42,365 nt of DNA, from the NCBI GenBank assembly GCA_947466955.1, contig CANIFM010000004.1, positions 1 through 42,365 on the forward strand, written 5' to 3'. Every line of letters starts with the position of its first letter. Position 1 is the stretch's first letter. A model generated the notes under the pieces. The model made no database searches. It was not told where the DNA came from and saw nothing but the letters and a program-made list of their open reading frames with translations. Positions 1 through 42,365 of the stretch are shown here, piece by piece. This stretch comes from Bacteroidota bacterium (lineage in GTDB: Bacteria > Bacteroidota > Bacteroidia > Flavobacteriales > Flavobacteriaceae). Position numbers and translations under genes: made by a program.

Positions 1-603
1 GAATTTCATTTTGACAGATACAATCCTGTTTTAAGTCCAAAAATACACAAAGAAACTGTCAATTCTGGTTCTGGGATTTTGAAGGATTTAGGACCGCATT
101 TAATAGATCAAGCCCTTCATTTATTTGGAATGCCAAAAAGTGTTTTTGCAGATATTAGAATCACAAGAAACCACTCTTTAGTTGATGATTATATTGATAT
201 TTTACTGTTTTATACCGATTTTAGAGTTCGATTAAAAGCAGGTTTTTTTGTTAGAGAAGCTATTCCTGCTTATGTAATTCACGGCAAAAAAGGTTCTTTT
301 TTGAAACAACGTGGTGATTTGCAAGAAGACGCTTTAAAATTGAGAGAAAAACCGAATCTAACAACTTGGAAATCAGAAAAAGAAGGAAACGAAGGGATTA
401 TTCACACCGAAACAAATGGAACTGTAGTTTACAAAAAAGTTCCATCACTTCTTGGAAATTATTACGACTATTTTGAAGGGATTTACCAATCCATTTCTGC
501 TAATTCTATCGAGCCCGTAACTGCTCAAGACGGAATTAACGTGATGCGAATTATCGAAGCGGCATTTGAAAGCAATACTCTTAAAAAGGTTATTCTTTTA
601 TAA
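1..603 (+). CDS. Gfo/Idh/MocA-family oxidoreductase, C-terminal part (5' end outside window)
   Basis: Frame is open from base 1 (EFHFDRYNPVLSPKIHKETVNSGSGILKDLGPHLIDQALHLFG...). The DLGPHLIDQALHLFG motif and the C-terminal dehydrogenase layout are typical of this family. The track start at 79 is an internal TTG. Confidence 0.85.
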   Translation, partial: EFHFDRYNPVLSPKIHKETVNSGSGILKDLGPHLIDQALHLFGMPKSVFADIRITRNHSLVDDYIDILLFYTDFRVRLKAGFFVREAIPAYVIHGKKGSFLKQRGDLQEDALKLREKPNLTTWKSEKEGNEGIIHTETNGTVVYKKVPSLLGNYYDYFEGIYQSISANSIEPVTAQDGINVMRIIEAAFESNTLKKVILL

Positions 604-2524
604 ACTTAAATTGTTTCGTTCCCTTATTTGTTTGGACACTTAAAAAATGAATTCCTGAAGTTAATGAAGAAATATCCCAATTTTTATCTGATTTAGTTTC
701 CATTATTTTTTGCCCTATAACGGTATAAAAAATGGCACTTTCAATTTCAATTCCTTCCTGCAAATCAATAGAAAGAGCATTTGAAGCTGGATTTGGATAA
801 ATTTGGATAGATTGATCAAAGTTGAAATCGGATGTTTCCAATGTTGCAGTACTTGATTTAGAAATAATATCTTTTTTTGGGTCAAATTGAACTCCAGTAA
901 CTGGAAATGGGACAGAAACTGTAAATTGTTCTCCGTTGACCGTGTTATTCACAACAACATCTTGAAAAACGCCACCAGCACCAGTTAAACGTATCGGAAC
1001 AGGCATTTCAAAAAAGGGCACTGACAAATCTGTAGTTGTTTGATTAACAGTTATTCCCGCTTGACCAACAGCACTATTCTGAACCGTTATGGTGTATTTT
1101 GGATACCCTTGATTATAAATCCAATCATTAAAGAATTCAGTCAAACTACTTCCGTAAACCGCTTCTAAATGGGCTTGTAAATTTGAGGTTATTGCATATT
1201 TATAAGCCAAATTCACATCTGCTAAATAATTTTTTATTCCTTGAAAGAAAATAGCATCACCTAATTTAAAACGAAGCATGTTCAGCACCATAGCACCTTT
1301 ATCATAAGATAGCCTTGGGTCAAATACTCTATTTACATCTAAAGCCTCAGTTTCTGTTAAGTAAACCGCACCATTTGGAGACGAAGTAATATTATTAATC
1401 ATATTTGTTTTTTCGGTAATAAATGCAGTAGAACCATCAAAATTCTCAATTACCAAAGAAGCTATATAGGTTGCAAAACCTTCATTTAGCCAAATATCTT
1501 TCCAAGTACCACATGTAATTTTGTCTCCAAACCATTGGTGTGCCATTTCGTGCGCTATTAATTGTCGTCCAAAACTTACCATAAATGAAACCGTTGTATG
1601 TTCCATTCCACCACCCCAACCAAATTGTGCGTGCCCATATTTTTCATTTGAAAAAGGATAGGTTTCTAAAAGATTGCTATATAAATCTAATATTAATGGT
1701 GTTTGAGCAAGCTGGGTTTGCAATGCTGGGGTATTACTTTCCGGATAAATATAGTTAACAATTGGATAAGTAACATTTGGAGTTGCTGCACTTGGCAATT
1801 GTGTATAAACATCATAATTGGTAACTGCCATACAAATTAAATAAGCTGGAATTGGATAACCATGATGAAAATGAGTTGTTTTTTGAGTGCCAAAAATAAC
1901 TGGCGCAGCCGGTTCTACGCCATTTGAAACACTAATGTATTCTGAAGGAGCAGTAATATAAACATCAATACTATCAATTTTATCATTCAAATCTTGTTTA
2001 CAAGGCCACCAATCTCTTGCTCCAAAAGGCTCAGATAAAGTATAAATTACTGGCACACCTAATCCATGCGTTGAACTTGAAAATGCAAAAAATCCATTTT
2101 GTGGAGGAGCACCGGAATAAGTTACTTCAATAGTAGCTTGTGTTCCAGATATTTGAGTTGTAGGTAACGCAATAATTAATTCACTTGTATTTTGTGAAAA
2201 AATAAGATTATTATTATTTATTTTTACAGAACTCACAGTCAAAGTGTTACTCAAATCGAATGTCAAAGTAGTCATGTTTGAAAGTGCTATATAGGTTGTG
2301 GTTATTTTCCCCGAAATAAAATAATTTGTAGGATTTACTGTAAATTCTAATTTATGGTAGATTACATCATAATTTTGAGTATTCGGATTTACAGCCAAAT
2401 TCATCAATTTTGCCGCTGAAGACTTTTCAGAATTTGCAATGTTTTCCTTTTCGGAAAATATATTTTGGGAAAAGGAAATCGTCGTTGTTAATAAAAGGGC
2501 TGTCAGGCGGAAAATCTTCATCAT
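590..2524 (-). CDS. M1-family metallopeptidase with T9SS C-terminal sorting domain
   Basis: HEMAHQWFGD (HExxH) plus NEGFATY zinc motif, GGGMEH substrate motif, signal peptide, and C-terminal IYPNPASNALSI...FIKE type A sorting domain. Confidence 0.93.
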   Translation of the reverse strand: MMKIFRLTALLLTTTISFSQNIFSEKENIANSEKSSAAKLMNLAVNPNTQNYDVIYHKLEFTVNPTNYFISGKITTTYIALSNMTTLTFDLSNTLTVSSVKINNNNLIFSQNTSELIIALPTTQISGTQATIEVTYSGAPPQNGFFAFSSSTHGLGVPVIYTLSEPFGARDWWPCKQDLNDKIDSIDVYITAPSEYISVSNGVEPAAPVIFGTQKTTHFHHGYPIPAYLICMAVTNYDVYTQLPSAATPNVTYPIVNYIYPESNTPALQTQLAQTPLILDLYSNLLETYPFSNEKYGHAQFGWGGGMEHTTVSFMVSFGRQLIAHEMAHQWFGDKITCGTWKDIWLNEGFATYIASLVIENFDGSTAFITEKTNMINNITSSPNGAVYLTETEALDVNRVFDPRLSYDKGAMVLNMLRFKLGDAIFFQGIKNYLADVNLAYKYAITSNLQAHLEAVYGSSLTEFFNDWIYNQGYPKYTITVQNSAVGQAGITVNQTTTDLSVPFFEMPVPIRLTGAGGVFQDVVVNNTVNGEQFTVSVPFPVTGVQFDPKKDIISKSSTATLETSDFNFDQSIQIYPNPASNALSIDLQEGIEIESAIFYTVIGQKIMETKSDKNWDISSLTSGIHFLSVQTNKGTKQFKFIKE

Positions 2525-2658
2525 TATTTTAAAATTTGAGCTAAATTAAATAATAATTATATAAATATAGAAAAACTACAATTAATTAACAATTTATCAC
2601 CCACAATCTTCAATATCGCAACTTTTATAATTTGCTTTATTTATAACAAACAAATGAT

Positions 2659-2666
2659 TAAATTTG
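2659..2666 (+). promoter_or_regulatory. Bacteroidota-type -7 element (TAAATTTG) upstream of serS
   Basis: TAAATTTG about 45 bp before the serS ATG. The TTTG at 2631 is slightly farther upstream than the usual -33 spacing. Confidence 0.4.
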
Positions 2667-2710
2667 CGACTTAATCCTGAAATAAATTTGGGATTTATAA
2701 AAATTAAGAT

Positions 2711-3982
2711 ATGTTACAAATAGCATTTATTAGAGAAAATCAGGAAAAAGTAATCAAAGCATTGGCAAAGAGAAATATGGACGCCAAAGTTACAGTTGAT
2801 GAAGTTGTCCAATTAGATGAAAAACGAAGAGCTACGCAAGTAGAATTAGACAACATTTTATCCGAATCTAATAAATTATCCAAAGATATTGGCGATTTAA
2901 TGAAAGCTGGCGAAAAATCAAAAGCTGCTATATTAAAAGAAAAAACTGTAATTCTAAAAGAAAAAAGCAAAGATTTAGCTGAAAAAGCAGATGCTTTGGC
3001 ACACGAATTATTAGAAAAATTATATACTTTGCCGAATCTTCCTGCAGATAGTGTACCTGTTGGAAAAACCCCTGAAGAAAATGTAACCGTTTTTCAAGAA
3101 GGTGAAATTCCTGTTTTGCACGAAGGAGCTCAACCACATTGGGAATTGGTAAAAAAATACGACATCATAGATTTTGAATTAGGAAATAAAATAACAGGTG
3201 CTGGTTTTCCTGTATATAAAGGTAAAGGAGCAAAATTACAGCGGGCTTTAATCACTTATTTTTTAGATAAAAATACCGATGCTGGCTATAAAGAATACCA
3301 AGTTCCTCATCTTGTAAATGAAGCTTCGGCTTATGGAACGGGACAATTGCCAGACAAAGAAGGGCAAATGTATCACGATGCCACCGATAATTTATATTTA
3401 ATTCCTACGGCTGAAGTTCCTGTAACAAATTTGTTTCGCGATGTGATTTTGAACGAAAATGAATTGCCAGTTTTAGCAACTGCTTATACGCCTTGTTTCC
3501 GAAGAGAAGCAGGTTCTTATGGCGCTCACGTTCGTGGTTTGAACCGTTTGCACCAATTTGACAAAGTAGAAATCGTACGAATTGAGCATCCTGATAAATC
3601 TTATGAAGCTTTGGAAGGAATGGTAGAACACGTGAAAATGATTCTTCAAGAATTGAAATTACCTTACCGAATTTTGAAACTTTGTGGAGGTGATATGGGT
3701 TTTACCTCTGCTTTAACGTATGATTTTGAAGTGTTTTCAACTGCGCAAGATCGTTGGTTGGAAATTTCATCGGTTTCAAATTTTGAGACTTTTCAAGCCA
3801 ATCGTTTGAAATTACGTTTCAAAGATAAAGACGGAAAAAATCAATTGGCACATACTTTAAACGGAAGTTCATTGGCTTTGCCAAGAGTTTTGGCAGGAAT
3901 ATTAGAAAACTATCAAACGCCGGAAGGAATTGTAATTCCAGAGGTTTTGAGAAAATATACTGGTTTTGATTTGATTGACTAA
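2711..3982 (+). CDS. serS: Seryl-tRNA synthetase
   Basis: Full-length 423 aa: N-terminal coiled coil (MLQIAFIRENQEKVIKALAKRN) and class II motifs (TPCFRREAGSYG; NGSSLALPRVLAGILENYQ). Confidence 0.97.
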   Translation: MLQIAFIRENQEKVIKALAKRNMDAKVTVDEVVQLDEKRRATQVELDNILSESNKLSKDIGDLMKAGEKSKAAILKEKTVILKEKSKDLAEKADALAHELLEKLYTLPNLPADSVPVGKTPEENVTVFQEGEIPVLHEGAQPHWELVKKYDIIDFELGNKITGAGFPVYKGKGAKLQRALITYFLDKNTDAGYKEYQVPHLVNEASAYGTGQLPDKEGQMYHDATDNLYLIPTAEVPVTNLFRDVILNENELPVLATAYTPCFRREAGSYGAHVRGLNRLHQFDKVEIVRIEHPDKSYEALEGMVEHVKMILQELKLPYRILKLCGGDMGFTSALTYDFEVFSTAQDRWLEISSVSNFETFQANRLKLRFKDKDGKNQLAHTLNGSSLALPRVLAGILENYQTPEGIVIPEVLRKYTGFDLID

Positions 3983-3991
3983 AAATTTCAA

Positions 3992-4017
3992 CATATAAGG
4001 CATTTAAGGACATATAA
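3992..4017 (+). repeat. Left copy of a 26-bp inverted repeat flanking a TPR lipoprotein gene
   Basis: CATATAAGGCATTTAAGGACATATAA; its reverse complement occurs at 4738-4763 with 25/26 identity. Confidence 0.85.
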
Positions 4018-4040
4018 TTTTAGTAATAAAATAACAACTT

Positions 4041-4721
4041 ATGAAAATTAAAATCATTTTCTATTTATCACTAAATTTATTAATTGTTGGATGCGGAAAT
4101 TCACAAAAAAAGGATAGTGATGGTAATTATGAATTAAAACTAAATTCTCCGACCAAAAATGATGAAGCAGCAAAATATTATAATGATGGTTATGCGGAAT
4201 TTCATAAAGAGAATTATGAAGATGCAATCAAAAATTATAAAAAAGCCATAAAACTTGATTCTAGTTATACTGATGCAATTGATAATTGTGCATTGTCATA
4301 TCGTAGATTAAACAAATTAGACAGTGCTGAATATTATTACAAACTATCATTGAAAAAATTACCAACAAATGAACTTGCAATGAGTAATTTAGGTTTGGTT
4401 TATATGTTTAAAAATGACTTTAAAACTGCTAAATCAACTTTTAAAAAATTATTAAAAAATAATCCTAATTATGGAGATGGATTATACAGTTTGTCAGAAG
4501 TTTATTTGAGAGAAAATAAAAATGATTCCGCCATAATTTATAGTTTGAAAGCATACGAAGTTTGGAAAGATAATAATCCGGAATTTTCAGCGGATGCTTT
4601 ATATTATACAGGTCTTGCCTATCTTCATAAAGGAGATAAAAAGAAAGCAATGGATTATTTTGTTCGTGCAAATAAATTGGGTAAAAATATCCCTCCCGAA
4701 ATACAAAAACAACTAAAATAA
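4041..4721 (+). CDS. TPR-repeat lipoprotein
   Basis: Lipobox-like LLIVGCGN and tandem TPRs (YNDGYAEFHKENYEDAIKNYKKAIKLDSSYTDAIDNCAL...). Confidence 0.85.
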   Translation: MKIKIIFYLSLNLLIVGCGNSQKKDSDGNYELKLNSPTKNDEAAKYYNDGYAEFHKENYEDAIKNYKKAIKLDSSYTDAIDNCALSYRRLNKLDSAEYYYKLSLKKLPTNELAMSNLGLVYMFKNDFKTAKSTFKKLLKNNPNYGDGLYSLSEVYLRENKNDSAIIYSLKAYEVWKDNNPEFSADALYYTGLAYLHKGDKKKAMDYFVRANKLGKNIPPEIQKQLK

Positions 4722-4737
4722 ATTAGTTTACCATTTC

Positions 4738-4763
4738 TTATATGACCTTAAATGCCTTATATG
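4738..4763 (-). repeat. Right copy of the 26-bp inverted repeat
   Basis: TTATATGACCTTAAATGCCTTATATG, reverse complement of 3992-4017 with one mismatch. Confidence 0.85.
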
Positions 4764-4771
4764 GTTCAAAA

Positions 4772-6550
4772 ATGAAAAAAATATTTCTACATATCGCATT
4801 ATTTTTCACTCTATTTGTTTTCTCACAAAACGAGCAATTGGCGCAGAATTATTTTGACAAAGGCGAATTTGAAAAAGCGCTAATTTCCTATCAAGAATTG
4901 TTGACTGCTCAACCTGGAAACGGCTATTATTTCCAAAAAACCATTGAATGCCAACAACAATTAAAACAATACGATGTTGCGGAAAAGGCAATTTTGAATC
5001 GTTTCGACAAATACAAACAAGCAGCACTTTTAGTAGAATTAGGTTCTAATTATCAATTGCAAAAAAACGAGGAAAAAGCCAAAAAATATTTCGAGCAAGC
5101 GTTAGATAAAATCAAAAAAAATCCAAGTGAGGTTTATGCGATTGCTGCCGTTTTTGAAAGAAAAGTATTAATAGATTATGCGTTGCAAGCCTATCAAATG
5201 GCACTTGATTTAGATAAAAATCTCAATTTTAATTTTCAAATGGCGTTGCTTTATGGTCAAAAAGGAGATTCGGATAAAATGATTGAAAAATTCCTGGAAG
5301 AATCGTTCAAAAATCCTCAAAACCTAATTGCAATTCAAAATCAGTTTTCAAGGTTTATGACTGAAAATGCCGATGTGAATTTTAATAATGCCTTGCGAAA
5401 AGCCTTATTACTTCGCACACAGCAAAACCAAGATGTGTTTTGGAATCAATATTTGAGTTGGTATTTTGTGCAACAAAAAGAATTCGGAAAAGCTTTTATT
5501 CAAGAAAAAGCAATTTATAAACGAAATCCTGAATCACTTTTTAATATTGTGAATTTGGCTCAAATTGCCATTGAAGAAGACGAAAAAGAAACGGCAAAAG
5601 AAATTTTGACTTTTGTTTTAGAGAATACTCAGGATATGGAATTGCAAATCCAGGCGCATTATTTTCTTACAGAAATGAAAATAAATAATCCGTTAGAAAA
5701 AGATTTGTCTTTAATCGAAACAGACTTAAATTCTTTGTTGAAACAATTTGGAATTACGCCTTATTCTTTAAAATTACAGATCTTGAAAGCGCATTTTGAT
5801 ACCTTTCAAATGAAAAATCCCGAGCAAGGAAAAGTCATTTTGAAAACCGCTTTAGATCTTCCTTTGAATGAATATCAAAAGGCAGATGTTAAAATGGAAT
5901 TGGCAGATATCTTTTTATTTGAAGAAAAATTCAACCAAGCCTCTTTGTATTATTCTCAAATTGAGGAAGATTTGAAGAATGACGTTGTTGGACACGAAGC
6001 AAGTTTGAAATCAGCAAAAACAAGTTATTTCAAGGCTGATTTCGTTTGGGCATTGAAACAATTCAAAGAGCTGAAATCGGTTTCATCGCAATTAATTGCC
6101 AATGATGCTTTGGAATATTTCCTTCTGATAAATGACAATACCGTTGCCGATTCTACGCAAACTGCTTTGAAACAATTTGCACGCGGAGATTATCTTTTGT
6201 ACCAAAATAAACCTCAAGAAGCATTACTTCAATTTCAAGACATTCTGAAAAATTTCAAAGGACAAGAAATTGAAAGTGTAACTATCTATAGATTGGGAAA
6301 AACATACGAAAAATTAGGAGATTATTCTTCGGCTTTAAGCCAATACCAAACCATTATAGACAAACATTCTGATGGAATTTATGTGGACGAAGCATTGTAT
6401 TTTTCGGCTGAAATTTATAATAAACAGCTGAAAGATACAGAAAAGGCAAAGCCACTTTATGAAAAATTAGTGTTCCATCACGAAGACAGTATTTATTTTG
6501 TAGATGCAAGGAGAAAATTTAGGGAATTGCGAGGAGACCTTGCCCCCTAA
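4772..6550 (+). CDS. Secreted/periplasmic tetratricopeptide-repeat protein
   Basis: Signal peptide MKKIFLHIALFFTLFVFSQ at 4772 and many TPR units. The first 10 residues of the track ORF (MTLNALYGSK) are largely encoded by the inverted repeat. Confidence 0.85.
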   Translation: MKKIFLHIALFFTLFVFSQNEQLAQNYFDKGEFEKALISYQELLTAQPGNGYYFQKTIECQQQLKQYDVAEKAILNRFDKYKQAALLVELGSNYQLQKNEEKAKKYFEQALDKIKKNPSEVYAIAAVFERKVLIDYALQAYQMALDLDKNLNFNFQMALLYGQKGDSDKMIEKFLEESFKNPQNLIAIQNQFSRFMTENADVNFNNALRKALLLRTQQNQDVFWNQYLSWYFVQQKEFGKAFIQEKAIYKRNPESLFNIVNLAQIAIEEDEKETAKEILTFVLENTQDMELQIQAHYFLTEMKINNPLEKDLSLIETDLNSLLKQFGITPYSLKLQILKAHFDTFQMKNPEQGKVILKTALDLPLNEYQKADVKMELADIFLFEEKFNQASLYYSQIEEDLKNDVVGHEASLKSAKTSYFKADFVWALKQFKELKSVSSQLIANDALEYFLLINDNTVADSTQTALKQFARGDYLLYQNKPQEALLQFQDILKNFKGQEIESVTIYRLGKTYEKLGDYSSALSQYQTIIDKHSDGIYVDEALYFSAEIYNKQLKDTEKAKPLYEKLVFHHEDSIYFVDARRKFRELRGDLAP

Positions 6551-6566
6551 CCCCAAAAGTGGGAAA
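6541..6566 (+). repeat. CCCCCTAACCCC-type hairpin repeat, copy 1
   Basis: TGCCCCCTAACCCCAAAAGTGGGAAA; a close relative is at 12670-12693. Confidence 0.6.
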
Positions 6567-6603
6567 CTTAAGAATCGATACTATTAACGTTTATAGAATA
6601 AAA

Positions 6604-6915
6604 ATGATAATTTACAACGTAACTACCAACATTCACGAAAGTGTTCACGACCAATGGATGACTTGGATGCAAGAAAAACACATTAACGATGTTCTTGCAA
6701 CAGGAAAATTTTCATCGGCAAGAATGGTCAAAGTTTTAATTGAAGAAGAAATGGGTGGAGTTACCTATTCTATTCAATATGCAACGGAAAATAAAGAAAC
6801 ATTGCAACGTTATTACGATGAAGATGCGCCAAGATTAAGAGAGGAAGCAATGGCATTATTTGGCGATAAAATGTTGGCATTTAGAACGGAATTAGAATTG
6901 ATTTCGGAACATTAA
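6604..6915 (+). CDS. DUF4286 family protein
   Basis: MIIYNVTTNIHESVHDQWMTWMQEKHINDVLATGKF... is characteristic of this short Bacteroidota family. The ATG at 6604 is preferred over the upstream alternative start at 6559. Confidence 0.85.
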   Translation: MIIYNVTTNIHESVHDQWMTWMQEKHINDVLATGKFSSARMVKVLIEEEMGGVTYSIQYATENKETLQRYYDEDAPRLREEAMALFGDKMLAFRTELELISEH

Positions 6916-6931
6916 AGCGGTTCTATAGAAA

Positions 6932-6958
6932 CTTGATGTCGCAATTTGCGACATCAAG
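6932..6958. repeat. 27-bp perfect palindrome (13-bp arms, 1-nt centre), copy 1
   Basis: CTTGATGTCGCAA-T-TTGCGACATCAAG. Confidence 0.9.
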
Positions 6959-6974
6959 ATAGAATAAAAATACT

Positions 6975-7003
6975 ATTGGAGGTCACAAATTGTGACCTCC
7001 AAT
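6975..7003. repeat. 29-bp perfect palindrome (14-bp arms), copy 2
   Basis: ATTGGAGGTCACAA-A-TTGTGACCTCCAAT. Confidence 0.9.
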
Positions 7004-7031
7004 TTAAGAAATACATCAAAACAATATAATT

Positions 7032-7520
7032 ATGAGCACCGAAATTTCGTTAATTCCAGATGATGTTATAATAAACAAAATTTACTTTATCAGAAATCAA
7101 AAAGTAATGTTAGATCGAGATTTGGCGGTACTTTACGGTGTTGAAACCAAAAGATTAAAAGAGCAAGTAAAAAGAAATTTATCAAGATTTCCTGAAGATT
7201 TTATGTTCGAATTGACCAAAGAAGAATTTGAAAATTGGAGGTCGCAATTTGCGACCTCCAATTCAGATAAGATGGGATTAAGGTACGCACCTATGGTTTT
7301 CACTGAACACGGAGTATTGATGCTTTCGAGTATATTGAACAGTGAAAAAGCGATTCAAACAAATATTCAAATTATGAGAATATTTACAAAAATCAGACAA
7401 ATGCTTGCTGAAACTACCGAATTACGTTTGGACGTGGAAACAATCAAAAAGAAAATTGAAAATCAAGGGAAAAATATTGAACTCGTTTTTCAATATCTTG
7501 ATGAATTAATCGAAAAATAG
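7032..7520 (+). CDS. ORF6N domain-containing DNA-binding protein
   Basis: IYFIRNQKVMLDRDLAVLYGVETKRLKEQVKRNLSRFPEDFMFELTKEE...GLRYAPMVFTEHGVLMLSSILNS matches the ORF6N (KilA-N-associated) domain. Confidence 0.93.
   Translation: MSTEISLIPDDVIINKIYFIRNQKVMLDRDLAVLYGVETKRLKEQVKRNLSRFPEDFMFELTKEEFENWRSQFATSNSDKMGLRYAPMVFTEHGVLMLSSILNSEKAIQTNIQIMRIFTKIRQMLAETTELRLDVETIKKKIENQGKNIELVFQYLDELIEK
7233..7263. repeat. 31-bp perfect palindrome (15-bp arms) inside the ORF6N coding sequence, copy 3
   Basis: AATTGGAGGTCGCAA-T-TTGCGACCTCCAATT, encoding (E)NWRSQFATSN(S). Confidence 0.9.
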
Positions 7521-7639
7521 AAACAAAAACGGAACGGGAAAGAATCGGATATAAGAAATAGTTCAATCATTAATTTATACTATTCAGATTATTTGTTGCA
7601 ACAAAAAAGTAAGCTGGCATTGCGCCTCACAATGATATT

Positions 7640-8419
7640 ATGGAAAAAGTAAAAGCAAAAAAACACCTTGGACAGCATTTCTTAAAAGACGAAAGTATCG
7701 CCGCAGCAATTGCCGATACTTTGAATTTTGAGGGCTATGAAGACGTGTTGGAAATCGGGCCAGGAATGGGAGTTTTGACAAAGTATTTATTGGAAAAGCC
7801 TATAACTACTTATGTTATTGAAATTGACACAGAATCGGTGACGTATTTAGACGAAAATTTTCCGAAATTAAAAGATAAAATCATTTCAAAAGATTTCTTG
7901 AGATACAATATAAATGAAACTTTTGAAGGAAAGCAATTTGGTATAATTGGGAATTTTCCTTACAATATTTCTACACAAATCGTTTTCCGAACTTTAGAAT
8001 ACCGCCATCAAATTCCAGAATTTGCAGGAATGTTTCAAAAAGAAGTTGCCGAAAGAATTTGTGAAAAAAAAGGAACTAAAGCGTATGGAATTTTATCGGT
8101 TTTGGTTCAGGCTTTTTATGATGCAGAATACCTATTCACGGTGGACGAACACGTATTTATACCGCCGCCAAAAGTAAAATCTGGAGTACTTCGATTACGT
8201 CGAAAAGCAGATTATAGTTTGCCTTGTGGTGAAAAATTATTCTTTACCGTAGTAAAAACTGCCTTTCAACAACGTCGAAAAACATTGCGGAACAGTTTAA
8301 AAACACTAAATTTGTCGGATAATTTGCGAGAAGACACTATCTTTGACCTTCGTCCAGAACAGTTGAACGTGCAACAATTTATCGAACTCACCCAAAAAAT
8401 AGAAGCCGATGCAGTTTAA
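7640..8419 (+). CDS. rsmA: 16S rRNA (adenine(1518)-N(6)/adenine(1519)-N(6))-dimethyltransferase
   Basis: [38 protein letters not shown] and [11 protein letters not shown] motifs. Confidence 0.96.
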
Positions 8420-9815
8420 AATCAGCAAAGATTTAATTCAACAAATAGTACAACTCATTCAATCCAAAAATAACCAGCAACTGGAAATATTATTGAATGA
8501 TATGCACCATGCTGATTTTGCTGAAATTCTTGATGAAGTTGGAATTGATGAAGCAACCTATATCTTTCAGGTTTTAGACAGTGAAAAAACCGCCGAAATC
8601 CTTCTAGAACTTGATGATGATTTACGGGAAAAAATATTAGGTCGTCTATCTTCCAAAGAAATTGCTGAGGAATTAGATGAATTAGAGACCAATGATGCTG
8701 CCGATATTATTGGGGAACTTTCCAAAGATAGAAAAGCGGAAGTAATCTCTGAGCTTCAGGATATTGAACACGCTAAAAGCATTGTCGATTTACTTCGGTA
8801 TCATGAAGATACTGCGGGTGGAATTATGCACAAAGAGTTGGTGAAAGTCAATGAAAATTGGAATGTTCTAACTTGTGTAAAGGAAATGCGAATTCAAGCC
8901 GAGAACATTTCCAGAGTACATTCTATTTATGTGGTTGATGATGAAAACAAACTTAAAGGACGTTTGTCTTTAAAAGATTTGCTAACAGCTTCAACAAAAA
9001 CACCCATTAAAGAGTTCTATATTAGCAAATTACATTTTGTAGATGTAGAAACCCCAGAAGAAGAAGTTGCCCGAATAATGGACAAATATGACTTGGAAGC
9101 CATTCCTGTTGTAGATGAATTAGGGCGATTAGTAGGGCGTATTACCATTGACGATATTATTGATGTTATAAAAGAAGAAATAGAAAAACGAGATACCGAA
9201 GACATTCAAAAGTTTGGGGGTTTGGAGGCACTTGATTTGCCTTATGTGCAAACACGACTTTTTGAAATGGTAAAAAAACGAGCAACTTGGCTTGTTGTTT
9301 TATTTCTTGGGGAATTATTTACAGCTTCAGCAATGGGCTTTTTTGAAGGAGAAATCAACAAAGCAATTGTTCTCACCATGTTCATTCCATTAATTATTTC
9401 CAGCGGTGGAAATTCAGGTTCGCAAGCCGCAACGCTTATAATCCGTGCCATGGCGTTAAAAGAATTAGACTTAAAAGATTGGTGGTACGTAATGAAAAAA
9501 GAAATCGCTTCCGGATTTTTATTAGGCTCAATCCTTGGAATTGTTGGCTTTATTAGAATCTTAATATGGCAGAATTTAGGAATTCATGATTACGGAATAT
9601 ATTGGCTTTTTATTGCAATGACAGTTGCTGTTTCTTTAGTTTTTATAGTTTTATGGGGAACACTTTCGGGTTCAATGATTCCATTTTTATTGAAAAAACT
9701 TAAATTAGATCCCGCAACATCATCGGCGCCTTTTGTGGCAACTTTGGTCGATGTAACAGGATTAATTATTTACTTTTCAATAGCGATGCTATTCTTGAAT
9801 GGAAAATTATTATAG
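8409..9815 (+). CDS. mgtE: Magnesium transporter MgtE
   Basis: MgtE N domain, two CBS domains, and the membrane domain with [26 protein letters not shown]. Overlaps the rsmA stop by 11 bp. Confidence 0.96.
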
Positions 9816-9955
9816 CCTTCAATAGATTAAAAGAACTAGATATCAAGGTTCCAAATGATTTCAGGTTTTCTCCCCAACTACTTGGTTTAAATCCCATATT
9901 ATTTAAATTCTAAAAATATTATTTTCAGAATAGTGAAATATTCTAGAATCCAAAC

Positions 9956-10450
9956 TTATACGAACTTCATGATTGACATAATCATACCAGTATGCACAGC
10001 TTCGTGGTAGTAATTAAAACACAAAGCGTCGTCAATGTTTCTCATTGTGAAACCTGATAATGAGGTAAATTCTTGAAAATTTTGGAATATTCCGTCATTA
10101 TAATCATTTTCTGTTTTGATTATTGTTTCAAATAAATGCGACTGAATTTCATCAATTTCAACTTGCATGACATCTTGTGATGGCTTGGTTCCTCGCATAT
10201 ATTTAGTTGTCATTTCATTAGAAATTAACATTGGCAAACCCGACAATTTGTAGGTTAACATTTGTTGTACCACAATAATATGCGCAATGTTCCAAATAAT
10301 ATTGTTGTTGAATCCCTCAGGAATTTTGTTGAGTTTATCTAAAGGAATTGTATCAAGGAAATGAGAAAGCGCTTTTCGGCTAGTTTTGGTAATTGCAAAT
10401 GTTTGGTGCATCTTTAAATTTTCTATAAAAATAGTCATTTTCAGTGTCAA
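9956..10450 (-). CDS. DinB-family protein
   Basis: NIIWNIAHIIVVQQMLTYKLSGLP...YYHEAVHTGMIMSIMK; four-helix DinB layout with conserved His positions. Confidence 0.8.
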   Translation of the reverse strand: MTLKMTIFIENLKMHQTFAITKTSRKALSHFLDTIPLDKLNKIPEGFNNNIIWNIAHIIVVQQMLTYKLSGLPMLISNEMTTKYMRGTKPSQDVMQVEIDEIQSHLFETIIKTENDYNDGIFQNFQEFTSLSGFTMRNIDDALCFNYYHEAVHTGMIMSIMKFV

Positions 10451-10488
10451 ATGAATTTCCTTTGCAAAAATATTAAATGCTATTCATA

Positions 10489-10845
10489 ATGAACAAAATA
10501 TATTACCTGGCTTCGTGTGATACGTGTCGCAAAATTATAAAATCATTACCAAAAGGAAATGATTTGGTTTTTCGAGATATCAAGCAAAATCCAATTACGG
10601 AAGAAGAATTGAACGAAATGCACCAACTTTCAGGAAGTTACGAAGCACTATTCAGCAAAAAAGCAGTTTTATATAAATCGATGGATTTAAAAAACAAAGC
10701 ACTAGCGGGAGCCGATTATAAAAAATTAATATTAGAACATTATACGTTTTTAAGTCGCCCCGTTTTTGTGATAAATGGTGGCGTTTATATTGGCAACAGC
10801 CAGCAAAATATGCTTCAAGTAATGAAAGTTTTGAATAATGTCTAA
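10489..10845 (+). CDS. ArsC/Spx-family thioredoxin-fold protein (arsenate reductase-like)
   Basis: YYLASCDTCRKII (CxxC), FRDIKQNPITEEEL, and LSRPVFVINGGVYIG. The ATG at 10489 is favoured over 10477. Confidence 0.8.
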   Translation: MNKIYYLASCDTCRKIIKSLPKGNDLVFRDIKQNPITEEELNEMHQLSGSYEALFSKKAVLYKSMDLKNKALAGADYKKLILEHYTFLSRPVFVINGGVYIGNSQQNMLQVMKVLNNV

Positions 10846-11755
10846 AAGAAATATTGCCTTAATTGGCGCAACGATTGTTTCCATAATTTACGGTGTAACT
10901 TTCACGATTGCAAAAGACGTAATGCCTAAATACATTGATGCTTACGGCTTTATTTTGTTGCGTGTGGGCGGTTCTGTACTTTTGTTTTGGGCAGTTTGGC
11001 TTGTAATGCGATTATTAAAAATCGGAACTATTGAAAAAATTGCAACCAATGATTTTCCTCGTATTATTGCGTGTGCTTTTTTTGGTGTTGCCTTAAATAT
11101 GCTTTCGTTTTTCAAAGGCTTGAGCTTGACTTCGCCCATTTCTGCGGCCGTGATTATGGTTTGTACGCCGTTAATAGTTTTGGTTTTATCGGCTATAATT
11201 ATCAAGGAGAAAATGCGAAAGAGAAAAGTTTTCGGAATCTTTTTAGGATTATTTGGCACCTCATTTTTGATACTTTACGGGAAATCAGTTGGCGATACTT
11301 CATCGGCAAGTTTGGGGAATTTTTTGGTTTTAATCAATGCTATTTCTTATGGCTTTTACCTTGTAATTGTAAAGAAATTAATGGATAAATACAATGCTTT
11401 TACTTTTGTAAAATGGATTTATTTATTTGGATTTATAATGGTTTTGCCTTTTGGCTGGAGCCAATTTCAATGCGTTGATTGGGCGATTGTTCCAATGGAT
11501 ATTTTATGGAAAATAGGCTTTGTTGTCGTGTTTTCAACCTTTTTTACCTATTTGTTGAACCTGCTTTCTATGCGAGAATTGAATCCTACTTTGGTAGCAG
11601 TTTTCGTTTATTTACAACCTTTATTCGCTACAATTTTCGCCATCAGTTTAGGCAAAGACGAATTGAATTGGGTGAAAATCGGTGCTGCAATTTTGATATT
11701 TTCAGGAGTTTATTTGGTAACCGCTAAGAAAAAGGAACAAACACAGAAAAATTGA
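10838..11755 (+). CDS. DMT-superfamily (EamA) transporter
   Basis: Ten hydrophobic segments in two EamA halves; overlaps the preceding CDS by 8 bp. Confidence 0.9.
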   Translation: MSKRNIALIGATIVSIIYGVTFTIAKDVMPKYIDAYGFILLRVGGSVLLFWAVWLVMRLLKIGTIEKIATNDFPRIIACAFFGVALNMLSFFKGLSLTSPISAAVIMVCTPLIVLVLSAIIIKEKMRKRKVFGIFLGLFGTSFLILYGKSVGDTSSASLGNFLVLINAISYGFYLVIVKKLMDKYNAFTFVKWIYLFGFIMVLPFGWSQFQCVDWAIVPMDILWKIGFVVVFSTFFTYLLNLLSMRELNPTLVAVFVYLQPLFATIFAISLGKDELNWVKIGAAILIFSGVYLVTAKKKEQTQKN

Positions 11756-11780
11756 AAACGACCACTGAAAAGTTTTTCAT

Positions 11781-11788
11781 TATCTTTG
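11781..11788 (+). promoter_or_regulatory. -7 element (TATCTTTG) upstream of the yicC-like gene
   Basis: TATCTTTG 20 bp before the ATG; no well-spaced -33 TTG seen. Confidence 0.4.
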
Positions 11789-11807
11789 AATACATTTTAA
11801 ATAAATT

Positions 11808-12668
11808 ATGATACAATCGATGACGGGTTTTGGGAAAGCAACGTTGCAATTACCAACAAAAAAAATAACAGTTGAAGCCAAATCTTTAAACAGTAAAGGA
11901 TTAGATTTAAGCGTAAGAATGCCTTCACTTTACCGTGAAATGGAATTGGGTTTGCGCAATGAAATTGCTTTGGCATTAGAACGTGGAAAGATTGATTTCT
12001 CAATTTTTATTGAAAGTACTGCCGAACAAACTTCAACAAAAGTAAATGTGCCAATCGTAAAGGCTTATATAGCGCAACTTCGGGATGTTTATGCAAATGC
12101 AGATGAAACCGAATTAATGAAAATGGCGGTTCGGATGCCAGACGCTTTGAAAGTAGAACGTGACGAAATTGATGAAAATGATTGGGTTCAAATTCAAACT
12201 GTTATCAAAGAAGCACTTGCTAATATTTTGAATTTCCGTCAAGCGGAAGGGTTGTCGTTAGAAAAAGAATTTCAGTTGCGAATTGGAAATATTCGTCAAT
12301 ATATGAACGATGCTTTGGCGCTCGATCCAGAACGTGTTCAGGCAATAAAAGACCGTTTGCAAACTGCCATTTTCGAATTGAAAGTCAATGTTGATGAAAA
12401 CCGTTTTGAGCAAGAATTGATTTATTACCTTGAAAAATTAGATATTACCGAAGAAAAAGTTCGTTTGACAAATCACCTGGATTATTTCTTAGAAACGATA
12501 AAAGGAACAGAAGCCAACGGTAGAAAATTAGGTTTCATCACACAAGAAATGGGTCGAGAAATTAATACAATGGGTTCCAAATCAAACCACGCACAAATGC
12601 AAAAATTAGTCGTGATGATGAAGGATGAATTGGAGAAAATTAAAGAACAGGTTTTAAATGTTCTTTAA
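11808..12668 (+). CDS. YicC-family endoribonuclease
   Basis: MIQSMTGFGKA N-terminus and the C-terminal KLGFITQEMGREINTMGSKSNHAQMQKLVVMMKDELEKIKEQVLNVL. Confidence 0.93.
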   Translation: MIQSMTGFGKATLQLPTKKITVEAKSLNSKGLDLSVRMPSLYREMELGLRNEIALALERGKIDFSIFIESTAEQTSTKVNVPIVKAYIAQLRDVYANADETELMKMAVRMPDALKVERDEIDENDWVQIQTVIKEALANILNFRQAEGLSLEKEFQLRIGNIRQYMNDALALDPERVQAIKDRLQTAIFELKVNVDENRFEQELIYYLEKLDITEEKVRLTNHLDYFLETIKGTEANGRKLGFITQEMGREINTMGSKSNHAQMQKLVVMMKDELEKIKEQVLNVL

Positions 12669-12669
12669 A

Positions 12670-12693
12670 GCCCCCTAACCCCCAAAGGGGGAA
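12670..12693 (+). repeat. CCCCCTAACCCCC-AAA-GGGGG hairpin repeat, copy 2
   Basis: GCCCCCTAACCCCCAAAGGGGGAA; same core as 6541-6566. Confidence 0.65.
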
Positions 12694-12756
12694 TAAATCA
12701 GGGAGGTTTCAATATAAAATAGAGGGTGCGAATGCGTTTCTCGTAATGATTTTAAA

Positions 12757-13341
12757 ATGAAAAAAGGAAAATTAATAGTTTTTTCGGCACCTTCGGGTTC
12801 AGGAAAAACAACCATAGTTAGACATTTATTAGGAAAAGAAGATTTGAATTTAGAATTTTCTATTTCGGCTGCTTCCCGCGAACCTCGTGGCGAAGAAGTG
12901 AATGGAAAAGATTATTATTTTATTTCTACAGAAGAGTTCAAAAAACACATCAAAGGGGAAGATTTTTTAGAATGGGAAGAAGTATATCGGGATAATTTTT
13001 ACGGTACTTTGAAAAGTGAAATCGAACGCATTTGGGCTTTAGGGAAAAATGTGATTTTTGATATTGATGTGGCTGGGGGTTTGCGAATTAAACATAAATT
13101 TCCTGAGCAAACATTGGCAGTTTTTGTAAAACCACCAAGCATCGACGAGCTTAAAATCCGGTTAAAAAAACGTTCAACTGAAAGTGATGACAAAATCAAT
13201 ATGAGAATTGCAAAAGCCTCAGTAGAATTGGCGACAGCCCCACAATTTGATACAATCATTAAAAATTACGATTTGGATATCGCAAAAGAAGAGGCGTATC
13301 AATTGGTAAAAGCATTTGTAAACACAGATTCCACAAATTAA
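12757..13341 (+). CDS. gmk: Guanylate kinase
   Basis: GKLIVFSAPSGSGKTTIVRHLL (P-loop) and ISAASREPRGEEVNGKDYYF. Confidence 0.96.
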   Translation: MKKGKLIVFSAPSGSGKTTIVRHLLGKEDLNLEFSISAASREPRGEEVNGKDYYFISTEEFKKHIKGEDFLEWEEVYRDNFYGTLKSEIERIWALGKNVIFDIDVAGGLRIKHKFPEQTLAVFVKPPSIDELKIRLKKRSTESDDKINMRIAKASVELATAPQFDTIIKNYDLDIAKEEAYQLVKAFVNTDSTN

Positions 13342-13379
13342 CACAGATTTAATTTATGAAAATTTGTGAAATTTGTGTT
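13321..13379. repeat. AACACAGATT...TTTGTGTT imperfect inverted repeat overlapping the gmk 3' end
   Basis: AACACAGATTCCACAAATT (13321-13339) against AATTTGTGAAATTTGTGTT (13361-13379), 17/19 complementary; related to 31733-31794. Confidence 0.7.
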
Positions 13380-13398
13380 ACATTAATAAAGAGAATTT

Positions 13399-14010
13399 AT
13401 GAAAATCGGACTTTATTTTGGAACGTTTAATCCCATTCACATTGGGCATTTGATTATTGCCAATCACGTGGCAGAATATTCTGATGTGAAGCAAGTTTGG
13501 ATGGTCGTAACGCCTCACAATCCACTAAAAAAGAAAGATACTTTACTCAAAGATTCTATTCGGTTGGAATTGGTTCATTTGGCTACAGAAGACTACCCAA
13601 AAATTAAACCTTCGGATATAGAATTTAAATTGCCGCAACCCAATTATACGGTAAATACCTTGGCTTATTTACAAGAAAAATACCCTGAGAATCAGTTTTC
13701 ATTAATTATGGGCGAAGACAATTTAAAGTCTTTTCACAAATGGAAAAACTACGAAGTGATTCTCCAAAATCACGATATTTTTGTCTATCCACGACTTGAT
13801 GAGAAAGACCGCACGAGTAAAATAACTCCTTCAAAAGTCAACTATTTAACTATCAAAAATCATCCTAAAGTTCATTATATAAATGCGCCAATTGTAGAAA
13901 TTTCGGCTACATTTATTCGGGAATCGATAAAAAACAAAAAGAATGTTCAGCCACTTTTACCTTATAAAGTGTGGGAATATATCGATCATAATAATTTGTA
14001 TAAAAAGTAA
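13399..14010 (+). CDS. nadD: Nicotinate-nucleotide adenylyltransferase
   Basis: MKIGLYFGTFNPIHIGHLIIANHVAEYS; nucleotidyltransferase (H/T)xGH motif and IxxTxIR-like ISATFIRESI. Confidence 0.94.
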   Translation: MKIGLYFGTFNPIHIGHLIIANHVAEYSDVKQVWMVVTPHNPLKKKDTLLKDSIRLELVHLATEDYPKIKPSDIEFKLPQPNYTVNTLAYLQEKYPENQFSLIMGEDNLKSFHKWKNYEVILQNHDIFVYPRLDEKDRTSKITPSKVNYLTIKNHPKVHYINAPIVEISATFIRESIKNKKNVQPLLPYKVWEYIDHNNLYKK

Positions 14011-14025
14011 TAAATCCAACATTAT

Positions 14026-17000
14026 TTATCGTTTCAAACAAAAATGGGCTTTAAATTCTTGATCGGCACCATTGAATTTATAAAAAACTTGAAACCAATA
14101 ATCCGTTGATGGAAGTGGAATTCCATTAAAGGTTCCATCCCAACCTTGACTTGTTGTGCTGAGTTGTTTCAAGAATTTACCGTAACGGTCATAAATATAT
14201 AGTTTTGCATCGGGCTGAAAGTCCAAATCAAAAATGTTCCAAGTATCGTGATAACCATCTTCATTTGGGGTGAAATAATTAGGATATTTTATTACATGTG
14301 CAAGTAGTGAAATTGCTCCACAATCGCCCTTGGTATCATTGATTATTATGCTGTGGGTTCCAGAGGCTACGTCATAAAACACATTATCAGTTTGAAATGC
14401 ACCATTATCAATTTGATATTCATAGGTTCCAAAACCATTTGTTACATTTACAATGATGTCAATAACTGATTGAAAAGCGGCAGAAACAGTTACCGTTGCT
14501 ACAGCTGGGCTTGATTTTTCAACAACAACTCTAGTTGCATTATAACCACAATCATTACCAATATTTGGAGTGATTTTGATAGGTATTACAGTATATGTAC
14601 CTTCTTCAGTTGCAGTATAATTCGTTCCAACACCCATTAACACGCCATTTAAATACCATTCAACTCTATATACTGATGGATTTAAACCCGAAACCAATTG
14701 ATATGATTGAAGTAATGCCCCAGTCTCACTATCTACACAAATTATTCCGCCATTAATTACTAATTCATTTAAAGGGTAAACGGTGATATTAAAATCATCT
14801 TCAGCGACACAATTTCCACTTCTATCTCCAAAAGCAACAATATAAATCAATTGATTTGAAGTAATGCTATCTCCATTAGAATACTGTGTGCCAGTTCCAT
14901 TAGGACCACTGAAATAAGTCCCCACAGACAACGTAGGCAATAGATACTTTTCGCAGGCCACAACATCAGAATGGCTAATTAATACTGGAGTATGAGTAAT
15001 ATTAACAGTAAAAAAAGCTTCATCAGAACATGTTATTCTTGTTCCTAATATTTCATATACATATACCGTTTGAGTGTTTGTAATAACGGTTCCAACGGGA
15101 AGTGGTCCAACTCCATTGGTTTGAGAATAGTAATTCCCAACATTTAATGTTGGTAAGACATAACTATCACAAGCATTTACGTTAGCAAAAGTTCCCACCT
15201 CAACCCCTCTAAATGCTAAATTAAAATATGTTTCACTATGGCAAGTTGTAAAATCGCTCCATTCGTTATAAATGTAAATCCTTTGATCTGTAGAAATCGC
15301 CGTACCTACAGGAATAATAGTTCCTGTTCCATGAGGTCCATTCGTAGCTGTATAATAAGTTCCATTTCTTAACGGTAGTAAAACATAATCTGTACAAGTT
15401 AGGATGTCGGTAAAGCTATCAACAAGTGGTAGCGGACGAATTTCGACTCTAAATGAGCTTTGATTTGTACATCCATTTATACCAGTTGAAAACACATAAA
15501 TTGTTTTTGTAGTTGTAATGATATCTCCAGCATTTAATTGCGTTCCACCACCATTAGTAGCTGTAAAATAATTTCCATTTGTTAATGCTGGTAAAGTATA
15601 ATTTTGACACTCTAATTTATTAGTTGGCGAGTCAACCAAGGGCAATGGTTTTATAGTTATATCATAATTCAAATTAATTGTACAATTTGGAAAGGTAGTT
15701 GTAACTGCATAATAATAAACTATTTGCGAAGTTGTAATTATGGTGCCTGATGGAATATTATTTCCTCCTCCAGAAGGTTGGTCTCGATAGGTTCCAAATG
15801 GAATGGCAGGTAAAGTATATGATCCGCATCGAATGATAGGAATGTAAAGAGATGTTTTTACAATATTTACCCTAAATGAACTTTGGTTTGGACAGCGACC
15901 ATCATAAGCATATATATATATCGTTTGACTAGTAGTAATTGAAGCCCCAGCAAATAAAGGCGCTCCCGTTCCGCCAGTTCCAGTAAAATAATTTCCATTA
16001 CTTAATATTGGAAGAACATAAGAATCACAAGTTAAAACATTCTGAAGTGTGTCAACTAAAGGTAGTGGGAAAACTGTTATGTCAAATGAGGTATCTCTAC
16101 AAACAGAGCCATCAATTATTGCATAATAATATATGGTTTGAGAGGTAGTCAAAAATGTTCCCGGTGTAAGCATACTTCCTGTTCCCGATGGACCTGTATA
16201 AAAATGACCCGCAGGTGGGGTTGGAATTTTATATTTTCCACAAGCTGTTAAAGGAAAAGTAATTTGATCAATTAAAGTTACAACAAAAGAACTTTGATTA
16301 GAACAGCCATTTGCATCAGGACCATTAAAAATGTAATAAGTGCCCAAAACAGTAATAATATCTCCAGCGTGAAGCATCGTTCCTGACCCATTTGAGCCTG
16401 TAAAGTAATTACCATTAGTTATTACAGGTAAAGTATAACTATGGCACTTCGTAACGCTCGGTAATGTATCTACTAAAGGTTTTGGAAACACGGTAATGTT
16501 AAAATTTACAACATCAAAACATCTATTGTTTAACACATCACTCATTCTAACCCAAACTGTTACTGGTGATTGAGAAAGCGCAATTTGAAATGAGCTAGGA
16601 TTTAAAATTGGATTTGTATTAGCTAAAGCATCTGCTTGGTTGTTAAAATAAGATAGTGTGAAATTTGCAGCTGGTTGTCCATTTAGAATAATTGGATTTT
16701 GAAGCGTCAAATTATACGTTAAGTTCCCTGTAGAAACATTACATAAGCTAACATTTGAAGGAACAGCAGCAATTACCGGTGGGTTTACAATTAAATGAAA
16801 TGAAATTACGTTGTCACAAATACTTCCGCCATTTGAAAGATGCTTTACTTTAATGTAAATCGTTGTACCACTTATACCTGAATATGATGATAATTGAGAA
16901 AGCGGAATCTGTGGACTATTTGCATTAGCATCTGCTAAACTAGCAAAATAAAGCAGCGAATAATCAGTAGGATTAAGTCCCAAGCTTATCAAATTATTTT

Positions 17001-18084
17001 GGGTTAAATTAAATTGGTAGGTAGTTTGACCCGAGTTGCAAACAGTAATATCGTTTACAGAGTTTGTAACTAAATTTGAAATAATAATTTCATCGGTAAT
17101 TCTGCAACCAGAGCCCGCAAGCGTTCCTATAACTCCATAGGTGCCTGGTTGAGTAACGACTAAAGTTGTTCCAATTTGCCCAACAATTGGAGCCCCATTT
17201 AATGTCCAAGTTGTTTGAAATGGTGGCAAAATACCACTGTTCAAAATTATATTTTCTCCCTGACAAATCATTTTATCTGGACCTAAATCCGTAGTGGTTG
17301 TAAAACTCCCACCTTTAATAAATACTGCGGAATCAAAATTACTATCCAAATAATCGCCAATTGCTAATTTTATTCGATAGGTTCTATTTGGAATTACAGG
17401 AGATGAAGCCTTTAGAAGTACAGTTTCGCCCCGCATATTTATAGGTGCTGTGGTTGGATTAGCAACATTATATCTTCCAAATAAATTAGGATTATTAGAC
17501 AGGCAAGCTGAATTGTTAGCGTCATCACGAATATTTTTCACGGTAACAGGAGTGGAAGTACCCGGAATAACTGCCAAATTAGTTTTGACATTAGTAGTTA
17601 AATCCGTTAATAAAAAAGCAAAAACATCACTAAAACCACATTGATATTGACCATATTCATTGGATGCAAAAAGAAAATCAAAACTAAAATTATTTGATAT
17701 TGGCGTAAAGTCAAATTGGATAAAACCAACATCCGTTATTGCAGCAGTTTGACCATTATTATTACTAATAGTTTGTAAATCTGTGTCGCCTGAAGTGTTA
17801 ATTATAGTGCTTTCGTTGCTCCCTGTATATGGCCCTTGAGTGAATTTAGCAATCCCATTCCGAATTAAAACTCCATTTGCAAAAGGAAAATTTGGATTTG
17901 TGTTTGTAAATTTGCCAATACCTTTATGAGATGAAAAAACAAAGTTGGTTTCATTAGAACAAGAATTCCCCATTAATACGGTATGAACTAATTGCGGAAT
18001 AGTCATAGAAGTAGTGTCTATAACAATTCCTTGCGAAAATGAAATCGAGGTGACAAAAAGCAGAAAAAAGAGGGACTTTTTCAT
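14026..18084 (-). CDS. Large secreted protein: choice-of-anchor L-like N-terminal region, eight about 70-80-aa repeats, T9SS type B (gliding motility-associated) C-terminal domain
   Basis: Signal peptide; FDFLFASNEYGQYQCGFSDVFAFLL (choice-of-anchor L-like); repeats with C-x-x-Y-x-L-P...NGNYFT...GTG...ITTSQTIYIY; C-term YPNYFTPNEDGYHDTWNIFDLDFQPDAKLYIYDRYGKFLKQL...GWDGTFNGIPLPSTDYWFQV. Confidence 0.93.
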   Translation of the reverse strand: MKKSLFFLLFVTSISFSQGIVIDTTSMTIPQLVHTVLMGNSCSNETNFVFSSHKGIGKFTNTNPNFPFANGVLIRNGIAKFTQGPYTGSNESTIINTSGDTDLQTISNNNGQTAAITDVGFIQFDFTPISNNFSFDFLFASNEYGQYQCGFSDVFAFLLTDLTTNVKTNLAVIPGTSTPVTVKNIRDDANNSACLSNNPNLFGRYNVANPTTAPINMRGETVLLKASSPVIPNRTYRIKLAIGDYLDSNFDSAVFIKGGSFTTTTDLGPDKMICQGENIILNSGILPPFQTTWTLNGAPIVGQIGTTLVVTQPGTYGVIGTLAGSGCRITDEIIISNLVTNSVNDITVCNSGQTTYQFNLTQNNLISLGLNPTDYSLLYFASLADANANSPQIPLSQLSSYSGISGTTIYIKVKHLSNGGSICDNVISFHLIVNPPVIAAVPSNVSLCNVSTGNLTYNLTLQNPIILNGQPAANFTLSYFNNQADALANTNPILNPSSFQIALSQSPVTVWVRMSDVLNNRCFDVVNFNITVFPKPLVDTLPSVTKCHSYTLPVITNGNYFTGSNGSGTMLHAGDIITVLGTYYIFNGPDANGCSNQSSFVVTLIDQITFPLTACGKYKIPTPPAGHFYTGPSGTGSMLTPGTFLTTSQTIYYYAIIDGSVCRDTSFDITVFPLPLVDTLQNVLTCDSYVLPILSNGNYFTGTGGTGAPLFAGASITTSQTIYIYAYDGRCPNQSSFRVNIVKTSLYIPIIRCGSYTLPAIPFGTYRDQPSGGGNNIPSGTIITTSQIVYYYAVTTTFPNCTINLNYDITIKPLPLVDSPTNKLECQNYTLPALTNGNYFTATNGGGTQLNAGDIITTTKTIYVFSTGINGCTNQSSFRVEIRPLPLVDSFTDILTCTDYVLLPLRNGTYYTATNGPHGTGTIIPVGTAISTDQRIYIYNEWSDFTTCHSETYFNLAFRGVEVGTFANVNACDSYVLPTLNVGNYYSQTNGVGPLPVGTVITNTQTVYVYEILGTRITCSDEAFFTVNITHTPVLISHSDVVACEKYLLPTLSVGTYFSGPNGTGTQYSNGDSITSNQLIYIVAFGDRSGNCVAEDDFNITVYPLNELVINGGIICVDSETGALLQSYQLVSGLNPSVYRVEWYLNGVLMGVGTNYTATEEGTYTVIPIKITPNIGNDCGYNATRVVVEKSSPAVATVTVSAAFQSVIDIIVNVTNGFGTYEYQIDNGAFQTDNVFYDVASGTHSIIINDTKGDCGAISLLAHVIKYPNYFTPNEDGYHDTWNIFDLDFQPDAKLYIYDRYGKFLKQLSTTSQGWDGTFNGIPLPSTDYWFQVFYKFNGADQEFKAHFCLKR
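14775..16446 (-). repeat. Eight degenerate tandem protein repeats inside the T9SS protein
   Basis: CHSYTLP, CGKYKIP, CDSYVLP, CGSYTLP, CQNYTLP, CTDYVLL, CDSYVLP and CEKYLLP each start a unit with a second conserved Cys near its end. Boundaries approximate. Confidence 0.8.
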
Positions 18085-18593
18085 AACTTATTAGATTAAC
18101 TTTTATAAAAGTATCGATTTATTTTAACAAAACCATTGTTATATTCTTAAAAAACACTTAATAACGACAAGACGTTTAATTTTGAAAATCAAGCGGTTTA
18201 CTTTCTTTTATGTTATTATCAATTTTACATTAACATGTTGCGGAAAAGTTGCATTTTGGGTTGAATTTTTTAAAAATTTGTGATTTTTTTAACAACTTTA
18301 AATACATTGTTTAAAAACGATTAATTGTCAAAAAATAACGATAAAATTAAAATGCTAAGCGTTAAATCAATAAATAAAGAACTTCAGTAAAGTTAAAATG
18401 CTAAAAAAATGTAAAATAAAGATTGAATTTTTTAAACAATAGAATCGTACAATATTGAGTTTTTATGGAAATTACTAATATTATCATGTTTGGAGGGATT
18501 TTTGGGAGTTGAGGCGGATATTCGTATTTTATTAACTTCATTAAAGCCAAATACTGAAATTTTATAATTCACCACTTTATTGATTCACCTTCG

Positions 18594-18601
18594 TATCTTT
18601 G
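18594..18601 (+). promoter_or_regulatory. -7 element (TATCTTTG) upstream of rnpA
   Basis: TATCTTTG 21 bp before the rnpA ATG; -33 element not clear. Confidence 0.4.
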
Positions 18602-18621
18602 TGAATTAGAATTACAAAAAA

Positions 18622-19005
18622 ATGAAGTTTACTTACCCAAAAATCGAGAAATTAAAAAGTAAAACAACGATTGATTTACTTTTTTCAAAAGGGGCATCTG
18701 TTTCGAAATACCCTTTACGCTTAGTTTATATTTCTGGAGACTTTGGTGAAAATATACCAATTAAAATGGGCGTTTCAGTTTCTAAGAAACATTTTAAAAA
18801 TGCAGTTGATAGGAATTATTTCAAACGGGTACTTCGGGAAACTTATCGTTTAAACAAACACTTATTGTTAGATAATTTGAATACGCCTTATGCTTTTATG
18901 TTTTTATACCAAGCCAAAGACAGATTAACATATGAAGAAATCAACACCAAAACAATTCAACTCTTTGAAAAGTTTTTAGGAACAATAAAAAAAGAAACTC
19001 TTTAA
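18622..19005 (+). CDS. rnpA: Ribonuclease P protein component
   Basis: RNR-like motif KNAVDRNYFKRVLRETYRLNK; size and basic character fit. Confidence 0.92.
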   Translation: MKFTYPKIEKLKSKTTIDLLFSKGASVSKYPLRLVYISGDFGENIPIKMGVSVSKKHFKNAVDRNYFKRVLRETYRLNKHLLLDNLNTPYAFMFLYQAKDRLTYEEINTKTIQLFEKFLGTIKKETL

Positions 19006-19086
19006 TTTACCCAAGCATTTCTGAGTAAATTTTGTTAATTACCTCTTTTAAAGTTAACCTTTTGCGAAAATTTGACTTTTACTCTC

Positions 19087-19118
19087 TTTGCAACTCTGCA
19101 ACTAAAAACATATCTTTG
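19087..19118 (+). promoter_or_regulatory. Promoter TTTG-N20-TATCTTTG upstream of the PfkB kinase gene
   Basis: TTTG at 19087-19090, TATCTTTG at 19111-19118; fits the Bacteroidota consensus. Confidence 0.6.
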
Positions 19119-19160
19119 TCCCTTAATTAGAGATTGCTTCAAATCTCGCAATGACAAATT

Positions 19161-20084
19161 ATGAATAAATTATTGATTGTTGGAACAGTTGCTTTCGACG
19201 CTATTGAAACTCCTTTTGGAAAAACAGATAAAATTTTAGGTGGAGCAGGAACTTATATTGGACTTTCAGCTTCTCATTTTAACCTTCAATCGGCTATTGT
19301 TTCTGTAGTTGGAGACGATTTTCCACAAGAATATTTAGACTTATTAACCGATAGAAATATAGATATTTCAGGACTTGAAATCGTAAAAGGCGGAAAAACA
19401 TTCTTCTGGAGTGGGCGTTACCATAACGATTTGAATTCAAGAGATACGCTTGATACACAATTGAATGTATTGGCTGATTTTCAACCAAAAGTACCTCAAA
19501 ATTTTAAAAATGCCGATGTTGTAATGCTTGGAAACTTGCACCCAATGGTTCAAAGCAGTGTCTTAGACCAAATGGAAGTACAACCTAAATTAGTAGTTTT
19601 AGATACGATGAATTTCTGGATGGATTGCGCATTAGAAGATTTATTGAATGTAATTAAACGTGTAGATGTAATTACAATCAACGATGAAGAAGCCCGTCAA
19701 TTGTCAGGGGAATATTCATTAGTGAAAGCGGCCGCAAAAATCCACACGATGGGTCCAAAATATGTAGTTATTAAAAAAGGTGAACACGGAGCACTTTTAT
19801 TTCACAATAAAGAGGTTTTCTTTGCACCAGCATTGCCATTAGAAGAAGTTTTTGATCCAACGGGAGCAGGAGATACTTTTGCAGGTGGATTTTCAGGATA
19901 TATTACGCAAAGCGAAAACATATCTTTTGAGAATATGAAAAATGCAATTATATATGGTTCTAATCTCGCCTCTTTTTGTGTCGAGAAATTTGGAACAGAA
20001 AGAATGGTTGGACTTAAAAGTGATGAGGTAACGGAAAGGTTGCAACAATTCAAATCTTTAACACAATTTGATATAGAAATATAA
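19161..20084 (+). CDS. PfkB-family carbohydrate/nucleoside kinase
   Basis: ILGGAGTYIGLSASHF and DPTGAGDTFAGGFSGYI signature motifs. Confidence 0.92.
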   Translation: MNKLLIVGTVAFDAIETPFGKTDKILGGAGTYIGLSASHFNLQSAIVSVVGDDFPQEYLDLLTDRNIDISGLEIVKGGKTFFWSGRYHNDLNSRDTLDTQLNVLADFQPKVPQNFKNADVVMLGNLHPMVQSSVLDQMEVQPKLVVLDTMNFWMDCALEDLLNVIKRVDVITINDEEARQLSGEYSLVKAAAKIHTMGPKYVVIKKGEHGALLFHNKEVFFAPALPLEEVFDPTGAGDTFAGGFSGYITQSENISFENMKNAIIYGSNLASFCVEKFGTERMVGLKSDEVTERLQQFKSLTQFDIEI

Positions 20085-20094
20085 TAAATTTATG

Positions 20095-20119
20095 CCTCGA
20101 AATTTCGGGGCTTTTTTTA
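20095..20119 (+). terminator. Rho-independent terminator after the PfkB kinase gene
   Basis: GCCTCGAAA/TTTCGGGGC hairpin followed by TTTTTTT. Confidence 0.8.
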
Positions 20120-20277
20120 TTAAGAATAACCGCAGATTCGCAGATTTTTTATTTGCAAACTGTATGAAAATAATACGAATTTACATAAATTGATTTTAAT
20201 AAATATTTACTAACTACATACCATAATCTCTCCCATTCCTTTGGAAAGGGTCGGGGATAGGAACAACAACAACTACA

Positions 20278-22176
20278 ATGAGCGATGCATTACAACACGA
20301 ATGTGGAATAGCCTATTTAAGACTTTTAAAACCGCTTGAATTTTACAAGGAGAAATACGGAACCGCTTTTTATGGTATCCAAAAAATGTATCTCTTAATG
20401 GAAAAACAGCACAATCGAGGTCAAGATGGCGCTGGTTTTGCAAGTATAAAATTAGACATGGAACCTGGCGAAAGATACATCAGCCGTGTGCGTTCAAATG
20501 ATCCGCAAGCCATTCAAGATGTGTTTTCTCAAATCAATGAACGGGTCAATGAAGAAATAGCTTCACACCCAGAATATGCTGATAATGTTGCGCTCCAAAA
20601 AAAACATATTCCTTATATCGGAGAAGTCTTTTTAGGTCACGTTCGGTATGGTACTTTTGGGAAAAATAGTATCGAAAGTGTTCACCCATTTCTACGTCAA
20701 AACAATTGGATGCACCGTAATTTAATTATTGCGGGAAATTTCAATATGACCAATGTAAAAGAACTTTTCAGTAGCTTAATTGAATTGGGGCAACACCCAA
20801 AAGAAATGGCTGATACCGTTACAGTAATGGAAAAAATTGGACATTTTCTTGATGATGAAGTAACTGATTTGTACCAAGAATGTAAAAATAATGGCTTGTC
20901 AAAAAGAGAAGCTTCGCCAGTAATAGCTGAAAAATTAGAAATCGCAAAAATTCTTCGTCGCGCCTCAAAAGGTTGGGATGGAGGCTATGCAATGGCTGGG
21001 CTTTTAGGACACGGCGACGCCTTTGTATTTAGAGATCCAGCAGGAATTCGTCCCGCTTATTTTTATCAAGATGATGAAATTGTAGTGGTGGCTTCGGAAC
21101 GACCTGTTATCCAAACGGTTTTCAATGTGGATTTTGACAAAGTTCAAGAATTACAACCAGGAAACGCCTTAATTATTAAGAAAAACGGAAAGGTGACTGA
21201 AGAAGAAATCATAACGCCAACAGTAAAAAAAGCGTGTTCTTTTGAACGAATTTATTTCTCAAGGGGAAGTGATGCAGAAATCTACCAAGAACGTAAAAAC
21301 CTTGGAAAATTGATTTTGCCAGCAGTTTTAGAAGCAATTGATAATGATACTGACAACACTGTTTTCTCTTATATTCCAAACACTGCCGAAACTTCATTTT
21401 ACGGAATTGTAGAAGCAGCTCAGGATTTTTTGAACCAACGAAAAAATAATTTTATTCTTCAAAACAGAGATACTTTGACAAAAGAGTCTTTACAGGAATT
21501 ACTTTCTGTAAAAATCAGAACCGAAAAAGTAGCTATTAAAGATGCTAAACTTCGAACTTTTATTACTGAAGACAGCAGCAGGAATGACTTGGTTGCCCAT
21601 ATTTACGATGTTACGTATGGCGTTATAAAACCTACGGACAACCTTGTAATCATTGACGACAGTATTGTTCGTGGAACTACTTTAAAAATGAGTATCATCA
21701 AAATGATGGATCGTTTGAAACCGAAAAGTATCATCGTAGTTTCATCGGCACCACAAATTCGTTATCCTGATTGTTATGGGATTGATATGGCAAAATTGGA
21801 AGGATTAGTGGCGTTTCAAGCGGCATTAGAATTACTAAAAGAACGAAATTTATACCGTATTGTTGAATCGGTTTATTTGAAATGCAAAGCACAAGAAAAT
21901 TTGAAAGATAGCGAAGTCGTAAACTTCGTAACAGAAATTTATGCACCTTTTCAACCGCAAGAAGTTTCAGATAAAATTGCTGAAATGCTCACAGATGTTT
22001 CTGTGAAAGCGGAAGTAAAAATCATATTCCAAACAGTAGAAAATTTGCATATAGCGTGTCCGAAAAATTTAGGGGATTGGTATTTCACTGGTGATTATCC
22101 AACGCCTGGTGGAAATCGAGTGGTAAATCGCGCTTTTATGAATTTCTATGAAGGAAAAGATGCAAGAGCATATTAA
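20278..22176 (+). CDS. purF: Amidophosphoribosyltransferase-like class II glutamine amidotransferase (632 aa)
   Basis: CGIAYLR with Cys9, HNRGQDGAGFAS, HVRYGTFG, and PRPP motif LVIIDDSIVRGTT. Longer than canonical PurF. Confidence 0.85.
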   Translation: MSDALQHECGIAYLRLLKPLEFYKEKYGTAFYGIQKMYLLMEKQHNRGQDGAGFASIKLDMEPGERYISRVRSNDPQAIQDVFSQINERVNEEIASHPEYADNVALQKKHIPYIGEVFLGHVRYGTFGKNSIESVHPFLRQNNWMHRNLIIAGNFNMTNVKELFSSLIELGQHPKEMADTVTVMEKIGHFLDDEVTDLYQECKNNGLSKREASPVIAEKLEIAKILRRASKGWDGGYAMAGLLGHGDAFVFRDPAGIRPAYFYQDDEIVVVASERPVIQTVFNVDFDKVQELQPGNALIIKKNGKVTEEEIITPTVKKACSFERIYFSRGSDAEIYQERKNLGKLILPAVLEAIDNDTDNTVFSYIPNTAETSFYGIVEAAQDFLNQRKNNFILQNRDTLTKESLQELLSVKIRTEKVAIKDAKLRTFITEDSSRNDLVAHIYDVTYGVIKPTDNLVIIDDSIVRGTTLKMSIIKMMDRLKPKSIIVVSSAPQIRYPDCYGIDMAKLEGLVAFQAALELLKERNLYRIVESVYLKCKAQENLKDSEVVNFVTEIYAPFQPQEVSDKIAEMLTDVSVKAEVKIIFQTVENLHIACPKNLGDWYFTGDYPTPGGNRVVNRAFMNFYEGKDARAY

Positions 22177-22305
22177 TTTGTAGTAAAAAACGCACTTTAT
22201 CGATTTTTTATACACTTCATCTAAAATATTTAATAACGCTTCTTTATCGCTATACATTTGGTAAACCATAGCAATAGTAGGTAAAGTTAATGGTAGATTT
22301 GGGGC

Positions 22306-22340
22306 AAAAAGGGCGGAAGTAATTTCGCCCTTTTTATTTT
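22306..22340. terminator. Bidirectional-looking terminator hairpin downstream of the purF-like gene
   Basis: AAAAAGGGCGGAAGTAATTTCGCCCTTTTTATTTT; GGGCG/CGCCC stem with flanking A/T runs. Confidence 0.75.
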
Positions 22341-22661
22341 TGTTTCATAAATAATTCACTAAAATAGATTTAATCCAAAAAGATTAGATAATCTATATAA
22401 GAAAAAATTATTTTTTTTCTTACACTTATAAACTGCGTTCTGAATGCTTTAATTTTAGAACTAAAAGATTCTGCTTAAATATTTGTACGTCTATCATCAA
22501 AGTAGTTTAGTATTGATTGATAAAAAAATCACTTATCTGTTCATGCTTTTTTGATTTATGCAAAGTCAAGTAATAAAGTTGATTATGTGTTTTTTATTAT
22601 CTAGTTAACATATTGCCAACAAAACATCATCGTTAGATAAGTGAATTATTGTGTTAAATAC

Positions 22662-22694
22662 TTTGTTGAAATAAGTATTTTTCACTTATATTTG
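22662..22694 (+). promoter_or_regulatory. Promoter with no assigned gene: TTG-N18-TATATTTG
   Basis: CTTTGTTG at 22661-22668 and TATATTTG at 22687-22694. Confidence 0.5.
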
Positions 22695-22998
22695 AACAAT
22701 CATTTATCGCCGATTGTTATAAATAATAAGCGTTTTTTATGGGCGTAAACTTCCGAAGCAGATTTTTTAATAGGCTACGTAACGATAATAAAAAGTGGCT
22801 TTAGCTATACCATTTCAAAATCGGGGTCTTTAATCAATCAAAAAAATCCAAAATACACGAACAATGGAGCGTATTAACGTCACACCACTAAACAGAAGTT
22901 ACGCTTTTAAATAGTTAGTTTTTGCTTTAAAATATGGACGAATTAATTTTTAAAAAAATTTTATCAATTTGTTTTTTTAGTTCTAAGGTATTTACAGT

Positions 22999-23139
22999 TT
23001 AGGGTTTAAATATTTTCGACATTATGGTGTAGTTTTCTGATAATTCAAAAGATACAGATATTTTCTCTACAATATTTGCATAAGTTTCCCAAAAAACGAA
23101 ACTAAAATTATATCTTTTACTTCCAAAAAATAATGAGAT
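22999..23139 (-). pseudogene. Possible 3' remnant of an unidentified gene (47-codon open frame)
   Basis: Reads ISLLFFGSKRYNFSFVFWETYANIVEKISVSFELSENYTIMSKIFKP*; protein-like composition, no plausible start. Confidence 0.3.
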
Positions 23140-23166
23140 TCACCTCCAATTATTTAATTTTTTTAG

Positions 23167-23340
23167 TTTCAAGTGCTTGTCACTAAGTTCAACAACGGTG
23201 GGTCACACGGTCCAGAAATTGGCGAAGCCACTGCGAAATTGCTTATCGAAAGACTCGAAAGTAAAGAAGAAGAAAATCCATACAAAACTACGGTTATTAA
23301 AACTGAATTACGAGAAAGAGAATCTTCGAGAAGGGTTTAG
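23167..23340 (+). pseudogene. C-terminal remnant of a LacI/GalR-family transcriptional regulator
   Basis: Frame +1 reads ...KFNNGGSHGPEIGEATAKLLIERLESKEEENPYKTTVIKTELRERESSRRV*, like the end of a LacI substrate-binding domain. The rest is absent (in-frame stop at 23164). Confidence 0.6.
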
Positions 23341-23341
23341 T

Positions 23342-23460
23342 TTAATTGTTAAAATCGTTAATCGCCTTTTGAATCGAAAATTTAATTTCATTCCAATCTA
23401 ATTTTTGAAAAAGAATTGGAATTACTTCACTTTCGGCATCTTCTTTAATAATTCCAGAAG
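23342..23460 (-). pseudogene. C-terminal remnant of an AbiEii/AbiGii-like nucleotidyltransferase toxin
   Basis: Minus strand reads ...SGIIKEDAESEVIPILFQKLDWNEIKFSIQKAINDFNN*, resembling the EDAE..PxML..xxWxxIKxxI C-terminus of AbiEii proteins. No catalytic region present. Confidence 0.55.
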
Positions 23461-23750
23461 TTCTGGTTGGATTGTTTGAGTTTGTAACATCTAAATTCTG
23501 ATTTATTGATATTAAAAATAGTAGCTAAAAAGGAAAGTGTAACTACATCCAAGTTTCGGAATTCTAAAGAAACTGCTTTAATTGTTTCTAAACTATATAT
23601 TTCTTTGATGATATTCAAATCCTTAATAAGTCCAAATTCTACTACTTTATTAATAATTTGTTCTTTTGAATTTTCAAAACTTAACATAGAAATATCCACA
23701 TCCCAAAATAGATGTTTTGACAAATCATTTACCGAATAGTTAGTTTTCAT
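23445..23750 (-). CDS. DUF6922-like putative antitoxin (AbiEii-associated type)
   Basis: DLSKHLFWDVDISMLSFENSKEQIINKVVEFG...LDVVTLSFLATIFNINKSEFRCYKLKQSNQNFWNY* matches the pattern I recall for the small protein preceding AbiEii toxins in Bacteroidota. Confidence 0.65.
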   Translation of the reverse strand: MKTNYSVNDLSKHLFWDVDISMLSFENSKEQIINKVVEFGLIKDLNIIKEIYSLETIKAVSLEFRNLDVVTLSFLATIFNINKSEFRCYKLKQSNQNFWNY

Positions 23751-23815
23751 TTTTCAAAGTTAATGAAATTAGTTTATTTAAAATATTTCTGATTAACTCA
23801 GTTGGTTAAGTTCTT

Positions 23816-26671
23816 TTAATGCGCCGCCAACCAATCTTTCCCCTGCCCAATTTCAACAGTCAACGGAACATTTAATGTAAATGCATTTTCCATTTCATAC
23901 TTAATCATAGGTTGGATTTTTTCTAATTCAGAATTGTGAACATCAAAAACCAACTCATCGTGAACTTGCAAAAGCATTTTACTTTTCCAATTTTCATCCG
24001 TTAGTTTTTTATGAATATTAATCATTGCAATTTTGATAATATCGGCTGCGCTTCCTTGAATTGGAGCATTTACTGCATTTCGTTCTGCGCCACCACGAAC
24101 AATGGCATTTTGCGAATTTATATCTTTCAAATAACGGCGTCTTCCTAAAATAGTTTGCGTATATCCGTGTTCTCTCGCAAACTGAATTTGCTCATTAATA
24201 TAGGCTTTCAATCTTGGATAAGTTTGATAATATGCTTCAATCAATGCCGAACTTTCTGAACGAGAAAGCGACGTTTGATTGCTCAATCCAAAGGCAGAAA
24301 CCCCATAAATAATTCCAAAATTGACAGTTTTAGCGTGACTTCTTTGTTCGCGAGTAACTTCTTCCAAAGGCACATTGAAAACTTTTGAAGCCGTAGCCTT
24401 GTGAATATCTTCATTATTAAGGAACGAATGAATCATATTTTCTTCGCCACTTAAAGCCGCAATAATCCGAAGTTCTATTTGAGAATAATCCGCAGAAACC
24501 AAGGTGTAATTTTCATCACGAGCCACAAATGCTTTTCTAATTTGACGCCCTCTTTCTGTTCTGATTGGAATGTTTTGCAAGTTCGGATTATTAGAACTCA
24601 ACCTTCCAGTTGCCGCCACAGTTTGCATATAATCGGTGTGAATTCGGCGCGTAATGGCATCAACTTGGTTTGGTAACGCATCAACATACGTGTTTTGCAA
24701 CTTCACCAATTGACGCCAATCAAGAATTGCTTTTACAATTTCGTGCTCGTTTACCAAGTAATTTAATATTTCTTCGCCAGTAGCATATTGCCCTGTTTTT
24801 GTCTTTTTTTGTTTGGCGCCACCAATTTTTAATTTGTCAAATAAAATATCACCTAATTGTTTCGGTGAAGCCAAATTGAATTTTTCACCCGCAATTTCAT
24901 AAATGGTAGTTTCCAATTTTTTGATGTCATTTCCTAAATCGTGTGACAACGATTTCAAGAAGTCAATATCTACTCGAATCCCCTCTTTTTCCATATCGGC
25001 TAGAACTTTTACCAATGGAATTTCAATTTCTTCAAAGAGTTTTTTGGTTTCTGTTTTTTCTAATTCTAATGTAAAAATTTCTTTCAGTTGCAACGTTACA
25101 TCTGCATCTTCAACGGCATATTCTTTGATTTCTTCCAATGCCACATCGCGCATCGACCGTTGATTTTTACCTTTCTTTCCAATTAAATCTTCAATAGATT
25201 TTGGAGCATATTTTAAATAGGTTTCCGATAAAATATCCATATTATGACGCATATCAGGATTAATCAGATAATGCGCAATCATCGTGTCAAACAGTTTTCC
25301 CTTTACAGAAATTGCATAATTAGAAAGTATTTTTAAGTCGTATTTTAAGTTTTGACCAATTTTTTCTATGCTTTCATTTTCAAAAAACGGAATGAATTTA
25401 TTGACTAAAATTTGTGCTTCTTCTTGATTCTCTGGAAAGGGAACGTAAAATCCTTTTCCTTTTTCATAAGAAAATGAAATTCCCACTAATTCCGCGTGCA
25501 ACGCATCTAAGCCTGTAGTTTCAGTATCAAAACATACGGAAGTTTGGTTTTCTAAATTTTGCAATAGCAATTTCAATCCCAATTCACCTTGGATAATTTG
25601 GTAAAAATGAGTTGTATTTTCTAAAGTATTGTAATATTGATGGCGCGTTTCATCTGAAGTTTCATCGTGAAGCGTACTTCCGAAAAGGTCAAATTGTTCT
25701 TCGTTTTTAGTCCCGAGAGTCTTCGGGAGTGGTTTTTTGTATAATTTGGCTTCGTCAACGGGATTCATTTGTGTTGAAGTTCCGCCTTTTCTAAAAATAG
25801 CGTCAAATTGTTCCGCCATTCTTCTAAATTCCAATTCATTGAATAATGCATCTGTTTTATCAACATCTGGTGTCGATAATTCATAATCTGTTTCATCAAA
25901 AACAACTGGGCAATCCAAAAGAATTGTTGCCAATGTTTTAGACAGAATCCCTTTTTCCTTATTGGCTTCAATATTCTCTTTCATTTTCCCTTTTAGCTTA
26001 TCGGTATTAGCCAAAAGATTTTCCATCGTGCCAAATTCTTTCAATAATTTCTTGGCTGTAACTTCACCAACACCCGGAAGTCCAGGAATATTATCGGCTG
26101 CATCGCCCATCATTCCTAAGAAATCGATTACTTGGTCTGGTCTTTCAATTTCAAATTTTTCAAGAACTTCAGGAATTCCCCAAATCTCAATTCCATTTCC
26201 CATTCGGGCTGGTTTGTACATAAATATGTTTTCAGAAACCAATTGTGCAAAATCTTTATCGGGCGTAACCATAAAAACTTTATAGTTTTGTTTTTCCGCT
26301 TGTTTAGCAATTGTACCGATTAAATCATCCGCTTCATAGCCTTTTACCTCAATAATCGGAATGTGCATCGCCTTCAATAATTCTTGAATATAAGGAACTG
26401 CAATTTTAATAGCGTCAGGAGTTGCTTCGCGATGGGCTTTGTATTCTGGGAAAATCTCATTTCTCAATTGACTTCCGCCATTGTCAAATGCTACCGCCAA
26501 ATGATCTGGTTTTTCACGTTTTATCACATCCATCAACGAATTCATAAATCCCATAATTGCAGAAGTATCCAAACCTTTTGAATTTATTCTTGGGTTTTTT
26601 ATAAAAGCATAATAACCACGAAAAATTAAAGCATAAGCATCGAGGAGAAACAATCGTTTTTGAGCTGACAT
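23816..26671 (-). CDS. polA: DNA polymerase I
   Basis: 5'-3' exonuclease (LFLLDAYALIFRGYYAF), 3'-5' exonuclease (CFDTETTG; GQNLKYD; YAVEDAD), and polymerase motifs (DYSQIELR; QVHDELVFDV). Confidence 0.97.
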   Translation of the reverse strand: MSAQKRLFLLDAYALIFRGYYAFIKNPRINSKGLDTSAIMGFMNSLMDVIKREKPDHLAVAFDNGGSQLRNEIFPEYKAHREATPDAIKIAVPYIQELLKAMHIPIIEVKGYEADDLIGTIAKQAEKQNYKVFMVTPDKDFAQLVSENIFMYKPARMGNGIEIWGIPEVLEKFEIERPDQVIDFLGMMGDAADNIPGLPGVGEVTAKKLLKEFGTMENLLANTDKLKGKMKENIEANKEKGILSKTLATILLDCPVVFDETDYELSTPDVDKTDALFNELEFRRMAEQFDAIFRKGGTSTQMNPVDEAKLYKKPLPKTLGTKNEEQFDLFGSTLHDETSDETRHQYYNTLENTTHFYQIIQGELGLKLLLQNLENQTSVCFDTETTGLDALHAELVGISFSYEKGKGFYVPFPENQEEAQILVNKFIPFFENESIEKIGQNLKYDLKILSNYAISVKGKLFDTMIAHYLINPDMRHNMDILSETYLKYAPKSIEDLIGKKGKNQRSMRDVALEEIKEYAVEDADVTLQLKEIFTLELEKTETKKLFEEIEIPLVKVLADMEKEGIRVDIDFLKSLSHDLGNDIKKLETTIYEIAGEKFNLASPKQLGDILFDKLKIGGAKQKKTKTGQYATGEEILNYLVNEHEIVKAILDWRQLVKLQNTYVDALPNQVDAITRRIHTDYMQTVAATGRLSSNNPNLQNIPIRTERGRQIRKAFVARDENYTLVSADYSQIELRIIAALSGEENMIHSFLNNEDIHKATASKVFNVPLEEVTREQRSHAKTVNFGIIYGVSAFGLSNQTSLSRSESSALIEAYYQTYPRLKAYINEQIQFAREHGYTQTILGRRRYLKDINSQNAIVRGGAERNAVNAPIQGSAADIIKIAMINIHKKLTDENWKSKMLLQVHDELVFDVHNSELEKIQPMIKYEMENAFTLNVPLTVEIGQGKDWLAAH
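25711..25728. repeat. Short hairpin repeat embedded in the polA inter-domain linker
   Basis: TCCCGAGAGTCTTCGGGA, 7-bp stem with one G-T pair. Confidence 0.5.
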
Positions 26672-26820
26672 ATATAATAAGGTATAATTTAATTTGTAAA
26701 AATAAACAAACGATTTCTAAAGTTGACTTCTACCGTTAAAATTTAATTAATTTATTTCAAAATAAAAATCAATGCTTCTATAAATGAATATTTTTACAAA
26801 GGTTTAAATCAAATTTTTAT

Positions 26821-27495
26821 ATGAATATTCTCATCGTTGAAGATTCCCAGGAATTAGCTATTGAAGTTTTAGATTATCTTTCTAAAAATGGCTACTTGTG
26901 TAAATGGGCGAAAAATTGTGAGGAAGCATTAGAGGAAATTAGCGTCAATAATTATGATGCAATGCTTCTTGATTTGTGCTTGCCCGACGGAAGTGGTTTT
27001 GATATTTTGAAAACTATCAGAAAAACAGAATCTAATATTGCGGTAATAATTTTGACTGCTCGTGGCGAATTGGACGATAGAATAAACGGGTTGCAACTTG
27101 GTGCTGATGATTATCTGACAAAGCCGTTCGCATTAACAGAATTGGGCGCTCGCTTGTTTGCAATTATCCGAAGAATGAGCGGTTTTACTATTAATGAGTT
27201 AAAAATTCACGGATTTGTTTTGCAAATGCAAGATTACAAAGTGAGTTTTAATGACATTCAGATTAAATTGACCAAGAAAGAATTTGATGTTTTTCAATAT
27301 TTAGTTTTGAATAAAAACCGAGTAATTACAAGATTACAATTAACAGAACATATTTGGGGCGACATTCTTGAAGTCAATTCTGATTCCAATTTTATTGATG
27401 TTCACGTTCGAAATCTTAGAAAAAAATTAGACAAACACACTTCATTAGAATGGTTTGAAACAGTTAGAAATGTAGGTTATAGAATTAACGTTTAA
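26821..27495 (+). CDS. OmpR-family response regulator
   Basis: Receiver domain (MNILIVEDSQELAIEV, LLDLCLPDGSGFD, LTKPFALTEL) and winged-helix C-terminus (LTEHIWGDI...VHVRNLRKKLDK). Confidence 0.95.
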   Translation: MNILIVEDSQELAIEVLDYLSKNGYLCKWAKNCEEALEEISVNNYDAMLLDLCLPDGSGFDILKTIRKTESNIAVIILTARGELDDRINGLQLGADDYLTKPFALTELGARLFAIIRRMSGFTINELKIHGFVLQMQDYKVSFNDIQIKLTKKEFDVFQYLVLNKNRVITRLQLTEHIWGDILEVNSDSNFIDVHVRNLRKKLDKHTSLEWFETVRNVGYRINV

Positions 27496-27504
27496 TCATT
27501 TATT

Positions 27505-28836
27505 GTGAAAATAAAACTTCAACTTGCTATATTTAATGCACTTACCCGATTAATCGTAATTTTAGTTTTATGGTTTACACTTCCAATATTAGTCGAAAAA
27601 GTAATTTATCACAATGCCAATAAAGATTTAATAGAAAAAAAGCAAAAATTCATTAGCCATTTAGATAAAGAAGAAATCAATGATTTTATTGAACGAAATG
27701 ACAAAACTGAAACGTATGCTAGTTTTTCAACTTTGCACAGTGAATTTCTTCAATTATCACGATTGCCAAAACAATTTGCCCCAAACAAAACCATTTTCAT
27801 TACTGAACCGCGCATAATTGAAGGGGAAGAAAATGATTATAGAATTTTGCAATATGATTTTATTTATGAAAAAATGGCGTACCGATTAGAAATCGGAAGT
27901 AGCTTGAGCGAAATTAAAGACCTTACTTTCACCATTCGATTTTTCATTCTAATTGTGCTTTTCATCATCTTGGTTGTTACTTTTTTGATGGATACTTTTT
28001 TCATTGAATACCTATTAAAACCATTTTATAAAATTATTGACACTAAAATAAGAAGAGTTAATGAACCCGATATTTTTGATCATACCCCAATAAAAACACA
28101 TTCGACAGATTTTCAAGAATTGGATTCGGTTTTGAATCAAATGATGTACAGAATTAGTGAACTTTTCAAAAAAGAAAAACAGTTTATTGCCAATGTTTCT
28201 CACGAATTATTGACGCCAATTGCCATTTTGAAAAACAAATTTGAAAACTTACTACAAAACAATTCTTTGGATGATGATGCAATTGATAAAATTGCAGGTT
28301 CGTTGAAAACATTAGATATGTTGAAGAAAATTATCAATAATTTGCTGCTTATTTCAAGAATTGAAAACCATCAATATGTTGCCAATGAAACCATAAATCT
28401 GAAGGAATTACTATTTGATTTAAAGGATGATTTAAAGGATAGAATCGAAGAAAATGAGTTGACTTTTTCAATGAATCTTGAATCTAATTTTGAATTTTTA
28501 GGCAACAAAACCTTAATTCATATCCTTTTATTTAATTTAATTGTCAATGCAATCAAATACAATAAAACCCAAGGAAGCATAAAAATAAGCGATGAATTTT
28601 CAAATGAAAACTACATTTTATCCATTTCTGACACTGGAATTGGGATGAATGAAAAGCAAATTAGTAAAATATTCAACCGATTTGCCCAAATCAATTCGGC
28701 ACAAGAGGGACACGGACTTGGTTTGGCTATAGCCGATAGTATTGCGCATTTTCATCACTTTAAAATTGAGGTAAATTCAATACCAAACGACGGAACTACA
28801 TTTCAATTAATTTTCCCAAAAAAGGCAAAATCATAA
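27505..28836 (+). CDS. Sensor histidine kinase (GTG start)
   Basis: Two TM segments, H-box FIANVSHELLTPIAILKNKFENLL, N-box and G-box (DTGIGMN; GHGLGLAIADSIA). Confidence 0.94.
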   Translation: MKIKLQLAIFNALTRLIVILVLWFTLPILVEKVIYHNANKDLIEKKQKFISHLDKEEINDFIERNDKTETYASFSTLHSEFLQLSRLPKQFAPNKTIFITEPRIIEGEENDYRILQYDFIYEKMAYRLEIGSSLSEIKDLTFTIRFFILIVLFIILVVTFLMDTFFIEYLLKPFYKIIDTKIRRVNEPDIFDHTPIKTHSTDFQELDSVLNQMMYRISELFKKEKQFIANVSHELLTPIAILKNKFENLLQNNSLDDDAIDKIAGSLKTLDMLKKIINNLLLISRIENHQYVANETINLKELLFDLKDDLKDRIEENELTFSMNLESNFEFLGNKTLIHILLFNLIVNAIKYNKTQGSIKISDEFSNENYILSISDTGIGMNEKQISKIFNRFAQINSAQEGHGLGLAIADSIAHFHHFKIEVNSIPNDGTTFQLIFPKKAKS

Positions 28837-28867
28837 ACAAAAGTTAAACTTTTTTTCAAGGGCAAAT

Positions 28868-28902
28868 CTTCATTTAAACTTCATTTTACGAGCCTACATT
28901 TG
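28868..28902 (+). promoter_or_regulatory. Candidate response-regulator operator (two direct repeats) plus -7 element TACATTTG
   Basis: CTTCATTT at 28868 and 28879 (11-bp period), then TACATTTG at 28895-28902. Confidence 0.5.
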
Positions 28903-28944
28903 TATCATAAAATAATCAAATTATTAATTATTAAATCTTACATT

Positions 28945-29142
28945 ATGAAAAAAGTAATCATGTTAGTTGCTGTTCTTTTAGGAACAACTGTAATGGTAAA
29001 TGCTCAAACTGAACCAGCTAAAACTGCTCCTGCTAAAGAAGTAAAAGCTGCAAAACACGCTAAAAAAGCTAAAGCTGAGAAAAAAGCTGATGCTCCAAAA
29101 GCTGAAGCAACTAAAGTTGAAGCTCCAAAAGCAAAAAAATAA
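28945..29142 (+). CDS. Small secreted Ala/Lys-rich protein
   Basis: MKKVIMLVAVLLGTTVMVNAQ signal peptide, then TEPAKTAPAKEVKAAKHAKKAKAEKKADAPKAEATKVEAPKAKK. The track start at 28900 is a TTG in the promoter. Confidence 0.8.
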   Translation: MKKVIMLVAVLLGTTVMVNAQTEPAKTAPAKEVKAAKHAKKAKAEKKADAPKAEATKVEAPKAKK

Positions 29143-29193
29143 TTAAAACCTTTTTTGCTGAGTTTACTCAAATAAAAGTTAATTATTGAAAAA

Positions 29194-29223
29194 GCTGGTA
29201 AAGAAATTTATCAGCTTTTTTTT
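29194..29223 (+). terminator. Rho-independent terminator
   Basis: GCTGGTAAA-GAAA-TTTATCAGC followed by T8. Confidence 0.8.
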
Positions 29224-29333
29224 GTGGTATCTATTTGTATTATAAGGCTTAAGCTACAATTGGAGTTAATTTTTATTTAACAGAAGTATCTTTTTACTAA
29301 TTTAGTCGTTATTTTGTGTAAAATTTTATTTAA

Positions 29334-30569
29334 ATGGTTTTTCGCATACTTTTATTGTGTCTAATTTTATTGATTATCGACATTTACGCCTACCAAGCAT
29401 TACGAACTTTACTCAAGTTGAAATGGATGCTGGTTTCCTACCAAATTATCAGTTTTTTTCTTCTAATTTTTATCGTTTATTCCTTTATGCAATTCGACCG
29501 ATCCGTTGGTCAAACCAAGCAAACGATGTACACGATGGGACTTCTTTTATTAGTTTACATCCCAAAAATCGTAATGGCATTAGTATTAATGGGCGAGGAT
29601 ATTTTTAGAATTGGTGCGGGAACGGTGAATTATTTTTCAAATTATAACAGTGAAATTGATTTCCTTGCTTCAAGACGAAAATTCGTCAGTCAAATAGGTT
29701 TGGGATTGGCAGCAGTTCCTTTTTTATCATTAATTTATGCCGTTACAAAAGGAAAATACAATTATAAAGTAATCAAACAGCAAATTTTTTATCCCGATTT
29801 ACCAGATGCTTTTGATGGTTTCACAATTACTCAAATCTCGGATGTTCACAGCGGAAGTTTTGACAATCCCGATAAGATAAATTACGCTATTGATTTGGTA
29901 AACGAACAAAATTCGGATATGATTTTGTTTACAGGTGATATCGTAAATACAGATGCCAAAGAAATGCATCCTTGGATTGACACTTTCAATCGAATTAAAA
30001 AACACGAATATGGGAAATTTTCCGTTCTTGGAAATCACGATTATGGCGAATATGTAACTTGGCCAACAGAACAAGAAAAAGTTGATAATTTTGAAGCTAT
30101 TAAAGATTTATACGGACAAATTGATTTTAAACTTTTATTGAACGAGCATACATTTATCCAAAAAGGCGAAGATAAAATTGCCCTTGTAGGCGTTGAAAAT
30201 TGGGGTAATAATTTCAAAAAAGTAGGCGATATTAATTTGGCTTCCGCCAATTTGACTAAGGATGATTTCAAGATTTTAATGAGTCACGACCCGTCACATT
30301 GGGAATATGAAGTGAAAAATCACGAAAAACATTTTCATCTAACATTATCTGGACACACGCACGGAATGCAATTTGGTATTGAAATTCCAGGATTTATAAA
30401 GTGGAGTTTGGCGCAATATGTCTATAAACAATGGGCTGGTTTATACGAAAACAAAGGAAGATACGTTTATGTGAACAGAGGATTTGGTTTTCACGCTTAT
30501 CCTGGACGTGTTGGAATAATGCCAGAAATTACTGTTATAGAACTAAAAAAAGGAAAATATACAGTGTAA
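29334..30569 (+). CDS. Membrane-associated metallophosphoesterase
   Basis: N-terminal TM helices, then ITQISDVHSGSF, FTGDIVN, VLGNHDYG and LSGHTHGMQFG. Confidence 0.93.
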   Translation: MVFRILLLCLILLIIDIYAYQALRTLLKLKWMLVSYQIISFFLLIFIVYSFMQFDRSVGQTKQTMYTMGLLLLVYIPKIVMALVLMGEDIFRIGAGTVNYFSNYNSEIDFLASRRKFVSQIGLGLAAVPFLSLIYAVTKGKYNYKVIKQQIFYPDLPDAFDGFTITQISDVHSGSFDNPDKINYAIDLVNEQNSDMILFTGDIVNTDAKEMHPWIDTFNRIKKHEYGKFSVLGNHDYGEYVTWPTEQEKVDNFEAIKDLYGQIDFKLLLNEHTFIQKGEDKIALVGVENWGNNFKKVGDINLASANLTKDDFKILMSHDPSHWEYEVKNHEKHFHLTLSGHTHGMQFGIEIPGFIKWSLAQYVYKQWAGLYENKGRYVYVNRGFGFHAYPGRVGIMPEITVIELKKGKYTV

Positions 30570-30583
30570 TATGTTAAATTCCT

Positions 30584-30591
30584 TATATTTG
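30584..30591 (+). promoter_or_regulatory. -7 element (TATATTTG) upstream of the thioredoxin-fold gene
   Basis: TATATTTG about 50 bp before the ATG; -33 element not clear. Confidence 0.35.
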
Positions 30592-30642
30592 TACCGTATT
30601 ATCTCTATTCAGAAGTCTAAATTATATTAAATTTTTGGTTTT

Positions 30643-30939
30643 ATGTCAAAATTTGGAGAACTTATAAATACTCAATTGCCAGTGCTAATTGATTTTTACA
30701 CGGAATGGAACGAGCCATCGGTTTCTATGCATCCTGTTATTAGAGATGTGGCGGCAGCCCTTGGTGACAAAGCTAAAGTCATTAAAATTGACGTTGATAA
30801 AAATCAAGAATTAGCCGATGCTTTACGAATCAAAGGACTTCCAACTTTGATGATTTACAAAGAAGGTCAAATGGTTTGGAGACAATCTGGTGAGCTTGAT
30901 GCCAACACAATTATTGGTCTTGTTCAAGAGCAACTCTAG
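30643..30939 (+). CDS. Thioredoxin-fold protein lacking the CxxC active site
   Basis: Thioredoxin layout (LIDFYTEWNEPSVSMHPVI...VIKIDVDKNQELADALRIKGLPTLMIYKEGQ) but WNEPS where WCGPC is expected; no Cys in the ORF. Confidence 0.88.
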   Translation: MSKFGELINTQLPVLIDFYTEWNEPSVSMHPVIRDVAAALGDKAKVIKIDVDKNQELADALRIKGLPTLMIYKEGQMVWRQSGELDANTIIGLVQEQL

Positions 30940-31037
30940 GCTCAAAAATTCCTTTTTAAGTATTAATTTACCTTTTATTTGAAAAAATAACCACTTTTTT
31001 CATTCTAATTCCCATTATTTTTTACTTTTTTTTAGAT

Positions 31038-31685
31038 TTATTCCAAAATAGCAAAGGAAAATCCTTTTTCTTTCAAGAATTCTAACGTTTTTGGTAACGC
31101 ATATTCTAAATTTCGGAACGCTTTTTTGCTATCGTGAAATACAATAATACTGCCTGTAGTTACATTTTTCAATACATTCTGCAAACATTTTTCTGGAGTT
31201 ACGTCAGCGTCAAAATCGGCAGTGAGAATGTCCCACATAATAATTTTATATGCCAAATTGCGTAATTCTTTCGCTTGCCTGCATTTTATTCTTCCGTAAG
31301 GCGGTCTGAAGATTTCAGGTTTTAGATTTTCTATTTTAGAATGTTTCGAAATTGCTTCCTGACAAAGCAGTACGTTTTCAACATACTCTTTAGCGGAAGT
31401 TTCCCAACCTTTCAAATGATTGAAAGTGTGATTTCCCACAGAATGTCCTTTTGAAAGTACCGAATTAAAGATTTCTGGAAACTTATTTATGTTGTCACCA
31501 ATGCAAAAAAAGGTGGCTTTGGCTTCAAATTTTTCTAATTGTGATAAAGTCCATTCGGTGATTTCTGGCGTTGGCCCATCATCAAAAGTGAGATATACTT
31601 TTTTTTCATTGTTCGGGACATCCCAAATGTATTTTGAGAATATTTTCTTAACTATGAAATTTGTTTTTATCCAATAGAAACTCAT
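31038..31685 (-). CDS. Polysaccharide deacetylase family protein
   Basis: VYLTFDDGPTPEITEWTL, GHSVGNHTFNHL, FRPPYGRIK: NodB-domain motifs. Confidence 0.95.
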   Translation of the reverse strand: MSFYWIKTNFIVKKIFSKYIWDVPNNEKKVYLTFDDGPTPEITEWTLSQLEKFEAKATFFCIGDNINKFPEIFNSVLSKGHSVGNHTFNHLKGWETSAKEYVENVLLCQEAISKHSKIENLKPEIFRPPYGRIKCRQAKELRNLAYKIIMWDILTADFDADVTPEKCLQNVLKNVTTGSIIVFHDSKKAFRNLEYALPKTLEFLKEKGFSFAILE

Positions 31686-31732
31686 AAAACTTGAATTTTA
31701 TTTAAAAAATAAGCCACGAAGCAAAAGTAGCA

Positions 31733-31794
31733 TAAACACAGATTTCACAAATTCACATAGAAAAATCTGTGCTAATCTGTGAAATCTGTGTTTA
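31733..31794. repeat. TAAACACAGATTTCACA...TGTGAAATCTGTGTTTA imperfect inverted repeat
   Basis: Long near-palindrome, related to 13321-13379. Confidence 0.75.
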
Positions 31795-31825
31795 ATTTAA
31801 TCTATATATTTGCTCAGAAATGCTT

Positions 31826-34800
31826 CTATTCATTATCACGACCAAATCGCTCAAACATTTTATTATACATATTGAAAACCTTTTTGTTTTCGTTGTAAAA
31901 TGATACGGCCTCATTATTTTTCATCACTTCCAATAAACTTCTGTAACGCTCAATATTAGTGACAACTTCCATTGCTACAGAACCTAAATCCGATGGTTTG
32001 TAAGTGCCATAATATTTCAGTTGCTCTTTGTATTTTGCCGTTAATTCATTAAGCAATTTACGTGCTTTTTCCTTTTTACCAATAGCATAATAACCACTTG
32101 CAAAAGGCTCAACCATAGTGTAATAATCGTAATATTTCAAAGGCATTTTTGCCATTCCCAAATCAATTACTTTTTCCGCCTTCGCAAATTTCCCTTCGTT
32201 AATTAGCTGTTCCATTAACCTTGAAATGTTGGTTCTGTAGGAAATACTATTTCTGCGTGTTTCAGGATCGTGGTAAATTTTTGAACTATCACCGTTGCCC
32301 CAATCCCATTTCATTATCAAATTGTACATAACATCTGAATCAATTGAACCCATATCATGTTGGCTCGCATCTTTTGGCAACGGCGTTTTTATAGGAACTA
32401 ATTTGTAAACCATTCCATCCAATTGAAGGTAATCTTTCATCCAAATATAATCATCATCGCCAAAGCTTCCAGGCGAAAAATAGATTGGTCGTTTCCAATT
32501 ATTATTGGCAACAATGTCTAACATCATCAAACGGTTTTTGTAAATCGCTCTTCCTTTTATGTCAATATCAATATAAGGAACGATGGAATCATAGAATTTT
32601 GGATTGACCACTTTGTTCTTAATGATGTTGTTTTTGTCAATTAGAAGTCGGATTTTATTGGTTGGATAAAAATGAACTTTTTGTCCATTTTGCATATCAA
32701 CAATTGTTTTTGGATCGTTGCTTTTTGCAAATTCCATAAAACTTTTAATGTCCCAACGCGCTTCCGTTAATTGATTGTAAACGATATAATCCAATTTATC
32801 TCCAACATATTGGTCGTGTGTAAACGAAATCGGCAAACCATCAGATTTATACGATTTGCTTTTCATTTGATCAATATACCAATCGGTCATAAACAAACTC
32901 GTATTTACAATTTTGATGTCCGTTCTCACATTCTCAATTTCTTGAGCGTACCAAAGTGGGAACGTATCGTTGTCGCCAATGGTAAATAAAATTGCATTTT
33001 TATCACAAGAATTCAGATAATTTTTTGCCAATGCAATCGCGGTATATTTTCCAGAACGGTCGTGATCATCCCAGTTTTGCGTTGCCATTAAAGCTGGCGC
33101 ACCAATCAAAGTTACAGCAAGAACAAGCGGTCCAGCAATTTTTGGTTGTAAATAATTCTTCAAATAATCGTAAATTGCAAATACGCCAATTCCAATCCAA
33201 ATGGCGAAAACATAAAACGAACCTACCAAAGCATAATCTCTTTCACGAGGTTCAAAAGGTCTTTCGTTCAAATAAACTTTCAATGCCAATCCTGTGAATA
33301 AAAACAAAACTAAAAGTACATAAAAACTCTTTTGGTCTTTTTTAGCGTGGTATAATAATCCGATAATTCCCAGTAAAAACGGAATGAAATAATAGACATT
33401 TCTACCTTTATTGTTCAATGTATCCGAAGGCAAATCTACTTGTGAACCTAAATGTGCTTCGTCGATAAAATTAATTCCGCTCAACCAATTTCCATCTATT
33501 GTATCATAATTTCCTTGATTGTCATTTTGACGACCCGTGAAATTCCACATTAAATACCTCCAATACATATATCCAAATTGGTATTCAAACATAAAGCTGA
33601 AATTATCAACTGTGGTTGGTTTTTCAATGATTAAGTAATCGCCATAACTTTTCAAGAAAGAAATATAACCTTCATTATCTATTTTTTTGGCAGCATAAGC
33701 AGCTCTAAATTCCGCAACAGTTTTCTCAACTTCATTGCGTAATTGCGCCGTTGCTTTTCCAACTTCTTCTTCGGTTAATTTATTTACATCGATTCCATAT
33801 TCGCCTAATTCGTCTTCATATGGATGATTTGGGTCGATTTTAAATTCTAACGGATGCGTAAAATTCATATAATTTTCTACGTGCTCCGTGCTCCATAATC
33901 GGGGTAAAATCGCTTTGTGATTGTCGTCACTGTTTTGTTCTGCGTTTTTAAAATTATTGGTAATGATATATTTTCCTGTTTTATAATCTCTTTCGTAATT
34001 GGGTGCTTTGTCTAAATAAGGGGTTTCTTTATCCAAACCTGCAAAAGTATCTGAGTATTGAGGTCCATAAAACAATGGGTTAACGCCGTATTGTTCTCTG
34101 TTATAATACGCTAAAACTTCTGCTGCATCTGATGGTTTATTTTCGTTGATTACGGTATTTGCATTAGCGCGAATGGGCAACATCATCCAAGTTGAAAAAC
34201 CAATGAAGATGAATAATATGCACAGAATTAAAGTGTTAATCTGAACATATCCTTTTGATTTTGTGTATTTAATTCCAAAATAAAACAAACTTATCAATAA
34301 TAATGTCACGAAAATAGTCCCAGAATCAAACGGCAATCCCATTTCATTGACCATAAAAATCTCCGCTTTTCCGAAAAATGCCATTGTCAAAGGCAATAAT
34401 AATTTGAAGATAAATAACAAAACGGCAACGACAACAACATTGGCAATGATGAAATTTTTAACCGTTACAGTTTTATAATTTTTGAAGAAATATAAAAATC
34501 CAATCGCAGGAATAGTCAATAATGCCATAAAGTGAACGCCGAAAGAAAGTCCAATTACCAATGAAATCAATAGCAACCATCTGTTTCCTCGTGGCGTATT
34601 CATATCTTGTTCCCATCGCAAACCGAGCCAAAACAACAATGCTATAAACAAAGTTGCCATTGCATAAACTTCCGCTTCAACGGCATTAAACCAGAAACTA
34701 TCTGAAAAAGTATATGCCAAAGCACCAATAAATGAACTTCCTAATATTACAATTGCATTATTTTTTGAGATTGGCTCTACCGCTTCATTTTCAGAATTTG

Positions 34801-35137
34801 AGTCAGAAATTGAAGAAACTATCTTTCTAATAAGTAATGTTGACGACCAAAACAGGAATAAAATTGTGAAGGCACTTGAGAAAACCGACATCATATTTAC
34901 CATTAGGGCAACGTGTTCTGCATCGGTTGCAAACATTGCAAAGAAAGCGCCAATCATCTGAAACAAAGGTGCTCCAGGTGGATGTCCGACTTCTAATTTT
35001 GCAGCTGTGGCGATATATTCCCCGCAATCCCAGAAACTCATAGTGGGTTCAACGGTGAGCGTGTAGGTTGTTAATGCTATTGCAAATGTGATCCAGCCTA
35101 AAATGGTATTCCATTTATTGAAGTTGAAGTTTGTCAT
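31826..35137 (-). CDS. DUF2723 multi-pass membrane protein (predicted glycosyltransferase-like)
   Basis: VEPTMSFWDCGEYIATAAKLEVGHPPGAPLFQMIGAFFAMF is the DUF2723 signature; multiple TM helices and a soluble C-terminal domain. Confidence 0.93.
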   Translation of the reverse strand: MTNFNFNKWNTILGWITFAIALTTYTLTVEPTMSFWDCGEYIATAAKLEVGHPPGAPLFQMIGAFFAMFATDAEHVALMVNMMSVFSSAFTILFLFWSSTLLIRKIVSSISDSNSENEAVEPISKNNAIVILGSSFIGALAYTFSDSFWFNAVEAEVYAMATLFIALLFWLGLRWEQDMNTPRGNRWLLLISLVIGLSFGVHFMALLTIPAIGFLYFFKNYKTVTVKNFIIANVVVVAVLLFIFKLLLPLTMAFFGKAEIFMVNEMGLPFDSGTIFVTLLLISLFYFGIKYTKSKGYVQINTLILCILFIFIGFSTWMMLPIRANANTVINENKPSDAAEVLAYYNREQYGVNPLFYGPQYSDTFAGLDKETPYLDKAPNYERDYKTGKYIITNNFKNAEQNSDDNHKAILPRLWSTEHVENYMNFTHPLEFKIDPNHPYEDELGEYGIDVNKLTEEEVGKATAQLRNEVEKTVAEFRAAYAAKKIDNEGYISFLKSYGDYLIIEKPTTVDNFSFMFEYQFGYMYWRYLMWNFTGRQNDNQGNYDTIDGNWLSGINFIDEAHLGSQVDLPSDTLNNKGRNVYYFIPFLLGIIGLLYHAKKDQKSFYVLLVLFLFTGLALKVYLNERPFEPRERDYALVGSFYVFAIWIGIGVFAIYDYLKNYLQPKIAGPLVLAVTLIGAPALMATQNWDDHDRSGKYTAIALAKNYLNSCDKNAILFTIGDNDTFPLWYAQEIENVRTDIKIVNTSLFMTDWYIDQMKSKSYKSDGLPISFTHDQYVGDKLDYIVYNQLTEARWDIKSFMEFAKSNDPKTIVDMQNGQKVHFYPTNKIRLLIDKNNIIKNKVVNPKFYDSIVPYIDIDIKGRAIYKNRLMMLDIVANNNWKRPIYFSPGSFGDDDYIWMKDYLQLDGMVYKLVPIKTPLPKDASQHDMGSIDSDVMYNLIMKWDWGNGDSSKIYHDPETRRNSISYRTNISRLMEQLINEGKFAKAEKVIDLGMAKMPLKYYDYYTMVEPFASGYYAIGKKEKARKLLNELTAKYKEQLKYYGTYKPSDLGSVAMEVVTNIERYRSLLEVMKNNEAVSFYNENKKVFNMYNKMFERFGRDNE

Positions 35138-35240
35138 ATTTATAGTATGAATTTTACTTTGATTTTTAGATGTACAAAGAAAATGTTTTTTTGCTTAAAG
35201 AAATGCTAAATATTTATTTTTAATTTTTTTACCTAAAAAA

Positions 35241-35271
35241 TTTGTGGAACTTAAAATTTCGATTAAATTTG
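35241..35271 (+). promoter_or_regulatory. tRNA promoter TTTG-N19-TAAATTTG
   Basis: TTTG 35241-35244, TAAATTTG 35264-35271, tRNA starts at 35295. Confidence 0.65.
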
Positions 35272-35294
35272 CACTCGCTTAACAGCAACGGAAT

Positions 35295-35365
35295 TGGTCT
35301 ATGGTGTAATGGTAACACAACTGTTTTTGGTGCAGTCGTTCTAGGTTCGAGTCCTAGTAGACCAA
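35295..35365 (+). tRNA. tRNA-Gln (anticodon TTG)
   Basis: TGGTCTA/TAGACCA acceptor, GTGT/ACAC D-stem, ACTGT-TTTTGGT-GCAGT anticodon arm, CTAGG-TTCGAGT-CCTAG T-arm; CCA not encoded. Confidence 0.95.
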
Positions 35366-35370
35366 CAAAA

Positions 35371-35400
35371 AACTCCTCAACAAATTGAGGAGTTTTTTTA
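35371..35400 (+). terminator. Rho-independent terminator after tRNA-Gln
   Basis: AACTCCTCAA-CAAA-TTGAGGAGTT followed by a T-run. Confidence 0.9.
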
Positions 35401-35431
35401 TTTTGAGAAGGTTGTTATTTACTCTTTCAAA

Positions 35432-36601
35432 TTAAAACGATTTCAAAAACCTGTTTTTTGTAAAAAAAGTCATAATAATTACCACAATTCTTATGAAAAA
35501 ATAAGACAATAAGTTAGAATACCTTGTAAAAAAACCATCTCTCTTTTTTAATGTTTCTGGAGTTATTTTGGTGCATTGCACAATTATTTTATCTAAATCC
35601 AATAAAAATTTCTCAGAAAAAGATTCCGATTTAACTTCCACATTCATTTCGATACTTCCAAAAGAACTTAAATTATTCATATTAAAGGAGCCAATGGTTG
35701 TCCATTTTCTATCTATAACCGCTGCTTTTCCATGTAAAACCGATTTATTCCATTCGTATATTTCAATATTATATTTCAATAAAAGGGAATACAAATATAG
35801 GGAGGCGCTTCTTAAAAATGGTAAATCAGAAATTCCAGAAACTATCAATGTTATAGGTACGTTTCGCTTTGATGCTTTTTTTAATGCCCAAGCAATTTTT
35901 CTTCCTGGGAAAAAATAACTACCAACAATTACAATTTCTTTTTGAGCGTTTGAAATCGCTTTCACATATTCTTTTTGAACCTCATTTTTTCTATTCAACC
36001 AATCGTTTTGTAATATTCTAACAGCAATTGGTTCTTTATCAAAAATAGTAGCTTCAATTTTACTTTTCCGTACCTTTCTTTTTTTGAAATAAAAATTTCT
36101 GCAAATTTGTTGAACAGGTCTAGCCACTTTGCTTTCTATTTCAATTGCATAGTCAAGCCAAGGAGTTTCAAAGGAACTTGTATGGTATTTATCGGCAATA
36201 TTTATTCCTCCAATCAATACTTTTTTACCATCAGAAACGACTACTTTTTGATGCAATCTGCGTCCGATATAAAAAGAATTTAAAGAAAATAAAGGGGAAA
36301 AAAAACGAACATTTACACCGTAATATCGCAGTTCTTTTACAATATTTGATGAAAATGAGTTGGAACCAAATCCATCTAAAAGCAAATAGATTTTCACGTC
36401 TCGATTGGCAGCTTTTTTCAAGGCTTCAACGATTCTTAAACCCGTTGAATCGGTGTCAAAAATGTAAGTTTGTATGTGTAATTCCTTTTTGGATTCATTA
36501 ATTAATTCTTCTAATCGCAAGAAATAGTCATTGCCACTGTAAACCAATTCAATTGTTTTTTGAGGAGAACGTGTTTTTATTTCCTGTAATAACATAGTCA
36601 T
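35432..36601 (-). CDS. Phospholipase D / cardiolipin synthase-like protein
   Basis: Two HKD motifs: HQKVVVSDGKKVLIGGINIAD and HGKAAVIDRKWTTIGSFNMNN. Confidence 0.92.
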   Translation of the reverse strand: MTMLLQEIKTRSPQKTIELVYSGNDYFLRLEELINESKKELHIQTYIFDTDSTGLRIVEALKKAANRDVKIYLLLDGFGSNSFSSNIVKELRYYGVNVRFFSPLFSLNSFYIGRRLHQKVVVSDGKKVLIGGINIADKYHTSSFETPWLDYAIEIESKVARPVQQICRNFYFKKRKVRKSKIEATIFDKEPIAVRILQNDWLNRKNEVQKEYVKAISNAQKEIVIVGSYFFPGRKIAWALKKASKRNVPITLIVSGISDLPFLRSASLYLYSLLLKYNIEIYEWNKSVLHGKAAVIDRKWTTIGSFNMNNLSSFGSIEMNVEVKSESFSEKFLLDLDKIIVQCTKITPETLKKRDGFFTRYSNLLSYFFIRIVVIIMTFFTKNRFLKSF

Positions 36602-36904
36602 TTAGGTTTTATTTAAAGTGAAATTTAATTGAATAAATAGGCTAGTTTCTTTGTAATAGAATCCCTTCTTTTAACGGTAACTTTTAAATTTATATTGTTT
36701 AATATATCAAGTTTAACTTTTTTATAAGTATATATAGTTATAAAAATAACATTTGTATTCTATTTAAAATATGTTTGATTAAATAAACCGATGAAAAGTA
36801 AATATCCCCGATAAAATGCATCTTTGACATTTGAACAAGCCCTTTCGATAAATTAATTTCAAAAACAATCATTAATAAAGAGTTTATAATTCAATTCTTA
36901 CTTT

Positions 36905-36912
36905 TATCTTTG
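36905..36912 (+). promoter_or_regulatory. -7 element (TATCTTTG) upstream of maeB
   Basis: TATCTTTG overlaps the track's TTG start, which argues for the ATG at 36934. Confidence 0.5.
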
Positions 36913-36933
36913 TATGTTAAAACTAACATTGAA

Positions 36934-39219
36934 ATGGATAATCACAATAAAAGAAGAGAAGCGTTATTATACCACGCCAAACCAACACCTGGGAAAATTC
37001 AAGTGGTTCCAACAAAAAAATATGCTACTCAAAGAGATTTGTCATTGGCTTATTCTCCAGGAGTTGCGGAACCTTGTTTAGAAATTGCAAAAGACGTTAA
37101 TAACGTTTATAAATATACTGCTAAAGGCAATTTAGTAGCCGTAATTACTAATGGAACTGCCGTTTTAGGTCTTGGTGACATTGGTCCCGAAGCTTCAAAA
37201 CCAGTGATGGAAGGAAAGGCTTTGTTGTTCAAAATATTCGCTGATATTGATGTTTTTGATATTGAAGTTGACACCAAAGATATTGAAGCTTTTATTGCAA
37301 CCGTGAAAAACATTGCGCCTACTTTTGGGGGAATAAACCTTGAAGATATTAAAGCCCCGGAATCTTTTGAAATTGAAAGACGTTTGGTTGAAGAGTTGAA
37401 TATTCCTGTAATGCATGACGATCAACACGGAACAGCGATTATTTCTTCGGCAGCTTTATTGAATGCATTAGAATTAGCAAAGAAGAAAATTGAAACTGTA
37501 AAAATTGTTATATCTGGAGCGGGTTCAGCAGCTTTGGCTTGTGCAAATTTATATGTTTTATTGGGCGTAAATCCTGATAAAATTATTATGTTTGATAAAG
37601 ATGGAGTTTTGTCAAGTGACAGAACTGACTTGTCCGATTTACAAAAAAAATATTCAAAAGGATTAAAAAACACAAATTTAAAAGAAGCTCTTTTGGGAGC
37701 AGATGTTTTCTTAGGACTTTCTGCAGGAAATATTTTATCGCCAGATATGTTACTCGGAATGGCAAAAGATCCAATTGTTTTTGCAATGGCAAATCCAATT
37801 CCAGAGATTGATTATGATGTTGCAATTGCCACAAGGAAAGATATAATTATGGCAACTGGGCGTTCAGATCATCCAAATCAAGTGAACAATGTACTTGGAT
37901 TTCCCTATATTTTCAGAGGTGCTTTAGATGTTCGAGCTACAAAAATTAATGAAGCTATGAAAATGGCGGCTGTGAAAGCATTGGCTGCCTTAGCAAAAGA
38001 ATCGGTTCCAGAGCAAGTGAATATTGCTTATGGAGAAACTAAATTAATTTTTGGGCGTGATTATATTATTCCAAAACCATTTGACCCACGGTTGATTTCT
38101 ACCGTTGCGCCAGCAGTAGCAAGAGCTGCAATGGAATCAGGAGTTGCGTTGCATCCCATTTTAGATTGGAAAAAATATGAAGAGGAATTATTAGACCGAT
38201 TAGGTTCTGACAATAAAATGGTGCGCCTTTTGGCAAATAGAGCGAAAACGGATCCAAAACGAGTTGTATTTGCGGAAGCTGATCATCTTGATGTTTTGAA
38301 AGCAGCTCAAATAGCTTATGAAGATAAAATTGCCTTTCCAATTTTATTGGGAAATAAAGAAATTATATTAGAATTAAAAGCAGAAATTGGTTTTGATGCA
38401 GACGTTCCGATATTTGACCCAAAAACAAATGGAGAAGATAAAAGAAGAAATCATTACGCCGATATTTTCTGGAAATCGAGACAGCGAAGAGGGATTTCCC
38501 TTTTAGATGCTCAAAAATGGATGCGAGAGCGTAATTATTTTGCTGCAATGATGGTCAATGAAGGCGATGCAGATGCTATGGTTTCTGGATATTCACGAAG
38601 TTATCCATCGGTTGTAAAACCTATTTTACAATTAATTGATAAAGCACCAGGTATTTCATTGGTTGCAACTACCAATATGATGATGACCAATCGAGGTCCT
38701 ATGTTTTTATCGGATACGGCTATAAATCCAAATCCATCTGCAGATGATTTAGCAAAAATTGCCTTGATGACTGTAAAAACAGTTCGAATGTTTGGCTTAG
38801 AGCCCGTAATTGCAATGATTTCTTATTCTAATTTTGGTTCTTCAACAAATGAAAGTGCTAATAAAGTTAGAGAAGCAGTTAAATTTTTACATGAAAATCA
38901 TCCTGAATTACAAGTTGACGGAGAACTTCAAGCCGATTTTGCTTTGAATCCAGAAATGCTAAAAGATAAATTTCCATTCTCAAAATTGGCAGGAAAAAAA
39001 GTGAATACTTTAATTTTTCCCAATTTAGAATCGGCAAATATTACCTATAAATTATTGAAAGAATTGTACAAAGTTGATTCTATTGGTCCAATAATGCTTG
39101 GAATGGATAAACCTGTTCACATTTTTCAACTCGGAGCAAGTGTCGAAGAAATGGTTAATATGGTTGCCGTTGCCGTAGTAGATGCGCAGGAAAAAGACAA
39201 GAGAAATAAAATAAAATAG
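36934..39219 (+). CDS. maeB: NADP-dependent malic enzyme with C-terminal phosphotransacetylase-like domain
   Basis: SLAYSPGVAEPCLEIAKD, HDDQHGTAIISSAALLNAL, and PTA-like region VFAEADHLDVLKAAQIA...DAMVSGYSRSYPSVVKPILQLI. Confidence 0.96.
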   Translation: MDNHNKRREALLYHAKPTPGKIQVVPTKKYATQRDLSLAYSPGVAEPCLEIAKDVNNVYKYTAKGNLVAVITNGTAVLGLGDIGPEASKPVMEGKALLFKIFADIDVFDIEVDTKDIEAFIATVKNIAPTFGGINLEDIKAPESFEIERRLVEELNIPVMHDDQHGTAIISSAALLNALELAKKKIETVKIVISGAGSAALACANLYVLLGVNPDKIIMFDKDGVLSSDRTDLSDLQKKYSKGLKNTNLKEALLGADVFLGLSAGNILSPDMLLGMAKDPIVFAMANPIPEIDYDVAIATRKDIIMATGRSDHPNQVNNVLGFPYIFRGALDVRATKINEAMKMAAVKALAALAKESVPEQVNIAYGETKLIFGRDYIIPKPFDPRLISTVAPAVARAAMESGVALHPILDWKKYEEELLDRLGSDNKMVRLLANRAKTDPKRVVFAEADHLDVLKAAQIAYEDKIAFPILLGNKEIILELKAEIGFDADVPIFDPKTNGEDKRRNHYADIFWKSRQRRGISLLDAQKWMRERNYFAAMMVNEGDADAMVSGYSRSYPSVVKPILQLIDKAPGISLVATTNMMMTNRGPMFLSDTAINPNPSADDLAKIALMTVKTVRMFGLEPVIAMISYSNFGSSTNESANKVREAVKFLHENHPELQVDGELQADFALNPEMLKDKFPFSKLAGKKVNTLIFPNLESANITYKLLKELYKVDSIGPIMLGMDKPVHIFQLGASVEEMVNMVAVAVVDAQEKDKRNKIK

Positions 39220-39279
39220 TTTGTTTCAAAAAAGCACTATATATAATGACTAAGAATATTTTCAATTGAAGATTTTTCT

Positions 39280-39287
39280 TATATTTG
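39280..39287 (+). promoter_or_regulatory. -7 element (TATATTTG) upstream of ruvA
   Basis: TATATTTG 17 bp before the ruvA ATG; -33 element not clear. Confidence 0.35.
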
Positions 39288-39303
39288 AAAATTACTTAAT
39301 AAA

Positions 39304-39885
39304 ATGATAGCACACTTACAAGGAAAATTAGTAGAAAAAACACCTACAGAAGTCATTATTGATTGCAATGGAGTAGGGTATCACGTCAATATTTCTTTGC
39401 ACACGTATTCCTTACTTCCCGCTTCAGAAGCTATAAAATTATTTACGTATCTTCAAATAAAAGAGGATTCCCATACACTTTTTGGATTTGTAGAAAAGTC
39501 GGAACGTGAAATTTTTAAAATGCTGCTTTCTGTTTCTGGAATTGGCGCAAGCATTGCAAGAACTATGTTGTCTTCATTGGAGCCAAAACAAATTATACAT
39601 GCAATTGCTTCCGCAGATGTAGTTACCATTCAATCTATAAAAGGCATTGGAAGTAAAACAGCGCAAAGAGTAATATTGGATTTAAAAGACAAAGTGTTAA
39701 AATTGTATGATTTAGACGAAGTTTCTATGAGTCAAAGCAATACAAATAAAGATGAAGCGTTATCTGCTTTGGAGGTTTTGGGTTTCATTAGAAAATCTGC
39801 CGAGCGAGTGGTGGAAAAAATCGTTAAAGAAAATCCTGATGCCACAGTGGAAAACATCATAAAATTAGCCTTAAAAAATTTATAA
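39304..39885 (+). CDS. ruvA: Holliday junction branch migration protein RuvA
   Basis: MIAHLQGKLVEKTPTEVIIDCNGVGYHVNIS, VSGIGASIARTMLS, IKGIGSKTAQRVILDLKDK. Confidence 0.96.
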   Translation: MIAHLQGKLVEKTPTEVIIDCNGVGYHVNISLHTYSLLPASEAIKLFTYLQIKEDSHTLFGFVEKSEREIFKMLLSVSGIGASIARTMLSSLEPKQIIHAIASADVVTIQSIKGIGSKTAQRVILDLKDKVLKLYDLDEVSMSQSNTNKDEALSALEVLGFIRKSAERVVEKIVKENPDATVENIIKLALKNL

Positions 39886-39888
39886 TAC

Positions 39889-42365
39889 TTGAAAACATTT
39901 TATATAAAAAATCTAAATTTACTCATAAAAACAAGTGTTTTCTTACTTGTTTTACTTTTTGATTTTACACTGCAAGCACAAGTTAACGAAGCGGTTCAAG
40001 ATTCAACTAAAATGGGATATTCAACGGGTCAAATAGGTATTCCAAATCCTCCTAGTGTTGTTAATTTATATGTTTATGATCCATTGACAGACCGATACGT
40101 TTTTACAAGTTCTGTTAGTGGGTTTTCAATTAATTATCCTGTAATTCTTACTCCAAAAGAATACAATGCGATGGTTTTGAAGGAATCGATGCGTACTTAT
40201 TTTAGAAAAAAATTAGATGCTATTGATGGGAAAAAGGAGGGGAGTGAAGCTGCTAAAAAAGATTTATTACCAAGATATTATGTGAATAATAGTTTTTTTG
40301 AAACCATCTTTGGAGGCAATACAATTGACGTTAAACCAACAGGTTCTGTAGAAATGGATTTGGGTGCACGATATACAAGACAAGATAATCCTTCCTTTTC
40401 TCCGAGAAATAGATCAAGTACTACTTTTGATTTTAATCAAAGAATAAGCATGAGTTTAATGGGAAAAGTGGGAACGAGATTGAGTGTAAATGCTAATTAT
40501 GATACACAATCAACTTTTGCTTTTCAAAACCTTATCAAATTGGAATACAATCACGATTTGAAAGCCAATGAAGATGATATAATTCAAAAAATAGAAGTTG
40601 GAAATGTCAGTATGCCTTTGAATACTTCTTTAATTCGAGGTGCTCAAAGTTTATTTGGTGTAAAAGCGCAACTTCAATTTGGCAAAACAACAGTTACGGG
40701 AGTATTTTCTGAACAAAAATCACAAACAAAATCGGTTACTTCTCAAGGTGGCGGAACCATTCAGAATTTTGAGTTATTTGCATTAGATTACGATGCGGAT
40801 CGTCACTTTTTCTTGTCTCAATATTTTAGAAACAAATACGATATATCACTAAAAAATTATCCTTATGTTGATAGTAGAGTTCAAATTACACGAGTAGAAG
40901 TTTGGATTACAAACCGACAAAATCGTGTTACAACTACCAATAATAATCTAAGAAATATTATTGCGCTTCAGGATTTAGGAGAATCCCAATTGACGGGGTT
41001 AAATGACAATGAAATTGTAGTTGTAAATCCATCTACAGGTTTTTTTATTAGCCCAACTAACTCGCCATCAGACAATAAAAATAATAAATATAATCCAGCA
41101 TTAATTGATAATGGAGGGTTTTTAAATGGGAATATTAGAGAAATTGTAACTGCAAGCTCAGGATTTAACGGCATTACGGTTAGTGAAGGTCAAGACTATT
41201 CTAAATTGGAAAATGCCAGAAAATTAAATGCTTCTGAATTTACATTTCATCCACAGTTGGGATACATTTCATTACAACAAAAATTAACAAACGATGAAGT
41301 TTTGGCAGTTGCTTACCAATATACTGTTGGGGATGTTGTTTATCAAGTTGGTGAATTTGGAACCGATGGAGTGCAAGCAACAGAAACAGGTGGAGTAACG
41401 CCAGGAAATACTCAGCCAACAACAATTACAACTCAAAGTTTAATTTTGAAACTGCTTAAAAGTAATTTGACAAGTGTTGAAAATCCAACAACTCATATTA
41501 CAAGACCTATTTGGAACTTGATGATGAAAAATATTTATCAAATTCCGGGTGCTTTTCAATTGCAACAAGCTGATTTTAAATTCAATATCCTTTATACGGA
41601 TCCATCACCTTTGAATTATATTAATATAGTTTCACCACTACCTCAACCTCAGGATTTAGTAACTTCTACCCCTTTATTAAAGGTTTTTAATGTTGATAAA
41701 TTAAATTCTAACAATGACCCACAAGCTGGCGGAGACGGATTTTTTGATTTTATCCCAGGACTTACAGTGGATTCTCAAAATGGTAGAATAATATTTACAA
41801 CAGTAGAACCTTTTGGAAAATATTTATTCGAGAAGTTAAGAGATGATAGTAATAGAGATTATAATGGAGATCCAAATAATATTTTAGACTATAATGCCAA
41901 TCAAAAGAAATATGTTTACAGAAATTTGTATCGTCAATCTCAAGCGACAGCATTGCAAGAAAGCGATAAAAACAAATTTCAATTAAAAGGAAAATTCAAA
42001 TCTTCTGGTGGAGAAGGAATCCCAATTGGTGCTTTCAATGTTCCAAAGGGTTCCGTTGTTGTAACTGCTGGCGGACGCGTTTTGGTTGAAGGTATCGATT
42101 ATAGTGTGAATTATCAATTGGGGCGTGTTCAAATTTTAGACGCATCGCTTCAAGCATCCAATACTCCAATTAATGTTTCTCTAGAAAACAATGCTGTTTT
42201 TGGGCAACAAACCCGGAGATTTATGGGTTTCAATGTGGAACATAAAATATCAGAAAAGTTTTTAATAGGTGCTACATTTTTAAAAATGACAGAAAAACCG
42301 TTTACTCAAAAATCGAGTTATGGTCAAGAATCTGTGAACAATACTATTTTTGGATTTAATACTAA
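39889..42365 (+). CDS. sprA: SprA/T9SS outer-membrane translocon protein, N-terminal part (3' end outside window)
   Basis: Open frame from TTG 39889: LKTFYIKNLNLLIKTSVFLLVLLFDFTLQAQVNEAVQDSTKMGYSTGQIGIPNPPSVVNLYVYDPLTDRYVF...GSVEMDLGARYTRQDNPSFSPRNRSSTTFDFNQRISMSLMGKVGTRLSVNANYDTQSTFAFQN. Absent from the ORF track because no stop falls in the window. Confidence 0.9.
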   Translation, partial: MKTFYIKNLNLLIKTSVFLLVLLFDFTLQAQVNEAVQDSTKMGYSTGQIGIPNPPSVVNLYVYDPLTDRYVFTSSVSGFSINYPVILTPKEYNAMVLKESMRTYFRKKLDAIDGKKEGSEAAKKDLLPRYYVNNSFFETIFGGNTIDVKPTGSVEMDLGARYTRQDNPSFSPRNRSSTTFDFNQRISMSLMGKVGTRLSVNANYDTQSTFAFQNLIKLEYNHDLKANEDDIIQKIEVGNVSMPLNTSLIRGAQSLFGVKAQLQFGKTTVTGVFSEQKSQTKSVTSQGGGTIQNFELFALDYDADRHFFLSQYFRNKYDISLKNYPYVDSRVQITRVEVWITNRQNRVTTTNNNLRNIIALQDLGESQLTGLNDNEIVVVNPSTGFFISPTNSPSDNKNNKYNPALIDNGGFLNGNIREIVTASSGFNGITVSEGQDYSKLENARKLNASEFTFHPQLGYISLQQKLTNDEVLAVAYQYTVGDVVYQVGEFGTDGVQATETGGVTPGNTQPTTITTQSLILKLLKSNLTSVENPTTHITRPIWNLMMKNIYQIPGAFQLQQADFKFNILYTDPSPLNYINIVSPLPQPQDLVTSTPLLKVFNVDKLNSNNDPQAGGDGFFDFIPGLTVDSQNGRIIFTTVEPFGKYLFEKLRDDSNRDYNGDPNNILDYNANQKKYVYRNLYRQSQATALQESDKNKFQLKGKFKSSGGEGIPIGAFNVPKGSVVVTAGGRVLVEGIDYSVNYQLGRVQILDASLQASNTPINVSLENNAVFGQQTRRFMGFNVEHKISEKFLIGATFLKMTEKPFTQKSSYGQESVNNTIFGFNT

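Follow-up and report, generated by a model that had tools for sequence, protein, structure and literature searches.

An orphan DUF6922 antitoxin-like gene beside polA, probably the remnant of a DUF6922/AbiEii pair after a single deletion of about 466 bp

AbiE (AbiEi/AbiEii) is a type IV toxin-antitoxin and abortive infection system whose toxin is a DUF1814/PF08843 nucleotidyltransferase. The antitoxin gene is found upstream of the toxin gene and overlaps it, by 4 nt in S. agalactiae, where mutations in each of motifs I-IV of AbiEii abolish toxicity (PMC3985639). The antitoxin, AbiEi, is a regulator of the winged-helix type and carries an antitoxicity domain at its C-terminus. Toxins of matching fold and motifs are also found in the MenAT systems of M. 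tuberculosis (MenA1/MenT1 and MenA3/MenT3), whose antitoxins belong to several unrelated families (PMC11375011). In addition, bacterial chromosomes contain orphan (solitary) antitoxins and other toxin-antitoxin remnants, in which the antitoxin was kept after toxin loss. The locus described here lies in the window, a 42,365-nt stretch of contig CANIFM010000004.1 (assembly GCA_947466955.1) from a bacterium of the Flavobacteriaceae, and consists of a DUF6922 gene directly after polA and the two ends of an AbiEii gene. The toxin family has the same nucleotidyltransferase domain and motifs as AbiEii, its fold and motifs match those of the MenT toxins, and the upstream, overlapping position of the antitoxin gene is that of AbiE. 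However, the DUF6922 protein is only 101 aa long and is predicted to be all-helical, and the winged-helix and C-terminal antitoxicity domains of AbiEi are unmatched in it; by the searches done here, it also falls outside the described MenA families. Compared with other chromosomal orphan antitoxins, the exact deletion is readable here, thanks to an intact relative that shares the neighbour on the polA side. The locus is an ordinary and clearly readable case of toxin-antitoxin decay, not a new system; it is new as a locus, while its kind is known. In our reading it is probably a polA-side DUF6922/AbiEii remnant produced by a single deletion of about 466 bp, with an antitoxin that is now passive and starting to decay.

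Related antitoxins were sought first in 300 and later in 400 genus genomes, which yielded about twenty, and in a scan of genome contigs the sole named relative was Flavobacterium macrobrachii (L004). Intact DUF6922/AbiEii pairs of Flavobacterium (L005, L044, L045, L006, and L007) share with the window the gene order, an overlap of about 46 bp, and a TAnnTTTG motif just before the antitoxin ATG. They differ in that their toxins are intact (198-203 aa), whereas the window toxin is without residues 17-171. Two of these pairs, L005 and L007, also have polA as neighbour, and at L008 polA adjoins a pair with a broken toxin. In L005 (genome G088), as in the window, polA directly precedes the antitoxin gene; the gene after the antitoxin encodes an intact 200-aa protein that matches PF08843 AbiEii (E 2e-16) as well as several PADLOC AbiEii models. 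The structure model of this toxin has a pLDDT of 95.6; among PDB entries, it agrees best with H. pylori JHP933 and the M. tuberculosis MenT toxins. Poxvirus and ASFV Pfam matches on the same protein were under the curated cut-offs and were disregarded.

The antitoxin-like gene of the window is located at 23445-23750 on the minus strand and encodes 101 aa, from ATG to TAA with no internal stop, as the original prediction had described it. Its product scores 55.8 bits against PF21956 (DUF6922; gathering cut-off 27, E 3.2e-15) and shares 69% identity with its counterpart in the intact L005 pair. As in the intact relatives, the gene is directly upstream of an AbiEii start and overlaps it. Pfam gives DUF6922 only, with no significant match to AbiEi; NCBIfam returned no matches, and no significant match to a solved fold (PDB) was found for the predicted structure. 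PUF/Pumilio matches of the antitoxin profile (E 0.02), which had no supporting fold match, are attributed to chance. DUF6922 carries the label "unknown function," and the literature searched gave no mention of it; we infer that in this pair the antitoxin role falls to DUF6922 and the toxin role to AbiEii. Positioned 4 nt before the antitoxin ATG is TAACTTTG (23755-23762, minus strand), an instance of TAnnTTTG, which we take to be the known Bacteroidota -7 promoter element. This motif stands 4-6 nt before the antitoxin start in 17 of 21 family loci, including all intact pairs, against a chance expectation of 0.007 per locus obtained by shuffling. Every one of the four loci that lack it has a broken toxin, and the window retains it. 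No clear -33 element was seen upstream of the antitoxin.

Two pieces of the toxin gene remain, both on the minus strand. The retained 5' end (23444-23490) begins with the toxin ATG at 23490, comprises codons 1-15 and part of codon 16, and is nested within the 3' end of the antitoxin gene; its translation, MLQTQTIQPELLELL(KK), aligns with residues 1-17 of the toxins from L005 and others. The retained 3' end (23342-23443) encodes EDAESEVIPILFQKLDWNEIKFSIQKAINDFNN, followed by the stop, in a frame other than that of the retained start. The tail frame reported earlier, SGIIKEDAESEVIPILFQKLDWNEIKFSIQKAINDFNN, is present and ends with a TAA stop at 23344-23342. Within it, the true toxin tail starts at E (EDAESEV..., about 23443), and the preceding SGIIK is the tail frame read back through the antitoxin/toxin overlap. 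When the L005 toxin was compared with the genome by tblastn, residues 1-28 matched at the retained 5' end (64% identity, E 0.0068) and residues 171-199 at the retained 3' end (52% identity, E 0.0024), placing AbiEii N- and C-terminal sequence in order. Moreover, a 63-bp stretch of the window DNA is 83% identical to the G177 toxin tail (E 3e-11). As sequence comparisons, these matches to the toxin ends are far beyond chance, and the tblastn match to residues 171-199 and the 63-bp match bear out the suggestion that the second frame is the C-terminus of an AbiEii-type nucleotidyltransferase. The 38-aa tail alone, too short a peptide, gave no significant Pfam or PADLOC match, and comparison with intact relatives was therefore needed; of the HMM matches that had been proposed as a check, the one for the antitoxin (PF21956) was obtained and the Pfam match for the tail was not.

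In a global alignment of the window with L005 DNA across the pair, a single 466-bp gap was found, with good matches on both sides, beginning 2-3 bp past the antitoxin stop codon. Toxin nucleotides 1-47 (23490-23444) are kept, as are the final 102, stop included (23443-23342), and residues 17-171, about three quarters of the toxin gene, are lost. Within the lost segment lie GG31-32 of motif I, R42/D46-x-D48 of motif II, the region of motif III near K120, and K131-D132-xx-D135 of motif IV, whose residues are invariant or nearly so in 18 relatives. Since the motifs that characterize AbiEii (hG[G/S]x15DhD, the motif III K, and +DxxD) all fall within the deleted segment, the window toxin is a pseudogene fragment and not a functional AbiEii member. 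The alignment to intact loci, which had been proposed as the means of placing the junction, thereby upholds the idea of a deletion running from the antitoxin stop into the toxin tail, and with it the loss of the catalytic part. The N-terminus, in contrast, is not wholly missing as had been supposed, since the ATG at 23490 and the first 16 codons stay; nor is the antitoxin "fused" to the toxin tail, its own TAA preceding the junction. The toxin ATG and the tail frame are separated by 47 nt, which leaves the retained pieces out of frame, so that the toxin ATG yields the 22-aa peptide MLQTQTIQPELLELLKKMPKVK (23422-23490, minus strand) and then a stop. With the toxin reading frame gone and this peptide alone in its place, the locus does not encode a functional toxin-antitoxin system.

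The sequence at the junction, GAAGAT (23438-23443, minus strand), is compatible with both sides. It is present in the tails of the relatives L004 and L006 and could plausibly have stood in the 5' flank too (AAG AAG AT-), which would give a microhomology of up to 6 bp, an estimate that depends on the ancestral sequence. We infer that the deletion took place via short matching sequences, by a microhomology mechanism. Toxin genes of this subfamily have their ATG about 46 bp ahead of the antitoxin stop; in one example of the overlap, AGATGTTACAAACTCAAACAATCC, CYKLKQSN is read in one frame and MLQTQTIQ in the other. Because the toxin gene starts inside the antitoxin gene, a deletion can strip nearly all toxin-specific DNA yet spare the antitoxin. 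The history that we propose would begin with an ancestral DUF6922/AbiEii pair just downstream of polA. A single event, probably between short matching sequences, would have deleted about 466 bp, taking residues 17-171 with the entire catalytic core and putting the remaining toxin pieces out of frame; the cut would have begun just after the antitoxin stop, sparing the antitoxin. Judged from the motif, transcription of the antitoxin probably continues from its own -7 element and would give a leaderless or near-leaderless message. With no toxin left to neutralise, the antitoxin would most likely be a passive remnant beginning to decay. What the sequence itself shows is the anatomy, the homology, the limits of the deletion, the frameshift, and the retained promoter-like motif.

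Loci were sorted into classes from antitoxin-seeded and toxin-seeded searches of 400 genus genomes, several of the classified loci being in draft assemblies where single frameshifts could be errors. Intact pairs were found in ten genomes (G088, G487, G177, G497, G251, G221, G164, G480, G273, and G282). A whole antitoxin with a broken or missing toxin was found at six loci: the window, L008 (a nonsense codon, then an integrase-like reading frame in place of the toxin end), L009 (toxin gone), L015 (internal deletion), L016 (frameshifts), and L017 (broken frame). Both genes are broken at a further three (L014, L018, and L019), and searching from both ends of the pair in the 400 genomes gave no locus with an intact subfamily toxin and without an intact antitoxin. 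The first loss fell in the toxin in six of six cases, which has a probability of 0.016 at equal odds and of 0.086 when weighted by gene length; the one-sided decay is therefore suggestive. As genetic evidence, this pattern would point to AbiEii as the harmful partner and to DUF6922 as the antidote. The window locus is among its clearest examples.

The orphan antitoxin carries two changes, W45L and G53S, at columns that are invariant in the other 15 genus sequences compared; in the structure model both positions are within the long helix 42-62. Antitoxins of intact pairs depart at none or one of the invariant columns each, always conservatively, and those of the toxin-less L009 and L016 depart at 2 and 5, respectively. 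Although two changed residues are a small sample, they suggest relaxed selection and favour early decay of the orphan. At about 0.17 against L005, its pairwise dN/dS resembles the values of intact members; it is uninformative on relaxation, because synonymous sites are near saturation. Alternatively, selection may keep the orphan as the anti-addiction or immunity protein that had been suggested, which would neutralise a related AbiEii toxin encoded elsewhere in the genome or arriving on a plasmid, phage, or island. The complete reading frame and the retained TAnnTTTG are what a functional orphan would predict, and related AbiEii toxins were indeed found on plasmids of other genera, although at no more than 43% identity. 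The same genome also contains a second, divergent DUF6922/AbiEii pair with an apparently intact toxin (G000:C14:15591-16392; L003 and L020; PF21956 E 3.5e-24, PF08843 E 1.1e-16), but it is just 28% (antitoxin) and 34% (toxin) identical to the window family. DUF6922 genes overlap AbiEii genes in L057 and L058 (MT839686 and MT835926) as well; these pairs are distant, and they come from unverified, unannotated human-gut contigs filed as phage. General experience with toxin-antitoxin pairs makes cross-neutralisation at such sequence distance unlikely. Against selection also stand the changes at the invariant positions 45 and 53. Retention by selection is unlikely, and the more specific proposal, in which production of the DUF6922 protein continues and shields the cell from related AbiEii toxins carried by incoming elements, is quite improbable. 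If it were true, the nested gene layout, with the toxin start inside the antitoxin, would itself provide a way for toxin loss to leave behind a functional antidote. In the preferred reading, that of a passive remnant, the orphan would be without current function. The locus also offers a natural toxin-free antitoxin for tests of neutralisation and of residue requirement (W45 and G53).

The window comes from a draft genome (265 contigs, 88% complete) in which the junction is known from the assembly, and the deletion might then be an assembly or sequencing artefact, the living strain having an intact pair. This is very improbable: the junction shares at most 6 bp, too short for mis-joining, no high-identity second copy of the toxin sequence was found in the genome, and relatives lost the toxin independently at homologous loci. 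A chance resemblance to AbiEii, with the tail frame part of some unrelated gene, as its lack of a significant Pfam match might allow, is scarcely credible and is refuted by the alignment to L005/L004. Both toxin ends match in the right order and place, and the 63-bp DNA match leads to a relative's toxin tail.

Away from polA, loci of the pair family are found at two or more further fixed positions on chromosomes of the genus, in each case just past a housekeeping-type gene, suggesting a small mobile module with preferred sites. One group of loci (L010, L011, L013, L019, and L048) is found at the 3' end of a tex-like gene, and another (L004, L006, L044, and L045) after a WbqC-like gene. At L007, where the pair adjoins polA, an 81-bp stretch of the polA 3' end is directly repeated on either side of the pair, the two copies being 97.5% identical (bases 1310-1390 and 2377-2457, with the locus read in the antitoxin direction), as if the module had been inserted at the polA end and had duplicated the polA 3' end. 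No such polA 3'-end direct repeat is left in the window. On the other side of the remnant, at 23173-23340 on the plus strand, are apparently the last ~40 codons of a LacI-type regulator, which face the toxin tail one base away and match positions 132-167 of the 167 in Peripla_BP_3 with a score below the cut-off (E 0.01). The ~1 kb upstream of this LacI-type remnant (22177-23172), between it and a purF-like gene, has no long reading frame, and a second decayed gene seems to lie at 22177-23340.
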